Origin: a virus
Virus record (IMG/VR): IMGVR_UViG_3300045960_000114
Coordinates: 1-64,000 of that record
DNA: 64,000 bases
Direction: 5' to 3' (one strand)
Positions 1 to 64,000 of this stretch are shown in pieces (positions within the stretch are counted from its first letter, which is position 1; each line of letters opens with the position of its first letter). The translations under genes were made by a program, and so were the position numbers. Below the pieces are notes generated by a model. It did no database searches, had not been told where the DNA came from, and saw nothing but the letters and a program-made list of their open reading frames with translations.

Positions 1-201
1 CAGGCAGCAATGGCGGCTGGCGGAAACTCTGGCGGAATCAATCTCTTCAACGGGCTTATTGGTGAGATCATCGTTTTCACGTCCCTTCTGAGCGACACGA
101 ACCGCCAACTGGTGGAAGGCTACCTCGCCTGGAAGTGGGGTACGGCAGGAAGCCTGCCTGCTGATCATCCGTTCAAGCTGACCCCGCCGAGAGCGGCATA
201 G
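1..201 (+). CDS. C-terminal end of a LamG/concanavalin-like tail fibre or adhesin (partial)
   Basis: The reading frame is open from the left edge of the window, so only the last 66 codons are seen and the true start lies upstream. The tail contains GEIIVFTSLLSDTNRQLVEG followed by YLAWKWGT and HPF. This is the usual C-terminal strand pattern of LamG/concanavalin-like sugar-binding domains, in which an 'E-I-V-F' strand precedes a helix ending in 'YLAxKWG'. Such domains in phages are normally receptor-binding or fibre tips. The gene sits just upstream of other fibre-like genes. The domain call rests on the pattern alone, because the body of the protein is outside the window. Confidence 0.6.
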   Translation, partial: QAAMAAGGNSGGINLFNGLIGEIIVFTSLLSDTNRQLVEGYLAWKWGTAGSLPADHPFKLTPPRAA

Positions 202-214
202 GAGGCCAGGTACC

Positions 215-994
215 GTGACTCCAATCCAGCTGACAAAACAACAGCTCATCTCCGGACGCGGTGTCATTGACGGTTTGGCCGTGAATCCTGGCGCGGATGC
301 TGACCACGATCTGACGATTTCCGCGGGAGTGACGCGGGATTCTACCGATACGTACATGATGACTTTGCTAAGTCCGCTCACCAAGCAAAGTGACGCTGCG
401 TGGGCGGCAGGCAATAACGCTGGTGGAATGTTCGTCGGCAGCGTGCAAGCGAACACTTATTACCACTGCTTTCTGATTCTCAAGGAAGACGGGACCATCG
501 ACGCGGGATTGGATACGTCGCTTGTCTGTGCCAATCGTCCGGCGGGCTACATCGCGCACCGCCGTATCGCCACGCGTCGAACAAACAATAATGGAGACTG
601 GTTCATCATATGGCAGCTTGGCGATCAGAACCTTTGGCAATATCCGCGCTGGGACGCGCTTGGCGTGACGCTCGGAACCACTCCAACGCTCTTCACGCTT
701 TCCACGCCGCCTGGCGTCAGGGTCTTTCCGATCGCTGCGTTTGTCACCTTCTACAAATATAATTCTACCGTATACGGCGCGGTATATTCGCCGGAGATCA
801 GCGGACCGGGCATTGTTGATCTGCAGACGCACGTTTCTCAGACTACAAACTACAATGCCTGGCCAGTCGCCTTCGGAGCAACTCCGCTGCGAACTAACAC
901 TTCGTCGCAGGTCCTGGCCGGCTCCCAGTATGAAGACTCCCTTTTCTACTTCTGTTCTGCCGGTTACTTTGACCCCCGTGGAAAGGACGAATAA
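215..994 (+). CDS. Putative tail-fibre-associated protein
   Basis: A 259-residue protein starting at GTG, with a strong AGGAGG ribosome binding site about 11 bases upstream. I recognise no catalytic motif. The N-terminus (QQLISGRGVIDGLAVNPGAD, then a run of short polar strands) looks like the beta-rich modules found in phage fibre and appendage proteins. It begins 14 bases after the lectin-like gene and is followed 2 bases later by the next gene, so it belongs to the same fibre operon. The assignment is from context and composition only. Confidence 0.45.
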   Translation: MTPIQLTKQQLISGRGVIDGLAVNPGADADHDLTISAGVTRDSTDTYMMTLLSPLTKQSDAAWAAGNNAGGMFVGSVQANTYYHCFLILKEDGTIDAGLDTSLVCANRPAGYIAHRRIATRRTNNNGDWFIIWQLGDQNLWQYPRWDALGVTLGTTPTLFTLSTPPGVRVFPIAAFVTFYKYNSTVYGAVYSPEISGPGIVDLQTHVSQTTNYNAWPVAFGATPLRTNTSSQVLAGSQYEDSLFYFCSAGYFDPRGKDE

Positions 995-996
995 CC

Positions 997-1521
997 ATGC
1001 CAGAACTTCGCTGGATCAACCGGGACACGCAAGGCCGCGTTCGCGAGACCTTTGCCGTTCCGCAATACGAGGGTCAGGAGTCACTTTTGGAGGGGGATGC
1101 CGAGTTGCTTGAGTTTGAGCAGCGGCTTGCCCACCCTGAACTCAATATGACATTCCCTGACTTTGTCGTGTCTCAGGTCAAGCGGCTCGACAGTCTGGTG
1201 TTGAACTTCGTCTACGAGCGCTACCCGCAGCATCGGCAGATCACGCTGACCAAGCTTTTGACTGACGCGCGGCTGGCCGGCAAGGCGGAAGCTGTCGCAT
1301 ACCTGCAGCAGTTGGATGACTGGCTGAAGACGGTCTTCGGGGCTTATTACCAGCTTGAGGACCAGATCAAGGCCATTGCGGAGAACGAGGGGCTTACCGT
1401 CGCAGAGCGGCAGGCGCAGATACTGGCAGTAGTTGCAGCGGCTCGGGCTACCGTACTTGAGCCCCTGGGAACCACCGACCCCCAGACCACGATCCGGCGA
1501 AGCCTTGAGTTGTTGGCGTAG
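997..1521 (+). CDS. Hypothetical protein, possibly a fibre assembly chaperone
   Basis: A 174-residue acidic, largely helical protein. The N-terminus is a short beta-like 'RWINRDTQGRVRETFAV' segment and the rest is predicted helix rich in Leu, Glu and Gln. A small helical protein encoded directly after a fibre gene is the usual place for a fibre-assembly chaperone, but there is no motif I can name, so this is inference. It follows the upstream stop by two bases. The downstream intergenic region contains a small hairpin at 1533-1553. Confidence 0.4.
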   Translation: MPELRWINRDTQGRVRETFAVPQYEGQESLLEGDAELLEFEQRLAHPELNMTFPDFVVSQVKRLDSLVLNFVYERYPQHRQITLTKLLTDARLAGKAEAVAYLQQLDDWLKTVFGAYYQLEDQIKAIAENEGLTVAERQAQILAVVAAARATVLEPLGTTDPQTTIRRSLELLA

Positions 1522-1532
1522 GTGTTGTCAAT

Positions 1533-1553
1533 AAGTCTGGAGGGTACAGACTT
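1533..1553 (+). terminator. Small hairpin in the intergenic gap after 1521
   Basis: A perfect 7-bp stem, AAGTCTG paired with CAGACTT, separated by a 7-base loop. There is no T-tract after it, so it is at best a weak terminator or an RNA-processing signal within the fibre operon. Confidence 0.3.
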
Positions 1554-1617
1554 GAAGCTGTTGTTGATCCGACTACGCTGTTTTCTGGCAGGCTGAACCA
1601 TCACGAGGAGAAGGACC

Positions 1618-1968
1618 ATGCTGATTGATGACGTTACACTGGCCGACACCCTGGAGAGGCGCGACCGTAACTGGTTGATCCGCATTTACAGCGAGCTGGA
1701 ACGGAAAGGCGATGTCGGCATCGAGTGCCATCGCGAAGTCGTTCTGGTGAAGAATGGCGCGAAGTGGGATACAGGTGGCGAGCACGGCGAGCGCCAGTAC
1801 ATGGTCTACAAGAAGCTCAGCGAGATCATGATGGACACGGTCACGCTGCCTCCGGAAGCCGGGGGTATCACGCTGACAGCCGGGCAGATCGCGTTGGCGC
1901 TGGAGATGCTGTCCGACAAGTACGCGGAGATCCCGGAAGAGCCTACCTCATCGTCAGCCGGCGCGTAG
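1618..1968 (+). CDS. Hypothetical protein in fibre region
   Basis: A 116-residue protein with a good ribosome binding site (GAGGAGAAGG). It is mixed alpha/beta, has no transmembrane segment and has no motif I recognise. It ends in the short serine tail PTSSSAGA, which resembles the serine linkers seen in several tail proteins elsewhere in the window. It lies between the putative fibre chaperone and the PKD/BspA-repeat protein. A role in fibre attachment or assembly would be a guess from position. Confidence 0.5.
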   Translation: MLIDDVTLADTLERRDRNWLIRIYSELERKGDVGIECHREVVLVKNGAKWDTGGEHGERQYMVYKKLSEIMMDTVTLPPEAGGITLTAGQIALALEMLSDKYAEIPEEPTSSSAGA

Positions 1969-2012
1969 GACCAGCGCCAGGCGTGCGGTAGCGGGGATGG
2001 AGGGTCTTGGGG

Positions 2013-2975
2013 ATGTCTCGCTTCAAGGTGAGGGGTCAGGTTCCCTTTTTACTGACAGTTGATACGACCCTGGAAGGTTCGGTCAGCTCGCCCCCGGATA
2101 CCTTCGTCCTGCCTCTGCCTGGGACTGGTGATTACGACTACCAGGTCTACTGGGGTGATGGCTCTTCGGAGCATCACACGGAAAACACGAGCCAGACGCA
2201 CGTCTACGGGTCGCCGGGAACGTACACGATCACGATCACGGGCAAGTTCCCTCAGATCTATTTTAATTACACAGGAGATTGTCAAAAGCCGATCAAAGTG
2301 CAGTTGGGGGATGTTGGTTGGCTGTCGATGGAGCGTGCGTTTTTAGGTTGTACGAATCTGCGTTCGGTCACGGGATTGTCAAACACAGCAAAGGTTACGA
2401 ATTTTCAAAACGCGTGGTCTTCCTGCTACCTTCTGAGTAGATTCGATCGGATTAATACCTCTGCCGGATTGAACTTTTATGGTGCATGGTCCTATTGTTT
2501 CAGTCTGACAAGTTTTCCGTTGATTGATGTGTCAAACGGAACGATATTTTCCTACGCGTGGGCTCAGTGTTCGGGTCTGACGTCGTTCCCGCTTCTTAAT
2601 ACCTCGTCAGGGCTATCTTTTGACTACGCGTGGCTGCAGTGTACTGGTTTGACGTCTTTCCCGGCTATAAATACGTCGGCAGGTCAGGATTTCTCCTACA
2701 CGTGGAACGGCTGCACTGGTCTGAATGGATACAATTTCCCAACACTCAATTTGCGAAACATCCTGAGCAACACGACCAATGGCGCCAACTGTTTTGGTGG
2801 CGTGACTCTTTCCACCGCGTCTTACAGCGCATTGCTCATCGACATGGCGCTAGGCACAACGACGAATGTCACATTCAGTGGCGGCAACAGCAAGTACAAC
2901 GCCGGGGCAGTGGCTGCGCGGAATACACTGACTGCGACGCGGTCGTGGACCGTTACGGATGGTGGATTAGGCTAG
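2013..2975 (+). CDS. PKD-like plus BspA/DUF285-type repeat protein, putative adhesin
   Basis: I start at ATG 2013, with GGAGGG upstream, rather than TTG 2007. Residues about 20-80 form a PKD-like immunoglobulin fold; the signature is YWGDGSSEHHT followed by THVYGSPGTYTITI. Residues about 100-250 are a chain of leucine-rich-like repeats of the DUF285/BspA kind, each built around 'AW..C.(S/G)LTSFP.(I/L).(T/V)S.G'. At least five copies are visible. Proteins of this layout are usually surface adhesins, and in a phage fibre cluster they are likely receptor-binding or virion decoration proteins. The repeat region is more AT-rich than its neighbours, which hints at horizontal acquisition. It ends 27 bases before the oppositely oriented sugar operon. 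Confidence 0.65.
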   Translation: MSRFKVRGQVPFLLTVDTTLEGSVSSPPDTFVLPLPGTGDYDYQVYWGDGSSEHHTENTSQTHVYGSPGTYTITITGKFPQIYFNYTGDCQKPIKVQLGDVGWLSMERAFLGCTNLRSVTGLSNTAKVTNFQNAWSSCYLLSRFDRINTSAGLNFYGAWSYCFSLTSFPLIDVSNGTIFSYAWAQCSGLTSFPLLNTSSGLSFDYAWLQCTGLTSFPAINTSAGQDFSYTWNGCTGLNGYNFPTLNLRNILSNTTNGANCFGGVTLSTASYSALLIDMALGTTTNVTFSGGNSKYNAGAVAARNTLTATRSWTVTDGGLG

Positions 2976-3002
2976 GAGTCAGTGGCCGCAACAGCTAGCG
3001 GA

Positions 3003-3683
3003 CTATTTTGTAAGTCTCAGACAAGCTACCACGAACTGCTGTCCGCCCAGCTTGAATGTCAGCGCCGTCTGCGGTACTGGTTTTACTTCTACCCCCAGCG
3101 CCCGCATCAGCTCAGGGAAAATTGACATGTCCACCTGATTGGCTTTGTCGAAGCACACATCCATCGTGATGAGCACGTTGCCCTTAGACACGCGGACGAG
3201 GCTCCGGATGGCTGGTAGGACTTCCGGCTTGGGCAGGTGTTCAAGCACTGACACACAGATACTGGTTCCGAATGTATTTTCCGGGAAGGTCAACTTGGTC
3301 AGGCTCATCTGTACCGACTGCGGTTTGTTCGCTTCGGTTATTTCCAGCATTCCAGATGCTTGTGCCCACATCTTCTTCGGGTTCCGCTTGTTGATCCAGT
3401 CCACGGCGGACTGGTCTATATCGATTGAGGTTGTCGGGATGTTGGATCGTGACAGCATGAACTGGATGGCTGTAGCACCTGAGCCAGCGTCCAGTACGGA
3501 GCTGGTATCTGCGGTCTGGAGCTGAGACATGATCCACGGGTACTCGAAGCGCCTCGACCAGTGCAGGGAGTCATGGATGGGCGTCTGCAGTTCCGTTTCC
3601 AGGTCGTAGAGCGCCTGCGTGTAGTGGTGGAAGTCTTGCTCGATCAGGCGGCTCAGGTCGGCCCATTCCATCGTCCCAGTCAT
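3003..3683 (-). CDS. Class I SAM-dependent methyltransferase
   Basis: A 226-residue protein and the last gene of the minus-strand operon. I take ATG 3683, which has AAGGAGAAAGCC in front of it; a GTG at 3743 is a weaker alternative. The SAM-binding motif I is VLDAGSGATAIQF, followed by an acidic post-motif (TSIDID) and a motif II-like strand (FGTSICVSVLEHL). Enzymes with the V-LEH motif methylate small molecules, sugars or lipids. The substrate here is unknown. Because all its operon partners are glycosyl- or methyltransferases, methylation of a glycan is the most economical guess. Confidence 0.8.
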   Translation of the reverse strand: MTGTMEWADLSRLIEQDFHHYTQALYDLETELQTPIHDSLHWSRRFEYPWIMSQLQTADTSSVLDAGSGATAIQFMLSRSNIPTTSIDIDQSAVDWINKRNPKKMWAQASGMLEITEANKPQSVQMSLTKLTFPENTFGTSICVSVLEHLPKPEVLPAIRSLVRVSKGNVLITMDVCFDKANQVDMSIFPELMRALGVEVKPVPQTALTFKLGGQQFVVACLRLTK

Positions 3684-3788
3684 GGCTTTCTCCTTAAATG
3701 TCTCGCCCAAGTATACGTGGCCGGGCGCTGGCTTCAATCCCACCCCTGGCCGTAGATTCTGTGCGGTCCTTACAGACTTTGCTGGCGC

Positions 3789-4631
3789 CTATCTTATCGG
3801 GTTCCACTTTGTGCAGGTGCAGCTATCACAGATCGGCAGGGCTTTGCGGTTGCCAATCTTCTGCATCTCCCTGACTCTGGCCAGCTCCGGCCCGTTCCAG
3901 ATCTCCATGATGGTATTCTTGTTCGTGTCGCCTACCAGCAACTCCCCGTTGGGGTCCATACAGCAACAGCACACCCGGCCATCCCACATGACGATCAGAC
4001 ACTGGAATGGCTCCGAACAGATCTCAATGGTCGGGAATGAGCGGTGCCACCCGTGTGAGCGGTTCAGGGAGATGTCATGTGCGAAGACTACCGGCCCCCA
4101 TTTGACTTCCATCTCGGTCAGTTCGAGCGGCGACATGAACAGGGAGTTGCTTGTGGTGCCCAGGCAGACATTGACGTCAGGGCGCAAGGCATGCAGCCGC
4201 TTGAAGGCACGCTCGACGTTGTGGAAGTCCGCCTCAGACAAGCCGAGCAGCGCCTTGTAGGTCTCAGCGCGAGCCGCGTAGAGTGAGAAGCTGACGTAGT
4301 GCAGGTTCTTGATGGTGGCCAGCGCGTCAACTGCAGTATCAGTCAGCTTGCTCCCGTTCGTCGGGATGCTGATCGGACACTTCGGCAGCTTCTCTTCCAT
4401 GTACTTCAGGATGAGATACCAGTCCGGGTTGGCGAAGAACTCCCCGTAATGGACCGGGCTGATCTCCACCGGTTCATCCCAGGTGGCGATCTCGTCCACC
4501 AGCTTCCTGAACAGGGCCAAGTCCATCTTGCCCTTGGGGCGGACCATCTTCGGGTACCCGCAGAACGTGCACTTGGCGTTGCAGTAGGAGAAGGTGTCTA
4601 GGTGAACGGAGGGGTACTTGGTGGGGTTCAT
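3789..4631 (-). CDS. Radical SAM protein with C-terminal SPASM-like domain
   Basis: A 280-residue protein. Residues 17-24 contain the radical SAM cluster motif CNAKCTFC (C-x3-C-x2-C), preceded by a beta strand (VHLDTFSY), and the barrel continues with ISIPTNGSKL. The C-terminal third has the layout of a SPASM domain: ICSEPFQCLIVMWDGRVCCCC, then GDTNKNTIMEIWN, then ICDSCTC, giving several candidate auxiliary-cluster cysteines. SPASM proteins modify peptides, sugars or other substrates by radical chemistry. The start codon overlaps the upstream stop by 4 bases. A radical SAM/SPASM enzyme inside a phage glycosyltransferase operon is unusual. The substrate cannot be read from sequence. Confidence 0.85.
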   Translation of the reverse strand: MNPTKYPSVHLDTFSYCNAKCTFCGYPKMVRPKGKMDLALFRKLVDEIATWDEPVEISPVHYGEFFANPDWYLILKYMEEKLPKCPISIPTNGSKLTDTAVDALATIKNLHYVSFSLYAARAETYKALLGLSEADFHNVERAFKRLHALRPDVNVCLGTTSNSLFMSPLELTEMEVKWGPVVFAHDISLNRSHGWHRSFPTIEICSEPFQCLIVMWDGRVCCCCMDPNGELLVGDTNKNTIMEIWNGPELARVREMQKIGNRKALPICDSCTCTKWNPIR

Positions 4632-5023
4632 TTACCTGCCTCCGTGATCACCTTAGCACAGGGTTTGCAAACCCATATCTCGCCTGTGTAGCTTTCTGGG
4701 TTTGGAGTCGCCTCAACACTACAACGCCCACCCGGTTCGGTCCTTGGCGGCCAGCCATGCTGATCCAGCGGCCTTTTGTACCGAAGCGCTATCGCCTCGT
4801 CTTTGTCGAACCATTGTCGACAGACGCAGCACCACACACCTTTCGGTTCTTGAGCTGCCTGTTTCGGTTCTTGAGCCGTTGAGGGTTCCTCTTGCCACGG
4901 CTTCTTTGGCAGACCGCACACATCACAAAACGCGCCCGGCTTGACGTACCAGTCCATACAAGCCCAGCACAGCTCGCCGCCATCTCGAAAGCGTAGTTTG
5001 CCGCGCCACAATTCTTCGCTCAT
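4628..5023 (-). CDS. Small multi-CxxC zinc-finger protein
   Basis: A 131-residue protein with four Cys pairs: LCWAC near residue 20, FCDVCG near 33, WCCVC near 65 and VCKPC near 121. The spacing suggests two zinc-ribbon-like knuckles separated by a Gln/Glu/Pro-rich linker. There is no catalytic motif. It overlaps both neighbours by 4 bases (ATGA), so it is translationally coupled to the radical SAM gene and to the methyltransferase upstream. It may be an adaptor or scaffold for the operon's enzymes. The next-but-one gene, a glycosyltransferase, also carries a zinc-knuckle tail. Confidence 0.6.
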   Translation of the reverse strand: MSEELWRGKLRFRDGGELCWACMDWYVKPGAFCDVCGLPKKPWQEEPSTAQEPKQAAQEPKGVWCCVCRQWFDKDEAIALRYKRPLDQHGWPPRTEPGGRCSVEATPNPESYTGEIWVCKPCAKVITEAGK

Positions 5024-5487
5024 TTGCGTGCCTCAATGATCATGTCCGTAATGAAGTCAGGGTTGATCGGGCGTGTCGACACCCCGCTGAAGCCTGTATC
5101 ACGAAACAGCTTGATGGCGTAGTCCGGGGAGAACCCGCACCGGTGGGTGTTCTCCGGGTAGTCCTGGCCGCCAAAGAGCATGCCGACCAGGTCGTCGTTC
5201 CACTCCTTCGTCTCGACCAGCCTGCGGCACTGCTCCAGCAGGTTGGCCGTGATGACTACGCAGGTGCCGCCCGGCTTCAGGATGCGGTACAGTTCCCCGA
5301 TGAACGGCTTCACCTGGCGCCAGCCGATGTGCTCGATGGCGTAGGCCGAGTAGACGTGCTCGTAGGAGTCGTTCGACAGGGGCAGGGGCTTTTCCAGGTC
5401 GGCCACGATGTCCACGGTCGGACCGGGACGGATGTCCAGGTTAGGCCGGTACCGCGGGTTGGTGCCGCCGCCGATTTCGATGATCAT
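5020..5487 (-). CDS. Short class I SAM methyltransferase
   Basis: A 155-residue minimal Rossmann methyltransferase. It has a very N-terminal motif I (IIEIGGGTNPRYRPN) and an acidic residue in the next strand (VDIVADLEKPLP). The motif near YSAYAIEHIG and the YRILKPGGTCVVIT strand are typical of family-11-type small-molecule methyltransferases. It lacks the cap region of larger relatives. The ATGA overlaps on both sides indicate tight co-translation in the sugar operon. The substrate is unknown, and a sugar-linked acceptor is inferred from context. Confidence 0.8.
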   Translation of the reverse strand: MIIEIGGGTNPRYRPNLDIRPGPTVDIVADLEKPLPLSNDSYEHVYSAYAIEHIGWRQVKPFIGELYRILKPGGTCVVITANLLEQCRRLVETKEWNDDLVGMLFGGQDYPENTHRCGFSPDYAIKLFRDTGFSGVSTRPINPDFITDMIIEARK

Positions 5488-6761
5488 GCCAGAAGTTCTC
5501 CTTCACCTTTACAGTCTGGGCAGACACCAGCACCATGACAGACATCGCACTTGTCCGTGCGCCCTTTACATATGGGGCAGGCGCCAAGACCAAAGCAGGA
5601 GTAGCACTTTGCTTTCGCTGGCTCTTTGAGTTCGAACTTCGAACCCAGCAGGCTCTGCCAGACCGCCTGGTACTGCGGCCAGATCTTGTCCCAGGTGTAC
5701 TTCTTGGCGGTTTCCTGAGCCTGCTGCGCCATGGCGAGGAATACATCTCCATGACTTGTCTCGTCCGGCGCCGGTTCGTAGGTGAACCAGTTGTATGCTT
5801 GCTGTATCGTTTCACATAGTGCATTAACGTCGCGCTTTGGAAAGACGTATCCGTCCGCGCCTTGACTGATTACGTTGGAGGCGCCAGCACCGTCCGAGAC
5901 GATCACCGGGCGCCCACGCGCCATGGCCTCCAGCACCTCGATCCCGAAGCCTTCTGTCACGCTTGGCTGTACATATACGGAGATGCTGTCGTAGAAGGCG
6001 TTGACGTCCTTCACCCAGCCCAGGAACTCCACCTCGCCGCGCCCGCCGACGCTCTGCCAGACGGGTGCCATCTGCTCAATTCCGCGCCCGGCCATTACCA
6101 GGCGGCAGTTGGGCAGGTTCAGCTTCGACCAGGCTTCCAGCAGGTAGCGCAACCCTTTGTCCGGCCCGCACTGGCCCAGGTAGCCGACGGTGAACTTCTG
6201 GGGCAGGGGGGCAGGTGTACCAATCGGCCCGGGGATGCCGTGCGGGATGACGATCGGGTCGCGCACGCCGTAGCGCTTCACGATCTCGGCGCTCTGGGTA
6301 GAGGGGCAGATCACCTTGTCGGCCATCAGCTGGCCTTCCACGTAGGTCATGAACAGTGTGCGGTTGACCAGGTGCGGGAAGTCGTAGGCCATACCGTACT
6401 TGGCAAACTCTTCCGCACTCAGCTGCATGTCGTGGGCAGCGATCGTCTGAGTGATTTTTGCGCCGTCGGCCTTCAGTCGCCAGATTGTCTTACTGAACAT
6501 GCCTGAGTAGAAGTGGGCCAGCTTGAACTTCCCCGCCTGCATGTGGTTCAACACCAGCGAATCAGCGATGTAATCCTGCACGTACGGATTGTTAGGCAGC
6601 CTTACATGGGATGGATCGAGATTGGAACCGTCGAAGCAAAGTACCTCCTCCTCTTTCGCCGCCCTAGCGAAATCTTCCAGTGCCTTAAGCTCGTTCAAGG
6701 TGACGACGCCGCCGCCGGTCTCGGTGCCGATCTTGTCGGCTGTGCAGAACAGGTTTCTCAT
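5484..6761 (-). CDS. GT4-type glycosyltransferase fused to a DnaJ-type zinc-finger tail
   Basis: A 425-residue protein. Residues about 170-330 carry the GT-B/GT4 C-terminal domain: FTVGYLGQCGPDKGLRYLLE, then EGFGIEVLEAMARGRPVIVS, with the E-x7-E nucleotide-sugar motif and a loop around GASNVI. The last 45 residues contain four CxxC units in the DnaJ-like spacing CYSCFGLG, CPICKG, CDVCHGAG and CPDCKGEG. DnaJ zinc fingers bind zinc and unfolded protein; on a glycosyltransferase they could recruit a protein acceptor, which is inference. The gene starts with ATG overlapping the stop of the 40-residue gene upstream and has a GGAAGAGG ribosome site. I do not know this fusion from standard families. 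Confidence 0.85.
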   Translation of the reverse strand: MRNLFCTADKIGTETGGGVVTLNELKALEDFARAAKEEEVLCFDGSNLDPSHVRLPNNPYVQDYIADSLVLNHMQAGKFKLAHFYSGMFSKTIWRLKADGAKITQTIAAHDMQLSAEEFAKYGMAYDFPHLVNRTLFMTYVEGQLMADKVICPSTQSAEIVKRYGVRDPIVIPHGIPGPIGTPAPLPQKFTVGYLGQCGPDKGLRYLLEAWSKLNLPNCRLVMAGRGIEQMAPVWQSVGGRGEVEFLGWVKDVNAFYDSISVYVQPSVTEGFGIEVLEAMARGRPVIVSDGAGASNVISQGADGYVFPKRDVNALCETIQQAYNWFTYEPAPDETSHGDVFLAMAQQAQETAKKYTWDKIWPQYQAVWQSLLGSKFELKEPAKAKCYSCFGLGACPICKGRTDKCDVCHGAGVCPDCKGEGELLA

Positions 6762-6880
6762 GACCTCTTCCTTTCAACCTTCAGGACCAGCGTGATGGTT
6801 TTAGTCGTAGGGCCATCCATCACAAAACCTTTGAGGTGCTTCTTCGCCAGCTTTCTGATCTTTCTCAGCTGTTCGGTCAT
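6758..6880 (-). CDS. Small 40-residue basic protein
   Basis: A short ORF found between two recognised genes. The ATG at 6880 overlaps the stop of the upstream methyltransferase (ATGA), and its TGA overlaps the start of the glycosyltransferase. The product begins MTEQLRKIRKLAKKHLKG and ends VLKVERKRS, giving a basic amphipathic helix and then a beta-like stretch. Both overlaps follow exactly the 4-base pattern of the rest of the operon, which is the main reason to believe it is translated. No function can be assigned. Confidence 0.6.
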   Translation of the reverse strand: MTEQLRKIRKLAKKHLKGFVMDGPTTKTITLVLKVERKRS

Positions 6881-7656
6881 GGCTTTCTCCACTTCAGCAT
6901 GATGAAGTCAGGATCGTCTTCCGAGACGTCCGGAGAAACGCCCGTGACATCCTTGACCAGCTTGACTAGCTCATCCAGCGTGTAGATCTTCAGGTGCCAG
7001 GGATCGGGGTTGCTCAGCCCGTACCGGCCCGTGGCTGACGGCGTGCAGAGGAAGGCCGTGCCGCCTGGTATCCTTTTCTTGTCCATCGTGCCGTCTGCAA
7101 CCTTGACCTTGTTCAATATTTCATCGTCACACGCGCCGGCATTCAAGGCGACATCACGACCGGGTGCCAGGAGCGAATGGATCTTCTTGATCAACTCGAC
7201 GCCCTCTTCGGGCAGGAAGTGCTCAATGACCTCAAAGCAGACGATGGCATCCCACGGGACGGAAAACAGTCCCACGTGCCCAGGACTACCCGGCTTAGCT
7301 ACGATATTCCGTAGTTGTTCGTCGGCGTCTTCCCAGCCTTTTACTTCGTATAGCGCTTTGTCCGCGTTGGTGCGCTTCTTAACCAAGCTCTTGGCGTGCT
7401 CGATGCTGAACTCGCAGGGGTCTACCCCGAACAACTTCGTCACGTATGGCTCATCCACCATCCAACGGGTGATGAAACCGGACTCGCAGCCGATATCCAG
7501 CACAGTCGCAGGCTTGATCCTGGGCATCTCCCGGAAGAGCCACAGCACGCGCTCCAGGTTGCGGGCTTCGCGGTCCGTGGTGGGCGGGTGACGGTGTTTG
7601 GAGTAAAGCGCACGGCGCTCGGCCATCGTCATGTCTTTGGGTAGTTTGTCAGACAT
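6877..7656 (-). CDS. Class I SAM-dependent methyltransferase
   Basis: A 259-residue protein started at ATG 7656, which has GGTGAGGAG upstream. Motif I is TVLDIGCESGFITRW, the ribose-binding acidic residue follows in LFGVDPCEFS, and motif II is WDAIVCFEVIEHFLPEEG. This layout matches UbiG/family-23-like methyltransferases acting on small molecules or sugars. Residues about 185-215 form an insertion that includes KKRIPGGTAFLCTPS. It is one of three methyltransferases in this operon. Its stop overlaps the start of the 40-residue gene. Confidence 0.8.
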   Translation of the reverse strand: MSDKLPKDMTMAERRALYSKHRHPPTTDREARNLERVLWLFREMPRIKPATVLDIGCESGFITRWMVDEPYVTKLFGVDPCEFSIEHAKSLVKKRTNADKALYEVKGWEDADEQLRNIVAKPGSPGHVGLFSVPWDAIVCFEVIEHFLPEEGVELIKKIHSLLAPGRDVALNAGACDDEILNKVKVADGTMDKKRIPGGTAFLCTPSATGRYGLSNPDPWHLKIYTLDELVKLVKDVTGVSPDVSEDDPDFIMLKWRKP

Positions 7657-7667
7657 TCCAGTTCTCC

Positions 7668-7853
7668 TCACCGAATCGAAGCACGTATTTCTGCTTCAGT
7701 CCTCTTCCTCAGCTCCTCAAGGACGCGCTCTTTCTGCTCCTTCGTTTCTTTCTCTATCCGCAGAAGCTCGGTCCGGTCCTTCCGTACGGTCAGCCAAATG
7801 GCGAGGGCGCCCCCTATGGCGCCGCCAATGATACTGAAGACGATGGTCAGCAT
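7668..7853 (-). CDS. Small single-pass membrane protein with charged helix
   Basis: A 61-residue protein. Residues 1-22 (MLTIVFSIIGGAIGGALAIW) form a hydrophobic transmembrane helix with GGAIGGA packing motifs. The rest is a highly charged helix (KDRTELLRIEKETKEQKERV...) likely to form a coiled coil. A ribosome site (GAGGAGAGG) precedes the ATG. The shape resembles small i-spanin-like or membrane anchor proteins, but its place inside the sugar operon favours a membrane anchor for the glycosyltransferases. Both are inference. Confidence 0.6.
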   Translation of the reverse strand: MLTIVFSIIGGAIGGALAIWLTVRKDRTELLRIEKETKEQKERVLEELRKRTEAEIRASIR

Positions 7854-7863
7854 TATCCTCTCC

Positions 7864-8325
7864 TCAGATTATGCCCGCTAAGAAAACGAACTCGTCGGAG
7901 ATCTCGTCGGAGATCTTCGAATCTTTGTCTTTGCTGTTGCACGAATGAACGGAGCTTGAACCGAAGGTGCCAGAGACGAGCGGGCTCGCACCGAAGTGGC
8001 CGGAAACGAGCGGCTGACTTGGCGGCGTACTGACGTCATCATTTTTGGTGGGTTGCACCTCGCCCGACTCGATCTTCTTCAGCCCGTCGAGGATGCAGTC
8101 CAGACAAACAACCGTGGAATTGCATCCACCTTCGTTAGCGGCGACAACAGAACGCGGAAGAATGCCTTCGTCCCATTCTCCATGCTGGTCCGATTTCTTT
8201 ACAACATTCTGGGCATGACAACACAGCTTCATTCTCAGGTGTTTGTTGTCGATGACGGAGTTGACTACCAGATCCCACGAGTAGCCTTCACCGTATTCCC
8301 CCAGCTCGAAAGTGTAGATTTTCAT
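7864..8325 (-). CDS. Hypothetical Cys-containing protein
   Basis: A 153-residue protein. The ATG at 8325 overlaps the upstream TGA by one base (TGATG) and has GGAGGTTGGTG in front. The N-terminal half is a beta-rich fold with possible metal ligands (LCCHAQ, then GGCNSTVVCLDC). The C-terminal half is low-complexity, Ser/Asp-rich, with a repeated PLVSGHFG/PLVSGTFG element, and ends in an acidic and then hydrophobic tail (FVFLAGII). I recognise no family. It is co-transcribed with the glycosyltransferases. Confidence 0.5.
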   Translation of the reverse strand: MKIYTFELGEYGEGYSWDLVVNSVIDNKHLRMKLCCHAQNVVKKSDQHGEWDEGILPRSVVAANEGGCNSTVVCLDCILDGLKKIESGEVQPTKNDDVSTPPSQPLVSGHFGASPLVSGTFGSSSVHSCNSKDKDSKISDEISDEFVFLAGII

Positions 8326-9350
8326 CACCAACCTCCTTCAATGGCTTCCTTGCACAACTCCTCGTACCGCTTGACCATGTTCTCGATGCTGAACTGGCTG
8401 GCCCACTCGCGGCACCGTTCGGGCTTGAGCTTCTTCACGGCATCCGACTTGACCAGCTCGACCACCTCTTCCGGCGTCTTGACCAGGAAGCCGGTTTCGC
8501 CGTGCTTGATGGTCTCCCGCATCGCGCCGTTGTCGAAGGCGATGACCGGGCAGCCGCACATCTGGGCTTCGACCGGGGCCAGGCCAAAGGGCTCCCGGAA
8601 GAGCTGGTTCATGTGCAGCATGGCCTTGGCCTGGCTGAACCACTCCACGCACTTCTCGCGCGAGCAGCCGCCGTGGAACTTCGCGCCTTCGATCTGGCTG
8701 GCCTTCTCCACGCACTCCTTGGCGTAGTCAGGCTCGTTGGTGATCTGCGTATCCCCCACCAAATCCAGCCCGATCCCGGTGCGCAGGGCCACGCTCAGGG
8801 CGATGTGAGCGCCCTTGATCTTACTGAAGCGGGCCAGGAACAGGTACCGATCAGTCCGCTTGGCCTCCGGCATGGGTTTGTAGAAGTTCATGTCCACGCC
8901 GTTGTGCGCCACCCGAGTGTCGATCTTGAACAGCTCCTTGGCTTCAGCCGCCTGATCGTGGGAGATGCAAACCATGCAGGGCCGCGGCATGGGCGGCGTC
9001 CTCTGGTACATCGTGCCGATCGGGGCGTGGTTGACGCCCAGCACGGGCGGCTTGAGCGTGCCTTCGATCTTGGGCAGGTAGGCGAACTTCAGCCAGCTGT
9101 TGTCGATGATGACGTCCCAGTCCTTCAGGCGGTGTGCGTAACCCGTGAACGCCTGGCCTTCATTCTCGCCCAACGTGGTGCCGTGAAGTTCGACACCGGG
9201 AGTGACTGTAGAGCCAACAGGGGCGACCAGAAGGACTTGATGTCCTAGCTTCGCAAGGCCGACTGCCTGCTGATAGGCCAGTTGTTCAAGCCCGGAGTAC
9301 CCCGCCGGCGGCAGTGTGAAGATTGTGGTACTGATGACAACGATCTTCAT
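8325..9350 (-). CDS. GT4-family glycosyltransferase
   Basis: A 341-residue GT-B glycosyltransferase. The N-terminal Rossmann half begins MKIVVISTTIFTLPPAGYSG and continues with LAYQQAVGLAKLGHQVLLVA. The C-terminal half carries RVAHNGVDMNFYKP, YLFLARFSKIKG and the E-x7-E signature EPFGLAPVEAQMCGCPVIAF. This matches retaining GT4 enzymes that transfer a sugar from a nucleotide-sugar donor. No membrane segment is seen, so it is probably cytoplasmic. It overlaps the upstream gene by 4 bases. The donor and acceptor are not predictable. Confidence 0.88.
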   Translation of the reverse strand: MKIVVISTTIFTLPPAGYSGLEQLAYQQAVGLAKLGHQVLLVAPVGSTVTPGVELHGTTLGENEGQAFTGYAHRLKDWDVIIDNSWLKFAYLPKIEGTLKPPVLGVNHAPIGTMYQRTPPMPRPCMVCISHDQAAEAKELFKIDTRVAHNGVDMNFYKPMPEAKRTDRYLFLARFSKIKGAHIALSVALRTGIGLDLVGDTQITNEPDYAKECVEKASQIEGAKFHGGCSREKCVEWFSQAKAMLHMNQLFREPFGLAPVEAQMCGCPVIAFDNGAMRETIKHGETGFLVKTPEEVVELVKSDAVKKLKPERCREWASQFSIENMVKRYEELCKEAIEGGW

Positions 9351-10357
9351 TTGAAGAACTCCTCCGAAGAGAGCGTGATTCTATCTACCAGCCGAGGCGA
9401 GCTGAGGGGTACGGTATACCTGTTACAGATAAACCAAAGCCGGCGCTGCAGCGCTTCCTCCGGGATCACGTGTGCCTTCAGTTGTTCCGTGATGCCACTA
9501 AGGTAAGTTCCGGTTATGCCGGGTTCTATGGTCAGACCCTTACCCGAGCAGAAGTGGTAACCGCCGGTTACGAACTTCTTCCTGCGAATTAAGCCCTCGA
9601 AGATGGTAGTTGACGAGTAGGAGGCAAACCGGTCGAATGCATTGAACAGTGAAACGAGGTTGGCATGGATGTCGAAAACGTTCGGGTACCGCTTGGCTGC
9701 CAGTGTCTCACAACTGGGGTGGTGCTTAAACATGAATTTTGTTTTTGGGTTGCTGTTAAACAGATCGTCCATCCACTGCTCGTAGCAGACCTGGGGGTAT
9801 TCGCGCAGCGACATGTCGTATGGGGTTTGACCAAGCACGATGACCACGTCGTCGTCGCTGCTCTCGACCCGACAGGCTTTATACAGCAAGGTCGGTGCTG
9901 CGAGTTCAGGTTGAGTCCAGCGGGTAGCAGAGGGAAAGAGGGGATCCTCCAAGGTTCCTACGGATTCAAAATGCAGGTCGTTTTTCTCGCAGTATTGCAG
10001 ACCACTCCTGTCCATGATGATCCGGTTGTCGAAGAACAGTTCACACCAGGTCAGTGGTAGGTTGAGTTCCTGGCACAGCGATTCGACCATTTCGCTGTAC
10101 CAGAGCAGCCTCTGGCACGTGACGACGTGCGTGATGTGATGATGCTCAAACCAGAACTTCAGTTCGGCTCTTGCCTTGGCCGCGTCGATCTTGTCGGCTT
10201 TGTGGAAGATAAAATCCCAACCCTTGTTCACGCTGCTGGAAATCTCATCGGGTACAGTGACCTGCCCGATGTACATCTTGTACTCCTGTGACAGCGCAGG
10301 ATTGCGTTCCAGGTGGTAGATCCAGCGAGGGTCAATGCGTATGAATGCGATGTTCAT
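9347..10357 (-). CDS. Putative capsule-type glycosyltransferase (KpsC/S-like C-terminus)
   Basis: A 336-residue protein. The C-terminal half contains KTKFMFKHHPSCETLAAKR and then RFASYSSTTIFEGLIRRKKF. This is the 'H-H-P ... S-S-T-x-x-E-G' arrangement seen in capsular polysaccharide Kdo transferases and in CDP-glycerol or polysialyltransferase-like GT-B enzymes. The N-terminal half is not clearly recognisable. It lies between a GT4 enzyme and a GT-A enzyme in an operon with 4-base overlaps. I read it as a glycan-chain or phospho-glycan transferase of moderate certainty. It could also be a nucleotide-sugar-binding protein of unknown activity. Confidence 0.55.
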   Translation of the reverse strand: MNIAFIRIDPRWIYHLERNPALSQEYKMYIGQVTVPDEISSSVNKGWDFIFHKADKIDAAKARAELKFWFEHHHITHVVTCQRLLWYSEMVESLCQELNLPLTWCELFFDNRIIMDRSGLQYCEKNDLHFESVGTLEDPLFPSATRWTQPELAAPTLLYKACRVESSDDDVVIVLGQTPYDMSLREYPQVCYEQWMDDLFNSNPKTKFMFKHHPSCETLAAKRYPNVFDIHANLVSLFNAFDRFASYSSTTIFEGLIRRKKFVTGGYHFCSGKGLTIEPGITGTYLSGITEQLKAHVIPEEALQRRLWFICNRYTVPLSSPRLVDRITLSSEEFFK

Positions 10358-10581
10358 GACTGGATGTCTTCCCTCCCTGTCTTCTCGTTCACTCGGTGCG
10401 ATTCGGCCAGCCCCTGGCAGTGACCTTTTACTCTTTCAAGTTCCTGGAGGGCTGCCAGGTAGTCTGCAGCAGTCAACATCATCTTGTTTTCGACCGGATT
10501 GGCGCAGATCAGCATCAGATGTATGATCCGATCAAGTTCCTCGGCTTTGCGATCCCAGTCGTTCTTCTCGTCTTCGTTCAT
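10354..10581 (-). CDS. Small helical hypothetical protein
   Basis: A 75-residue, strongly helical and charged protein. I use ATG 10581, which is preceded by GTAGGAGATGCC, instead of a longer frame from 10653 that would overlap the upstream glycosyltransferase. It is rich in Glu, Lys and Leu (NDWDRKAEELDRIIHLMLIC) and has no motif. It is coupled to the next gene by an ATGA overlap. Confidence 0.5.
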   Translation of the reverse strand: MNEDEKNDWDRKAEELDRIIHLMLICANPVENKMMLTAADYLAALQELERVKGHCQGLAESHRVNEKTGREDIQS

Positions 10582-10589
10582 GGCATCTC

Positions 10590-11240
10590 CTACGGGAGTT
10601 GAAGCGGCGTGAACCCTTGCGCCGACGCGACGCTGAGGCCGGCATGATGACACTGGATCGAGGTATCCACATACAGCTTGAACCCGAGTGCCCGCGCCTT
10701 TCGGCAGAAGTCGTAGTCCTCACTGCAGCGCTCGACCGGCTTGAGATCAGGCCAGCGGTACGGGTCGCACTTCCACTCGAACCAGGGCGGTGGCATGATC
10801 TCCAGCACCTTGCGCTTGATCAGCAGGCAGCCGCAACCGACCAGATCGGCTTCGACCAGTCTGCCGGGCTGGTAGTCGTGGATCCACTCGGGACCCTTCT
10901 CTGTCTCCCGCATCATCACAGGAGCTGGCGGCAGCTGGCGGCGGTAGTACAGCCCGCCAACAATGTCCTTGTTGTGGCGCATCAGCCGGACGATCGTGTC
11001 ATGCGGCAGGATGACATCATCGTCCAGGAAGAACATCCCCTCATGTTCGGTCTCCAGCGTGCGTTGGCACCCCTGGTTGCGCGCATGATCAAACGGCATT
11101 CCGTACAGGAACGTCCGGTTGGCCCGTTCAGGGAAGATCAGGGTGCGCCAGCTCTCAGCCCAGCCAGTCGTTACCACCTCTCGACCGGACAGGACAACAA
11201 CCAGCACACTTGGTTTTGGTAGTTCCCATGCACCAGGCAT
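10590..11240 (-). CDS. GT-A (GT2-like) glycosyltransferase, first gene of the minus-strand operon
   Basis: A 216-residue protein started at ATG 11240, directly behind AAGGAGGGAAGCT. The N-terminal strand (SVLVVVLSGREVV), then DHARNQGCQRTLE, and the metal-binding MFFLDDDVILP motif with three aspartates identify a GT-A fold enzyme. LVEADLVGCGCLLIKRKVLE and CSEDYDFCRKARALGFKLYV are the typical acceptor and catalytic-base region of GT2-like enzymes. It uses Mn/Mg and a nucleotide-sugar donor; the acceptor is unknown. A sigma-70-type promoter lies 23-51 bases upstream of its ATG, so it heads the operon running from here to 3003. Confidence 0.82.
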   Translation of the reverse strand: MPGAWELPKPSVLVVVLSGREVVTTGWAESWRTLIFPERANRTFLYGMPFDHARNQGCQRTLETEHEGMFFLDDDVILPHDTIVRLMRHNKDIVGGLYYRRQLPPAPVMMRETEKGPEWIHDYQPGRLVEADLVGCGCLLIKRKVLEIMPPPWFEWKCDPYRWPDLKPVERCSEDYDFCRKARALGFKLYVDTSIQCHHAGLSVASAQGFTPLQLP

Positions 11241-11262
11241 AGCTTCCCTCCTTAGGATATCC

Positions 11263-11291
11263 ATGTTAAAAGAGGCGTGATTCGCTGTCAA
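11263..11291 (-). promoter_or_regulatory. Sigma-70-type promoter for the sugar operon
   Basis: Reading the minus strand, TTGACA (11291-11286) is followed by a 17-base spacer and TAACAT (11268-11263). The -35 box is a perfect consensus, the spacing is ideal and the -10 box matches 4 of 6. Transcription would start near 11256, about 15 bases before the AUG at 11240, with the ribosome site between. This would allow the host RNA polymerase to transcribe the island. Confidence 0.65.
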
Positions 11292-11362
11292 TATCAGATT
11301 AGTTGATAAGCCGTAGGAAACTTTGTTCCTGTACTGTAAGTCATTGCCGCGCTAAGCCATAG

Positions 11363-11391
11363 TTGATTGGAGACCTTCCACCGTGTATCCT
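11363..11391 (+). promoter_or_regulatory. Possible sigma-70-type promoter for the repeat fibre gene
   Basis: TTGATT (11363-11368), a 17-base spacer and TATCCT (11386-11391) lie upstream of the ATG at 11417. Each box matches 4 of 6 consensus positions. It is divergent from the stronger promoter of the sugar operon. It is weaker evidence than the minus-strand promoter. Confidence 0.35.
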
Positions 11392-11416
11392 GTAAGCGGG
11401 ATCTGAGGATCGACAC

Positions 11417-13894
11417 ATGGCGGTACTTTCATTCGTTACGAACACCGGGCCGAGCCGCTTCATCTCCTATGTGCCACCTGGCGGCCTATACATGGCGACT
11501 GGTCAGACGGCTACCATTGCTGGCATCATCGACACTGAAGTTCAGATGATGGACACTTCCAAGCTGCATCTGTTCCAGGCGGATATGGCAGCTGGGCGGA
11601 TCAGTGTAACCTACCAGTTCAACGATCAGGCTTTGACCAGTGGTGGATTCATTCCGGTAAGTGGAAGCATTGGTAGTGGATTGCTGTCGGATGGCGCTGT
11701 CGTGTCTGGTTCCATCGCGTCCGGTCAGATCGGTCCGTTGCATCTCGCCAGCGGTGTCGTCGCTGCGGCCATTTCCGGTGCGATCGGATCGGGCAGGCTT
11801 GCGGCTGGCGCAGTTATCAGCGCGTCAATCGCTTCTGGCCAAGTCGGGCCGAGGCACCTGGCCAGCGGCGTCACGATTCAAACAAGCGGCGCAGTAACCA
11901 GCGGGAAGATCGGTAATGGCGCGGTCGTGTCTGGTTCTATTGCCAGCGGCCAGATCAGTCCATACCATTTTGCCAGCGGCGCGGTTCATTCCGCGATCAC
12001 ATCCGGTTCGATCCATTCAGGGGACCTGGCTAATGGGACTGTAACATCCGCTATTATCGCTAGCGGACAGGTTGGTTCGTACCATCTGGCTTCAGGCACG
12101 GTTGATTCGGCTATTACTTCGGGGTCAATTCATTCTGGTGACCTTGGTGCTGGCTCGGTTCAGAGCGTCAACATTACAAATGGTGCCGTGGTCAGTGCGG
12201 CGATTGGAAGCGGGCAGGTCGGGTTCGAGCACATCGCTTCTGGCGTCATTCCACGGGGTCTTTTGTCCGGTTCAGTTCAATCTGGTGACATTGGTAATGG
12301 CGCTGTCGTTTCCGGGTCCATTGCCAGCGGACAGATCGCACAACATCATCTGGCGTCAGGAGTTGGTGGGTCTTTGTCATCCGGCTCCGTGCGCTCCGGG
12401 TACATGGGCGTTGCCGCCGTCGTTTCCAGTTCCATTGCCAGCGGACAGATTGGTCAGCACCACCTGGCTTCTGGTGTTGGTGGTGGCGTCCTGACGTCAG
12501 GTTCCGTAGGGTCAGGTACGCTTGGTAATGGAGTTGTCCTATCAAGTTCGATTGCCAGTGGCCAGATCACGCAGGAGCACCTGTCCAGCGGCCTGCCCAT
12601 CATTTCCGGTTCCATCGTGTCAGGTGATCTCGGAAATGGCGTGGTGATGTCGTCCAGCATTGCGAGCGGACAGGTTGGTGGTAGGCATTTCTCGTCAGGT
12701 GTGGTTCATGTCATTGTTACGTCTGGTTCAATCGGTGCCTATGCGTTGGCGGATAGCTCCGTAAGTTCCGCTCACATCGGGGCTGGTGAGATTGGGTACG
12801 AACACTTTGCTTCTGGTGCGACATTACCACAGTCAGGCAGGGTTGTGTCGGGCATGCTTGGTAATGGTGTGGTGGTCTCCGGTTCCATTGCTTCCGGGCA
12901 GGTCGGGCCAATGCATATAGCTATTGGCGCCGGCTTGTTAACCTCGGGTTCCGTTGTGTCTGGGCTTATCGGGGATCAGGCTGTTGCTTCAAGCACGCTT
13001 GCATCTGGTTCGGTCGGCCCAATCCATTTGAGTAGCGGGACAGCCATCGTCTCCGGCTCGATCATGTCGGGTGATCTGGCGGATAGCTCGGTGGTGTCTG
13101 GAACCATTGCTTCGGGACAGCTTTGTGCGGCGCACTTCGCGTCAGGCGTGCTGTATGAACAGTTCATCGCTTCTGGCGCTTCGATTATTTCTGGTCAGCT
13201 TGGTAATGGCGTGGTGTTCTCTGCCAACGTAGCCAGTGGTCAACTCGGTGGAACTCACTTCGGTTCGGGTTCAATTCAATCGGCTGCGTACGCTTCCGGT
13301 TCAATCAGCACCTTTAAGATTGCCAGCGGACAAATTTTGAACACGAACATCGCCTCAGGTGCTGTTCTGAGCGCAAACATTGGTTCAGGGCAGATTGGGT
13401 TCAATCACTTGGCTTCTGGCCAGCAGTTGAACTCCGGGGTGATCATCGCTACGTACCTGGCCTCGGGGACTGTGTCTTCGGCAAATATTGCCAGCGGGCA
13501 GGTGGGTGGGACGCACTTCGGATCTGGTTCAGTGCAGTCTGCCGCTTATGCGTCTGGTTCGATCAGCACGTTCAAGATCGCCAGTGGGCAGATTCTAAAC
13601 GTGAACATTGCGTCCGGTGCTGTTCTGAGCGCAAACATTGGTTCAGGGCAGATTGGGTTCAATCACTTGGCTTCTGGCCAGCAGTTGAACTCAGGCACGG
13701 TCGTCGCGACTTACTTGGCTTCTGGGGCGGTTTCTTCTGCCAACATTGCTTCTGGGGCGATCGCCTTTGCAGTTCCGGCTTTCAGCGGCCAGCCTGGTGG
13801 TACGGCGCTTGGTCTGATCACGCTGGATTTGTACAACAACCGGATTTGGGCATGTACATCTGGCAGCAACTGGCGTTACGCTTCGCTGACGTAG
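11417..13894 (+). CDS. Long repetitive Ser/Gly tail-fibre shaft protein
   Basis: An 825-residue protein. Residues 1-75 form a unique N-terminal domain, probably the attachment part. Residues about 80-780 are built from a repeat with the core SGSIASGQIGPxHLASG alternating with SGxIxSGDLGNGxV. I count 17 copies of the H-(L/F/I)-x-x-G element (HLASG and variants). The last about 30 residues (LGLITLDLYNNRIWACTSGSNWRYASLT) look like a C-terminal cap. Such repeats are typical of beta-structured phage fibre shafts that trimerise. The protein is extremely rich in Ser, Gly and Ala. A near-exact 258-base duplication near the 3' end shows that the shaft length changes by recombination. It is flanked by glycosyltransferase genes, so it is a candidate glycosylation target (inference). 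Confidence 0.75.
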   Translation: MAVLSFVTNTGPSRFISYVPPGGLYMATGQTATIAGIIDTEVQMMDTSKLHLFQADMAAGRISVTYQFNDQALTSGGFIPVSGSIGSGLLSDGAVVSGSIASGQIGPLHLASGVVAAAISGAIGSGRLAAGAVISASIASGQVGPRHLASGVTIQTSGAVTSGKIGNGAVVSGSIASGQISPYHFASGAVHSAITSGSIHSGDLANGTVTSAIIASGQVGSYHLASGTVDSAITSGSIHSGDLGAGSVQSVNITNGAVVSAAIGSGQVGFEHIASGVIPRGLLSGSVQSGDIGNGAVVSGSIASGQIAQHHLASGVGGSLSSGSVRSGYMGVAAVVSSSIASGQIGQHHLASGVGGGVLTSGSVGSGTLGNGVVLSSSIASGQITQEHLSSGLPIISGSIVSGDLGNGVVMSSSIASGQVGGRHFSSGVVHVIVTSGSIGAYALADSSVSSAHIGAGEIGYEHFASGATLPQSGRVVSGMLGNGVVVSGSIASGQVGPMHIAIGAGLLTSGSVVSGLIGDQAVASSTLASGSVGPIHLSSGTAIVSGSIMSGDLADSSVVSGTIASGQLCAAHFASGVLYEQFIASGASIISGQLGNGVVFSANVASGQLGGTHFGSGSIQSAAYASGSISTFKIASGQILNTNIASGAVLSANIGSGQIGFNHLASGQQLNSGVIIATYLASGTVSSANIASGQVGGTHFGSGSVQSAAYASGSISTFKIASGQILNVNIASGAVLSANIGSGQIGFNHLASGQQLNSGTVVATYLASGAVSSANIASGAIAFAVPAFSGQPGGTALGLITLDLYNNRIWACTSGSNWRYASLT
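13358..13692 (+). repeat. Direct repeats with 258-bp period inside the fibre gene
   Basis: The 77 bases at 13358-13434 are identical to those at 13616-13692, which is a period of 258 bases or 86 codons. The flanking sequence (about 13241-13498 against 13499-13756) is also closely similar with scattered third-position changes. This is a recent in-frame duplication of one fibre repeat block. Confidence 0.85.
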
Positions 13895-13902
13895 AGGTTT
13901 GA

Positions 13903-15027
13903 ATGGCTAAGAAACGGGCCAGAATACACGGCGTTACACCACCTCCGCCGCCTCCGCCGCCTGGACTTTACTCCTGGGGCTCAGGTTACAACGGAGAGTT
14001 GGGCACGGGAAGCACGCTGTATCGTAGCGTGCCGGGCCAGGTAGGTTCAGCATCCGATTGGACAGTTGCAGATTCTCTTTCCGGTAATGGCTATGGGTTG
14101 CGTACGGGTAAACTGCATGCCTGGGGGCCGAATTCTTACGGTCAGATCGGAAATGGTACGCAGGACTGGTCTACTGGTTACTCCAGCCCCGTGCAGATTG
14201 GCTCTGGCAATGACTGGTCTCATGTGGCTGGGGCTGATAGCGGCTATGTTGGTGGAATACGGTCTGGCAAACTGTATATGTGGGGAGCCAACTATAATGG
14301 GGCGTTGGGGTTGGACACGAATTTTGAATACAGCAGCCCTGTTCAAGTAGGAGCGCACACAGATTGGTCTTCGGTTGCTTGTGGCGCCGATCATACGCTG
14401 GCGATCAGGTCAGGTCAGTTATGGTCAACAGGATACAACGGGAATGGTCAGTTGGCCCAAGATGGTTCCACGTACTATCTATCCAGCTTTGTGCAGGTAG
14501 GGGCCGCGTCTAATTGGGCTTTAGTACAGGCGCGTTACAACACATCAGCTGCGCTTAAAGCGGATGGTACGTTGTGGATGTGGGGTAGTGGAGGTTACGG
14601 ACAGATTGGCGACGGTACGTATGAGTCTGCTGTCAGCAGCCCGATTCAAGTTGGATCCGAGACTGATTGGACGATGGTGTCGATCAGCGCCAGCCACGTC
14701 CTTGCTATACGTGGCGGAAAACTGTTTGCGTGGGGATATGACGGATACGGACAGTTGGGGCTTGGGTTGGATACCGGTGAGTCGTTCAGTTCTCCAATCC
14801 AGGTGGGATCTGAGACTGATTGGACCCACATTTCGGCGGGAGACGGTTTTAGTTTTGGCATACGTAACAGTGGCAGGCTTTACGCCTGGGGCTTCAATGA
14901 TTCTGGTGAGCTGGGTCTGGGTGATAATGACTGGCGCAGCAGCCCTGTTCAGGTAGGTGCACTTGGCGACTGGGAAGGTTGGATCGGGATCTGTGCTGGT
15001 TACAGTTTTGCTTTTGCAACACGGTAG
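13903..15027 (+). CDS. RCC1-type beta-propeller protein, first of a tandem pair
   Basis: A 374-residue protein. After a basic N-terminus and an eight-proline stretch comes a chain of RCC1 repeats. Each contains the hallmark (L/I)(Y/F)(A/S/M)WG..(Y/S)G(Q/E)(L/I)G.G, followed by SSPVQVG and DWxxV. Examples are LYSWGSGYNGELGTG, LHAWGPNSYGQIGNG and LFAWGYDGYGQLGLG. About seven blades are visible, enough for a complete propeller. RCC1 folds are protein-, membrane- or glycan-interaction platforms. In a phage fibre cluster this is most likely a virion appendage or receptor-binding protein. Its 3' end lies 9 bases before its paralogue. Confidence 0.8.
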   Translation: MAKKRARIHGVTPPPPPPPPGLYSWGSGYNGELGTGSTLYRSVPGQVGSASDWTVADSLSGNGYGLRTGKLHAWGPNSYGQIGNGTQDWSTGYSSPVQIGSGNDWSHVAGADSGYVGGIRSGKLYMWGANYNGALGLDTNFEYSSPVQVGAHTDWSSVACGADHTLAIRSGQLWSTGYNGNGQLAQDGSTYYLSSFVQVGAASNWALVQARYNTSAALKADGTLWMWGSGGYGQIGDGTYESAVSSPIQVGSETDWTMVSISASHVLAIRGGKLFAWGYDGYGQLGLGLDTGESFSSPIQVGSETDWTHISAGDGFSFGIRNSGRLYAWGFNDSGELGLGDNDWRSSPVQVGALGDWEGWIGICAGYSFAFATR

Positions 15028-15036
15028 GGGGCGTGG

Positions 15037-16161
15037 ATGGCTACTCCTGGCAGACTTCGTTACCGTGGGTATCAACCCGACCCATTTTTGGGTCGTATGT
15101 TTGGTTGTGGCTATGGCGGCGATGGAGAGTTTAACAACAATACTAGACTCACTGTCAGCAGTCCGATTCAGATTGGATCTGCAAACGACTGGAAAGGCGT
15201 GGTTGGTAATTCCATGACGTTGGCTATACGTTATGGGAAACTTTTTGCGATGGGAGCGCTTATACCCATACCGCCTGGGTTTGCCGTTAGAAGCAGCCCC
15301 GTACAGATTGGAAGCGAGACGGGGTGGACTGTAATTTCGGCGAGCACGGACCCATATAATCCCATGTTCGGCGGCATCAGAAACGGCAAGTTGTTCATGT
15401 GGGGGTACAATAATTACGGGCAGGTTGGGGATGGAACACGAACCATCAGATCTAGTCCGGTTCAGATCGGTTCCGATACTGATTGGACAGCGCTCTCATG
15501 CGGCAGGGAGGGTGCTTTCGGGATTCGCGGTGGGAAGATATTCGCTTGGGGCAACAACTCGTATGGTCGGTGCGGGGTATCGTCCGGATCGGTAGCTGCT
15601 TACAGCAGTCCAGTACAGATCGGCGCCAATACGGATTGGAGCCAGGTGAGTGCGTGTTACTACGGCGTTCATGCGATCCGGGCTGGCCAGCTTTATGGTT
15701 GGGGTAATAACAGTTTCGGTGAGATTGGTAACGGAACCAACGACGTACTGGATCATACTGCTCCGGTGCAGATAGGGACATTCGACGACTGGACTTTCGT
15801 GGCATCGAGTTTCATGGCCTGCTTTGGTATACGGAAACCTGGGAGGCTTTACGCCTGGGGATACAATGAGGTCACAGGTTCACTCGGGCTTGGTAATTTG
15901 ACTGGAGCTTTCAGTAGTCCGGTTCAAGTTGGATCAGGGATAGACTGGTCGTATGTCAGTACCACTGATGCTCTCAATTACACCGCCGCTATGGGCATTC
16001 GTTCGGGTAAGTTGTACAGCTGGGGACTCAACAGTTCTGGCGTACTCGGGCTTGGCGACATGAACAACCGGTCAAGTCCGGTGCAGGTTGGTTCGGAGAC
16101 TGACTGGACGAGCGCGTCCATGGGTGTTAGCCACGCGATAGCTATTCGGCGACCTGGCTGA
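15037..16161 (+). CDS. RCC1-type beta-propeller protein, second of a tandem pair
   Basis: A 374-residue paralogue of the preceding gene, the same length but clearly diverged. Blades show LFMWGYNNYGQVGDG, IFAWGNNSYGRCGVS, LYGWGNNSFGEIGNG and LYSWGLNSSGVLGLG, with RSSPVQIGSDTDW connectors. The N-terminus (MATPGRLRYRGYQPDPFLG) lacks the polyproline of its neighbour and starts directly in a degenerate blade. The likely role is as for its neighbour: a fibre or virion surface protein. Tandem duplication followed by divergence suggests selection for altered binding. Confidence 0.8.
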   Translation: MATPGRLRYRGYQPDPFLGRMFGCGYGGDGEFNNNTRLTVSSPIQIGSANDWKGVVGNSMTLAIRYGKLFAMGALIPIPPGFAVRSSPVQIGSETGWTVISASTDPYNPMFGGIRNGKLFMWGYNNYGQVGDGTRTIRSSPVQIGSDTDWTALSCGREGAFGIRGGKIFAWGNNSYGRCGVSSGSVAAYSSPVQIGANTDWSQVSACYYGVHAIRAGQLYGWGNNSFGEIGNGTNDVLDHTAPVQIGTFDDWTFVASSFMACFGIRKPGRLYAWGYNEVTGSLGLGNLTGAFSSPVQVGSGIDWSYVSTTDALNYTAAMGIRSGKLYSWGLNSSGVLGLGDMNNRSSPVQVGSETDWTSASMGVSHAIAIRRPG

Positions 16162-16209
16162 TCTGGATATTCTCCGCCCCTCATCTATACTGTTGATAAA
16201 GGAGGACGT

Positions 16210-17319
16210 ATGTCCAACATCCACCAGATGCTCAGCATGAACGGCGGTTCGTTCAAGCGCGCCGAGAAGATGGCGCGGGACATGATCTCAAAGGGGCAGG
16301 TGGACGTGTACCTGGATTTGGCGCTCCTCCACCACGCCCAAGGAAAGATTATCGAGTGCCGCGAGGCGCAGGCAGACTACGCGCGGTTCTTTCCCGATTG
16401 TCCGCGCCTGAAGTTTGGCCAGACATGGTTCAAATTGTACGACGGCGATATAGAAGCCGGGCTCAGACATATTGAAGCCGGGCGCGTGGTCGGCTGTTTG
16501 GGCGAGCAGGATTTCTCCAAGTTCGAGTACCCGCGCTGGCAGGGTAATACGGACCTGAAGGGTAAAAGCGTCCTGCTGTACGGCGAGGGCGGTGCTGGCG
16601 ATCAGATCATGGGGCTTCGCAGTGCGCGCTGGCTGGCTGAGCTGGGTGCCAACGTGGTCGTCGCCTGCATGAAGCCGTTGATCGGCCTGTTCGCGGCGCA
16701 AAAGGAATTTGCCGTTGTGGATATGTCTCATGCCTATGCCGTCCGATGCGATTACTGGCTGCCGATGATGAGCAGCTTCGGGTTGCTCAAGCGCAAGTGG
16801 GACAACCTGTGGACAGGCGAGTACATCAAGGCGCCGGTGTCCGACATCTGGGAGCGGATCGTCGAAAAGGGCAAGCGCCGGAACATCGGCCTGCGTTGGC
16901 GTGGTAATCCTGAGTTTGAGCACGAGCAGCTGCGGTGGTTCCCGCCGGAGCTTCTGTTCAAGGTGCTGGCCCTCCCTGGCGTCTTCTGGAGTCTACAGAA
17001 GGAAGACCCCCAGACGAACAGGCCGGCGGATCTGGTTAACCTCGAACCGTTACTGGGCGACTGGGAGCAGACGGCTTCGGCGATCAGCCAGCTCGACCTG
17101 GTGATCACAAGCTGTACATCAATCGCGCATCTGTCGGCGGCGATGGGCAAGCCCACCTGGGTGATTGTACCGGCTATGCCTTACTACCCGTGGGCGCGGC
17201 CAGGAAACAAGTCGCACTGGTATCCTTCAGTTACATTGTTCCGGCAGCGGTGTTACGGTCAATGGGACGAGCCGTTTGCTGAGCTACTGGAGGAGATGAA
17301 GAAATATGCGAATGGGTGA
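16210..17319 (+). CDS. TPR-containing GT-B glycosyltransferase (heptosyltransferase-like)
   Basis: A 369-residue protein with an excellent ribosome site (AAAGGAGGACGT). Residues about 10-100 are TPR-like helices (LDLALLHHAQGKIIECREAQ). Next come YPRWQGNTDLKGKSVLLYGE and GGAGDQIMGLRSARWLAELG, the signature of TPR-linked GT-B glycosyltransferases related to GT9/GT41. The C-terminal part has TSCTSIAHLSAAMGKPTWV, a donor-binding loop typical of GT9-type enzymes. Proteins of this kind transfer sugars to LPS-like or protein acceptors. It directly follows the fibre and RCC1 genes and precedes two methyltransferases, so a role in decorating fibres or host glycans is plausible. Confidence 0.78.
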   Translation: MSNIHQMLSMNGGSFKRAEKMARDMISKGQVDVYLDLALLHHAQGKIIECREAQADYARFFPDCPRLKFGQTWFKLYDGDIEAGLRHIEAGRVVGCLGEQDFSKFEYPRWQGNTDLKGKSVLLYGEGGAGDQIMGLRSARWLAELGANVVVACMKPLIGLFAAQKEFAVVDMSHAYAVRCDYWLPMMSSFGLLKRKWDNLWTGEYIKAPVSDIWERIVEKGKRRNIGLRWRGNPEFEHEQLRWFPPELLFKVLALPGVFWSLQKEDPQTNRPADLVNLEPLLGDWEQTASAISQLDLVITSCTSIAHLSAAMGKPTWVIVPAMPYYPWARPGNKSHWYPSVTLFRQRCYGQWDEPFAELLEEMKKYANG

Positions 17320-17887
17320 ACTCGCGTTGCAGCGCCTTCTCCGGTTTGACTTCAAGACTGTTCTGGACATTGGGAGTGGTCCGGGCTGGCATGCCGATCA
17401 GTTTCGTCAATCTTGTAAGGTCGTTACAGAAATCGACCTCAACCCCCGTCGCCCTGGCGTGATTGACAGCCGTTATGAGGACTTCAACCTCAACCGTGTC
17501 ATGCAGTTCGACTGTTTGTGGTGCTGTCATTGTCTGGAACACCAGCCCAACGTGAACACGTTCCTGACCAAGATGCATGGCGACCTGAAGCCGGGCGGCC
17601 TGCTGGCAATCACCGTCCCGCCGTTGAAGCATGAGATTGTTGGCGGGCACGTGTCCCTTTGGAATGGGGGGCTTCTGCTCTATAATCTGGTTATGGCCAG
17701 GTTTGATTGCCGGCTGGCGATGTTGAAGAAGCATGAGTACAATATCACGGTCATTGTGCGTCGTAATGAGATCCAGCTGCCGAAGCTAGCGTACGACGCT
17801 GGCGACATAGATAGGCTGGCTCCATACTTTCCTGCCGGGCTGAAGGAAAGATTCAACGGGGACATTGAAGAACTGAATTGGGGGTAA
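17306..17887 (+). CDS. Class I SAM-dependent methyltransferase
   Basis: A 193-residue protein whose ATG lies inside the 3' end of the TPR glycosyltransferase gene (14-base overlap). Motif I is KTVLDIGSGPGWHADQF, the acidic residue lies in VVTEIDLNPR, and the later strand motifs are FDCLWCCHCLEHQPNVNTF and LKPGGLLAITVPPL. This is a small-molecule or sugar methyltransferase of the family-11/23 type. It forms a cluster with the glycosyltransferase and the next O-methyltransferase. Confidence 0.8.
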   Translation: MRMGELALQRLLRFDFKTVLDIGSGPGWHADQFRQSCKVVTEIDLNPRRPGVIDSRYEDFNLNRVMQFDCLWCCHCLEHQPNVNTFLTKMHGDLKPGGLLAITVPPLKHEIVGGHVSLWNGGLLLYNLVMARFDCRLAMLKKHEYNITVIVRRNEIQLPKLAYDAGDIDRLAPYFPAGLKERFNGDIEELNWG

Positions 17888-17889
17888 CC

Positions 17890-18495
17890 ATGATCCAGAT
17901 CGGCGACTTCTTGTACGCACCTGTCATCCAGGAGACGTACAACCAGATGGTCAACTCACTCAGCGTGGCGAAGCCTGTCGATGGCTTGATTGCGGAATTC
18001 GGTGTCTACAAGGGCGATTCGATCAGGGTGCTTGCCAAGGCTGTACCGACCAACATCATTCACGGGTTCGACTCGTTCGTGGGGCTTCCCGGGAAGTGGG
18101 AGCGTGGTCTGAATGTTTACCCAGCCGGGCATTTCAGCGTTAACGGCGCACTTCCACAGGTTCCCGACAATGTACGGCTGCACAAAGGGTGGTTCAAGGA
18201 CACCATTCCTCCGTTCCTGGCCACGAACCCGGGGCCGGTGCGTTTCCTGAACATCGACTGTGACATCTACAGCTCCACGAAGGACATCCTGACGTTGTGC
18301 AACGAGCGTATCCACCCGGGAGCAGTCATCTACTTCGACGAGATCTGCGACTGGGGTGGCTGCGTCCACCGTTACCCGAACTGGCACGAGCATGAGATCA
18401 AGGCGCTGACGGAGTGGTGCACTGAATTCAAGCGTGACGTGAAGCCGATCTCCAGGAACGCCAACTACGGGGCTTCGGTGCTCGTTCTCGAGTAA
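17890..18495 (+). CDS. TylF/MycF-like O-methyltransferase
   Basis: A 201-residue protein, with ATG 17890 chosen over TTG 17878 because GGGGGTAACC immediately precedes it. The sequence contains LIAEFGVYKGDSIRVLAKAV (motif I variant) and IHGFDSFVGLPGKW. Further on are RFLNIDCDIYSSTKDILTLC and AVIYFDEICDWGGC. This is the pattern of the TylF/MycF macrocin O-methyltransferase family, which methylates sugar hydroxyls and uses acidic metal ligands. Such enzymes fit a glycan-capping role next to glycosyltransferases. Confidence 0.8.
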   Translation: MIQIGDFLYAPVIQETYNQMVNSLSVAKPVDGLIAEFGVYKGDSIRVLAKAVPTNIIHGFDSFVGLPGKWERGLNVYPAGHFSVNGALPQVPDNVRLHKGWFKDTIPPFLATNPGPVRFLNIDCDIYSSTKDILTLCNERIHPGAVIYFDEICDWGGCVHRYPNWHEHEIKALTEWCTEFKRDVKPISRNANYGASVLVLE

Positions 18496-18558
18496 GCCTT
18501 GCCTAAAGGTTACGGGGACCGTATGATCTCCGTTCATGGGATCCCGCAGGGGGCTACA

Positions 18559-18696
18559 ATGCGCGTGACTGCGTATATCCTCGTGGTAGTATTCATCTTG
18601 GGCACCTGTGGGTGCGGGTCAAGGTCGAGGAGACTCCACGACCTCAACACCGTGTTGAATAGGCCGCCAGTTACGGAGGTGCGCCGTGCCATTTAA
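18559..18696 (+). CDS. Small lipoprotein
   Basis: A 45-residue product from ATG 18559. It has a signal peptide, MRVTAYILVVVFILGTCGCG, with a lipobox-like cysteine after a hydrophobic core, followed by a short basic tail. An o-spanin (Rz1-like) role is possible because small lipoproteins of this size occur in lysis cassettes, but no holin, endolysin or i-spanin is adjacent. The 3' end overlaps the next gene by 11 bases. Confidence 0.5.
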   Translation: MRVTAYILVVVFILGTCGCGSRSRRLHDLNTVLNRPPVTEVRRAI

Positions 18697-19399
18697 ATCG
18701 AAGTCTCAGCAGAGATTCATGTTTGCCGCCGAGGGACGTGGCGAGATCCCGAAGGGTACGGCTGAGCGGTGGGCGCGCCACACGAAGAACATCAAGAGTC
18801 TCCCAGAGAAAAAGAAGAAGAAGGAGGAGGACAACGTGAAGAAAAGTGAGCTGGTCCTGCAGAAGTACGCGAGTCTCATCTGCAGTCTTCCGGAGAGGAA
18901 ACGGAATGCAGTGATGGCCCAGCTGGTGTATCCGACGCAGGATACCCCGCTCAGCAAGATGGCCAGTGTTCTGGCAGCCCTGCCGGACAACGTCCAGATC
19001 AAGTTGGCGACCCTCGCCATTACGTCGAAGCGCAGTGGGTCGTTCATCAAGCAGTCCGCTGAAGTCATGCTCTGGCGCGAGAAGATCGCGCAGATCCCTA
19101 ACATGACCAAGCTCGAGAAGCGTGCGTTCTGGAACCTCCTGGCCCCGGCGGCTGGCTGGATTGGTCGGGATGCTCTGCCGTGGCTCGGCAAGCAGGTCGG
19201 CAGCGTTGGTAAGTGGCTGGGCGGTGGCAAGGGCGGCATTCTGGGCAATGCCGGCCAGTGGCTTGGTGGTGACGCTTCCAAGTACATGAGCGGACTTGGC
19301 AAGGACTTTGCCGGGCGCGGGTTAGAGGGAGCGATCGCTACTGCCGCCGGACAGGGCATGCGCCTTCCTAATCAGATGAAGAGCTGGCAGGCTCCTTAA
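18686..19399 (+). CDS. DUF3008-like N-terminus joined to a basic/Gly-rich phage protein
   Basis: A 237-residue protein from a GTG start with ACGGAGG upstream. Residues 1-45 (MPFKSKSQQRFMFAAEGRG, then AERWARHTKNIKSLPE) match the small DUF3008-type phage protein pattern. A run of five Lys and then EED follows, and the rest begins VKKSELVLQKYASLICSLPE and ends in a Gly-rich segment with WLGGGKGG. An internal in-frame GTG (18836) sits 8 bases after a perfect AAGGAGG, so a shorter 187-residue product may also be made. The composition suggests a DNA-binding or internal head protein, which is inference. Confidence 0.55.
   Translation: MPFKSKSQQRFMFAAEGRGEIPKGTAERWARHTKNIKSLPEKKKKKEEDNVKKSELVLQKYASLICSLPERKRNAVMAQLVYPTQDTPLSKMASVLAALPDNVQIKLATLAITSKRSGSFIKQSAEVMLWREKIAQIPNMTKLEKRAFWNLLAPAAGWIGRDALPWLGKQVGSVGKWLGGGKGGILGNAGQWLGGDASKYMSGLGKDFAGRGLEGAIATAAGQGMRLPNQMKSWQAP
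18821..18838 (+). promoter_or_regulatory. Internal Shine-Dalgarno with in-frame GTG start
   Basis: AAGGAGG (18821-18827), 8 bases, then GTG (18836) in the frame of the gene starting at 18686. This could initiate a shorter product. The site also encodes a Lys/Glu run, so coincidence is possible. Confidence 0.35.
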
Positions 19400-19414
19400 G
19401 CATACGGAGGCACA

Positions 19415-19837
19415 GTGGACGCTACTGCGCTGCGTAAGATGGCGTTCAAGATCGGCTTCCTGACCAAGTTGGCGGAAGCCGGTCTGACGCCACGCGACTT
19501 TCAAGAGAAACTGGCCATGCGGAGCGCGTCAGCAGGCGGCGATCCGACCCAGCTTCTTTACGATGTCGCCAAAGGCGGACTCGGCGAGGTTACTTCCGCC
19601 GGAAAACAGGGGATCGGTGCCGTCACTTCGGCTGCTTCCAACCTCCCGTCCTTGGCCGCTTATGGACTGACTGGCTTGCCAGTCGCCATCGGCGGCGGGC
19701 TGGGCGCGTTGGAGCAGCTTACTCAAGCACCTACCTCGCTGGACACTGAGTTGATCCGCAAGGCCGAGCAGATCGGCCTCTACAACCAGCTGATTAGGGA
19801 AATCCATGAGCGACGAAAGTCAAGGTCCGCTGTCTGA
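19415..19837 (+). CDS. Hypothetical Gly/Ala-rich protein
   Basis: A 140-residue protein starting at GTG with ACGGAGG in front. The N-terminus (ALRKMAFKIGFLTKLAEAGL) is a basic amphipathic helix like those of other small genes in this window. The middle (AAYGLTGLPVAIGGGLGALE) is a Gly-rich hydrophobic segment that could insert in a membrane. No known family. Its 3' end overlaps the next gene by 32 bases, indicating compact packing. A putative internal or membrane-interacting virion protein, at low certainty. Confidence 0.45.
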   Translation: MDATALRKMAFKIGFLTKLAEAGLTPRDFQEKLAMRSASAGGDPTQLLYDVAKGGLGEVTSAGKQGIGAVTSAASNLPSLAAYGLTGLPVAIGGGLGALEQLTQAPTSLDTELIRKAEQIGLYNQLIREIHERRKSRSAV

Positions 19838-20258
19838 GCCGGTGATCCCTGCTTTGACAGACTCTCAGAAAGTCCATGGATTGGTAGGCGGCAACGGGCA
19901 TAAGCCGCCGAAGACAACTGATCCACGCCTGCTGGATCCTCATGGGATCCTGTCAGCGCCGAATGTCTTTCCTGGATTCAACAGCGTTCCATTTCGTGGC
20001 AGTGTTCCTGACCTGAAGGAAACTGATCCGGACCACAAGCAGCCCCAGGTTGGCGTGCAGGCGCATGTCGAGGTTTTGGCCACCAACAGCGCCGATGATC
20101 TGAAGCGGTACGAAGAGATCATGCAGATCATCGGAAACGGGTTCGGGCAGCTTGGCGCCGAGGATCGTCAGTACGACGACTCGATTAAGGGGTGGCGCAT
20201 TTTCGTCCGCTGGTGGGAACTGTACAGCTACGTTCCGAAGGGAAGAGCCAATGGCTGA
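19806..20258 (+). CDS. Hypothetical protein
   Basis: A 150-residue protein. The first 85 residues are Pro/Gly-rich and look disordered. The last 60 contain a helical and Trp-rich segment (SIKGWRIFVRWWELYSYV). I recognise no motif. It overlaps the next gene by 8 bases and belongs to the run of small genes leading into the RNA polymerase gene. Confidence 0.45.
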   Translation: MSDESQGPLSEPVIPALTDSQKVHGLVGGNGHKPPKTTDPRLLDPHGILSAPNVFPGFNSVPFRGSVPDLKETDPDHKQPQVGVQAHVEVLATNSADDLKRYEEIMQIIGNGFGQLGAEDRQYDDSIKGWRIFVRWWELYSYVPKGRANG

Positions 20259-21096
20259 TAACTGGGAAGCCAAGTTGGAGGAGCAGCGCCAGCGTGCTGA
20301 CGCGCTTGCCCCGTCGTCCGAACAGGTCGCCAAGTTGAAGGCCATGGTACGGCTCAATCAGATCCGTGAGCAGGCGATGGGTGTCGGCGCAAACCTGCGA
20401 CTGGCTCAGCCACAGGTTGGCGTCTCCGACATTCTCAAGTATTACTCGGCCATGGATGTGCCCACGCGGTCCACCACTGTCACGCTGCCGGGGTTGAAGC
20501 AGGCAGGGGTGTTCGATTACCTGTCGCGGCCTATCGTGGATTCCATTCGCATGCGGGCGGCGGAAGCTGCGCGTATGGCGGACGAGGAACTGACTAAGGC
20601 TCCGACAGATGATCCCGAGTCGCTGCGCTGGTACCAGCCGCTGCAGATCATGGCGCACGGCAAGGGTGTGACGGAAGGCTGGCACCGGGCGAATGAGACT
20701 GAGGCGGCCAAGCAGCGTGCTGAGATGGAGCAGAAGGTCGAAGCAGCCAAGAAGATGTTTGATGAGGCGCTTCAATCCGAATACCGTGGCCGCAACAAGT
20801 CGGCATCTGCTAATGAGGTGATCGACCAGCTGGCCGATTCGCATGTGAAGCAGGGATTTGCTGATCTGAATTCTCTGATCCAGCTGTACGCTACCGGCGG
20901 CACATTGCTAGGTGCTGGTGCGCACCAGGCGGCGAAGGATTACGTCAAAGACACTGATCCGCGTGAAATGAAGCTACGAGCCATCAAGGAAGTTCTCCAC
21001 CAACGCATCCGTCAGCGCCCGCCCGTTGTGCACGTGTCGGTGCCGGAGCCCGACTCACAGGACGTTACGGACGCTGAAACGGCCACCAAGATCTGA
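20251..21096 (+). CDS. Hypothetical helical protein upstream of RNA polymerase
   Basis: A 281-residue, charged and mostly helical protein; ATG 20251 is used because it follows GGAAGAGCC and overlaps the upstream stop. It has long Lys/Glu/Ala helices, for example around EQKVEAAKKMFDEALQSEYR, that could form a coiled coil. There is no enzyme motif. It ends 11 bases before the RNA polymerase ORF and may be co-expressed with it. The function is unknown. Confidence 0.45.
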   Translation: MADNWEAKLEEQRQRADALAPSSEQVAKLKAMVRLNQIREQAMGVGANLRLAQPQVGVSDILKYYSAMDVPTRSTTVTLPGLKQAGVFDYLSRPIVDSIRMRAAEAARMADEELTKAPTDDPESLRWYQPLQIMAHGKGVTEGWHRANETEAAKQRAEMEQKVEAAKKMFDEALQSEYRGRNKSASANEVIDQLADSHVKQGFADLNSLIQLYATGGTLLGAGAHQAAKDYVKDTDPREMKLRAIKEVLHQRIRQRPPVVHVSVPEPDSQDVTDAETATKI

Positions 21097-21107
21097 GGGC
21101 TACGCGA

Positions 21108-24100
21108 ATGATGGGCGTGCCCGACAAGCCTGGGCTTAACCCGGCCACGAGCACCAAGCCGCTGGACTACACGCTTGGTTCCACACCGCCACCGCCTCAG
21201 GTGACGCATCGGTCGTTCACGGATTACCCTAAGATCCGACAGAACGTCTTCGACAACGCGCTCAAGGCGATGTCCGAGAAGTACCCGATTGAAAATCAAC
21301 GGCATCGATTGGAGCTGCGGGAGGCGAAGTACGAGGATCTGAACCCGTTCACCCTGAAGGACCAGAAGAAGGCCATCATGGAGGGCGGTACCCTCCAGAA
21401 GAAGATCCTGGGCACGTGGGCGCTCGTGGACAAGGCGACCGGCAAGGTAATGGACCAGAAGGCCACCACCGTCGCGCACGTGCCGTGGATGACCCAACGT
21501 GGTACGTTCATCTTTAATGGCAACGAGTACACGGTTGCCAACCAGATGCGACTGAAGCCCGGTATCTTCACCCGCGTGCGCGAGAACGGCGTTCTGGAAG
21601 CACACGTCAACGTCAAGCCTGGCACCGGCCCGTCCTTCCGCATCTACATGGAGCCGGATACCGGCGTCTTCAGGCTTGGCGTGGGGCAGTCCAACCTGAA
21701 GCTCTACCCCATCCTGCGTTCGATGGGCGTGTCCGATCACGATATCACGAAGCATTGGGGTCCGGAAATCCTTCAGAAGAATATCGAGGCCGAGGATCCG
21801 CGCGCGGTAGCCCGCGCATACATGCGACTGGTCAACGTCCGGTCTGAGGAGAGTGCCAAGGCTGAAGGCGCGGCGATGGATAAGGAAGCCTCCCTGTTTG
21901 GCGTGGACCCTGATTTTGACAAGGCGTACAGGGAAGGTTCGGAACTCACCAGCGACCTGTTCGACCCGCCGGCTGAAATATGGTCGCGGGTGTGCATCAA
22001 GAAGTCGCCCGTAGAGGGGAAGGGTCTGTTCGCCAGCCTCAACTTCGATGCCGGCGAGACCATCTTCCCTGCCTTCGTGTTCACCGGGATCGACAAGCAC
22101 AACGACAGCATCAAGCGGTCGGTTCCGGCACGCTGGCTGAACCATAGCGACACGCCGAATATCGAGTTGTACGAGGACGGAGACATCGTCTGGGCGCGTG
22201 CGCTGAAGCCCATTCAGGCTGGCGAGGAGCTGCTGCCGGATTACGTGCAGTCGCATGAAGCGGTCAATTCCTGGGTGAGCCGGCTGCTGCCGCTCCTCGA
22301 GAAGTCGGCCAAGATCGGCGCCCGGGAGAGTGATCGGCGCTGGACGAAGTTGTGGTACACGGGCCGGCTGATCCACTCCAGGCACAACCAGAAGGACTGG
22401 GTGCTGCTCAAGGTCCACAAAGGGCTGTGCGAGGCCACGTATGACTCGCTGAAGGCCGAGGGGATCGACTGCGAGCCCAAGTTCGACCAGCCGCACATCA
22501 GCATTATGCGCCCGGAGGAAGTCGAGCAGCTCAAGAAGAAGTTCGGCAATTCCTGGCAGGGTGCGGCCAAGATCGGCCATCCGATGCGTTTCAGCGTCAC
22601 CCGCATCGTGAATCTGGTGCCGGCGGGCTGGGACAAGTACGACCGCGTCTGGTTTCTTGAGTGCTCCTCGCCCGACCTGGAGAAGTACCGCGAGGACTTG
22701 GGGCTGCCCTGCCTCCCGCAGAACAACGAGAGCGGGCACGACATGCGCTTCCACATCACTGTGGCGGTGCATCCAAATACCGTGTCGAAGGCTGCGGAGC
22801 TGCTGTGCGAGAAGAGGGCTGCCGCGTTCGATGACGTTGGCTCCGGTACGAATGCTGTATCACCCAGGCCGGACAACCAGGGCAAGGCGCTGCTCGAGCA
22901 TTTCCAGAAGATGGAAGTCGACCCGGAGGTCACATCGGCCACGCTGGGTCAGGCGCACACCAACATTGGCATCCCTACGCTGATGCGTACCACGCAGAAG
23001 CTGATTAACGTCTCCCGCGAAACGGAAGACACGGATGACCGCGATTCGCTGTCTTTCCAGACGCTGCATGGTCCGGAGGACTTCTTTGCCGAACGTGTGA
23101 AGCGTGACGCGGGGATGATTGGTCGAAAGATGCTGTGGCGCGCGTCTGCTCGTGGGAACCTGAAGCATGTTCCCGCCGGTGTTCTGACCCCGCAGCTTCA
23201 TAGTGTGTTGCTCAACTCCGGCATGGGTATGCCGCTGGAAGAGACCAACCCGCTGGACATCTTTGACCAGAATCAACGTATTCTGCGGCTTGGCGAAGGC
23301 GCCATTCCATCCATCGAAGCAGTCCCTGATGAAGCACGCTCGGTTCAGCCGTCACACTTCGGGTTTATTGACCCGGTCAAGGCGCCTGAGTGCTATGACG
23401 AGGCGACTGAGGTCATGGTTGAGACTGGGTGGAAACCGTGGCCGAAGGTGACCGAATCTGACAGATTTGCTTGTCTCATTAATGGCAGGCTTGAGTATCA
23501 CCACGCTGACCGGTTGATCGCGGAGACCTACAAAGGACAGATGTATGGTGCGGATACTCAGACATTGAGTTATCTGGTAACGCCAAACCACCGCATGTGG
23601 GTGCGTCCTCAGGGGTCCACGAAGAAAGATTACAACCCGACTTACCGATTTGAGTTACCTGATGAGATTGTAGGCACAAACCGCCTATTCCGCTGCGGTG
23701 GGCATGCTCCAGTCGGCGGAACGCGAACTGGATTTACCCTTCCAGTAATTGAGGCGGATGGTAAGGAAAACCAGATTCACGGTAATCCACCTATTGGCTC
23801 CTCACTGAAGGTGTTCAAGGAAGTTGACATAAACGATTGGGCTGAGTTCATGGGGTGGTATCTCAGTGAGGGTAGTCTCAATGGGCAGTATGTAACTCGG
23901 ATTACCCAGTCGAACGTGGCGAACCCCGAGAACTGCTTGGCGATCAGTAGGCTTCTCAATCGATTACCTTTCACGTGGTGTTTCGTTGAAGGCGACACGT
24001 TCACCATCTCATCGAAACAACTGAATAGCTACCTCACACAGTTTGGGTTCTGTAACGATAAGTTTATCCCGAGTGAGATCTGGGAAGCCCCTGTTCTGGC

Positions 24101-27100
24101 GCGTGAGTTATTCTTGAGAGCGTTACTGGCTGGTGATGGGCGGACTAACAGGTACGGACGCAAGAGTCAGCTTTGCACTACCAGTCGGCGACTGGCTGAT
24201 GATGTGCAGCTTCTGGCATTTCAGTTGGGTCACTCTACTAGAATCTCGTTCGAGAAGGATGAGCGAAAAGATACGTACCTTGGATGTTATATCGTCAATA
24301 TCCACGCCAAGAATGAGCGTCTCGTTGTTGGTCGAAGCGCGTATCATCCCGACGGTCAATACCGTTCGGTAAACTATGACGGAAAGGTTTACTGCGCTAC
24401 CGTCCCTGGTGGTTTGTTGTACGTCAGGCGCGGTAACTCAGCTGGATTCTGGTGTGGTAACAGTGAGAAGATCGGCGTGGATCTGCGTGTCGCTCATGGC
24501 GCTGTCAAGGGATCTGACGGTCAGTTCTACACCACCGTGAAGAACGTCCAGAGCGGCGAGCGCGAACTGGTGTCGGCATCCAGCATGTCCAAGTCGGTCG
24601 TGGCATTCCCCGGCGAGATGAACCGAGACACGCCGAAGGTGCGGGCCATGGTCAACTCCAGGCGCGTGGAATACGTGCCTCGGGACGACGTGCAGTACGA
24701 GCTTCCTCATGGCTCAAACATGTTCGCCGCTGGCTCGAACATGGTGCCCATGATCGGCGGGATCAAGGGTGGCCGTCTGTTGATGGGTTCCAGAATGGTG
24801 ATTCAGGCGCTGCCGCTCAAAGGTGCGGAAGCACCGCTTGTCCGCAGCGCCGGCGAGGACGGGAACAGCTTCGAGAACCTCTACAGCGAGTACGTGGGGG
24901 CCGTTCGCGCCAAGGGGCACGGCGTCATCGAGCATGTGGATCCGGATAAGATGGTTGTCCGGTACAAGAACGGTGAGCGCGAGACACACGAGCTCTACAA
25001 CAACATGCCGTTCAACCGCAAGACACTGATCCACAGCACGCCACTCGTCAAGATCGGCGATACCGTGCGGCCCAACCAGCTCATGGTACACAGCAACTAC
25101 ACGGACAGGGAAGGCAACATCGCGCTGGGGCGCAACCTGCGCGTGGCCTACATGCCCTACCACGGCTCGAATTTCGAGGACGCCACTGTCATCAGCGAGT
25201 CGGCGGCCAAGAAGCTGTCCAGCGAGCACATGTACCAGGTCTCGCACGAAGTGGACAAGGACACGACGGTCGGGCGCAAGGAGTTCGTTTCCATCTTCCC
25301 GGCCAAATACCCGAAGGACGGGTTGAAGCATATCGACACCAATGGCGTTGTGAAGCCCGGTTCGATCGTCAAGCACGGCGACCCGCTGGTCCTGTCCATG
25401 CAGAAGGGCAAGATCGACGCACTGCATCGCGGGCACAGCCCGATGTGGTCCGACAAGACAACGGAATGGCATCACACGTCCGATGGGTTGGTCACCGACG
25501 TGGCGCCGACAAAGGATGGCGGCTGGAACATCATCGTCAAGTCGTACGCCCCCATGCAGGAAGGCGACAAGATGAGTGGCCGGTACGGGGACAAAGGTAT
25601 CGTCTCCAAGATCCTGCCCGACCATCAGATGGTGCATGACAAGGACGGCAGACCGTTTGACGTGATCCTGAACCCATTGGGAATTGTCTCTCGCATCAAT
25701 CCCAGTCAGGTTGTCGAAGCGGCGTTGGGCAAAGTGTCTGAACACACCGGCAAGCCGTACTCAATGCCTGCCTTCATGGAAGACGACTTGATCGGGCACG
25801 CGCAGAAGGAGCTGGCCAAACACGGGCTATCCGACACGGAAGACGTGTTTGACCCTACTACCGGGCGCAAGATCCCCAAGGTGTTCACGGGCAACCGCTT
25901 CATCATGAAGCTGCATCACACGGCTGAGTCCAAGGGCCGTGGGCGCGACATAGGTGGTTACACGGCTGAAGGGCTGCCCGCGCGCGGCGGCGAGGGTGGC
26001 AGTAAGCGAATTGGCCAGATGGAGCAGGCGGCGCTGCTGTCGCACGGCGCTACGGAAGTGCTGAAGGACGCGCAGATCGTACGCGGCCAGCGTAACGATG
26101 ATTGGTGGAGTTCGTTCAGGCGTGGGTTGCCGCCACCTTCCCCCAAGGTTCCCTTTGTCTACGACAAGTTCCTGAACTACATGAAGGGCGCCGGCATCAA
26201 CACCGACAAGCGCGGTGACCGGATTCACCTGATGGCGCTGACGGACAAGGACGTTGAGAAGATGTCGTCCGGGGCGATCACCAGCCGCGATACGGTGCGC
26301 GGTGATACGATGGAAGAGATCCCTGGTGGCTTGTTCGACCGACACATCACCGGGGGACATAATGGTGATCGGTGGGGTCACATCGCACTGGCAGAACCCC
26401 TGCCGAACCCCGTGTTCGAGGAGCCCATCAGGACTCTGTTAGGTCTAACAGCATCCAAGTTCTCTGATGTGCTGGCGGGCAAGGAGAAGCTGGGCGGCAA
26501 CACCGGTTCGAAGGCGATCTACACGGCGCTAAACAACATCAAGACCGGCGACGCGATCAAATATTACGAAGGCGTGATCAAGGACGGGCGCAAGTCGGCG
26601 CGCGATAAGGCCATTAAGGCGCTAGGCTACCTGCGCGGGCTGGAGAAGGGCAAGCTCAACCCGGTCGACCTGATGATGAGTAAGGTGCCGGTCGTGCCGC
26701 CCAACATGCGCCCCATCACGGTCTTCCGCAAGATGACCATGGTTGCGGACCCGAACTACCTGTACCGCGACCTGATGTTCTCCAATGATGCTTTCAAGGC
26801 GGTCAGGGATGAACTGGGCGAGGAGCACTCCGGCGATGAGCGACTCAACCTCTACAACTCCTTCAAGGCAACCACTGGACTTGGTGACCCAGTTCAAGCG
26901 AAAACCAAAGACAAAGGAGTGCGAGGGCTGCTTGCACACGTGTTCGGGTCGGGAAGTCCCAAGTTCGGCATGTTCCAGCGGCGCGTGCTGTCGTCATCGG
27001 TCGACGAAGTCGGGCGGGCCACAATCACCGTCAACCCCGAACTCAACATGGACGAAGTGGGATTGCCCGAACCAAAGGCATGGGTGATCTACCGTCCGTT

Positions 27101-27608
27101 CATCACCAGGCGTCTCGTGCGGCGCGGTATGCCAATGTTGCAGGCGGCCAAGGAAGTAGCCAACCAGTCGAGGGTGGCGCGTGACGCGATGATGGAAGAG
27201 ATCACGCAGCGCCCGGTCATCATCAACCGTGCGCCGGTGTTGCACCGGTACGGGTTCATGGCAGCGTGGCCCAAGCTGGTCAAGGGCGAGACGCTACATG
27301 TACCACCGGTGGTTTGCAGCGGCTTTAACGCGGATTTTGATGGCGACAACATGAACTACCACGTTCCCGCTACGGACGGAGCCGTCAAGGACGCTGTTGA
27401 AAAGATGATGCCGTCGCGTAATCTTAGGTCTGTCAGGAACTTCGGTGTGCAGTACACCCCGAAGAACGAGTTCCTACTGGGACTCTACCTGGCCTCGAAG
27501 GCCGACAACAAGAACGAGCCTAAGGTCTTCGCCAACAAGAAGGCCGTGATGGATGCCTGGAAGCGCGGCGAGATTGACGTAGGTGACCGCATCGTAACGA
27601 GGGATTGA
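21108..27608 (+). CDS. RNA polymerase beta subunit fused to the N-terminal half of beta-prime, with SET-like and 2H inserts and an intein
   Basis: A 2166-residue protein, 1809 without the intein. Beta landmarks in order: VPWMTQRGTFIFNGNEYTVA (about residue 125), DDRDSL (the DDIDHL equivalent) and FGFIDPVKAPE, interrupted by the intein at residue 762. After it come ALGRNLRVAYMPYHGSNFED and GDKMSGRYGDKGIVSKI, with the conserved active-site lysines. Beta-prime begins near residue 1700 (IHLMALTDKDVEKMSSGAIT, GLFDRHITGG). It continues through VVPPNMRPITVF and RPVIINRAPVLHRYGFMAAW to the metal-binding NADFDGD (2074-2080). The beta-prime N-terminal zinc-binding cysteines are absent. The ORF ends shortly after the active-site region. 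The rest of beta-prime is encoded at 30182-32026. Residues 293-574 hold two extra domains. It should catalyse DNA-directed RNA synthesis for the phage. Confidence 0.95.
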   Translation: MMGVPDKPGLNPATSTKPLDYTLGSTPPPPQVTHRSFTDYPKIRQNVFDNALKAMSEKYPIENQRHRLELREAKYEDLNPFTLKDQKKAIMEGGTLQKKILGTWALVDKATGKVMDQKATTVAHVPWMTQRGTFIFNGNEYTVANQMRLKPGIFTRVRENGVLEAHVNVKPGTGPSFRIYMEPDTGVFRLGVGQSNLKLYPILRSMGVSDHDITKHWGPEILQKNIEAEDPRAVARAYMRLVNVRSEESAKAEGAAMDKEASLFGVDPDFDKAYREGSELTSDLFDPPAEIWSRVCIKKSPVEGKGLFASLNFDAGETIFPAFVFTGIDKHNDSIKRSVPARWLNHSDTPNIELYEDGDIVWARALKPIQAGEELLPDYVQSHEAVNSWVSRLLPLLEKSAKIGARESDRRWTKLWYTGRLIHSRHNQKDWVLLKVHKGLCEATYDSLKAEGIDCEPKFDQPHISIMRPEEVEQLKKKFGNSWQGAAKIGHPMRFSVTRIVNLVPAGWDKYDRVWFLECSSPDLEKYREDLGLPCLPQNNESGHDMRFHITVAVHPNTVSKAAELLCEKRAAAFDDVGSGTNAVSPRPDNQGKALLEHFQKMEVDPEVTSATLGQAHTNIGIPTLMRTTQKLINVSRETEDTDDRDSLSFQTLHGPEDFFAERVKRDAGMIGRKMLWRASARGNLKHVPAGVLTPQLHSVLLNSGMGMPLEETNPLDIFDQNQRILRLGEGAIPSIEAVPDEARSVQPSHFGFIDPVKAPECYDEATEVMVETGWKPWPKVTESDRFACLINGRLEYHHADRLIAETYKGQMYGADTQTLSYLVTPNHRMWVRPQGSTKKDYNPTYRFELPDEIVGTNRLFRCGGHAPVGGTRTGFTLPVIEADGKENQIHGNPPIGSSLKVFKEVDINDWAEFMGWYLSEGSLNGQYVTRITQSNVANPENCLAISRLLNRLPFTWCFVEGDTFTISSKQLNSYLTQFGFCNDKFIPSEIWEAPVLARELFLRALLAGDGRTNRYGRKSQLCTTSRRLADDVQLLAFQLGHSTRISFEKDERKDTYLGCYIVNIHAKNERLVVGRSAYHPDGQYRSVNYDGKVYCATVPGGLLYVRRGNSAGFWCGNSEKIGVDLRVAHGAVKGSDGQFYTTVKNVQSGERELVSASSMSKSVVAFPGEMNRDTPKVRAMVNSRRVEYVPRDDVQYELPHGSNMFAAGSNMVPMIGGIKGGRLLMGSRMVIQALPLKGAEAPLVRSAGEDGNSFENLYSEYVGAVRAKGHGVIEHVDPDKMVVRYKNGERETHELYNNMPFNRKTLIHSTPLVKIGDTVRPNQLMVHSNYTDREGNIALGRNLRVAYMPYHGSNFEDATVISESAAKKLSSEHMYQVSHEVDKDTTVGRKEFVSIFPAKYPKDGLKHIDTNGVVKPGSIVKHGDPLVLSMQKGKIDALHRGHSPMWSDKTTEWHHTSDGLVTDVAPTKDGGWNIIVKSYAPMQEGDKMSGRYGDKGIVSKILPDHQMVHDKDGRPFDVILNPLGIVSRINPSQVVEAALGKVSEHTGKPYSMPAFMEDDLIGHAQKELAKHGLSDTEDVFDPTTGRKIPKVFTGNRFIMKLHHTAESKGRGRDIGGYTAEGLPARGGEGGSKRIGQMEQAALLSHGATEVLKDAQIVRGQRNDDWWSSFRRGLPPPSPKVPFVYDKFLNYMKGAGINTDKRGDRIHLMALTDKDVEKMSSGAITSRDTVRGDTMEEIPGGLFDRHITGGHNGDRWGHIALAEPLPNPVFEEPIRTLLGLTASKFSDVLAGKEKLGGNTGSKAIYTALNNIKTGDAIKYYEGVIKDGRKSARDKAIKALGYLRGLEKGKLNPVDLMMSKVPVVPPNMRPITVFRKMTMVADPNYLYRDLMFSNDAFKAVRDELGEEHSGDERLNLYNSFKATTGLGDPVQAKTKDKGVRGLLAHVFGSGSPKFGMFQRRVLSSSVDEVGRATITVNPELNMDEVGLPEPKAWVIYRPFITRRLVRRGMPMLQAAKEVANQSRVARDAMMEEITQRPVIINRAPVLHRYGFMAAWPKLVKGETLHVPPVVCSGFNADFDGDNMNYHVPATDGAVKDAVEKMMPSRNLRSVRNFGVQYTPKNEFLLGLYLASKADNKNEPKVFANKKAVMDAWKRGEIDVGDRIVTRD
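21984..22247 (+). other. SET-like domain inserted in RNA polymerase beta
   Basis: Residues about 293-380 show three SET hallmarks in order: VEGKGLFAS, WLNHSDTPNIEL (N345-H346-S347, the NHSxxPN motif) and GEELLPDYV (residues 372-380). SET domains methylate protein lysines using SAM. The insert lies in beta between the region after VARAYMRLVN and the DDRDSL motif. The catalytic Tyr is probably Y379. Whether it is active, and on what, is unknown. Confidence 0.75.
22341..22830 (+). other. 2H-phosphoesterase-like domain inserted in RNA polymerase beta
   Basis: Residues about 412-574 directly follow the SET-like domain and contain the two diagnostic H-x-S/T motifs: PHISIMR (H463-I-S465) and FHITVAV (H549-I-T551), 86 residues apart. 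The 2H family includes RNA ligase/cyclic phosphodiesterase-type enzymes acting on 2'-3' or cyclic phosphate ends of RNA or nucleotides. Presence in an RNA polymerase suggests an action on transcripts or nucleotides, which is inference. Confidence 0.7.
23391..24461 (+). mobile_element. Intein with LAGLIDADG endonuclease motifs in RNA polymerase beta
   Basis: A 357-residue intein begins with Cys762 (CYDEATEVMVETGWKPWPKV) and ends with Asn1118 in FWCGN, followed by Ser as the +1 extein residue. Block B is VTPNHRMWV, and blocks F/G are KVYCATVPGGLLYVRRGN and then GFWCGN-S, with Gly instead of His before the terminal Asn. Two dodecapeptide-like motifs, FMGWYLSEGSL and FLRALLAGDGRT, indicate a LAGLIDADG homing endonuclease. 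The insertion splits APE from SEKIGVDL, equivalent to the conserved 'ETPEGPNIGL' region of bacterial beta. The coding sequence is visibly more AT-rich than the flanks, which suggests recent arrival. Confidence 0.9.
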
Positions 27609-27632
27609 CGGCCTGACTTACTGGAGACACCC

Positions 27633-27920
27633 ATGGCGAAACAAGATCTTCTTCAGATTCTGAAATCAGCGTGTGCGACGAACTGCTCGCCGATGCCTAA
27701 GAAGAAAAAGGCAACGATGGAGAAGAAAGCGCCGCCCGCCCCAGTAAAGACTGCGCAGCTGACAAAGGAGGAGGCGCTTGCGAAAGCGGCTTCCCTGGCG
27801 GTCATGTTGAAGGCCGGAGTGAAGGACGGTACTGAGAAGCGTGCAGCACTGAACAAGATCATTGCGGCTGAAGGCGTTGATGCATCACTCAATGCCGTTT
27901 TGAAATACCTCGAGGGATGA
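27633..27920 (+). CDS. Small Lys/Ala-rich protein between the polymerase halves
   Basis: A 95-residue basic protein, the first of five small genes between the two halves of the beta-prime subunit. A Lys/Pro-rich N-terminal region (PKKKKATMEKKAPPAPVKTA) resembles histone-like tails. It is followed by a helical C-terminal part (AEGVDASLNAVLKYLEG). It could bind nucleic acid. The gene overlaps its successor by 4 bases. Confidence 0.5.
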   Translation: MAKQDLLQILKSACATNCSPMPKKKKATMEKKAPPAPVKTAQLTKEEALAKAASLAVMLKAGVKDGTEKRAALNKIIAAEGVDASLNAVLKYLEG

Positions 27921-28120
27921 ACGCGCGCGCGTACTTAGTCAAACGGGCGCTGCCTGATCCGTTGGGGTTTCAGATGCGGCGACCGTTTCACGACCCGCGA
28001 CCGAATGAGTTCACGCGGGACGACCAGAGGTTTTTGCAGCAGCTTCTCGCGAAGCTGCCACCGATCAACCGGCGACCGGTGAAGGCCAGGATACACGGAA
28101 GAAGCGAGGTGGACGGATGA
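27917..28120 (+). CDS. Small basic protein with MNARAYLVKRAL N-terminus
   Basis: A 67-residue basic protein, rich in Arg and Pro. It begins MNARAYLVKRAL, the same kind of N-terminus found in the genes at 32465, 35101 and 52446. Starts and stops overlap its neighbours by 4 bases on both sides. No known domain. The shared N-terminal motif suggests a common destination, possibly the head interior. Confidence 0.5.
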   Translation: MNARAYLVKRALPDPLGFQMRRPFHDPRPNEFTRDDQRFLQQLLAKLPPINRRPVKARIHGRSEVDG

Positions 28121-28899
28121 ACAAGATCAACGCGGAGCTACTGCAGCGCATTCGTGCTGGGTTGACGAAACAGGCATTCGTCCCGATGGGGCCGAATGGT
28201 GCGCAGACGCCGCCCCCGCAGGATCCGAGCATGCAGGGGCCGCCTATGATGCCGCCTGGCGGTGCACCCGGGATGGATCCGTCTATGGGTGGTATGCCTC
28301 CCGGCGGTGCGCCAGGTGGTGCCCCGCCTGGTGCTGATCCTTCCGCTGCTGGTATTTCGGGTTCGGGTCAGCCGGTCATGCTGCAGATGCAGGATCTCAT
28401 GCAGCTTGTCCAGATGATGGGCAGCGGCGGTGGTGGCGGTGGCGCTGGCGGCGCCGGCGGCGGGGGTGCTGGCGGTGGCGGCGGAAAAGGCGGCGGAGCA
28501 AAGGAGTTGGCTGGAAAAGTTGATGCGATTGCCAACGACATCGCGCAGCTCAAGGCGTTCATCATGGGCACGCAGGCCAATGGCGGTGGGATGCCACCCG
28601 GCGGCGCGCCGCCTCCAATGGGTTCGCCGGTCAGTCCCGAGGCTGGCCCGCAGACGCCGATGATCCCCGGCCAGCCGCCTGGAATGCCGCCTGGCATGGA
28701 TCCGTCCATGATGGGCATGGATCCGTCCATGATGCAGGGTGGAATGCCCCCTGGCGGAATGCCGCCTGCCGGTCCTGCAGGCGGGATGCCACCTGGCGGG
28801 ATGCCGGTGCAGGCCAGTTTCGGCAAGCAAGCTGAGAAGGCGCCTCCGATGCCGAAGGCGCAGGTTCTTTCCGGGATCATCTCGAGGCTTCGAAGATGA
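28117..28899 (+). CDS. Pro/Gly/Met-rich low-complexity protein
   Basis: A 260-residue protein. The N-terminus is INAELLQRIRAGLTKQAFVP. Residues 30-100 and 155-240 are low-complexity repeats of (M)PPGGAP and MDPSMMG, with a central long Gly/Ala run and one helical segment (KELAGKVDAIANDIAQLKAF). Near the C-terminus is the element ASFGKQAEKAP. Such proteins are intrinsically disordered. No function is recognisable. It lies between the halves of the polymerase. Confidence 0.5.
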   Translation: MNKINAELLQRIRAGLTKQAFVPMGPNGAQTPPPQDPSMQGPPMMPPGGAPGMDPSMGGMPPGGAPGGAPPGADPSAAGISGSGQPVMLQMQDLMQLVQMMGSGGGGGGAGGAGGGGAGGGGGKGGGAKELAGKVDAIANDIAQLKAFIMGTQANGGGMPPGGAPPPMGSPVSPEAGPQTPMIPGQPPGMPPGMDPSMMGMDPSMMQGGMPPGGMPPAGPAGGMPPGGMPVQASFGKQAEKAPPMPKAQVLSGIISRLRR

Positions 28900-29117
28900 A
28901 AGTACGAATCGACAAGAACGGCTTCGAGTCCGAGATGTTAACGGACGCCAAAGCCATTGTCGTATTCGATGACTTCGACAACCCGATGTACGCTGCGAAG
29001 CAGATCAACGAGCACAACAGCGTACACGAGAAGGCAGGCGAACCCGGGTTCGAACAGATGCTGAAGACGTTTGGCTTGCGCCTGAAGGTTCCTTACAAAA
29101 CGGTGAAGATGACATGA
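28896..29117 (+). CDS. Small hypothetical protein
   Basis: A 73-residue protein with a beta-alpha look (MKVRIDKNGFESEMLTDAKA, IVVFDDFDNPMYAAKQ). It has no motif I can name. It overlaps both neighbours by 4 bases and is therefore translationally coupled within the cluster between the polymerase halves. Confidence 0.45.
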   Translation: MKVRIDKNGFESEMLTDAKAIVVFDDFDNPMYAAKQINEHNSVHEKAGEPGFEQMLKTFGLRLKVPYKTVKMT

Positions 29118-30172
29118 GCGCTTACGAACTGCTTAAACGGGCCGATGAGGTTTACGCCATGCGGAAGCTGGCGTTCCTTGCCGGCGTTGAGGCTTTCTGT
29201 TTGCAGGCTGGCATGTCCCGTTCCGCGCTGGTACCGATCGTGAAGGTGGCCGAGGAGTTGGTCGAGGGAAGTGGCGATCTGCACGAGGCCATGCATAAAT
29301 GTGGGGCTGGTCCGGAGGATTATGCCAGATCGTTTGCCACGCCCACAAATGTCGCATACGGAAGTTCCGGAGGAAGGATAAAGGGGAACCGACCTTACAT
29401 ACCGCCGACGCCTACTTGGGACAACGCGACGAAGCAGACCATGACGCCTACCGTTGGTTCTTCTGCCCAAACAGCGGCGCCTACGGCACCTACGGAAGGA
29501 AGTGCTTCCTCCACTCCTGCACAAGCGCCGCGCAGATCAGAGGGTGCGGCGAAGACATTCGGAACTGCCGAGCAACTGGCTAAGAGTAATCCTCAGTCAG
29601 GTATGAGTAATTGGTGGTGGGCTGGTGGGATTCCGGGTGCTGTAGCGGGTTGGGCGTACAACAATCTCGGTGATCAGACGAACAAGGATTTGCAGGAAAA
29701 GACGCGATACGAAGTTAACCGCGAGGGCGGTAAAGTCACTGAAGCGAAAAATCCGACAACTGACGTAGAGTGGAAGCAGATGCAGCATCGAAATGCTGGG
29801 TTGGCTAGAGAAACTCTAAATACTGCGTATCAGCAGTACCTCACGAATGCATCTTCGATGGGTCCAGCGCAAGCCGCTGTGTTTTCTCAGACCGAGCATC
29901 CAGGTGCCTTTGAACACATTGAAAAGACTTTCAAAGATCCAAAGACCGGGAAGTGGACTTATCCGACAGCTGATATGGGTTGGGCGCCCGGTAAACCGTA
30001 CGATCCAGCAGGGCCAGGAGTTGCCACCATGGCTGCGGGTGGTTACAACACTTCAACACCTACTTCAGCTGCAGCTCCAACGACGACACCAGCGCCGGCG
30101 CCTACAACATCAAGTGCACCGCCGGATGCCGGGCCGCAGCCGTCTACCATGGCAAATCCGTCACCACCGTAA
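29114..30172 (+). CDS. Hypothetical protein with membrane-like segment and disordered tails
   Basis: A 352-residue protein. The N-terminus SAYELLKRADEVYAMRKLAF is an amphipathic helix of the type shared by several small proteins here. Residues about 170-190 (SNWWWAGGIPGAVAGWAYNN) are hydrophobic and Trp-rich and may contact a membrane. The C-terminus is a Thr/Pro/Ala-rich tail (PTTTPAPAPTTSSAPP). The 3' two-thirds of the gene is more AT-rich than its surroundings. No known family. The last of five genes between the polymerase halves. Confidence 0.45.
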   Translation: MSAYELLKRADEVYAMRKLAFLAGVEAFCLQAGMSRSALVPIVKVAEELVEGSGDLHEAMHKCGAGPEDYARSFATPTNVAYGSSGGRIKGNRPYIPPTPTWDNATKQTMTPTVGSSAQTAAPTAPTEGSASSTPAQAPRRSEGAAKTFGTAEQLAKSNPQSGMSNWWWAGGIPGAVAGWAYNNLGDQTNKDLQEKTRYEVNREGGKVTEAKNPTTDVEWKQMQHRNAGLARETLNTAYQQYLTNASSMGPAQAAVFSQTEHPGAFEHIEKTFKDPKTGKWTYPTADMGWAPGKPYDPAGPGVATMAAGGYNTSTPTSAAAPTTTPAPAPTTSSAPPDAGPQPSTMANPSPP

Positions 30173-30181
30173 GGGATAGGT

Positions 30182-32026
30182 ATGAACACGACCGTCGGTC
30201 AACTGCTGCTTAACGATGCTCTGCCAGAGCAGCTGAGAGACTATGGCCGTGTGATGGACAAGAAGACGATTGCAGCCCTGTTCTCTAAGGTAGCTGAAGA
30301 GCATCCCAACAAGTTCAAAGACCTAAACTTCGAATTGCATAATCTGGGTTCGCATGTGTCAACCGTTCACGGTCGGAACGCCAGTTTCTCGCTCAACGAC
30401 CTGAAGATGCCAGACGCTGTGCGCGCCATGCGTGACGAGCTGAGCAAGAAGATCGACGCGATCAACACCAGTCCCGGGAAGGCTAGTCAGAAAAATGACA
30501 AGATCGTGGAGACTATTTCCGGCTACCTGGAGCGAGCCAACGAGTTGAACTACTCGGAGGGCGTGAAGGAGAACAATCCGTTTGCACTGCAGGTGCTCTC
30601 TGGTGCGCGTGGCAACGCCAGCCAGTTCCGTTCTATGCGGGTAGGGGACATGCTGCTGGTCGACCACAAGGACCGGCCCATCCCGATTCCCGTCATGCGC
30701 TCCTATGCCGAGGGTGTCGACCCGGCCCAGTATTGGGCATCCGCTTATGGCGCGCGCAAGGGAGCCATCTCCGTCAAGTTTGCGACGCCGAAGTCAGGCT
30801 ACCTTGGCAAGCAGCTCATTTACGCGGCGCACCGCATGGTGGTGTCCGAGAAGGACTGCGAAACGACCAACGGGATTACGGTGGCTGCCAATGACGCCGA
30901 CAATGAGGGCGCTGTGCTGGCGAGGGATGTCGGAGATCACTCAGCGGGAACGGTTCTAGGTCCGCGATCGGTCAAGGCGTTAGGCGACCAGAAGGTGGTT
31001 GTTCGTTCCCCCATCACCTGCCAGGCCAGGAACGGCGTCTGCCAGAAGTGTGCCGGTATCCGCGAGCGTGGTGGTTTCCCGCCGATTGGTGACAACATTG
31101 GCATCGCAGCGGCGCAGGCTGTGTCTGAACCGATCGGACAGGGCCAGCTCTCAGAAAAGCACACAGGCGGCATGGCCGGTGGTAAGTCGAATAAGAGCGG
31201 CCTGGACCTGGTGAACCAGCTCGTACAGGTGCCCACTATGTTCCAGGGCGGTGCGGCGGTTGCATCCAACGACGGCAGGGTGACAGAGATCAAGCCGGCG
31301 CCACAAGGTGGTAAGTACATTCGCGTCGGTGCGACTGAGCACTGGGTGCCCGCACATCTCGAGCCCAAGGTGAAGGTTGGTGATGAGATCGAAGCCGGTG
31401 ACATTATCTCCGAAGGCATTCCAAATCCGGCGCTGATCGCGCAGCACAAAGGCATTGGCGAGGGCCGCAACCAGTTCGTTAATGTCATGCGCTCAACATT
31501 GAAGGAAGGTGGCTTCCCTGCACACCGCAGAAATCTGGAAGTCCTGGCGCGCGGGCTCGTCAACCACGTGCGTGTCACCGATCTCGATGGGCCGGCTGAT
31601 ACGGTGCCTGACGATGTCATGGAATACGATTCCCTTTCGCGCGGATACCAGCCGCGTTACGGGTTCCAAGTGCGTCCTCCTAAAGAGTCTACGGGTCTTT
31701 ACTTGGAGGAGCCGGTATTGCATTACTCCATAGGAACCCGTATAACACCAAGGGTGTCAAAAGCGATGGAGGACAACAAGGTAGGCTCGGTCAAGGTGCA
31801 CGCTGATCCGCCTTCCTTTGTCCCTGAGATGAGCCGGGCAATGGAAACGCTAGCGCACTCAGACGATTGGATGGTTAGAATGGGTGGGTTGTATGGCGTT
31901 AAACGCAGCGTGATTCAGTCCGCTCATCGCGGCGGAGCTTCCGACGTGCATGGGACATCGTTCATCCCTTCGCTTGCGCAAGGGACAGAGTTCGGGAAAG
32001 AGATCGGAACCAAGGGTACCTACTAA
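30182..32026 (+). CDS. RNA polymerase beta-prime subunit, C-terminal half
   Basis: A 614-residue protein with its own ribosome site and ATG. It starts at MNTTVGQLLL, equivalent to the TTVGRALL segment just past the active site of bacterial beta-prime. It carries the bridge-helix region (GARKGAISVKFATPKSGYLG) and four zinc-ligand cysteines (KDCETTNG, then TCQARNGVCQKC). The trigger-loop region is IGIAAAQAVSEPIGQGQLSE and then KHTGG, keeping the active-site His but not the usual Met-Arg. There is no large trigger-loop insertion like SI3 of E. coli. It must pair with the product of 21108-27608 to form the catalytic centre. A C-terminal DWMVRMGGLYGVKRSV segment matches the final conserved region. 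Confidence 0.95.
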   Translation: MNTTVGQLLLNDALPEQLRDYGRVMDKKTIAALFSKVAEEHPNKFKDLNFELHNLGSHVSTVHGRNASFSLNDLKMPDAVRAMRDELSKKIDAINTSPGKASQKNDKIVETISGYLERANELNYSEGVKENNPFALQVLSGARGNASQFRSMRVGDMLLVDHKDRPIPIPVMRSYAEGVDPAQYWASAYGARKGAISVKFATPKSGYLGKQLIYAAHRMVVSEKDCETTNGITVAANDADNEGAVLARDVGDHSAGTVLGPRSVKALGDQKVVVRSPITCQARNGVCQKCAGIRERGGFPPIGDNIGIAAAQAVSEPIGQGQLSEKHTGGMAGGKSNKSGLDLVNQLVQVPTMFQGGAAVASNDGRVTEIKPAPQGGKYIRVGATEHWVPAHLEPKVKVGDEIEAGDIISEGIPNPALIAQHKGIGEGRNQFVNVMRSTLKEGGFPAHRRNLEVLARGLVNHVRVTDLDGPADTVPDDVMEYDSLSRGYQPRYGFQVRPPKESTGLYLEEPVLHYSIGTRITPRVSKAMEDNKVGSVKVHADPPSFVPEMSRAMETLAHSDDWMVRMGGLYGVKRSVIQSAHRGGASDVHGTSFIPSLAQGTEFGKEIGTKGTY

Positions 32027-32039
32027 GGGAGGACGTAAG

Positions 32040-32429
32040 ATGAACAAGCAGGCATTCGAGATGGGTCTGTGCGTTGGCTACGCTTCGGCGGTCATGCCGA
32101 CGAATGAGGCGTTCGAGAAGAGCGCGTCGATCACCGGTTTCAAGGCTGCCGACATCAAGCGCGCCTATGTTGAGAAGGTTGCGTCGCCGTGGCTGCCGCT
32201 GCTGGCTGGCGGCGCTGGGCTAGCGCTTGGCGCGAATGTCCTCCCGCGCATGTACCGCTGGGCGATGGGTGGCGACCCGCAGGCGAGCCCCGTGCAGAAC
32301 GAAGTCCAGATGGACCCGTTCCACCAGCAGCTGCGCCGGCAGACCATGTACAACCAGGGTCTGTCCCGCGACCTGCAGGCGGCGCGCGGTGCGTTCGCGC
32401 CGGCAGCGAACCCGTTTGGCCAGTCGTAA
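32040..32429 (+). CDS. Small virion-like protein, paralogue A
   Basis: A 129-residue protein; ATG 32040 follows AAGGGAGGACG. Residues 1-50 are unique (NKQAFEMGLCVGYASAVMP, EKSASITGF). Residues 50-129 are clearly homologous to the next gene: WLPLLAGGAGLALGANVLP, MGGDPQASPVQNEVQMDP, then YNQGLSRDLQAARGAFAP. The hydrophobic Gly-rich segment could be membrane-active. The pair is a tandem duplication right after the polymerase genes. Function unknown; possibly an internal or ejected head protein. Confidence 0.6.
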   Translation: MNKQAFEMGLCVGYASAVMPTNEAFEKSASITGFKAADIKRAYVEKVASPWLPLLAGGAGLALGANVLPRMYRWAMGGDPQASPVQNEVQMDPFHQQLRRQTMYNQGLSRDLQAARGAFAPAANPFGQS

Positions 32430-32464
32430 GCAGACCCACTCAGGCATCGATTTGAAGAGGAACG

Positions 32465-32749
32465 ATGATGAACAGTGCACGGGAATACCTGGTCAAATCG
32501 GCACTGGATAAGCAGGCGAAGGTGCCGTGGCTTCCCCTGCTTGCTGGTGGTGCGTTGGGCGCTTACGCGATCCCCAAGCTGTACAAGTACCTGATGGGTG
32601 GCGACCCGCAGGCGCCGGAAGTGCAGAATGAGGTCGACATGGATCCGGCACACCAGCAGATACGCCGGATGGCGCTGTACAACCAGTCGTTGTCACGTGA
32701 CCTGCAGGGTGCCAAGGGTGCATTCGGCGCTGCGCAGAGTCCGATGTAA
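32465..32749 (+). CDS. Small virion-like protein, paralogue B
   Basis: A 94-residue paralogue of the preceding gene (WLPLLAGGALGAYAIPKLYK, MGGDPQAPEVQNEVDMDP, YNQSLSRDLQGAKGAFGA). Its N-terminus NSAREYLVKSALDKQAKV replaces the longer one of its neighbour and matches the motif seen at 27917, 35101 and 52446. ATG at 32465 or 32468. A strong hairpin follows the gene, suggesting that transcription is reduced here. Confidence 0.6.
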   Translation: MMNSAREYLVKSALDKQAKVPWLPLLAGGALGAYAIPKLYKYLMGGDPQAPEVQNEVDMDPAHQQIRRMALYNQSLSRDLQGAKGAFGAAQSPM

Positions 32750-32761
32750 GAGATGTCAACT

Positions 32762-32789
32762 GGGCGGGAAGCTGTAACGCTTCCCGCCC
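32762..32789 (+). terminator. Strong intergenic hairpin
   Basis: A perfect 11-bp stem, GGGCGGGAAGC with GCTTCCCGCCC, and a 6-base loop (TGTAAC). Only a short T-run (GTGCCGTTT) follows, so it is a plausible but not classical rho-independent terminator or attenuator between the polymerase cluster and the next gene. Confidence 0.6.
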
Positions 32790-32828
32790 GTGCCGTTTGA
32801 GGTAAATGTCGGATACGGAGGATGCAGC

Positions 32829-35096
32829 ATGCCCGGACCCACCTCCTCGGATGCAAATTTTGAGGCAACCTTCGCGGACCTCGCATTTGCACGCCTTCGT
32901 GACAAGGCGCCCAGCCTGCTCGACTATCTTGTCGGCTTCCAGCTTGTTGACAAGAATGACGAGGAAACGCACGCCATCGGCGTGTTTGGTTTCAAGGTGG
33001 GTAAAGAATGGGTGTACTCGCCGGTGTTTTTCATCAACGGCGAACTGAAGGGTCACGAGCTCATGTACATCAAGGGCCAGGACTCCTTCGTCCCCATGAC
33101 TGAACAATGGGTCAACTACGTGTTGAACCGCAGACCGAAGATCCTCGGTGAGAAGGAGGATACTCCACGGCCTCGGCTAAACCTGCGCCAGCCGGACTTC
33201 GATCTGTTTGCCCGCGCCCCCTATATCGGTTCCAAGTACGCTTCGGCAAACAAGGGCCGCATGCGGGAATGGGTGCACGATTTCCTGGACGTGTTCTCCT
33301 CCGAGCCGTGGAGCGAGAAGTACGCCAGCCTCGACCTTCCACACATGCTTAAGCGGTTTGGCAAGAAGGCGGCCATGTCCCTGTTCGAGACGATGACTTC
33401 AGATGAGGATTTCTCCCGGGCCGTGCTGAAGTTCTACGACCCACGCGAGCTGATCGAGGCGACTAAGCAGGCCGACATCGACGAGGTGGCCAAGGAACAG
33501 CGTAAGGGCAAGTCTTCCCTGCCCAAGCCGATTGTCCTGACCCGTGGCGATGACCAGAGCAACATTCTGCTGGACCTAACAGAAAAGGAAAAGGAGCAGC
33601 TGGCAAAGGGTGAGTACGTCGTCCGCAACTACACCGACCCGAGCCTGATCAGCCGGGTGGTGAAGGTGCAGTTGCCTCTGACGCTTAATGGTCCGGACCG
33701 CTCCGGCTTCTTCGATGTGTTGACCAAGGGACTCGAGCCGCGCAAGGCACTGGTCATCGTGGACTCGGCTCCGATTGGGTACGCAGCCTACCGCGATCCT
33801 CGCGTGAGTGTGGTCGTCGACATGGAGACCAAGCAGTTCGGGAACTACGGCAAGTCCGACATCATGGTTGGGAAACATTACGGCCAGGATGAGTTCAGCA
33901 AGTGGTGGAAGGGGCTGCCCGCCGGTGACAGCCTGCAGCCGGGCGACGTTGGCGTGCTGATCAACGAGAAGGGTGAAGGCACCTGCGTATTCGAGGCCGA
34001 GAACTCCTCGACGCTTGGCGGACGGACTGAAGTGCGGGTCTACGGCAGGAATTCTCTTTCACCCGGCGCCACGGTGCGCAAGGAGCCCTATCGCCCGAGG
34101 TCGGACAGCGGCCAGTCGGACTCAGTCGAATCGCTCGTTTTCTGCGAAAAGGAAGGCGACAAGCTGATTCGAGTTGGTGAGAGCTTTTTCGTCCCGAAGG
34201 GCTTCAAGTTCTTCAAGATCGACAAGATGGCGCGCTCGAACTACCCGAGTTCAGTAGGAAAGAGCAAGGGGCCGAAGAATCTGACGCTTGGTACGGTCGA
34301 GGATGTACGCGACAGCCTCAAGATCGCTGCCGATAAGGGCGAGGGCGCGTTTATAGCGATGCGCACCGACGGTCTCCGATTCATCCCGGTCGTCAACGAC
34401 GAACAGGTCGGGTACATGCCGAAGGAGTCGGCATTCCGTTACTTGATCTACCGGCACGGAATGTCGGCGGATGATGCCCACATGCTCCTGAAGAGCGCTG
34501 CCGTGCGACAAAATGGCGAGACGTTCTTCATCAAATACAGCTGGGGCGAGCCGCCCCAGAGCGCCTGGTTCCCCGAACCGCTCACTGGAATGGAGTACGG
34601 CCTGAATGTGCCGATTCAGTACCCATCAATGACGGCGCAGAACCTGGGGCAGAACGACACCTCAGGTGCGCGTGATGCGTACCGACACCGCTGGGATGAT
34701 GACCTCAATCAGCCGTATCGAACGAGGTTCGTGGATCAGAACGTCAAGGATCAGGCCAGCGCCGCCTCCCAGCTTGGTCAGAAGGAAGTCCTTGATACGT
34801 CAGTGATTACTGGTTTGGTCAAGACGATGGACTCGGACAGCACAGTCGATGGGTACATCGGCGACCTGTTGCTGGCCCTGGATCGGCTTGGCCGAATCCT
34901 CTTCCTTTATTACTGGCACAACGACAAGTTCCGGGAACGGTACGGCAGCCAGGACATGTCCGAGCTGGAAGACAACCTCCGGAATGTTTTCAAGAACCTG
35001 GGCGAGCTGGCCCTGTTCCTGAAGCAGAAGACGGTTGAGCCGGACAAGGCTGATACCTCTGAGGCCAAGCTGACGGACGTCGTTTCAGGAGCTTAA
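32829..35096 (+). CDS. Large hypothetical head-region protein
   Basis: A 755-residue protein; ATG 32829 behind GGAGGATGCAGC. It has an alpha/beta N-terminal domain (LLDYLVGFQLVDKNDEETHA) and a helical stretch with FGKKAAMSLFE near residue 180. A beta-rich middle follows (GDVGVLINEKGEGTCVFEAE), and a helical C-terminus (SELEDNLRNVFKNLGELALF). I recognise no portal, terminase or protease motif. It is the first of a run of genes leading to the capsid protease and major capsid protein, so it is probably a structural or internal head protein. It is not obviously a portal. Confidence 0.5.
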   Translation: MPGPTSSDANFEATFADLAFARLRDKAPSLLDYLVGFQLVDKNDEETHAIGVFGFKVGKEWVYSPVFFINGELKGHELMYIKGQDSFVPMTEQWVNYVLNRRPKILGEKEDTPRPRLNLRQPDFDLFARAPYIGSKYASANKGRMREWVHDFLDVFSSEPWSEKYASLDLPHMLKRFGKKAAMSLFETMTSDEDFSRAVLKFYDPRELIEATKQADIDEVAKEQRKGKSSLPKPIVLTRGDDQSNILLDLTEKEKEQLAKGEYVVRNYTDPSLISRVVKVQLPLTLNGPDRSGFFDVLTKGLEPRKALVIVDSAPIGYAAYRDPRVSVVVDMETKQFGNYGKSDIMVGKHYGQDEFSKWWKGLPAGDSLQPGDVGVLINEKGEGTCVFEAENSSTLGGRTEVRVYGRNSLSPGATVRKEPYRPRSDSGQSDSVESLVFCEKEGDKLIRVGESFFVPKGFKFFKIDKMARSNYPSSVGKSKGPKNLTLGTVEDVRDSLKIAADKGEGAFIAMRTDGLRFIPVVNDEQVGYMPKESAFRYLIYRHGMSADDAHMLLKSAAVRQNGETFFIKYSWGEPPQSAWFPEPLTGMEYGLNVPIQYPSMTAQNLGQNDTSGARDAYRHRWDDDLNQPYRTRFVDQNVKDQASAASQLGQKEVLDTSVITGLVKTMDSDSTVDGYIGDLLLALDRLGRILFLYYWHNDKFRERYGSQDMSELEDNLRNVFKNLGELALFLKQKTVEPDKADTSEAKLTDVVSGA

Positions 35097-35100
35097 CCTC

Positions 35101-35583
35101 ATGAACAGTGTGCGCACTTACCTGATCAAGTTAGCCGCAGCTGATGACGGGCTGCCTGGCTTGAAGGAACTGAGTGAAAGCACGGGGATCGATTTTCCGG
35201 GTGATAAACCAGAGGATCGACGGGCGCGCTACTCCCTGATGGATCTCGGCGAGAAGGGTCCGCTGATGTCTCGCGAGGCTGTGAATGCATACCTCAGGAA
35301 GAATACACCAAAGTACACCCCAAAGAGTGACTGGATAGGTAGGGGCGCGCTTATCGGTGCTGTTGGGTTGCCGCTATTCCTTAAGCATAGAGAGCTGAGG
35401 AGAATGGCCAACTCGGCAAAGCCGAACCAAAATACCTTGAAACAGGTGCTACAGCTGGCGGGCATGGGGGCGATTGGTGGCGCCGGCGTTGGCGCGTACA
35501 AACGTTACACCAGCCAGCAAGAGACGACTGAGAAGGCCATTGACGAGTACAACAAGCTTCGGCTGAGCAAGATGTACAAGTGA
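35101..35583 (+). CDS. Hypothetical protein with MNSVRTYLIKLAA N-terminus
   Basis: A 160-residue protein that starts 4 bases after the upstream stop. It begins with the recurring motif MNSVRTYLIKLAA. Two hydrophobic Gly-rich segments (GRGALIGAVGLPLFLK near residue 80 and LAGMGAIGGAGVGAY near 120) may be membrane-inserting. No family is recognised. A candidate internal head or ejection protein because of its motif and position. Confidence 0.5.
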   Translation: MNSVRTYLIKLAAADDGLPGLKELSESTGIDFPGDKPEDRRARYSLMDLGEKGPLMSREAVNAYLRKNTPKYTPKSDWIGRGALIGAVGLPLFLKHRELRRMANSAKPNQNTLKQVLQLAGMGAIGGAGVGAYKRYTSQQETTEKAIDEYNKLRLSKMYK

Positions 35584-35590
35584 GCTAACC

Positions 35591-36448
35591 ATGGACGAGC
35601 TGGCCAGCCTGCCATCAGAAGACGCGCCGGATTGGCGTTGGGCCGTCGTCCGTGCCATGTACGACAATGGCGACCCGCCCACACGCAACCCGGATGAACA
35701 TCTCTTCAATCGCGGGCTGCGCTTCCTTCGCCGGATAAAGAAGGGGCGGATTGTTGATGTGCTGGCCGCGAAGCGGGAGTATCCTGATCTGTATACAGCG
35801 CACAACATGCACAACAACCCGGCAAGCGAGAAGTGGATCATAGAGGCGGGTCTTCTGACCAACGTCTCGACTGCCGAGCTGGGCAAGTACGTTGCGCAGC
35901 CTGAAGAGGTGATCACTGCCTACGCCACATACTTCTTTGATGTGAAGGCCAAGCTGGATTCACGCGGGTACATCATCAACCGAGTCTTGACACCGGCAAG
36001 CCAGAAGATGGGGATCAACCCCCAGGACCCCGACTTCTCTTACAAGTCGATGGCTTATGGGCTCGGTTGGGAAGGCTTCACTGAGTTCATTGACCGGCGC
36101 GGGATCAGCGACAAGCTGCGTGGCTTCCTGAATACTGACTTCAAGGACAGGTTGGTCAAGTTGGGCTGGATGGCGACGCACGTCGTGAGTCTGAACAACT
36201 TCACGGCCATACCAATCTTCGAGCAGGTGCTGAAGCTGATGGCAATGGAGCTTCAAGTGCGCAACGAGATGGGGGTCTCCAAGGACGAGAGTTTGGCACT
36301 CATGGGTGCGTTGCTTAACTCCTGCAAAGTGACTATACTTCCACATGGTTCGGATCTTTGTCTGGACGAACCGCGCGCGCTGGAGATGATTCACGAGGGG
36401 CAGCCAAAACTGAGTTACGGCGATCCCATTCCGATTGAGAGGAAGTAA
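35591..36448 (+). CDS. Hypothetical head-region protein
   Basis: A 285-residue, mostly helical soluble protein (DEHLFNRGLRFLRRIKKGRI; FKDRLVKLGWMATHVVSLNN). There is no transmembrane segment and no catalytic motif. It sits between small motif-bearing proteins and the 459-residue protein in the run leading to the capsid genes. A structural or assembly role is inferred only from position. Confidence 0.45.
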   Translation: MDELASLPSEDAPDWRWAVVRAMYDNGDPPTRNPDEHLFNRGLRFLRRIKKGRIVDVLAAKREYPDLYTAHNMHNNPASEKWIIEAGLLTNVSTAELGKYVAQPEEVITAYATYFFDVKAKLDSRGYIINRVLTPASQKMGINPQDPDFSYKSMAYGLGWEGFTEFIDRRGISDKLRGFLNTDFKDRLVKLGWMATHVVSLNNFTAIPIFEQVLKLMAMELQVRNEMGVSKDESLALMGALLNSCKVTILPHGSDLCLDEPRALEMIHEGQPKLSYGDPIPIERK

Positions 36449-36449
36449 C

Positions 36450-37829
36450 ATGGAAGAGCTGAGCAAACAGGATGAGTCTCGAATCCTGGGCGCGTTGGAG
36501 CGAGCCATCGTGATGGCCAACGATGGATCTCATCCTACCGAGGCCATCCAGAAGGTGGCAGAGGACGGCAAGTTCACGCCGCCGATGATCCAGCGCATGG
36601 TCGAAGCCTACAACGTCTCCAAGATGATCAACCATCTTGGGCACGTGAAGGGTGCTGCCCGCGCCGACACCTTCCCCATCGCCTCAGCTGAGAAGATCAT
36701 TGAGGCCATGTATCCATCAAACATGGTAGCGCCGTCGGTCAAGGTGGCCGCGACCTACGTGCCGGTGGAACTGCAATCAGAGAGACACAACTTCAACAAG
36801 GTAGCTAACAAGCTGTCGGATCTGATTGCGGACAGCGCGTTCAACAAGAAGGCTGAGCCGTACGCGCCAGATCCTCTGACTGCAGAGAAGCGCAAGTTCG
36901 CTCAGCTGTCGCAGTTGAAGAAGGCGGAGGACGAGGCGATGAGCCGTGTCCGGCGCCACTACTTCGAGTTGCTCGGATTGACCAAGCAGGCGGCATCTCA
37001 GTTCCGTTTTGTGGCTCACCGGTCATTCGCTGAAGTCGAGCAGGACATCGTGGCCGCGCATGGATCGATGGGCAAGATGGCGATGGACATGGTGTACAGC
37101 TGGGGCGGACTGACCGAGAAGCGCGCGAAGATCGACGAGGCGCACCGGGCATTTTTCAAACCAAACGAACACCCGTACCGCACGGTTCTGGCCATGATCA
37201 AGGAAAGCCAGGAGATGGCGCGTGCCGCCAGCGATGCGGCGAAAGCCAGCCTGGCATGTCGCGAGAGCGAGGCGCTGGTCGGTGTCCCGAAACGGATGAC
37301 GAAGGAAGCGGCAAGGCGTGAGTTGGACTCGATCCTGGGCGACGATTCGGATGAAGACGACTTCTCCAAGCAAGCGCTCGAGGACACCCCTCCGGTCCCG
37401 TTTGTTCATCCGAATGTGCTCGATTCGATGAAGAACATTGCCGGCATCGGGATGAGCATGTCTGGTGTCAGGCCGCGTCCGTACGAGGATGTTAAAGAGG
37501 ATGTTGTGCAGGAGATGGCGGATCCCGTGCATGAGACAAAAATGCAGGGTATTCGTACGCAGGCCATCCTGAACGACTTCATGTCCAACGATCCGGTGCT
37601 GTCCACGTACCCACCGCATGAGGTGGCCAAGGCGTACAACAGCGTGGCCGACCTGTCGCCCGGTGTTGCACAGCAGCCGGCGGTTCTGCGCGGCGTACTT
37701 CGCCGTATGATGCAGCAGGAAGGCGTGATCGAGCCGTTCGAGGCGCAGCAGCTAACGCAGGTGGATAGGCATCTGCGCGGCTCAAGCGGTAATGAGGGGC
37801 GCCAGTCGCCAACAGAGTCTTCGCGCTGA
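36450..37829 (+). CDS. Hypothetical helical head-region protein with repeated K-x-A elements
   Basis: A 459-residue protein; ATG 36450 is favoured over TTG 36435 because GAGAGGAAG precedes it. Mostly alpha-helical and charged. It contains several short elements of the form hydrophobic-x-K-x-A: FNKKAEP, LTKQAAS, MTKEAAR, FSKQALE. These resemble sites in other putative head proteins and could be processing sites for the capsid protease (hypothesis). No enzyme motif, and not clearly a portal. Confidence 0.45.
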   Translation: MEELSKQDESRILGALERAIVMANDGSHPTEAIQKVAEDGKFTPPMIQRMVEAYNVSKMINHLGHVKGAARADTFPIASAEKIIEAMYPSNMVAPSVKVAATYVPVELQSERHNFNKVANKLSDLIADSAFNKKAEPYAPDPLTAEKRKFAQLSQLKKAEDEAMSRVRRHYFELLGLTKQAASQFRFVAHRSFAEVEQDIVAAHGSMGKMAMDMVYSWGGLTEKRAKIDEAHRAFFKPNEHPYRTVLAMIKESQEMARAASDAAKASLACRESEALVGVPKRMTKEAARRELDSILGDDSDEDDFSKQALEDTPPVPFVHPNVLDSMKNIAGIGMSMSGVRPRPYEDVKEDVVQEMADPVHETKMQGIRTQAILNDFMSNDPVLSTYPPHEVAKAYNSVADLSPGVAQQPAVLRGVLRRMMQQEGVIEPFEAQQLTQVDRHLRGSSGNEGRQSPTESSR

Positions 37830-37884
37830 TTGGTGTTGCTTAGGCGTCGTCAGATAGTAAGGTTGTAATGGGAGATACAGTAGG

Positions 37885-38625
37885 ATGAACGACTTGGTTG
37901 ATACGCTGGCCGTACGTTGCGTTCTTACTAAAGAAGCGATGACGGGCGTCGGCGTCGATCAAGACCCCGAGACTCGCCGTCTTCGCAACCTGTTCGACCA
38001 GTCCGTTGCTCGTGAGCAGGCTTTGCGAAGGCATGCGCAGCGTATGCACGACATGGCGCAATCCGCCAGTCAGAGCGAGCCGAATGAGGTTGGCGACATC
38101 ATCGGGGAGTCCGCTGCCCGGCTTCTTCCTATTCCGCGCTCGCTGGGTGAGGCCGCGATCAGAACTCCAATCGTGGGTGCATCGGCGCTTGCCGGCAAGC
38201 AGCTGATGCAGACGCATACCAACTCAGACCTGAAACGATTGTTTTCCGGTAGAGGCAGTTTCAAGTGGGACCGGCCTAATCTTTCGGGGAAGAAGACCAA
38301 TCTTCCGATTCGTGGACTTGTTGGCGGGCTTGCTGGCGCGGCAATAGGATCGGTTGCCACGGGCATTCCTATGGCCATCATGCACGCGATCAAGAAGATG
38401 CAGGGTGGCGAGACGGCTTACGATGCGCGCGAGGTTGCGGAAGAAGTGCAGGGCAGGGCCGAAGCCGAGCAGGCTAAGCGCGAAGAGCTGCTGAATCAGA
38501 TCAAAGCACGCATTCCGCAGCCTGCGGCCAATGCGCCCGTAGGTAAGGCGGCTGAATCGAATACGCAAGCTGAAGCTCTGGTGGACAAGATAAAGAAACG
38601 GGTGGAGGAGCATCAGCATGCTTAA
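37885..38625 (+). CDS. Hypothetical protein with Gly-zipper membrane segment
   Basis: A 246-residue protein. Residues about 135-160 (LVGGLAGAAIGSVATGIPMA) form a Gly-zipper-type hydrophobic helix. The C-terminal part is a charged coiled coil (AEAEQAKREELLNQIKARIP). The N-terminal part includes LTKEAMTGVGVDQ. It overlaps the capsid protease gene by 8 bases. Position next to the protease suggests a head-associated protein, but no family is recognised. Confidence 0.5.
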   Translation: MNDLVDTLAVRCVLTKEAMTGVGVDQDPETRRLRNLFDQSVAREQALRRHAQRMHDMAQSASQSEPNEVGDIIGESAARLLPIPRSLGEAAIRTPIVGASALAGKQLMQTHTNSDLKRLFSGRGSFKWDRPNLSGKKTNLPIRGLVGGLAGAAIGSVATGIPMAIMHAIKKMQGGETAYDAREVAEEVQGRAEAEQAKREELLNQIKARIPQPAANAPVGKAAESNTQAEALVDKIKKRVEEHQHA

Positions 38626-40075
38626 GATCGTTCTCTCGGGCTCATTTGACTTCGGCATTCCGACGGCGGCGCTGGTTGACGTCCACCGGCGCGGACCTGA
38701 TTCGGTATGGATGCAGAAGCGCGCAGCTGTCTTGACCCGCGAGCTGGAAGGAATTCGCCCGGAGCCCGGCCATTCGCACCTTCATCTGATCTCCATGGGC
38801 GCGATGGAAGCCTACGGGTTCAACAGGAACGGTGACGGCTTTAACGAGAAGACCGGCAGCTTCGAGATTCCGGAGCCGAAAGCCGGCACGCCGAAGATCA
38901 TCAAGCTGGCTGGCGGGCTGATCGACTTCCACCCGACCTTCCTAAAGTACGGCCATGTCTTCAAGCACCACATCAACAAAGACCCGCAGCGCGCGATCGG
39001 CGAGATCAAGGCGGCTGCGTTCAACCCCGAGATGCGGCGCGGCGAGCTGATCATTAAGGTACCGCACGGGCGTGAGTGGGATGACGACCTTCAGAAGCTG
39101 GCCAGCGGCAAGGACATCGCGTTCTCGATGGCCTGCAAGGTGGCCTACGACATCTGCAGCATCTGCGGCAATCGCGCCAAGACCCGGGCTGATTACTGCG
39201 ACCATGCTGCGAACCACATGTCCGCGATCACCAAAGAGGGGCACCAGGTTGGTGTCATCAACGACGCCCCTTCTTTTTTTGATATCAGCAAGGTGATCAA
39301 GCCCGCTGACCGAATCGCCTTCTCGCTGTACAAGGCGGCATCCGCCACTGCAGAGATGAGCGGTGCGGCGCTGGCTGAGGAGATCGGTCTGCTGGAGCCC
39401 AAGATCTACATCCCGTCGACACCGCTATCCTTGCTCTACAAGGAAAAGTTGGCGGCTGTTCGCAAACTGGCTGACATGGAAAAAGAAGTCGAGACCAAAG
39501 CCAGGGGCAGCGACAACAAACACCTGTCTGATCTCGGGGCGGCGACCAAGACGGATGAATGTAGTGAGGAGTTACAGAAACTCAAGGGCTGCCCGCTGGC
39601 GCAGGTTTTGAGTTCGTTGCACGACGCGCGCATCTCCCTGTCGCTCCGGGACTTCTTCAAACTGGTATCGAATGAGTCGATACCGGAGGGGGATCTAGAG
39701 GACGCGGAAGGCATGCTTCCCGGCATGTTCAACCGCATGCTGTCGGATGGCTCGGCGGATGACGACGCGCGTGACTCCGCCTACGACGGCGTTTCAGGTT
39801 CGCTTCCCGAGCCAATCCGCGAGATGATCGAGAAGATGACCGGGTCGCATTCAATGAGTGGGAATCCCGCACGCATGCGCGTGAGGGTGATGATCATACG
39901 TGGGGTGAAACCGAAAGTACGCCAACTCGATACGAAGCAGGCTTCGTGGAATGAGAAAGCAGCGGAACTGGTCAGGGAATATGGCCGGTACCAACTTGCT
40001 TTCGCAGCCCGCGAACGCCAGAAGGACATGCCAAGTAACGAGTTGACAGTGCTCAGGAATTACCTTACATTTTAA
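38618..40075 (+). CDS. Prohead (capsid maturation) protease-like protein with zinc-knuckle
   Basis: A 485-residue protein. Residues about 50-190 follow the layout of phage prohead proteases: HSHLHLISMGAMEAYGFNRN, then HVFKHHINKDPQRAIGEIKA, KVPHGREWDD and GKDIAFSMACKVAYDICSIC. This gives a conserved H in the 'F-K-H-H' region and an S in the 'IAFSMACK' strand as candidate catalytic residues. CSICGN and YCDHAANHMS then form a Cys/His knuckle that I have seen in some large-phage proteases. It lies immediately before the scaffold-like and capsid genes, as expected. It should cleave scaffold and head proteins during maturation. Confidence 0.7.
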   Translation: MLKIVLSGSFDFGIPTAALVDVHRRGPDSVWMQKRAAVLTRELEGIRPEPGHSHLHLISMGAMEAYGFNRNGDGFNEKTGSFEIPEPKAGTPKIIKLAGGLIDFHPTFLKYGHVFKHHINKDPQRAIGEIKAAAFNPEMRRGELIIKVPHGREWDDDLQKLASGKDIAFSMACKVAYDICSICGNRAKTRADYCDHAANHMSAITKEGHQVGVINDAPSFFDISKVIKPADRIAFSLYKAASATAEMSGAALAEEIGLLEPKIYIPSTPLSLLYKEKLAAVRKLADMEKEVETKARGSDNKHLSDLGAATKTDECSEELQKLKGCPLAQVLSSLHDARISLSLRDFFKLVSNESIPEGDLEDAEGMLPGMFNRMLSDGSADDDARDSAYDGVSGSLPEPIREMIEKMTGSHSMSGNPARMRVRVMIIRGVKPKVRQLDTKQASWNEKAAELVREYGRYQLAFAARERQKDMPSNELTVLRNYLTF

Positions 40076-40115
40076 TGCCGGACAACGACCGGCTGGCCTT
40101 ACGGGAGGCAAACCA

Positions 40116-41342
40116 ATGGCTGATAAGAAACTCGGGAACGCGCTGGCCCTTCTGCAGACCTTCATCAAGGAGGCACAGAAGTCTGAACAGATGGCGAAGA
40201 AGGCCACTGACCCCAGCGAGCCCACATCACATCCTGTGATGAAGTCGGAAGACGGAACCCAGAAGGCGCAGGAAGGCGCCAAGGGCACTGAGCTCACCAG
40301 CGACATCCGCAAGGCGTACGGTGAGTCCGGCGTGACCGGCCAGCAGGACGCCGGCAGCGCTCCGAACAACAGTGAGAAGTCCATCGGCGAGATGAAGCCG
40401 TTGGCCTCGGATTCGATGGGCGGTAACGTCCAGCAGCCGAAGGCCACCAAGGACGCGCCTCCTGGCAAAGGTCCCGGTGACAATACCTTCTCGGAGAAGT
40501 ATTCCGAGCTGGCGAGCATCGGCAACCGGTTGCTCGGTTCGCTGAGCACGTTGGTCCAGCAGAAGCAGGCTGCCATGCCGCCGCAGCTTGCCGCCGCGTT
40601 GGGAAAGAAGGAAGCTCCCAAGGAGGCGCCTCACGCTGAGACGAAAGCCGAAGAAAAAAAAGAAGGACCGGCCCACGAGAAGACCGAGGGGCCGAAAGTA
40701 GAACAGGCTGAGCACAAGACGGCTGATGCGAAGATGGCCGCCGCTGAGCAGTATCCCGACGATGCGGCAGCCGGCTACATGGTTGCCCAGTCCCTCCTCG
40801 AAGAACTCAATCAGAACCAGATGCAGCAGAAGCAGGCTGCCGATCAGTTCGAAAACATCATCAAGACCGCACAGGCCGACGCTGAGCTGTACGCGAGTTT
40901 TGTCAGTGGGCTCACCAAGGGCGCAGAGTTCGGTCATTTCGCCCGCACGAAGGCTGCCGAAGGACTTCCGATGTCGGAGGAAGGCAGTGAGGGCGGCGAA
41001 GGCGCTGCGGACGCTGGCGGCATGCCGGAAGGTGCTGGCGGCGGTGGGCTCCCGCCCGAAATCATGGCGCAACTGGCTGGCGGTGGCGGCGGTGCCGGGC
41101 CGGAAGCCGGTAGTGCGGGTGGCGAAGGCGGCGGTGACAATGAAGCCGTCATCGACGAGCTGGCCCAGGCGCTGGATCAGGCTGGTGTGACCCCCGAAGA
41201 ACTGGCGCAGGCGATCGCCCAGTCGCAGGGCGGCGGCGAAGGCGGAGAAGGCGGCGCTGGTGGCCCCCCTCCCGAGATGGCCGGCAAGGCTGCTTCCGCG
41301 AGAGTCAAGATGGCCAATGCTCTGAAGAGCCTGGTGGCCTAA
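40116..41342 (+). CDS. Putative scaffolding protein
   Basis: A 408-residue acidic, Ala/Gly/Glu/Lys-rich protein. It has a charged helical first half (AEEKKEGPAHEKTEG) and a helical middle (AAGYMVAQSLLEELNQNQMQ). The C-terminal region is long and Gly-rich (GGGGGAGPEAGSAGGEGGG), then helical. It has two QQKQAA elements. Position between the protease and the capsid genes plus this composition is typical of head scaffolds. No sequence signature proves it. Confidence 0.55.
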   Translation: MADKKLGNALALLQTFIKEAQKSEQMAKKATDPSEPTSHPVMKSEDGTQKAQEGAKGTELTSDIRKAYGESGVTGQQDAGSAPNNSEKSIGEMKPLASDSMGGNVQQPKATKDAPPGKGPGDNTFSEKYSELASIGNRLLGSLSTLVQQKQAAMPPQLAAALGKKEAPKEAPHAETKAEEKKEGPAHEKTEGPKVEQAEHKTADAKMAAAEQYPDDAAAGYMVAQSLLEELNQNQMQQKQAADQFENIIKTAQADAELYASFVSGLTKGAEFGHFARTKAAEGLPMSEEGSEGGEGAADAGGMPEGAGGGGLPPEIMAQLAGGGGGAGPEAGSAGGEGGGDNEAVIDELAQALDQAGVTPEELAQAIAQSQGGGEGGEGGAGGPPPEMAGKAASARVKMANALKSLVA

Positions 41343-41379
41343 CGAATACCTAAACCTTCTCTGAGGAGGAGTGACAACG

Positions 41380-41757
41380 ATGGGCGAGACAAAGATCGAA
41401 AACTTTGAAGTACCGGCACCGGTACTTCAGGACATGATGGCCTTCATCGAGAAGAGTTCGTCTCTGCTCGAAGAGACGGGGCGTGTCCAGGCGGAGATGC
41501 ATCGTCGGGCGCCGGCGCTGGCTGACACGCTCGTCAAGGCGGGTCTGCTGGACGTCAAGTCGCGCGACGCGGCCATCAGCAAGTTGCAGGAACCGCTCCA
41601 AGTCATGGAGAGCCTGCAGAAGACGGCTGAGTACGTGACGCAATCAGTCCCGAGCATGGGTGCTCCGGACACGACACCTCAAGGTTCGGAGAAACCAGCG
41701 TCGGTGAAGGAATCCGACCGGGCGTATTACGCTCGGCTGGGCTTCAACGTAGCGTAA
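41380..41757 (+). CDS. Hypothetical protein between scaffold and decoration genes
   Basis: A 125-residue helical protein; ATG 41380 preceded by GAGGAGGAGTG. The middle is a charged helical bundle (LVKAGLLDVKSRDAAISKLQ) and the C-terminus is Pro/Ser-rich, ending DRAYYARLGFNVA. Unknown function. Its position within the head module suggests an assembly or head-associated protein. Confidence 0.5.
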   Translation: MGETKIENFEVPAPVLQDMMAFIEKSSSLLEETGRVQAEMHRRAPALADTLVKAGLLDVKSRDAAISKLQEPLQVMESLQKTAEYVTQSVPSMGAPDTTPQGSEKPASVKESDRAYYARLGFNVA

Positions 41758-41815
41758 CTCCGCCGGAGCTAGGGGCTCTGGATTGAAAAAGAATCCTTAA
41801 AGGAGGATCACAAAC

Positions 41816-42337
41816 ATGCCTGGTACCGTAACTCCGGCTCAGATGTTCGACCACACCTTGGATGCGAAGAAGGGCTGGCCTTCTCCGTACGCCCTGGACA
41901 AGTCCAAAGAGATCGCCTCGGGTGAAACTGGGATCCTGTCCGGTATGGTGGTCCACATCGACCCCACGACCGACAAGATCAAGCGGGGCTGCCCGTGGAA
42001 TGCCAACTGGGCCGCGATGCCCATCTTCGCGTTCCCGAACCAGAAGGATTTCGACGTGTCGTCTGACGTCGGAAACATTTCTGGCGGCGTGCTGGTTGGT
42101 CTGGTTGCCACCGGCTCGTACGAGCTGGAATCCACCGAGTACCTCGGTGTCGGCTACAACCCGAACATTCCGCTGACGGTCGAGAACACCCCCGGCGCGG
42201 ATCTGGGCAAGCTGGTCGCCACCACGCTGGGCTCGACCGACCTGATCGTCGGCGTCGTGTCGGACAAGGGTCCGCTCACGAACGAGTACAAGAAGACGTA
42301 CATTCGGTTCTGGCCGGTCTACCTGCCCAGCCACTAG
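41816..42337 (+). CDS. Putative capsid decoration protein
   Basis: A 173-residue, beta-rich protein with a ribosome site AAAGGAGGATC. The segments ISGGVLVGLVATGSYELEST and LTVENTPGADLGKL look like a small beta-barrel similar to capsid decoration proteins found immediately upstream of many major capsid genes. It lies 92 bases before the major capsid gene. There is no diagnostic motif, so the call rests on position, size and fold appearance. Confidence 0.55.
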   Translation: MPGTVTPAQMFDHTLDAKKGWPSPYALDKSKEIASGETGILSGMVVHIDPTTDKIKRGCPWNANWAAMPIFAFPNQKDFDVSSDVGNISGGVLVGLVATGSYELESTEYLGVGYNPNIPLTVENTPGADLGKLVATTLGSTDLIVGVVSDKGPLTNEYKKTYIRFWPVYLPSH

Positions 42338-42429
42338 GCCGAGGCAGTTGTAGTGCTTGATGCTGTTCGTTCAGGCGGTTAGCTGCCAGTGAGGCAGGCC
42401 GCAAGGGATAACAAAGGGAGGTTCACACC

Positions 42430-43371
42430 ATGGGTACGAGCAACGCTCCTACCACTAAGGCGTTGAACGAGGCAATGCTGTCTCGTCTGACGTCTGACGA
42501 TTGGGGGCTCCGCAAAGAAGCCACCGATGCGATCAACGACTACACCCGCGTGAAGATGCGTGAAGATGGCTTCCTTCGCCGCATCCTCCCGCCGGTGACG
42601 ATCACGAACGACGAGTTCGATCGTCAGGTCGACACCGACAAGCCGGTCAAAGTGATCGACTTGGAACCGGATGCGCCGGAAGCGGTCAGCGTGCCGTTCG
42701 CGGCCCTGACCGTCAATCGGTACATTCGGGCTCCTCGTTACAGGGTCATGTTTGACCGCATCCTGACGCCGAAGTTCACCAAGGACGTCGATGAACTCCG
42801 GACGTACGACATGGACATCCGGCAGATCCTGTCGGACATCTCCATCAAAGACATGCTGGCGACCGAGGACGGCAAGTTCGTTGCCACTCTGAACAGCCTG
42901 CTCCTGGGTGCCAACGTCGTGATCCCCTCCACCGGCGTCGCGCAGTACGTGACAATCGCCGGCGGGATCACCCGCGACACCATGGCGGAAGCCATGAAGG
43001 TCCTGCCCCGCACCCCGTCGCACCTCAACGTGGCCACGGTGCTGATCAACAACGTCAGCATCTGGGACATCGTGAAGTGGGGTCGTGACGAGGTCGGTGG
43101 TGACATGTCCCAGGAGCTCCTGCGGACTGGTTTCGCCGAACGTGAGATCATGGGCGTCCGCATGATCATCACGATCAAGCGCGACCTGGTTCCGGATGGG
43201 ACGGTCTTCCTGTTCGCCGAGCCGAAGTTCATGGGCAAGTTCTTCATCCTCGAAGACACGACCATGTACATCGACCGTCGCGCCTACATGCTCGAGTTCT
43301 TCGCGTACGAGAGCATCGGCGCCTGCGTGGCGAACGTCGCGTCGGTTGGCCGCGTGGACTTCGTGGCCTAA
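42430..43371 (+). CDS. Major capsid protein (HK97-like)
   Basis: A 313-residue protein with a strong ribosome site (AAAGGGAGG). Features that fit a capsid subunit include an N-terminal charged helix, an internal stretch around TVNRYIRAPRYRVMFDRILT and P-domain-like strands (VTIAGGITRDTMAEAMKVLP). The C-terminal part has DTTMYIDRRAYMLEFFAYES and then IGACVANVASVGRVDF. Its length, its place downstream of protease, scaffold and decoration genes, and a terminator hairpin directly after it support an abundant capsid gene. Confidence 0.8.
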   Translation: MGTSNAPTTKALNEAMLSRLTSDDWGLRKEATDAINDYTRVKMREDGFLRRILPPVTITNDEFDRQVDTDKPVKVIDLEPDAPEAVSVPFAALTVNRYIRAPRYRVMFDRILTPKFTKDVDELRTYDMDIRQILSDISIKDMLATEDGKFVATLNSLLLGANVVIPSTGVAQYVTIAGGITRDTMAEAMKVLPRTPSHLNVATVLINNVSIWDIVKWGRDEVGGDMSQELLRTGFAEREIMGVRMIITIKRDLVPDGTVFLFAEPKFMGKFFILEDTTMYIDRRAYMLEFFAYESIGACVANVASVGRVDFVA

Positions 43372-43393
43372 GTCTGGTAGGTCTTGCAGAATC

Positions 43394-43424
43394 GGGTGTG
43401 GGTCGCGCACAGCGGCCCACACCC
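43394..43424 (+). terminator. Hairpin after the major capsid gene
   Basis: A 9-bp stem, GGGTGTGGG with CCCACACCC, with a 13-base loop, followed by TTCTTC. It probably reduces read-through from the highly expressed capsid gene. Confidence 0.6.
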
Positions 43425-43444
43425 TTCTTCCGGGGTAGGTCGCG

Positions 43445-44731
43445 ATGCGAGATTCTCTCTTGGAAAAGGCGGCTAAGGGTGGGGCCGGTGGCCTACTCTC
43501 TTCTCTTTTCCAGGGAAAGTGGACGAAGGGGCTCGGCAGCTCGCTGAAGGAAATGGCGGGCCGGGCCGCGATGCAGGCCGGCACGGGTGCGTTGGTTGGC
43601 GGCGTCGCAAACAAGATTCGCGGTGGAAGTTTCGGGAGTGGTGCGCTTTCTGGTGCGATGGGTGGATTTACCGGAGGTAGCATCGGCTCAGGGTTGGTCA
43701 ACAACCCGAAGAAACAATGGCTTGGCGACGTGATTGGCGGAGCACTTGGTGGCGGAGTTGCTGGCGCCATGGTCCCGCCGGCGATCCAAGCAATGGGAAT
43801 GGAGCCTGGTTCAATGCCTAACCTCGAAGGAACACCTCAAGCTGGTTTTAACAAATACAGCTCTTTCGTTAAACAGGCACTGAAACCGAGACCAGGAGCA
43901 ACGAGCGCCCAAAATCCTGTTGATGCGCTTAAGGGCAAATTGCTTGGTGCGTTGCTTGCACATACAGGTGTTGGTGCGGGTATTGGCGCTTTGAGTGCTG
44001 GTGAAGATCGCCGGTTGGCTGGCGCTGGCCTTGGGGCTTTAGGTGGGTTGGCTGGCGCTGGGTTGGGCGCCGCAGCTGGTGGTATTGGTGGGTTGGGACT
44101 GGGAGCGGCTACCACTGGAAAAGTGGTTAAAGCGCCCCATCGCCCGCCTAAAGGATCTCCGGCTTGGCGTCAACCTAAGGGTACTACGTCGCCCCTTGGG
44201 GCTGGACTACACACGATTGGCAGTGGTGTACTCGGGTCTGCGCTTGGTGGGGTGGCTGGAACTTTAGGAGGCGCATACGTCGGGGGACGCGCGGCGAGAA
44301 AGACTGAAGGATCAAGCAAGCCGACTGAGCCCAAGAAGGAAGAGCCCGCGAAGGAAGCGCCCAAGAAGGAAGCTAAGCCGGAGGCAAAAGAAACTCCGAA
44401 GGAGAAAAAGGCCATGGCAAATGAGGCACTCGAAGTGCTGTTCAATCAGGTCTACCTGCCTGCTTTCCTGGAGAAAGCGGCGGAGCTGAACGTGAACATC
44501 ACGACAGCGGACGAACTGGACAAGGTGCTCGACACCACCGCTCGCGTCAAACAGGCGATGATCGAGGACAAGTCCAACACGTTCACGGAAGTTGCGAACG
44601 CGGCCAAGGGGCTGGCGCAGATTCCGCAGGAGAAGGAAGCCGAAGCGCGGCCTTCTCATTCCGAAGTCAGCCAGATGCTGGCTTCGAATCCCTACATGCT
44701 GCAGATGTTGGGCGCTGCGAAATCCGCTTAA
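43445..44731 (+). CDS. Gly-zipper protein with Lys/Glu linker and helical C-terminal domain
   Basis: A 428-residue protein. Residues 1-120 and 160-290 are long Gly/Ala-rich hydrophobic segments (SGALSGAMGGFTGGSIGSGL; GLGALGGLAGAGLGAAAGGI) with Gly-zipper periodicity, which suggests membrane insertion. Residues 295-323 are a Lys/Glu/Pro linker. Residues 324-428 are a helical soluble domain beginning MANEALEVLFNQVYLPAFLE. An in-frame ATG at 44414 follows AAGGAG by 9 bases, so the soluble domain could also be made alone. Not an identified family; a possible ejection or membrane-penetrating virion protein. Confidence 0.5.
   Translation: MRDSLLEKAAKGGAGGLLSSLFQGKWTKGLGSSLKEMAGRAAMQAGTGALVGGVANKIRGGSFGSGALSGAMGGFTGGSIGSGLVNNPKKQWLGDVIGGALGGGVAGAMVPPAIQAMGMEPGSMPNLEGTPQAGFNKYSSFVKQALKPRPGATSAQNPVDALKGKLLGALLAHTGVGAGIGALSAGEDRRLAGAGLGALGGLAGAGLGAAAGGIGGLGLGAATTGKVVKAPHRPPKGSPAWRQPKGTTSPLGAGLHTIGSGVLGSALGGVAGTLGGAYVGGRAARKTEGSSKPTEPKKEEPAKEAPKKEAKPEAKETPKEKKAMANEALEVLFNQVYLPAFLEKAAELNVNITTADELDKVLDTTARVKQAMIEDKSNTFTEVANAAKGLAQIPQEKEAEARPSHSEVSQMLASNPYMLQMLGAAKSA
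44399..44416 (+). promoter_or_regulatory. Internal Shine-Dalgarno with in-frame ATG
   Basis: AAGGAG (44399-44404), 9 bases, then ATG (44414) in frame with the gene starting at 43445. It would give a 105-residue protein starting MANEALEV. The site is within a Lys/Glu-coding run, so chance is possible. Confidence 0.35.
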
Positions 44732-44745
44732 GCGGGAGTTGAAGC

Positions 44746-45222
44746 ATGCCTGGTCAACGAGCCAAAGAAGGCGCGACTTTCATTACCCGTCGCGCTGCCT
44801 ACCGCATCATCACAGCGATTGATGCGTCTGGCGTCATCGACCCGTCCATCCCGATTCTGGACACGCGGGGTGCCGGGCAGTTGACTGTTGGGCTGAGCAA
44901 TGGGGACACCAATCAGTACGGCAAGGACGCGCGTATCCTGATTGCTGCGATCCCCAATGGCTTCACCAACGTCACGCTACAGCTTTGGCTGCATGCGCCA
45001 GATGACCAGTACGAGCTGAAGAGCGTCAATGCTTCGTCCTCGAGCTCGAGTTCGTCACCGCTTCCAGTCACGGAAGACTGGGTGCTGGCTGAACAGAAGA
45101 CGGGCATTGGCGGGCCGGTCCTGTGGGTGGCCAAGGACATCCCCCCAGGCGAGTACAAGATACTCATGACGGCAGCCACAGGCAGTGGCTACCTCACCCT
45201 CAGGGAACAACACGCAGCGTAA
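44746..45222 (+). CDS. Small beta-rich structural protein with poly-Ser linker
   Basis: A 158-residue protein. It begins with a helix, then beta strands (LTVGLSNGDTNQYGKDARIL; FTNVTLQLWLHAP). It contains an eight-serine run at 45034-45057 that joins it to a second beta segment (EYKILMTAATGSGYLTLREQ). It lies between the capsid and neck genes and is probably a virion protein. The Ser run recurs in several tail proteins of this phage. Confidence 0.5.
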   Translation: MPGQRAKEGATFITRRAAYRIITAIDASGVIDPSIPILDTRGAGQLTVGLSNGDTNQYGKDARILIAAIPNGFTNVTLQLWLHAPDDQYELKSVNASSSSSSSSPLPVTEDWVLAEQKTGIGGPVLWVAKDIPPGEYKILMTAATGSGYLTLREQHAA

Positions 45223-45232
45223 GGAGATAGAC

Positions 45233-45478
45233 ATGCGAACTCTGATCACGAACACGTCTGGCGCGAGCAAGTTCTTCGGCTTCATCCCCCCGCACGGCGC
45301 GCAGCTTGATAACGGCGCCAACGTGGTGGTGGATGGCGACCTGGCTACGGTGCTGGCTGGCGGGCGGAACCGCTACAGCCGAAAGACCGAGCTGCACGCC
45401 ATGAAGACTGCCGTTGCCAACGGCGAGGTCACGGTTGCTGATCTGCCGGATACCTCTTCCAGCAGCAGCTCGATCTAG
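45233..45478 (+). CDS. Small head/neck protein ending in a Ser run
   Basis: An 81-residue protein from ATG 45233 (AAGGAGATAGAC). The sequence (RTLITNTSGASKFFGFIPPH; NGANVVVDGDLATVLAG) has the pattern of a short beta barrel seen in small head-region proteins. It ends with six serines (45455-45472) and then Ile. A classical terminator follows. Function unknown. Confidence 0.5.
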   Translation: MRTLITNTSGASKFFGFIPPHGAQLDNGANVVVDGDLATVLAGGRNRYSRKTELHAMKTAVANGEVTVADLPDTSSSSSSI

Positions 45479-45521
45479 CTTTTCGCGACGCGGCCAGGTG
45501 TAATGGCCGGTAAGTCGGTTG

Positions 45522-45562
45522 CCGCGCGGCAGAAAACCCCGACTGCCGCGCGGTTTTTCTTT
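45522..45562 (+). terminator. Rho-independent terminator
   Basis: A perfect 10-bp stem, CCGCGCGGCA with TGCCGCGCGG, with a 12-base loop, followed by TTTTTCTTT. This is the clearest intrinsic terminator in the window. It ends the capsid-region transcript before the neck/tail genes. Confidence 0.85.
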
Positions 45563-45588
45563 AGGGGGTGGCGCCAGGGGGTGCGAAC

Positions 45589-46518
45589 ATGGCCTTCGCA
45601 AACGATTGTCTCGATACCATCGGGACATGCCCTGACAACATCCCCTCGCTGTGCACGAGTCAGTCCGTCGAAGAAAGACTCACCCTCAAGCTGTTTGACC
45701 CGTGCAGTCGGCAACCGCTCGACTTGACCATCTACGACATTCCAGAGGGCAGTTCCTCTGGTAGCTCCTCACCGAGTTCCAATCTGTCCTCCAACTTCTC
45801 CTCGTCCAGCTCTGCTGGACCGGTGGTCAAGCACGGCGTCGAGATCGTCACGAAGGAAGCGCCACAGCTGATTCCATATTGGTGTGTCATGGCTGACATG
45901 CCGACAGTAGAGGAATCCAAAGCCGGAATCGTTCATTTTACGCCGCCTGCCGCCATGGTCGAAAAGCCTGGGATTTTCACTGGGATGGCACTCATCTGGG
46001 AGCACGGTGTCGCCAAGAAGCAGTGGCCGTTCTGGCTCGATGTCCGCCCCCGGTTGGACATCTGGAATATCTGGAATCCCGGCTGGCCCATCACGGTCCC
46101 GGAGATCCGGATCGCCATTCGTGACACCTGTCCTGAAGTCAACTTCCTCATCGACAAGGTCGAGTTTGAGACGCACGAGATCATTTGGGCAATCCAACAG
46201 CCGGTGGACAAGTGGAACGCCACGCGCCCGCCGGTAGGCACGTTCACCTACGCGGATTTCCCGTATCGGTATCACTGGCGGTTGGGCGCGGTTGCAGAGC
46301 TGTTGCGCATGGCCGCCATCTGGATGCGGCGCAACGACCTGGATTACAGCGCCGGCGGCCTGCAGATCATGGACACCAAGAAGTGGCCTGATTACCTGCG
46401 GATCTCCGACACGTTGCGCGACGAGTACGATAAGTGGATGATCAACGAGAAGAAGGGGCTCAATCTCGACAATGCCTACGCGAGTTTGGGCGGATACAAG
46501 TACGCGCCGTATCGCTAA
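45589..46518 (+). CDS. Putative neck/connector protein with Ser-rich insert
   Basis: A 309-residue protein; ATG 45589 (after AGGGGG) preferred to GTG 45568. Residues about 50-75 are a Ser-rich linker with short runs (SSPSSNLSSNFSSSSSAGP). The C-terminal 100 residues are helical and Trp/Tyr-rich: WRLGAVAELLRMAAIWMRRN, DLDYSAGGLQIMD. Position after the capsid terminator and before the sheath fits a head-tail connector or adaptor. The family is not certain. Confidence 0.5.
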   Translation: MAFANDCLDTIGTCPDNIPSLCTSQSVEERLTLKLFDPCSRQPLDLTIYDIPEGSSSGSSSPSSNLSSNFSSSSSAGPVVKHGVEIVTKEAPQLIPYWCVMADMPTVEESKAGIVHFTPPAAMVEKPGIFTGMALIWEHGVAKKQWPFWLDVRPRLDIWNIWNPGWPITVPEIRIAIRDTCPEVNFLIDKVEFETHEIIWAIQQPVDKWNATRPPVGTFTYADFPYRYHWRLGAVAELLRMAAIWMRRNDLDYSAGGLQIMDTKKWPDYLRISDTLRDEYDKWMINEKKGLNLDNAYASLGGYKYAPYR

Positions 46519-46528
46519 GGGGGCTGGA

Positions 46529-47146
46529 ATGCTTGACCTGTTTTTTGGACAAAGCCGCCTGGCAGAACAGAAGGTTCGCTCGTTTTTGAAGACGGCACAG
46601 GCAGGGCCGCCGCCCGGCGGTCCCCCGCCTGGCCCGCCAGGCGGTATGCCGCCAGGACCCCCAGGCATGCCGCCTGGCCCTCAAGGGCCGCCGCCGCCTC
46701 CGTGGGATCCCATGGCGCCGCCTGGAATGCCGAAGAACCCCCCATCAGCGCAGAAGACACCTGATCAGATTCCTTATGCCCAGCGCGCGCAGTTGCAGGG
46801 CAAGGAGTATGAGATGGACCCGCTGGCCGCCACGCAGGGGCTGGATATCCTGAGCCACGGCGCGAAGCAGAATCCGCAGCGGTTCACGCTGGGCCAGCGG
46901 ATGATGGAACCGCCGGCTGCGGTCGGCAGGCGTATCAAGCGCGCGCTCAGCAACCTGAAGCAGCGGCAGTTCCTGGAAGGGAAGATCAAGCACGACCCCC
47001 GCAAGGGGCGCACGCAGGGTGAGGAAGTCACTAAGGCGCTTTCGGACAAGGCACATGGCGATCTCCTGGGCGGCAGAAGCGACGATGTCGTCAAGTATCT
47101 GGCTAAGAAGCGAGTGGAGTTGGCGCTCAAGTCAGGAGACAAATGA
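46529..47146 (+). CDS. Pro/Gly-rich hypothetical structural protein
   Basis: A 205-residue protein. The N-terminus is LDLFFGQSRLAEQKVRSFLK, then a Pro-Gly-Met low-complexity run (about residues 30-70), then a basic helical part (GRRIKRALSNLKQRQFLEGK). The low-complexity style matches the protein at 28117. It overlaps the next gene by 4 bases. Function unknown. Confidence 0.5.
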   Translation: MLDLFFGQSRLAEQKVRSFLKTAQAGPPPGGPPPGPPGGMPPGPPGMPPGPQGPPPPPWDPMAPPGMPKNPPSAQKTPDQIPYAQRAQLQGKEYEMDPLAATQGLDILSHGAKQNPQRFTLGQRMMEPPAAVGRRIKRALSNLKQRQFLEGKIKHDPRKGRTQGEEVTKALSDKAHGDLLGGRSDDVVKYLAKKRVELALKSGDK

Positions 47147-48117
47147 CCGCACCGTCCCACCTACCCGGCGGCCTGCCGTCGACGATCTATAACCCGGCGG
47201 ATGTAGTCCGTCTGGAATGTGGCGTGTTCAAGCGCATCCAGACGGTCGTCCAGCCGTTGGGTGGGAACCTGATCGCGTGGGAGCTGTTTGAGGGTTTCCG
47301 GTCTCCGGGGCCGTACCACTTCTACGTGGACTTCGGGCGTTCGGGTACGAACGAGTGGGAAGTGCTGAACCAGCAGCCGATCATCGATTCATGCGCATTC
47401 TACGACCTGGCGCAGCGACATTGGGACCACTTTATCGATTTCTACTATAGGGTGCGGCTAGTTCTTCCGTCGCTGGTCAACCCAGATGGTTCCTGCGTTG
47501 TTCATGTCAGCCAACCGCAGCAGGCCAATGGTGCGCTGGCCAAGCGCGACTGGCTGGTCATGCGCGAGATCTGCCGCAAGGAGTACCTGCTTCAACGCAA
47601 ACGCACGAACGTCAACAACGTGGGGTGGATCCTCAAGCGGAGACGCTGGGGTGTCTCCTGTGACAAATGCAAGGAGTATGACACCCTTGAAGTTCAGAAG
47701 ACTTCGTGTGATCAGTGCTTCGGGACTGGCTTCATAGGGGGCTACTTCCGGGGAATCGATTTCAGGGTCACCATGGATGCGCCGTGGGGCCGCGAGTTCA
47801 AGCGTGACGAGACGGTGTCGCTGACGAACAACACCCAGCGCAAAGGCCGAGTGGTTGCCTACCCGTATCTCGACACGAACGATATCTACGTGCGGAAGGA
47901 TACCGGTGACCGGTACTTCGTGAACGCGCTGGAGACGCTGGCGGAAGTAAGCGGTGTTCCGATCGTCCTGAATGTGGAGTTAAGGCTTGCCCCCGTCACG
48001 GATCCCATTTACAACGTGCCCGTCAACGGATGGCAGTCGAGCTCATCCTCAAGCTCGCAATCGCCTGGTGCTAAATGTGGACCAGAGGCTGGCTTGAAAG
48101 TCGATAACGACTGGTAA
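47143..48117 (+). CDS. Neck/tail structural protein with zinc-ribbon and Ser-run tail
   Basis: A 324-residue protein. Residues 185-210 contain CDKCKEYDTLEVQKTSCDQC, a CxxC...CxxC zinc ribbon. The flanking sequence is beta-rich (WELFEGFRSPGPYHFYVDFG; RKGRVVAYPYLDTNDIYVRK). Near the C-terminus is a seven-serine run (48037-48057). Its position in the neck/tail block suggests a virion protein; a metal-binding connector is possible. The exact role is unknown. Confidence 0.5.
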   Translation: MTAPSHLPGGLPSTIYNPADVVRLECGVFKRIQTVVQPLGGNLIAWELFEGFRSPGPYHFYVDFGRSGTNEWEVLNQQPIIDSCAFYDLAQRHWDHFIDFYYRVRLVLPSLVNPDGSCVVHVSQPQQANGALAKRDWLVMREICRKEYLLQRKRTNVNNVGWILKRRRWGVSCDKCKEYDTLEVQKTSCDQCFGTGFIGGYFRGIDFRVTMDAPWGREFKRDETVSLTNNTQRKGRVVAYPYLDTNDIYVRKDTGDRYFVNALETLAEVSGVPIVLNVELRLAPVTDPIYNVPVNGWQSSSSSSSQSPGAKCGPEAGLKVDNDW

Positions 48118-48140
48118 TAATAGGGGTTGGAGGTTCCACC

Positions 48141-48779
48141 ATGGCAAAGATGCCGATTGACAAGCTGACCGAGTTGGCACGCAAGAAGCCCTGGCTGGTC
48201 GGCGCACTTGCCGGCGGTGCATTAGGCGCGCCGATAGGGCTCATGCGATCCGACGAAGGCGAGGAGATGCGCGGCGCATTGGCCGGCGGACTGACTGGCG
48301 CAGGTGTTGGCGCGCTCGGTGGAATGGGCGCGAAGAAACTGCAGGATGTGATTGATGCCATCGCCACGCGCGGCCAGCAGATCGCGGCTGCCGGTGGTGT
48401 CGGTGGATTGGTTGGTGGCGCGGTTGGTGCGTCCAAGATGGCGCCGTGGGTGAAGAAACGCCTGATGCGTCAGGCGGGCGGCGAACCTGAGATGGCAGAA
48501 GAAGAAAATAAGGAGGCTCAAATGGCCAACGAGACTGAAAAGGTGGTCAAGGATTTGACCAAGGACATGCCCGCTGAGAAGCAGGCTGAGCAGGAGAAGG
48601 TCGCGTCGGATCGCGTCAACTCCTTCGATTTCGGCATTGACCTGTTCTGTCAGGAGAACGGGCTCAACAAGCAGGCATTCGCCGAGATGCTCGGTTTCGA
48701 GAACGAGAAGGACATGGCGCAGGGGATCATCGAATGCCTGGTCAGCAACCAGCAGGAAGCGCCGAAGGCAAACGCCTGA
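48141..48779 (+). CDS. Gly-zipper protein with soluble C-terminal domain
   Basis: A 212-residue protein with GGAGG before ATG. Residues 15-110 are Gly/Ala-rich hydrophobic (LVGALAGGALGAPIGLM; GLTGAGVGALGGMGAKK). Residues 128-212 are a charged helical domain beginning MANETEKVVKDLTKD and containing NKQAFAEMLGFE. A perfect AAGGAGG sits 5 bases before an in-frame ATG at 48522, suggesting a second, shorter product. The layout resembles the gene at 43445. Function unknown. Confidence 0.5.
   Translation: MAKMPIDKLTELARKKPWLVGALAGGALGAPIGLMRSDEGEEMRGALAGGLTGAGVGALGGMGAKKLQDVIDAIATRGQQIAAAGGVGGLVGGAVGASKMAPWVKKRLMRQAGGEPEMAEEENKEAQMANETEKVVKDLTKDMPAEKQAEQEKVASDRVNSFDFGIDLFCQENGLNKQAFAEMLGFENEKDMAQGIIECLVSNQQEAPKANA
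48510..48524 (+). promoter_or_regulatory. Internal Shine-Dalgarno with in-frame ATG
   Basis: AAGGAGG (48510-48516), 5 bases, then ATG (48522) in frame with the gene at 48141. This has the best sequence and spacing of the three internal starts. The short product would be 85 residues beginning MANETEKV. Confidence 0.45.
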
Positions 48780-48813
48780 AGCAGTGGCGTAAGCCCAGAA
48801 TAGGCAGGATGGT

Positions 48814-48840
48814 TCCACGCGGTCTGATGGACCGCGTGGA
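48814..48840 (+). terminator. Strong intergenic hairpin before the tail genes
   Basis: A perfect 11-bp stem, TCCACGCGGTC with GACCGCGTGGA, and a 5-base loop (TGATG). No T-tract follows, so it may be an RNA-processing or stabilising element rather than a terminator. Confidence 0.5.
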
Positions 48841-48866
48841 CATTCGTACTTGGGAGCCCGGACCTG

Positions 48867-49562
48867 ATGGCCGACCCGGCAGACAAAACGACACCGGTAG
48901 CCGTAGATCTTGACCCGGTTACCAGCCTGTGCACGTCGCAGAGTCTTGCGAATGTGATGACGGGTATGTTCACGCGTGCCTGCCAGGAACACTTTTCAGA
49001 TCCGAACAACATGGCCTTCAACGCCTACACGGAGGAAGGCAAGGAGATGCTGGAGGACTACATCTGGACTCCAGACAACACAACCACTAAGATACAGATC
49101 CAGCCGGTGTGGATGTACAACTCGCAGGACATCCAGCGCCGCCCCGCGATCTACGTAAAGCGCGGAAAATGGCATACGAGTCGGCTGGCGATCAATGACG
49201 GCATGACGGTCGGTGCCGTTCGGAATGCGCAAGGCGGGGTCGAGCGCGTGGAAGGCGAGTATCACGTGCGGCAGGTGGATGGCTCTCACATTGTTCATTG
49301 TGTGGGAAGATCAGGAGCAGAAGCAGAGTTGCTGGGCCAGGAAGTGCTTGAGTATTTCATGTCCTTCGCACCTGTGTTGCGGCAGGAGATGAAACTTCAC
49401 TACTTGGAGGTGTCGGACGTGGACGAGGTGAAGATGCTCGACGAGGACGTTGAGCGATTCGTCACGCCCGTGATCCTGTCCTACACCTTCATGCGTTCAT
49501 GGCGCCTTGAACAGCAGGCGCCGTGGCTCAAAGCCCTGGCGATCGACTTGGCTGCGAAATAG
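48867..49562 (+). CDS. Putative tail terminator/completion protein
   Basis: A 231-residue alpha/beta protein directly upstream of the tail sheath gene, which is the normal position of a tail terminator or neck-completion protein. Segments are PAIYVKRGKWHTSRLAINDG, EYHVRQVDGSHIVHCVGRSG and AELLGQEVLEYFMSFAP. No diagnostic motif. The call is mostly positional. Confidence 0.5.
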   Translation: MADPADKTTPVAVDLDPVTSLCTSQSLANVMTGMFTRACQEHFSDPNNMAFNAYTEEGKEMLEDYIWTPDNTTTKIQIQPVWMYNSQDIQRRPAIYVKRGKWHTSRLAINDGMTVGAVRNAQGGVERVEGEYHVRQVDGSHIVHCVGRSGAEAELLGQEVLEYFMSFAPVLRQEMKLHYLEVSDVDEVKMLDEDVERFVTPVILSYTFMRSWRLEQQAPWLKALAIDLAAK

Positions 49563-49573
49563 GAGATTCCGAC

Positions 49574-52387
49574 ATGTCCAGCTACGTTCTGCCGCAGGTC
49601 CTGGTCTTCCAGGAGTTCTTGAGCCGTCCGACGGCGCTGAATCAGCCTGCCAATGCCGTGATCATCGGCGAGCAGTTCCAGTTGTTCCGTTACGCCGTGG
49701 AGTCGGAGAAGGTCAAAACCAAGGTGACCGGTTCGTACGATTACCTGAATGACACCTGCTACGCGTGGCCTGGCCGCACGGCTGGCAATGAGGTGGACCA
49801 GACCTACACGCGCGTGTTCATCGATGACGCGCTACTGAAATACTTCAACGATCCGGTGGGTTCAGGTTCGAACATCAACTGGGTTGCCCCCGGCAAGAAC
49901 CGGATCCGCGCCGACAGCCTGGTCTTCCAGACGGCCAATGGCTACACGCGCTCTGCTGCCTTCCTGCGCGATGTCCAGGTCGGTGACGTCGTCAAGATTC
50001 TGGGCAATGACTGCGGCTCGGCCCTTCAGTTCTGGAGCACGGTCATCGGCCTGATCGCCGACACGGAAGCCTCGTCCATCGGTTCGGTCGTGGATGAGTC
50101 GACTAACCACGCGGCCACGACACTGTCGAAGGCCGTGTCAAAGACGGGTGGCACGACCAACAACGTCACCCTGACCGTCGGCAATGTCAATGTCACCACC
50201 TACGACGGGCTGGCCGATGGAAACCCCTCGGAGGTCTACACAGTTGAGGTGATCGGCGGCGGCGGACAGAATCAGGCCATCCTGCGAGTCACTTCCCAGT
50301 CCGGGAACGATGATGTTTCCAGCGTGATCTTCGATGTGGCGTTTGGTGCGCCTTTCGCCATCGGGACGCGCGGCCTGAAGGCCACGTTTACGTTGGTTGG
50401 CTCCACGAGCTACACGGATGACATCTTCCTGATCGGCCAGACGTGGGAGATCAGCGCCTCGCAGGCATGGACGCCCACGGTTCCTTCCAGCAGCGGCGAC
50501 TACATCGGGCCGTCCGATACGACCTACGTGGCCACCGTCACGCTGGGCGGCAAGTTCAACGCCACCACCAAGCCCCAGATCACCGTTTCCACAACCACGG
50601 GCATCGACATCTCTGGTCCGACGAACGTGACCGCTCCGGCGTCCGCCGTCCAGGTTGGAACACAAGGGGTATTCATTTCCTTCGCCGGCATCGCGACGGA
50701 TGGTCTGTGCAAGGGTGACCGCTACAACATCGCGGTGACCGCCTCTGCGCCGGGACCGATCCGCACGCTGGTCCTGGCCAACAACCTGCCGGAAGGGTTG
50801 CGCGGGTGGTGCCCCGTATCGGGTTCTTCGGGGTCCAGCCTGAGCAGCGGCTCAGTGCCTGACCTGGATGTGACGCTCTACATCAAGAAGAACATCGAGG
50901 TCCCCGAGACGCGCTCACTGGGCGTGTCGAACTGGACGCAGTCCGATACCGAGATCTGCATCGCAGCCGGTATCACGGCGTACGATTCCAGCTGGGCTTC
51001 CGGCGGTACGCTGGTTGCGCTGCCCGTCGAGGGTGGCAAGGTCTACGTGCAGCACCGCGACCGCGTGGCTAAGAACGCGGACGTGGTCGGAAGCATCACG
51101 GATGTGTCGGAGATCCCGGTCGTCTTCGCGCCTGCCGCTGAGATCGACCCGGACAACCCCCTGGTGTTCGGAGCGTACAATGCGTTGCTGAACGCCAATG
51201 GTGAGACGGTCTACTTCATTGCCGTCCGCAGCCATTCGCCGGTCACGCTGGCCGATTGGCTCACCGCCCTCTCCTACCTGGAAGGGCGAAATGACGTCTA
51301 CTCCCTGGTTCCGATGACTCAGGACAAGCAGGTGCTGGATGCTGTTGTGGCGCACTGCGAGTCCCAGTCTTCGCCTGAACGAGGTCGCTGGCGCATCTGC
51401 TGGCTCAACATGGCCGCTGTCGAGACCATCGGGGTATACACGACCTCCGTTGTCAACCCCGGCGAACCCGTGCTGGCCACCATCGAAGACGACCCCGATA
51501 CGGGCGGCACGCAGTACACGATCGTTGAGGCGGCTGGTGAGACGTTCATCACCAAGGGTGTCCGTCCCAATGATACGGTCCGCGCGCTCTACACCACGGA
51601 CGGCTTCGGAAACATCACCTACTCCGAGTTCATCGTGGATGAGGTGCTCAACGAGGAAACGATTCGGCTGTTCAGCGGACCTGACGCGCCTGTCCTGATC
51701 CCGAGCAAGATCGAGATCTGGCGGACGCTCAGTAAGACCGAGGTTTCGGCTAACCTGGCACAGAACCCCGGCCTGTTCAGTAGCCGGCGCGCCTACCTCA
51801 TCTGGCCGGACACGGTTGGTAATGCCGGCAAGACGTTCCCCGGCTATTACCTGTGCGCCGCGCTGGCCGGTCTGCGATCCGGCGTCCAGCCGCACCAGGG
51901 TCTGACCAACGTCGAAATCCTCGGATTCGACGACCTGAGCCGAACGACGGAATACTTCACCGAGACGCAGCTGAACGTGATGGCGTCTTCCGGTTACTGG
52001 ATCGTGACTCAGGATCCGAACACGGGCGCTGTCTTTACACGGCATCAGCTGTCCTGCGGCGATCAGTCGGATGTCAATCAGCGTGAGCAGAGCATCACGA
52101 CCAATCTGGACAACATCTCCTACGGGATGTTGGAAGCGTTGGCGCCCTACATCGGCAAGGGCAACGTGACGACCACGATGATCAGCATTGTGGAAGGCAT
52201 CCTGATTGGCAAGCTGCAGGAGTACAAGAACAACACGGTCGTGCCGCGCTTGGGACCGCAGATCTCGGCGGCCACGATCACCGAACTGGCACAGCACCCG
52301 ACGTATAAGGACCGCATCGTAGCGCGGGTCCTCTGTACGCTGCCTGCGCCGTTCAATAACATGGAACTCTATTTAGTCGTGCAGTAG
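49574..52387 (+). CDS. Tail sheath protein
   Basis: A 937-residue protein; ATG 49574 has AGGAGATTCCGAC upstream. The N-terminus (MSSYVLPQVLVFQEFLSRPT; ANAVIIGEQFQLFRYA) is the usual sheath start. The C-terminal domain has the sheath pattern GYYLCAALAGLRSGVQPHQG, LTNVEILGFDDL and LNVMASSGYWIVTQDPNTGA. NLDNISYGMLEALAPYIGKG and a final beta strand (MELYLVVQ) complete it. It is larger than T4 gp18 (659 residues). An insert near residues 410-430 carries a Ser-rich stretch (GSSGSSLSSGS). It forms the contractile tail sheath around the tube. Confidence 0.9.
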   Translation: MSSYVLPQVLVFQEFLSRPTALNQPANAVIIGEQFQLFRYAVESEKVKTKVTGSYDYLNDTCYAWPGRTAGNEVDQTYTRVFIDDALLKYFNDPVGSGSNINWVAPGKNRIRADSLVFQTANGYTRSAAFLRDVQVGDVVKILGNDCGSALQFWSTVIGLIADTEASSIGSVVDESTNHAATTLSKAVSKTGGTTNNVTLTVGNVNVTTYDGLADGNPSEVYTVEVIGGGGQNQAILRVTSQSGNDDVSSVIFDVAFGAPFAIGTRGLKATFTLVGSTSYTDDIFLIGQTWEISASQAWTPTVPSSSGDYIGPSDTTYVATVTLGGKFNATTKPQITVSTTTGIDISGPTNVTAPASAVQVGTQGVFISFAGIATDGLCKGDRYNIAVTASAPGPIRTLVLANNLPEGLRGWCPVSGSSGSSLSSGSVPDLDVTLYIKKNIEVPETRSLGVSNWTQSDTEICIAAGITAYDSSWASGGTLVALPVEGGKVYVQHRDRVAKNADVVGSITDVSEIPVVFAPAAEIDPDNPLVFGAYNALLNANGETVYFIAVRSHSPVTLADWLTALSYLEGRNDVYSLVPMTQDKQVLDAVVAHCESQSSPERGRWRICWLNMAAVETIGVYTTSVVNPGEPVLATIEDDPDTGGTQYTIVEAAGETFITKGVRPNDTVRALYTTDGFGNITYSEFIVDEVLNEETIRLFSGPDAPVLIPSKIEIWRTLSKTEVSANLAQNPGLFSSRRAYLIWPDTVGNAGKTFPGYYLCAALAGLRSGVQPHQGLTNVEILGFDDLSRTTEYFTETQLNVMASSGYWIVTQDPNTGAVFTRHQLSCGDQSDVNQREQSITTNLDNISYGMLEALAPYIGKGNVTTTMISIVEGILIGKLQEYKNNTVVPRLGPQISAATITELAQHPTYKDRIVARVLCTLPAPFNNMELYLVVQ

Positions 52388-52400
52388 AGTTGGAATGGGC

Positions 52401-52432
52401 GGGGGCAGCCGGGCCGCAATCCGGCTGCCCCC
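52401..52432 (+). terminator. Very strong hairpin after the sheath gene
   Basis: A perfect 12-bp stem, GGGGGCAGCCGG with CCGGCTGCCCCC, and an 8-base loop. It is directly followed by the ribosome site of the next gene (CGAGGGAG). No T-tract. It may tune the sheath-to-tube expression ratio. Confidence 0.6.
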
Positions 52433-52445
52433 CGAGGGAGATGTG

Positions 52446-52721
52446 ATGACGAAGAGCGCCGAATACCTGATCTGCCAGGCTTTGGAAGAGAAGCAGGCGT
52501 ACCCGGCTGTGTTGCAGGCGATCTACGAGAAGGGTGTTCAGCCGATCGCCAGTGGGATCGAGCGAACGCCAAAGGCATTGAGCCAGATTCTGGGTCGACT
52601 TAAGGGCGTACCTTCGCAGCAGGCGGCAGCATTGGCGCACAAGCGCATGCTGGACGCAGCAGCTGCGGCAGCGTACATGAGTAAGATGAAGAGCAGGCCG
52701 ATGATTGGTGCCGGCAGCTAA
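52446..52721 (+). CDS. Small helical tail-region protein with MTKSAEYLICQAL N-terminus
   Basis: A 91-residue helical protein; ATG 52446 preceded by GAGGGAGATGTG. It begins MTKSAEYLICQALEEKQAY, a member of the recurring N-terminal motif. The C-terminus is Ala-rich helix (HKRMLDAAAAAAYMSKMKSR). It lies between the sheath and tube genes. The role is unknown; its motif suggests it could be packaged rather than structural. Confidence 0.5.
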   Translation: MTKSAEYLICQALEEKQAYPAVLQAIYEKGVQPIASGIERTPKALSQILGRLKGVPSQQAAALAHKRMLDAAAAAAYMSKMKSRPMIGAGS

Positions 52722-52733
52722 AGGAGACTTTCG

Positions 52734-53204
52734 ATGGCAAGAGACATCTACAACCGCAACGTTGAGCTTGGTTCGCCCATGGCTGCTGATGCCATCCGGG
52801 TTCTCCTGTCGGAAATCGGTGACGCGGACTTCCTGATGCAGTCCGTCAATTTCCGATACCAACAGACCATCACGCGTCTGTGGGAACTGGGTTCCGTCCG
52901 GGTGTTCATGTTCGCCGGGCGCACAGAAGGCGACATCCAGGCCAAGCGGGTGATTGGCCCGAAGAATGTCCAGCTGGGATTCGTCGAGAAGTACGGCGAC
53001 GTCTGTAACATGCAGAACAACCACATGACGCTGAAGCTGCAGCCTGGCTGCACGAGCATCGGTCAATTCGGCGAAGGTACGCTGACAGCCTCCGGTGTGG
53101 TGATCAACTCTGTATCGTACGCCATTCAGGCACAGGACAAGATCATCAACGAAGAGATGGCGATGATGTTCGTGCTGATGGAAAAGGGCGGCAGCGCCGG
53201 CTAA
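52734..53204 (+). CDS. Tail tube protein
   Basis: A 156-residue protein with AAGGAGACTTTCG before the ATG, directly downstream of the sheath block. Its size and beta-rich pattern fit a tail tube fold: NFRYQQTITRLWELGSVRVF, MFAGRTEGDIQAKRVIG, VVINSVSYAIQAQDKIINEE. In contractile-tail phages the tube gene follows the sheath gene. No absolutely diagnostic residue is visible. Confidence 0.75.
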   Translation: MARDIYNRNVELGSPMAADAIRVLLSEIGDADFLMQSVNFRYQQTITRLWELGSVRVFMFAGRTEGDIQAKRVIGPKNVQLGFVEKYGDVCNMQNNHMTLKLQPGCTSIGQFGEGTLTASGVVINSVSYAIQAQDKIINEEMAMMFVLMEKGGSAG

Positions 53205-53263
53205 CGGCTACGCCCAAACGTACCGGGTGATCCTGGTAACGGAAACAGAAGCAGGGCAAGTAG

Positions 53264-55843
53264 ATGGCATTTACTCCTCAATCACTGATCAGAAAGTCTG
53301 ATCAGGCAGCCCATAACCAAGAGCTGTCTGGAAGCCTGTTTCTAATCGGCTCGATCGACGACGCCTTCGCTTACGCGGGCGTCTACACTGTCCGTTCAGG
53401 CGGGTGGGCGCCATTCACGGCGGTGGATATACGGCAGACATCCTGCGTCCCACTAGGTGCGCGCTCGATCAACACCTACCAGCCCAAGACGCGTGTCCTG
53501 ATCTACTTCGATCCGATGCTGGACACACCCATTATCCTGGGCGCCGTCCCGCGTGCTACGGCCAGCGCTCAGCTGGTTCTGCCCACCTCGATAGTACCCA
53601 GAAGCCGAGCAGGCTTCGTAGAAGATCCCGCCCATTACGCCTCCTTCACAGATCCACGAACGCACTACGCTGACTTCTCTGGCGGCAAGGCCATTGACTC
53701 CCTGCCGGGCGACTGGGGCAGCTTGAACGACCTCGGTGTCGGCTTCGTGGCTGGCAGGCTGATGGCCATGCTGAAGGCCAGCGAGGGCGCGCAGATCCAG
53801 GCGTTCTGGGGCGACGATCTTCTGCGGATCGTAGGCTACAACTACGAGCTGTTCAACGCGCTGGGCGAGGATCGACGCTACAACGATGAGGGCGAGTGCA
53901 ACGGCATTGAGATGGAGACGGCCTACGCCTGGGAAAGCCTTGGTTCGGCTAAAAAAGAGAATGATCCGTCACGTACTGAGTCGGGCGAGCTGAAGTTCGG
54001 TGCCGAGTACACCCCGTCAGAGCCCAAAGTAGATGACCAACTCATGTGGCCGCGCCGGGTGCTGTTCAAGGGTTATCTGGGCGACCTGCGGCGTGAGATC
54101 ATTTGCGCGCCCGATTTCGACTCGGATCCGATCAACAAATTCAGCGCGGAAACTACGAAGTATCGCGGGCTGGCGCAGATGCATCAGTCGAGCGACGGCA
54201 CCATCTTCATGCGCAGCGCGAAGGCCGTCGTGCTCGAGAAGTACAGCATCATCCCGGTGCCCAAGGAGAAGAAAGCGCCGGAAGACCCGACGGGCGATAC
54301 CAAACGGTCCAGTGACAAATTCGCTGGCGAGGGCGCGAACGTACCCGATTACAAGTGGGGGTCAGATGATCCATCGCTGCGCGCAGCTCAATTCTACGAC
54401 TACATCGCTTATGCGCTCAACAAGTACAGCACCGACGGGTTGGTGAAGCACAAGAAGGATTGGTACTACCCCGAAGAATCGGACATTGAGAAGCCGGTTG
54501 ATAAGACGGTCTACGACAAATCGTTGGACGTGTTGAAGCAGAAATTCGTGCTGGAATTGCCTACTTCTGTGGGGCTGAAGATCGATCACAGAACGGGAAG
54601 AGATTCTGTTAGGTATTACAAGGCTCGGTCCGTCATAGCGCAAGGTGATGACGGGTCGATACTTATAGAGGACGGGTTTGGCAGCTCGATCCATATGAGC
54701 GGCGGCAACATCCAGATCACCTGTCCCGGCGACGTCTTCCTGCGACCCGGGCGCAGCCTGGTGGCTATGGCTCCGTTTGATGCGGTCATCCGGGCGGGCA
54801 ACTCGGCAGACATCTCAGCGGCTAAGAAAGACGTGCGCATCAAGGCCGAACGCAACTGCATGATCATGGGCGGCAATGACAGCAGCCCGTACGGTGGCGT
54901 GCTGATCGAGAGCCGCGCGAATTCGAAGGTGACAGCTGCCGACCTCACTGAAGATGGCGAGCGGACAAAGCTGCGCGGGATCATCCTGAAGTCGCCCAGA
55001 TCCAACGTGTACAGCTACAGCCTGAACACGTACATCGGGGCGACACAGCAGGTGACCATGGACGTGCCAGAAGGCATCGTCTACACGTCGGCCAGGGAGG
55101 TCAGGTCAAAGCTGACCAGCTTGAACATTCTGTCGACGTCCGGAAACAAACAGCTGATGTCGCTTAACCCCGGCAAGTCTGTCATCTCGACGATGCTGGA
55201 CATCGGTGGCGCGGTCCGTATCGCGGACGCCGGCGGCGGCGACAGCCTGACGGTCGGTGGTTCGGTGATCATCCATGGCGGCATGAAGATTGGCAGCGGC
55301 ATCCAGAACAACGGTCCGTTCCAGTCGCGTACGTGGCCATACGTCGTTGAAATGAAGCGGGATGTCGATCTTGGCACCAAGCCGCAGCTGATCGCGCAGG
55401 AGATCAAGCAGGACGTTGCTGATGCGAACGAGAGCATTCAGGAAACAGAGAAGGAAGTCAGGACGGATGTCAATTCCCCGGTTCAGCTGAAGAGCAAGCT
55501 GGGCTTCTCCTTCCGCGACACGGTACTGGACCTGAAACTCGATTCGGACACCTTTGTGCTCTATGAGAGCCGCTGGCAACAGCTGCTGCGTAACGGACAA
55601 AATGGTAGTGGCACAGAGTGGGTTGAGCCGGAAGTGAAGTCGATGATTGGCGGCAAGGGCCAACCGTATCCAGGTTACACCGGTTGGTCGTCATGGAGCG
55701 CGTATGGGAAGGTGGATCTGCAGAACTTCGATCTGACGAAGGGTTATGCCAAGATGCGTGATTCGCTGAAGGAACAGGGCAAGTCGCCAACCAAGGCAAC
55801 ACTGAAATCAGCCTACAAGGTTGTCAAATTCGCGGAGGGATAA
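53264..55843 (+). CDS. Central tail spike / baseplate needle protein (gp5/VgrG-like)
   Basis: An 859-residue protein. The N-terminal third has an OB-like domain (SLFLIGSIDDAFAYAGVYTV; TRVLIYFDPMLDTPIILGAV). The central part (SSIHMSGGNIQITCPGDVFL; DISAAKKDVRIKAERNCMIM) shows the regular beta-strand pattern of the triple-stranded beta-helix of VgrG/gp5. The C-terminal region is more helical. It probably forms the membrane-piercing needle. I see no lysozyme-type catalytic domain. Location right after the tube supports the call. Confidence 0.65.
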   Translation: MAFTPQSLIRKSDQAAHNQELSGSLFLIGSIDDAFAYAGVYTVRSGGWAPFTAVDIRQTSCVPLGARSINTYQPKTRVLIYFDPMLDTPIILGAVPRATASAQLVLPTSIVPRSRAGFVEDPAHYASFTDPRTHYADFSGGKAIDSLPGDWGSLNDLGVGFVAGRLMAMLKASEGAQIQAFWGDDLLRIVGYNYELFNALGEDRRYNDEGECNGIEMETAYAWESLGSAKKENDPSRTESGELKFGAEYTPSEPKVDDQLMWPRRVLFKGYLGDLRREIICAPDFDSDPINKFSAETTKYRGLAQMHQSSDGTIFMRSAKAVVLEKYSIIPVPKEKKAPEDPTGDTKRSSDKFAGEGANVPDYKWGSDDPSLRAAQFYDYIAYALNKYSTDGLVKHKKDWYYPEESDIEKPVDKTVYDKSLDVLKQKFVLELPTSVGLKIDHRTGRDSVRYYKARSVIAQGDDGSILIEDGFGSSIHMSGGNIQITCPGDVFLRPGRSLVAMAPFDAVIRAGNSADISAAKKDVRIKAERNCMIMGGNDSSPYGGVLIESRANSKVTAADLTEDGERTKLRGIILKSPRSNVYSYSLNTYIGATQQVTMDVPEGIVYTSAREVRSKLTSLNILSTSGNKQLMSLNPGKSVISTMLDIGGAVRIADAGGGDSLTVGGSVIIHGGMKIGSGIQNNGPFQSRTWPYVVEMKRDVDLGTKPQLIAQEIKQDVADANESIQETEKEVRTDVNSPVQLKSKLGFSFRDTVLDLKLDSDTFVLYESRWQQLLRNGQNGSGTEWVEPEVKSMIGGKGQPYPGYTGWSSWSAYGKVDLQNFDLTKGYAKMRDSLKEQGKSPTKATLKSAYKVVKFAEG

Positions 55844-55846
55844 ACG

Positions 55847-56578
55847 ATGCCTGACGGTTTCAGCACCCCAGCCGGCAAGAAGTTCCCAGAACCGGTGCCG
55901 GTTGAAATGGTCGACGAGGCCAGGCGGGAGGAGTACGCCGACATCACGCCTGACATTGAGGAGCCCAAGGTGCCAGAGGCGGCTCCTGCGGCAGCCCCAG
56001 TCGACCAGGTGCTAGAGGAGAAGATCGAAGCCATCTCTGATGAGGTTATCAGCTTCGTCAACGACGGCTTCCGCATGCATTTCCGCAAAGGACTGCTGGT
56101 GCTGGTGGAACCTATTCCGAAGGAAGACCTGGCCCAGCCGACTGATGATGACAAGAAGGAATTCGTAAGGAGCATCTTCGGAAGCACGGCCTACACGAAG
56201 AAGTACGTGCTGTTTGGCGGCTGCGAGGCGTTGTTCAAAGATCGTGGCGTAGCTGAGACGGAAGGTATGTACGAGGACATCAATAAATTGCATAAGAGCG
56301 GTGAAATCAATCTGGACAACGAAGCTGAAGCCACGTTGTGGATCCGCCGCTATCAGATGGCTGAGACGCTGGTGTACGTCAAGCTGCCGGATGGGACGGC
56401 AGTGTATTCCCGGGGGGAAAATTCGGACCGGAAGCAGCGCGTGAAGAAGCTATTGGAGCTGGCGCGTCCGCTTTATCAGGCTGCCTACGACACGGCGATT
56501 GACTTTGAGCGCCACATTGAGCTGCTGACGCAGAAGGCGCGTGACCCGGGTTTTTGGCGAGCCGGTGGTACAAGCTGA
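55847..56578 (+). CDS. Tail assembly chaperone, zero-frame product
   Basis: A 243-residue acidic protein with GGAGGGA before ATG. The N-terminal Pro/Ala/Glu-rich stretch is followed by helices and strands (SFVNDGFRMHFRKGLLVLVE). Its end overlaps a -1 frame ORF, with a slippery GGGTTTT at 56548-56554. Two-frame tail-assembly chaperone pairs of this sort (lambda G/GT type) are widespread in tailed phages. They are not virion parts but help tape-measure folding. The tape measure itself was not recognised. Confidence 0.6.
   Translation: MPDGFSTPAGKKFPEPVPVEMVDEARREEYADITPDIEEPKVPEAAPAAAPVDQVLEEKIEAISDEVISFVNDGFRMHFRKGLLVLVEPIPKEDLAQPTDDDKKEFVRSIFGSTAYTKKYVLFGGCEALFKDRGVAETEGMYEDINKLHKSGEINLDNEAEATLWIRRYQMAETLVYVKLPDGTAVYSRGENSDRKQRVKKLLELARPLYQAAYDTAIDFERHIELLTQKARDPGFWRAGGTS
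56548..56554 (+). promoter_or_regulatory. -1 programmed ribosomal frameshift slippery site
   Basis: The heptamer G-GGT-TTT is in the exact X-XXY-YYZ phase of the frame that starts at 55847. The -1 frame has a stop at 56542-56544 and is open from 56545 to 57084. A slip would fuse residues 1-236 of the first protein to 176 residues of the second, giving 412 residues. This is the typical tail-chaperone arrangement. Confidence 0.65.
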
Positions 56579-56580
56579 GC

Positions 56581-57084
56581 GTGAAGGCGTTCACACGCGG
56601 CATCTTGGACTATCCGGCGATCGACCAGCGTGACTGGAAGTGGTGGCTAAAAGAGGATCTGGCGTTGGCCGAACTGGAGGACGAGCAGATCACGGAGATG
56701 AACCGCCTGTCACATATGTGGCATTGTTCTGCCGCGCAGGTGACGGGTTGGGATGAGAAGGAGGATCTGTTCAACCACCACAAACGCCAGGCACATCACG
56801 CATACAACGTCATAGGCAAGGCCATTTTACCGTGGTATAAGAGTTGGAGATCAGAGGAAATAACTCTGGGTGAACTGTGGCGTCGGTTCAAGGAACAAGA
56901 GAAGGATCCGGCTTACGCGGCGGAACTTGCCAGGGACCGTGAAAGGCTGCGCCAGAAGGTTCGAGATACCGCAGCGGCTCAGACGCAGGAGCTTGAGATT
57001 GCCAAGGCACGCCGGGAGGCGGACAAGCAGCGTGAGCTGGCGGCCAAGGCACGCAGACCAAGGCGGGTGAAGTATGGCGCGTAA
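56581..57084 (+). CDS. Tail assembly chaperone, -1 frame extension
   Basis: The ORF is open from 56545. Expression is probably by -1 frameshift at 56548-56554. Independent starts (TTG 56554, or GTG 56581 two bases after the stop) have no clear ribosome site. The product is strongly helical and rich in Trp, Glu, Lys and Arg: DWKWWLKEDLALAELEDEQI, then AAQTQELEIAKARREADKQR in the C-terminal coiled coil. Expected role: the minor longer chaperone form. The coordinates given are for the GTG-start reading. Confidence 0.55.
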   Translation: MKAFTRGILDYPAIDQRDWKWWLKEDLALAELEDEQITEMNRLSHMWHCSAAQVTGWDEKEDLFNHHKRQAHHAYNVIGKAILPWYKSWRSEEITLGELWRRFKEQEKDPAYAAELARDRERLRQKVRDTAAAQTQELEIAKARREADKQRELAAKARRPRRVKYGA

Positions 57085-58381
57085 ACTTGTCGGACACGAC
57101 GGGCCGGCGCCCAAGGGCGGCGGCAATGCGCAGATCAAAGCGCTTGCCGAGTCGATGTCGAAGTTTGCGAATGGCGCGTCTGTGGCGCCGGTCATAGTTA
57201 AGGTGCCGGAGCCCGGCAAACACACGCACACCCACACCGAGAAGGTAGGTCCGGCGACCGCAAAAACAGAACGTATAATTGAGCGGCTGCCTGCTGGTCT
57301 ATCATCCGACACCGAATCAGTACAGCGTGTGCTATCCCCCCACAACAAGAACGAGCCGCCTGCGGCTGGCCGCGCGCTGCAGCTGATGCGTGCGCAGCAG
57401 GACGTAGAGGCGGGAAAGGGTAAGCCTAACGCCGAGCTGACCCACATCACGCGACTGATCCGGGAGGGCGGCCATAAAGCGGCTGCGGGAGTACCTCCCG
57501 AACGAGTAAGGGAGATTCTTCAGAATACCACCAGTACGATCCAGCTACCTGGCCAGTCGAAGGACCCTGACGTACGCCTTATCAATCAGAAGTTCGAAGG
57601 GCCGCTGAATCTGGCGCGCAAACGACTGAACGCACCGGATACCGGCGTGCGTATGGGTGCAGCTCAGTCAGCGCCCGACAAGCCCGTATCTGAGAGCAAG
57701 GCGATCAATGACAAGCAGGTTGTGAACCGGCTGGTGAACATGGTTGAGACCAATGAGACGTCGCACATTGGTATGGCTGACCAGGAGGCCGGCAAACCGA
57801 ATAATACGGTGATGGGTATCGGTGGGGTCAACCCGGATGCGCCTCTGGGCAACAAGGGGTTTACGCGTGGCGGGTTGATAGACGCCAAAGGCAACGCACC
57901 TGGCTTTGACCCGCGCACTGATAGGTACATCGCCAAGCATGGGAGCCAGTCGATTCTCACGCCGGCGGGTAGCCCATCCAACTGGTCTGCAGTGACACGG
58001 ATTCATCCGTCTATCACAGGCGGGCTGGTTGGTGCCTCTGGTCCTGAGGGCGACGTGAGCATGGTTCACCCCACGCCGTCATTGGTTCCGCAAAGCAGTC
58101 CTGTCTCCGCTGCAAGAGGCGCTGATCGCGTGATCTCGAGACCGCAGGGAGGAAGTAGCTCTGCCAGTGCGCTGGCGCATACCGAGGACAAGGCTCCAGC
58201 TACTCCAATCCATCCGCATGACTCGCCGGCCACTGTTCGAGGGAATGCGCCTGAAGTCATGCGGGCTTCGGGTGGCAAGGAAAGCTCAAACAACCGCAGA
58301 AGGCTCGAAGGCACCCTGAAGCTGACTGGCATGGCCGGACAGACGCTCGGCGAAGCTCAGCTCAACGCGACGGAGATGTAG
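57074..58381 (+). CDS. Hypothetical tail/baseplate-region protein
   Basis: A 435-residue protein starting inside the end of the chaperone ORF. It is low in predicted secondary structure and rich in Pro, Gly, Ser and Ala. It has a His/Thr stretch (GKHTHTHTEKVG) near residue 48 and scattered helices (NAELTHITRLIREGGHKAAA). Its position after the chaperone pair is where a tape measure usually lies. But it lacks the long helical repeats of a tape measure and is short, so I do not call it one. Function unknown. Confidence 0.45.
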   Translation: MARKLVGHDGPAPKGGGNAQIKALAESMSKFANGASVAPVIVKVPEPGKHTHTHTEKVGPATAKTERIIERLPAGLSSDTESVQRVLSPHNKNEPPAAGRALQLMRAQQDVEAGKGKPNAELTHITRLIREGGHKAAAGVPPERVREILQNTTSTIQLPGQSKDPDVRLINQKFEGPLNLARKRLNAPDTGVRMGAAQSAPDKPVSESKAINDKQVVNRLVNMVETNETSHIGMADQEAGKPNNTVMGIGGVNPDAPLGNKGFTRGGLIDAKGNAPGFDPRTDRYIAKHGSQSILTPAGSPSNWSAVTRIHPSITGGLVGASGPEGDVSMVHPTPSLVPQSSPVSAARGADRVISRPQGGSSSASALAHTEDKAPATPIHPHDSPATVRGNAPEVMRASGGKESSNNRRRLEGTLKLTGMAGQTLGEAQLNATEM

Positions 58382-58384
58382 TCT

Positions 58385-58867
58385 ATGCCGGACATCTTCA
58401 ACTCAAAGCCAGGGTTTGTCAGTGTCTTCACTGGCGGGTCCAACCAGGTGCTTCCCGGCAAGGTCAGGCTGGAGAATGAGAACAATCAAGCCTACGTCAT
58501 GGTGGGTGCGGATTATGACCAGGAGACGATCCAGCAATTCCAGCTGTCCATGCGCAAATCGGTCTACATCTATGTCTTTGGTGATGGCATGGGAAAGATC
58601 GTGCTGAACGGAATTCTTTTCGCTTCGACGTGTAATGGGGTCCAGGGTATGGGTGAAGTGATGCGACTCTACAACAAATACCGCGTCACCAGCGAGCAGC
58701 AAGGCGGTAAGCCTGTCAACGTCCAGCTCGACCTTGGACTGGATCAGAAGGTGATTCGGGGATACCTGACAGCGTTCACAATCAATATGAAAGGCGCTGG
58801 CTCCGACCCGGGTTCCCTCGGTCTGTTTGATTTCAGGATGACCATCAACACGCTTCCGGAGGGTTGA
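58385..58867 (+). CDS. Putative second tube-like / baseplate protein
   Basis: A 160-residue protein similar in length and strand pattern to a tail tube subunit (SVYIYVFGDGMGKIVLNGIL; VIRGYLTAFTINMKG). It begins PDIFNSKPGFVSVFTGG. Some contractile systems use a tube-like baseplate ring protein between tube and hub. No named family motif. Confidence 0.45.
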   Translation: MPDIFNSKPGFVSVFTGGSNQVLPGKVRLENENNQAYVMVGADYDQETIQQFQLSMRKSVYIYVFGDGMGKIVLNGILFASTCNGVQGMGEVMRLYNKYRVTSEQQGGKPVNVQLDLGLDQKVIRGYLTAFTINMKGAGSDPGSLGLFDFRMTINTLPEG

Positions 58868-58868
58868 T

Positions 58869-59690
58869 ATGATCAACCATGCGCGCACACTGCTGCTTAA
58901 CAAGGACGGAAACAAGCGTCCAGGTACCGATTTCTATCTGGAGGAGTTTGTCGATCCGACGTTCCGGGTTTTGAGCTATTCCCAGGAGTTGACGGAGCTG
59001 CGCACCGTGCTTGTAGGCCGTTCACCCGATGATGGTTATCTCAACTTCCGCCTCAGGCAGTACATGACTCTGTTAGACAGCACAGAATTCGTAACGTACG
59101 TAGAGGCGCTCGATCCGCGCATCACGTACACAGGCCAGTCACCTGACGTTCAGCGCACCTACAATAAAGCCACAGCCCTGCAGGCTGAGCCGACCAGCAG
59201 CTCGTCGTCTTCGTCCTCTCCGAGCAGCGGAAGCGGCGATATCCTATTCGTGGGTGACATCGTGACGCTACCCTCAGTCGTCTATTATAAGTGGCGAATC
59301 GACGTGATTGCCCCGTTCGTGGTGAGAACCACGTTCAATCGGACTCAGCAGTATGTCGATACGGTTGTGACCATTTCGGATGGCATCACCAGCCCGATCG
59401 CCATGGCGGGTCAGCCCTCGTTCAACGTCAGAATCCGAGAGAATGTTTCCCTGCGCCCGGGTGACGCGTGGAACATCGAGTCATTCGTCGCGCCGACTGA
59501 CGATATGGCGGGCGTCGTGACACAGCTTAATGAGACTAACCCTCAGTATCTCGGTTACGTTTTCCCGTCTACAGAGCCGTACAAGACGTTCAAGGACCTG
59601 TGGAAGAAGCAGGAGATACTGTCTTACCAACTCAGTGGCTTGCTCCTGGCGTGGATCTACCGTGCCGAGGAGGAGCGCTTGCATGGCTAG
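58869..59690 (+). CDS. Baseplate-region structural protein with eight-serine linker
   Basis: A 273-residue protein, ATG 1 base after the upstream stop. An N-terminal domain (residues 1-105) is joined by an eight-serine run (59196-59219) to a beta-rich domain (YYKWRIDVIAPFVVRTTFNR; FNVRIRENVSLRPGDAW). The C-terminal helix is WKKQEILSYQLSGLLLAWIY. The stop overlaps the next gene. It lies between tube-like and hub genes and is probably a baseplate protein. Confidence 0.5.
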   Translation: MINHARTLLLNKDGNKRPGTDFYLEEFVDPTFRVLSYSQELTELRTVLVGRSPDDGYLNFRLRQYMTLLDSTEFVTYVEALDPRITYTGQSPDVQRTYNKATALQAEPTSSSSSSSSPSSGSGDILFVGDIVTLPSVVYYKWRIDVIAPFVVRTTFNRTQQYVDTVVTISDGITSPIAMAGQPSFNVRIRENVSLRPGDAWNIESFVAPTDDMAGVVTQLNETNPQYLGYVFPSTEPYKTFKDLWKKQEILSYQLSGLLLAWIYRAEEERLHG

Positions 59691-61347
59691 TGGGCTGCGT
59701 AACGGGTATGTGATCAAAGTCACTGGCCACGTGATTCTGGGTGGCAAGGACTACGACATATCCAAAGTGGATATTGAATTCTCGCTTGGCGATGTTGGCC
59801 GGGCTGAAGTCTATATACCCGTAGGGCGTGTTGCTAAGAGTTCTAGCAACATGAACTCCATCTCCACTTCCAACGGAATGCTCGACACGATCGGCCCGAT
59901 GACACCAGCTGAAGTGCGGCTGAAATTCGAGCCGAAGGGTCAGGGCGCACCCAAGGGACGAAACTTGGGCTTTCCCGCGAACAAAGATTTTGCGGTATTT
60001 AAGGGATTCGTGCAATCTCCGGGTCAGACCAGGATTTACGGCGGTACGGCGAACATGGTGGTTAAACTGTTTGGGTTCTTAGGCAGTTTGGCTGGTGCAT
60101 CATCTTTTAACAGCGGGTTCAGGCTGTTACCTTCGGCTAATTCTGCTGTGCCAGTTCTCGTCGGGTACTCGAGTAGTTCAATGGCTGATAATATTGCTGA
60201 TTGGTACACGATTAACTTTGGCGAAAAGATCACGGAGAATATGTGGACGTTGGGTCTTTATGAAATGTTGAAGTACGCGATCGGTCAGAAGAACATGTGG
60301 AATCAACTTACAGCCGGAGCCGGGGCAACTCGTGCGGCGTTGGATAGAGTTAATGCAGGAGTTTATGGTGGATTTCCATTAAGGCTTCTCATGTTTAATA
60401 CATCCGCAAAATCGTTGGTAAGTAAGCAGATCACGCGTTTCTTTTCATACGCTATACATATGCTGTGGAAGTATGGCAAAGAGAGTGGGGGTAATTTTTT
60501 TACGGTAATAAAGCAGCTTGAGAATGCCTTTTTGTGGACGATGGTGCCAGGTATTAATAACGACGGGTTACTACCTCTCACGCAGATGCTTTCGCAGAGC
60601 TACATTACTGTGCATCCAGACGAGTATTTTGGTGAGTCGTTGGAGACGAGCTGGAACGAGGACGATTATAGCTACTTGACTGAAGTTGGCGTATTACCTG
60701 GCAATGCGAGTACGACCCCGTGGCAGGAATCTCCGACGAAGGCAAAATTTGTCGGATATGCGACGCTTAATGATATTGGGGTATCTGAAAAAGATTTATT
60801 AAAGTGGCCAGCCAGGGTAATGATTGCTCGCGCGCAACCATGGATGCTACCGCCATCCCCGTCAGCAAAAGATGGGAATAATGCTGGCGAGGAGCTGAAT
60901 GACATGTGGAGCCCTAAGTTGGCTGGCCGCGAAAAACCAGAGGATCAGCAGTGGTCTAAGCAGGAACTAGCCTATACAGAAGCACGACTGGGGTCTAACT
61001 ACGCTAAAGCTTGCCTGGTTAATGAGCTTTTTTATAACCGAAAGATGCGCTTTATGGGTAAGGCCAGGTTCGATATCTGCCCGGGCAGTACGATTGGCGT
61101 GGAGGTAGTAGAGGATCCGTTCTCAAACGTGAAACCGCAGGTGTTGTATGGCTTTGTTGAATACGTTAAGATAAATGTCGGGCTGGGTAACGGAAACCCG
61201 AATGCTTCAACCGTGTTTGGGTTGTCCAGTGTTCGTACGAAACCGGAGCACGAGCAGTACACAGTAAACAGTCATCCAATGTATCTGGCCTCCGGGAATC
61301 CGGCGGTGGGATTCAAGGGGGCTCCGCTGACGGAGGAGGCTAAATAA
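59683..61347 (+). CDS. Putative baseplate hub protein
   Basis: A 554-residue protein; ATG 59683 preceded by GAGGAGCGCTTGC. A long upstream extension of this frame is not supported. The N-terminal beta barrel (YVIKVTGHVILGGKDYDISK; VDIEFSLGDVGRAEVYIP) and the C-terminal KARFDICPGSTIGVEVVEDP and VLYGFVEYVKINVGLG segments look like gp27/gpD hub domains. The interior is helical and aromatic. It sits just after the spike/tube cluster. From about 60050 the coding sequence is clearly more AT-rich than its neighbours, suggesting a different origin or exchange. Confidence 0.45.
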   Translation: MASGLRNGYVIKVTGHVILGGKDYDISKVDIEFSLGDVGRAEVYIPVGRVAKSSSNMNSISTSNGMLDTIGPMTPAEVRLKFEPKGQGAPKGRNLGFPANKDFAVFKGFVQSPGQTRIYGGTANMVVKLFGFLGSLAGASSFNSGFRLLPSANSAVPVLVGYSSSSMADNIADWYTINFGEKITENMWTLGLYEMLKYAIGQKNMWNQLTAGAGATRAALDRVNAGVYGGFPLRLLMFNTSAKSLVSKQITRFFSYAIHMLWKYGKESGGNFFTVIKQLENAFLWTMVPGINNDGLLPLTQMLSQSYITVHPDEYFGESLETSWNEDDYSYLTEVGVLPGNASTTPWQESPTKAKFVGYATLNDIGVSEKDLLKWPARVMIARAQPWMLPPSPSAKDGNNAGEELNDMWSPKLAGREKPEDQQWSKQELAYTEARLGSNYAKACLVNELFYNRKMRFMGKARFDICPGSTIGVEVVEDPFSNVKPQVLYGFVEYVKINVGLGNGNPNASTVFGLSSVRTKPEHEQYTVNSHPMYLASGNPAVGFKGAPLTEEAK

Positions 61348-62139
61348 GTGATAAGCGATACTCCTGAGCACAAAGAGAACAACTTCCCCGTGTGGAAGCC
61401 GGAACCACCCAAGCGAAAGCCTTCCTTGGACGAGGTTTACAGCAAGTGGAAGATGGCACCCACGCCCGGCAACTTCTCGGAGCTGCTTGACTCGGCCAGG
61501 CCGGTGATGAACTCAGCGCTCACCACCTACGCAGGCGGCAACAAGTCGTACCTGGGCCACGCCAAGCTGCTGGCAGCCAAAGCTTTCAGGACATACGACC
61601 CGACCCGGGGAGTTAAGCTGCATACTCACCTGATCACGCAGATGCAGCCGCTCATGCGCACAGCGCGCGAGCACAACATGCCAGTTTACGTGCCGGAGCG
61701 TGTGAGCATCGAGGGTGCCCACCTCAGGCGGGCTGAGCGTGAGCTGAATGAAAAACTGGGTCGGGAACCAGCTGACACTGAGTTGGCGGATCACACCGGC
61801 CTATCCTTGAAACGAATCCTCCACATCCGGAAATTCAACCGAGGTGATGTACCTGAGTCTGGGTTGACCATGCGGGCAGAAGACGGTGAGGAGGAAGTTT
61901 TTCACCCGGCCATGGAGACGAAGGACCACAACAAGGTCTTCCTGGAGTACGTTCACCACGACCTGGACCCCATCAACCAGAAGATACTGGAGTGGAAGAC
62001 AGGGCTCAATGGAGTCAGGGTGTTGTCAAACAACGAGATCGCAAGGCGGCTGAAACTGTCACCCGCAGCCATTTCGCAGCGGTCGGCGAAGATCGCGCAG
62101 ATGGTGGCTGAAGCACAATCTACGGAGGGTTTGAAATGA
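61348..62139 (+). CDS. Sigma-70-like transcription factor
   Basis: A 263-residue protein starting at GTG right after the upstream TAA, with CGGAGGAGG in front. Region 2 is KAFRTYDPTRGVKLHTHLIT followed by QPLMRTAREHNMPVYVPERV. Region 3 is ELNEKLGREPADTELADHTG followed by LSLKRILHIRK. Region 4 resembles YVHHDLDPINQKILEWKTGL followed by the helix-turn-helix LSNNEIARRLKLSPAAISQR. Region 1 is absent. It is probably a phage sigma factor directing the phage RNA polymerase (or the host one) to late promoters. Its position inside the baseplate module is unusual. Confidence 0.82.
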   Translation: MISDTPEHKENNFPVWKPEPPKRKPSLDEVYSKWKMAPTPGNFSELLDSARPVMNSALTTYAGGNKSYLGHAKLLAAKAFRTYDPTRGVKLHTHLITQMQPLMRTAREHNMPVYVPERVSIEGAHLRRAERELNEKLGREPADTELADHTGLSLKRILHIRKFNRGDVPESGLTMRAEDGEEEVFHPAMETKDHNKVFLEYVHHDLDPINQKILEWKTGLNGVRVLSNNEIARRLKLSPAAISQRSAKIAQMVAEAQSTEGLK

Positions 62140-62573
62140 TCGACCCTCAACTTGAGCAAAGCGTCGTTCCATACATGATCCAGACGGAGAAGCGCATCTC
62201 GGAGAAGATGAAGGCCGGCGGCGACCGGCCCTGGCTCGATTTTGCTGATTACAAGGGACTGACTCCGGCGGGGAAGTTTGACTTTGCCAAACTGCACGAG
62301 AATTTCAACCGGAAGTCAGCCACGGATGATTACGCGAGCAAACGAAAACAACGGGATGCCCAGGTGAAGGACATCCAAACGTCCAAACTGTCGATCGACT
62401 TCCTGTCAGGCTGTGAGCGCGATTGGCGCATGCGCACGCGCAGCCGGGTCCGCATGTTCGTGCACGCAGAGGTCACCTCGCCGGCTGCCCTTGGCGACTC
62501 AGCTGGCCCGCTGCGGAAGAACACAATCGACTGGATGTCGAATATCATGGTTGAGGAGCCAGACAAGCAATGA
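62136..62573 (+). CDS. Hypothetical baseplate-region protein
   Basis: A 145-residue helical, basic protein overlapping both neighbours by 4 bases. It has charged helices (SKRKQRDAQVKDIQTSKLSI) and an Arg-rich stretch (CERDWRMRTRSRVRMFVHAE). No known motif. Its place between the sigma factor and the gp25-like gene suggests a baseplate assembly or regulatory role, unproven. Confidence 0.45.
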   Translation: MIDPQLEQSVVPYMIQTEKRISEKMKAGGDRPWLDFADYKGLTPAGKFDFAKLHENFNRKSATDDYASKRKQRDAQVKDIQTSKLSIDFLSGCERDWRMRTRSRVRMFVHAEVTSPAALGDSAGPLRKNTIDWMSNIMVEEPDKQ

Positions 62574-63043
62574 GCACTTCAACCAACTACAGCGGCAGGA
62601 CGGTTGACCTGCTGATTTTTCAAAACACGAAGCCCTCTGGAAACCAGAAGATCTTCATGGGATTCGGCACGGGCGGTGAGTTGACGACTGGCGTCCAGAA
62701 GGTGTCGCAGACCTTCACCACGATCCTGCTGACTGACATAGGCTCGGTGTACGACCAGCCTGATTACGGGACCGATCTGATACTGTCCATACAGTCTGGA
62801 CAGACGCAGAACGGAAGCGATCTCGAATCGGCGTTCAACATCGCAGCGGCGGCTGCAAAGTCGATCATGGATCAGGCCGCCGAAGATGCAGGTGCGCCGC
62901 CAGATGAGCGCTTGAGCACGGCTGTGCTCTCGGACTACATCCTGGACAAGAACAGTGGGAAGATCGTATTGACCGTGGTGATCACCACGGAGGCCGGTGC
63001 AAGTGCGACCATCTACCTGCCTGTGAGTGTGCCCATCACATGA
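62570..63043 (+). CDS. gp25-like baseplate wedge protein
   Basis: A 157-residue protein. The gp25/gpW-like signature region is GSVYDQPDYGTDLILSIQSG, containing the 'P-x-Y/F-G-x-x-L' strand. It is followed by a helix (LESAFNIAAAAAKSIMDQAA) and C-terminal beta strands (KIVLTVVITTEAGASATIYL). The family is a conserved component of contractile baseplates. It overlaps the neighbouring genes by 4 bases on each side. Confidence 0.55.
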   Translation: MSTSTNYSGRTVDLLIFQNTKPSGNQKIFMGFGTGGELTTGVQKVSQTFTTILLTDIGSVYDQPDYGTDLILSIQSGQTQNGSDLESAFNIAAAAAKSIMDQAAEDAGAPPDERLSTAVLSDYILDKNSGKIVLTVVITTEAGASATIYLPVSVPIT

Positions 63044-64000
63044 ACATGCGCGACCTGAAAGCGTCGTTGTATAAACGGGTGCTGACCAAGCGGGCGGCGC
63101 TGAAGCCCGACATCACCCTGCTGCCGCACCAGGAACGCGTGGTGTCCAAATGGCAGGGCGAGGACCAGCCGCCGGGCATGCTGGTCTATCACGGGCTGGG
63201 CAGCGGCAAGACCCCCACGTCGATCGCCGTCGGCGAGTCCATGCCGGGCATCAAGAACGTGGTCGTGCCTGCCGCGCTGCGCGAGAACTACCGCAAGCAG
63301 CTGCGCCAGTTCTCCACCGACCCTCGCAAGTACCATGTCATGTCTTACGAAGAGGCATTGAAAGGCAAGCCGGAATCATCGCTCACCGTTTTCGACGAGG
63401 CGCATCGGATGGGACGTGAAGGGACAGCCATTAGTATGCTGCCCCGACGGATGACAGGTAGAAAGCTGCTGCTGACAGGCACCCCGGTACGTAACGAGCC
63501 GTCGGAGATCGTGCCGCTGCTCAAGGCCATCGCCCCGGATCGGCCCATCCCGAAGACGCAGGAGGCGTTCAATCAGCAGTTTATTCGCACGCAGCTGGTT
63601 CATCCCGACATCCTCACGCGGCTGTTCCTGGGGATCAAACCAGGCGAGCGGCAGGTGTTCACGGAGCCTGAGAAGTTCAAAAAGCTGGTTGAGGGGCGTG
63701 TCGACTACCAGCCGTCGAAAGGCGAGTTCCCGGGGTTTGATGAAAAGCACATCGACGTGGACATGACACCAGAGCAGTCGGATCTGTACCGGGGCGTGAT
63801 GAGTGGCAGTCCGATGGCCTGGAAGATCCGGCTCAACCTGCCGCCTAGCAAGGCAGAATCAGCCCGGCTGAACTCGTTTTTGTCGGGTGTGCGGCAGATC
63901 TCTAATAATCCCTCCGCTTACGACAAGCGGCTGGTGGGCGACCCTGTCGATCACTCCCCGAAGCTGCAGCGTATGGTGGATGACGTGCAGAAGGGGTTGA
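63040..64000 (+). CDS. SNF2-like DEAH helicase, N-terminal part (runs off the window)
   Basis: The gene starts at ATG 63040, overlapping the upstream stop (ATGA), and is open to the window edge. The first 320 residues are seen. Walker A is GLGSGKTPTSIA, Walker B is VFDEAH, and motif III is LLTGTPVRN, preceded by LLPHQERVVSKW. This is superfamily 2, SNF2-like. A long linker of about 100 residues follows motif III. Likely role: DNA remodelling, replication or transcription support. The N-terminus (MNMRDLKASLYKRVLTKRAA) resembles the short motif of putative internal proteins. The C-terminal helicase lobe is not visible. Confidence 0.85.
   Translation, partial: MNMRDLKASLYKRVLTKRAALKPDITLLPHQERVVSKWQGEDQPPGMLVYHGLGSGKTPTSIAVGESMPGIKNVVVPAALRENYRKQLRQFSTDPRKYHVMSYEEALKGKPESSLTVFDEAHRMGREGTAISMLPRRMTGRKLLLTGTPVRNEPSEIVPLLKAIAPDRPIPKTQEAFNQQFIRTQLVHPDILTRLFLGIKPGERQVFTEPEKFKKLVEGRVDYQPSKGEFPGFDEKHIDVDMTPEQSDLYRGVMSGSPMAWKIRLNLPPSKAESARLNSFLSGVRQISNNPSAYDKRLVGDPVDHSPKLQRMVDDVQKGL

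Follow-up and report, generated by a model that had tools for sequence, protein, structure and literature searches.

SET and 2H phosphoesterase domains in a probable gate-loop insert of a phage beta-beta' fusion RNA polymerase: candidate host-modifying cargo

The window analysed here is a stretch of 64,000 nucleotides from the 185,265-base record of a large bacterial virus (phage), IMGVR_UViG_3300045960_000114, and it encodes a multisubunit RNA polymerase. The open reading frame at 21108-27608 (+) specifies a 2166-aa protein that contains beta and the N-terminal part of beta'. Pfam searches recognise beta and the beginning of beta' (Rpb2_6, E 2.8e-56; Rpb1_2, E 1.2e-23), together with three further domains, namely SET, a 2H phosphoesterase (2H-SAK) and a LAGLIDADG endonuclease, and polymerase relatives share 33-51% identity with the chain. 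Both double-psi beta-barrel signatures are present, with NADFDGD intact at 27327-27347 and the beta lysine motifs at 25563-25598. An earlier note on this DNA described a fused polymerase; the beta-beta' fusion is real, but its beta' part is incomplete, since the chain stops soon after NADFDGD. The rest of beta' lies on an ORF of its own at 30182-32026 (+, 614 aa; Rpb1_5, E 1.5e-21), and the polymerase therefore consists of a beta-beta'N fusion plus a beta'C subunit. Assignment to the split jumbo-phage polymerases of the phiKZ/AR9 type was rejected, as beta is joined to the beta' N-terminus, and a separate polypeptide exists for the beta' C-terminus only.

Polymerase ORFs of about 2000 aa or longer, with a C-terminal extension of roughly 550-650 aa, occur in L162, L165, L175, L185 and many other related loci, so that beta and the whole of beta' apparently form one chain there. 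In a close relative, an ORF that looks by eye like a SWI2/SNF2-like helicase follows the polymerase gene immediately (L008:13169-16657). Elsewhere in the window, 13903-16161 encodes two adjacent 374-aa proteins that by eye are rich in RCC1-like repeats and probably belong to the tail or fibres, and an ARAGORN call of tRNA-Asp at 12021-12094 lies within the repetitive ORF 11417-13894 and is probably spurious. No Rfam RNA was found in the 18-36 kb part of the window, and searches with defence profiles and NCBIfam profiles gave no matches.

Alignment to insert-free relatives places an insert of about 340 aa (aa ~247-584; 21846-22859) in a probable gate-loop region of beta that runs from RLVNVRSEE to SPRPDNQ (21825-22880, +). 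Vibrio phage D69, Salmonella phage Arash and IMG/VR contigs, all insert-free, align cleanly on both sides of it. Among 124 polymerase loci, a count that includes near-duplicate contigs and three loci that do not show the site (L173, L190 and L224), 119 align across the site in one piece and none of these carries an insert there. The polymerase of L221 is broken near the gate loop (core residues 227-273) by about 6 kb with stops and has further intein-sized gaps, and that of L155 carries an insert around 30 residues downstream of the window's site. A SET insert in the polymerase is found in one sequence only, that of the window; single-sequence scans of IMG/VR for close relatives of the insert returned none, as did a single-sequence scan with the polymerase. 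The loop at the insert site varies in length across the polymerase family. Pairwise alignment of L009 with a cyanobacterial beta sets a variable loop opposite RPGEPPT, with modest to low confidence at that stretch; we take RPGEPPT to be the gate loop (E. coli beta ~371-376). The gate loop could not be located in an hhalign comparison of the beta N-terminus with E. coli beta, and we call the site the probable beta gate loop.

About half of the insert is a SET domain. The earlier note had proposed a SET-like methyltransferase domain at residues 293-380 from three motifs in order, and the DNA bears this out: 21984-22247 (+) reads SRVCIKKSPVEGKGLFA...NHSDTPN...GEELLPDYV in frame with ORF 21108-27608, with the motifs at G304-A309, N345-N351 and G372-Y379. 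Its identity and its site in beta stand, while the boundaries shift, because the domain together with a conserved N-terminal motif (GVDPDF...SELTSD...) begins nearer residue 265 and spans aa ~266-390 (21903-22277, +; core 21984-22247). The PF00856 profile scores 30.6 bits (E 4.8e-7) in the whole protein, against a curated cut-off of 22.4 bits, and reaches E 2e-8 when the insert is searched alone. In an alignment with 18 other dereplicated domains from phages and viral contigs, G304, G306, R342, N345, H346, D378 and Y379 are invariant across the 19 sequences. Structure prediction with AlphaFold2, built on a 31-row alignment, recovers the SET fold with pLDDT 83-98 across the greater part of the domain. 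Foldseek searches of the PDB with this model return the MLL1 SET domain as the best match (E 1.7e-6, probability 1.00), followed by viral vSET. Residues ~278-390 are thus a genuine SET domain by profile, motifs and fold; it has the motif residues of an active enzyme, which suggest lysine methyltransferase activity.

The other half of the insert is a 2H phosphoesterase domain (aa 406-559; 22323-22784, +), with both HxS/T motifs intact (HIS 463-465 and HIT 549-551). The earlier reading, correct about a SET domain with active-enzyme motifs inside beta, was incomplete in that it missed this domain and the K-x-A linkers beside the modules. PF22547 matches aa 406-559 with E 3.2e-10 and 40.8 bits (cut-off 27), and there is a weak match to the 2'-5' RNA ligase family. 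The AlphaFold model has a mean pLDDT of 74, and its best Foldseek matches are 2H proteins; the top one, human Usb1, has probability 0.99 but an E value of only 9e-3, and the next, a Burkholderia phage phosphodiesterase and the anti-CBASS nuclease Acb1 (probability 0.30), are of low probability. Phage 2H domains have two proposed substrates, RNA ends or defence nucleotides (PMC5512222). In tblastn searches of isolated phages for the 2H domain, nothing significant was found.

Further downstream, beta is interrupted by a LAGLIDADG intein between FGFIDPVKAPE and SEKIG (aa 762-1118; 23391-24461, +; PF14528, E 6.4e-6), which is absent from D69 and Arash and has foreign codon usage. Inserts of about 350 aa lie at about this position in L048 and L166, and other relatives have intein-sized inserts elsewhere in the polymerase. 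An intein or homing element was considered as the cause of the SET-2H insert and rejected, as 21888-22958 contains no Hint or homing nuclease domain. Third-position GC of the SET and 2H coding regions is 0.85-0.89 and, like their codon usage, matches that of the polymerase, compared with 0.56 in the intein. This match makes a fresh acquisition or an assembly join unlikely. As for a bacterial source of the SET domain, three weak genome matches were obtained, one of them a cupin-SET phage-like protein.

Related phages carry the same modules in other settings. Profile searches detect 2H in nine of 18 related records, and nine IMG/VR loci have 2H modules outside polymerase genes. The domain is seen alone, with GNAT and HAD (L240), with a weak HAD-like sequence (L143) or with Nudix (L145). 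The L155 polymerase has an independent 2H-like insert in the same lobe; this insert shows homology to the 2H module of the window (hhalign 97%, E 8.8e-11), and it lacks the catalytic histidines, as do the 2H modules of L144-L148. SET was confined to the window phage in the first 24 records searched; a later profile search placed it over the cut-off in two nearer relatives and found it weakly in one. In G021, SET is embedded in a 616-aa protein and has the K-x-A motifs KKEA and EKQA on its two sides; the N-terminal ~40 residues of this protein match the window ORF at 18686. In G022 a SET gene (144 aa) and a 2H gene (194 aa) are near neighbours. Moreover, the L210 polymerase bears an N-terminal fusion of 557 aa that comprises inorganic pyrophosphatase (InPase), LysM and phage lysozyme. 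Together, the mosaic proteins, the single genes and this fusion indicate that the SET-2H insert is one instance of a clade-wide habit.

A short motif, hydrophobic-x-K-x-A, marks the borders of the modules. In the window polymerase, K-x-A occurs as DKEAS ahead of SET (aa 258-262; 21879-21893, +), as EKSAK between SET and 2H (aa 398-402; 22299-22313, +), which is the same 2H-flanking position as in L140-L143, and as the trailing SKAAE and EKRAA (aa 560-572; 22785-22823, +). The border lysines are residues 259, 399, 561 and 569, the last without a preceding hydrophobic residue. K-x-A flanks 2H in several of L140-L148, and VSK[LA]A follows 2H in several homologues. Across the RNAP/virion gene cluster at 18.6-45.3 kb (18686-45222), which was chosen after the motif had been noticed, there are 45 occurrences against 13.2 expected from per-protein shuffles (z 8.9), compared with 55 against 47.2 in the remaining genome (z 1.1); control patterns (R.A, K.G, K..A, A.K and others) show no enrichment in the cluster. 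Enrichment beside the polymerase gene (z at least 2) recurs in 13 of 19 relatives and is missing from six, L155 among them. Once insert and intein are removed, the polymerase shows as many motifs as expected (7 against 7.0). The count in the insert by itself (4 against 2.1) falls short of significance; it is the location of the motifs at the module borders that stands out. The linkers of podovirus cupin-SET proteins have K-x-A in only 4 of 55 cases, so the motif is no common feature there. Outside the window, record positions 87075-88802 encode a protein with a K-x-A excess of its own (16 against 5.4 expected).

A putative maturation-protease site is the simplest explanation of the motif, and it may be the site used by the whole phage clade. 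A candidate for the protease is encoded at 38618-40075 (+), where tblastn finds homology to an Arash 'structural protein' and to mycobacteriophage hypothetical proteins; the ORF has no Pfam match, and the protease role is our inference only.

The separate ingredients are of kinds already known: phage SET domains in cupin-SET genes, phage RNA polymerase fusions and polyvalent proteins. Polyvalent proteins, which are carried by phages and conjugative elements, include examples with 2H domains, and N4-type virion RNA polymerases occur with ART, RNase or peptidase domains (Iyer et al. 2017, PMC5512222); the term 'SET domain' is absent from the text of that paper. With these systems the window shares a large multidomain protein in a late or virion gene region, 2H among the domains, a polymerase joined to effector-type enzymes, and modules reshuffled between proteins. 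Like polyvalent proteins, it has several unrelated effector-type domains (RNAP, SET and 2H) in one frame, and its SET and 2H domains are of an exchanged kind, which relatives have in mosaic proteins or as lone genes. It differs in that its polymerase is multisubunit (double-psi beta-barrel), that the modules lie within the catalytic subunit and that virion delivery is only presumed. The AR9/PBS1-type polymerases of Bacillus jumbo phages, in which an HD phosphohydrolase is fused to beta (PMC7824862, PMC7598289), are likewise phage multisubunit enzymes with an extra enzyme domain on beta. Their HD domain, however, is terminal and on a split subunit, whereas SET and 2H occupy an internal loop of a beta-beta' fusion.

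At the level of single domains, vSET (PBCV-1 A612L) and MLL1 share the SET fold and catalytic motifs with the window domain, which unlike them is not standalone and has no visible zinc-binding post-SET cysteines. The closest SET sequences are those of podovirus cupin-SET proteins (MW202744, Rhodoferax phage P26218), at 31-43% identity and with the same pre-GxG N-terminal motif. Those proteins are products of ~280-aa structural-region genes with an N-terminal cupin-like domain, outside the polymerase, whereas the window SET is inside it. Usb1 and phage Acb1 share two HxS/T motifs and a probable 2H fold with the window 2H domain and are distant from it by the Foldseek values given above. The earlier note regarded a SET insertion into beta as undescribed; no description of SET inside an RNA polymerase, or of SET combined with 2H in a polymerase loop, was found in the literature searched, with most subscription journals outside its coverage.

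The presence of SET and 2H in one polymerase loop suggests that the polymerase is a carrier of host-modifying enzymes. Our preferred reading, to which we assign a probability of about 0.55, is that the two domains are enzymatic cargo of the polyvalent-protein kind, placed in the probable gate loop and acting on the host early in infection. On this view the modules would reach the transcription machinery with the polymerase as infection begins, and injection with the virion is the most likely route. Virion delivery we infer from the gene's neighbourhood among virion-type genes, by analogy with the virion polymerases of the N4 and AR9 types (PMC5512222, PMC7824862, PMC7598289) and from the L210 InPase-LysM-lysozyme fusion, which is cargo of the kind expected in an injected protein. 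SET would then methylate lysines of host proteins, for example nucleoid or transcription proteins; the substrates cut by 2H would be RNA ends or the nucleotide second messengers used in host defence. The modules, bounded by hydrophobic-x-K-x-A, would perhaps be freed by the phage maturation protease. A more specific version can be offered only tentatively: the RNA polymerase of this clade would carry interchangeable host-modifying enzymes between hydrophobic-x-K-x-A cleavage sites, and SET and 2H of the window would be cut free by the maturation protease, with methylation of host proteins in the first minutes of infection.

Alternatively, SET and 2H may stay attached and act as regulators in cis, with the polymerase, its partner proteins or the RNA that it makes as targets. 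Methylation by SET would then fall on the polymerase or on a sigma-like or NusG-like factor bound next to the gate loop, and 2H would act on the nascent RNA as a processing enzyme. The probable insertion site suits this idea, because the gate loop, together with the beta' clamp helices, contacts NusG and RfaH (PMC9226497), and the Bacillus jumbo phages, with their HD phosphohydrolase on beta, confirm that phage polymerases with fused enzymes exist (PMC7824862, PMC7598289). Nevertheless, the same modules occur in other proteins or lone genes of relatives, where no polymerase partner is needed, and almost all relatives lack them in the polymerase. Cis action is accordingly unlikely, and SET acting on the polymerase itself is possible without being specifically favoured.

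We also give a low probability to the view that the modules are inert or lightly constrained passengers, binding or structural elements in an insertion-tolerant loop. The loss of catalytic histidines from the 2H modules of L144-L148 and the L155 polymerase means that a module can persist without that chemistry, and the retention of such modules suggests a binding role in those relatives; the variable loop length across the family also speaks for the passenger view. In the window, however, the two 2H histidines are in place, as is every SET signature residue, and the codon usage of the insert fully matches that of the polymerase. An artefact, whether chimeric assembly or chance motif similarity, is very improbable: although the insert is known from a single metagenome-derived contig and the scan found no second copy, a single open frame spans 2166 codons whose usage is uniform except in the intein, the profile and fold matches are strong, and both modules, SET and 2H, belong to the native repertoire of this phage group.

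T4 ADP-ribosylates host RNA polymerase, and to our knowledge no phage is known to use SET-type lysine methylation for host takeover. If the more specific version of the cargo reading is true, phage takeover would extend to protein lysine methylation delivered by a polymerase. The SET domain in the polymerase loop provides a concrete candidate enzyme for testing, with named active-site residues. Furthermore, the clade-wide motif leads to a testable rule for the possible processing of virion proteins and cargo in little-studied large phages with beta-beta' fused polymerases.
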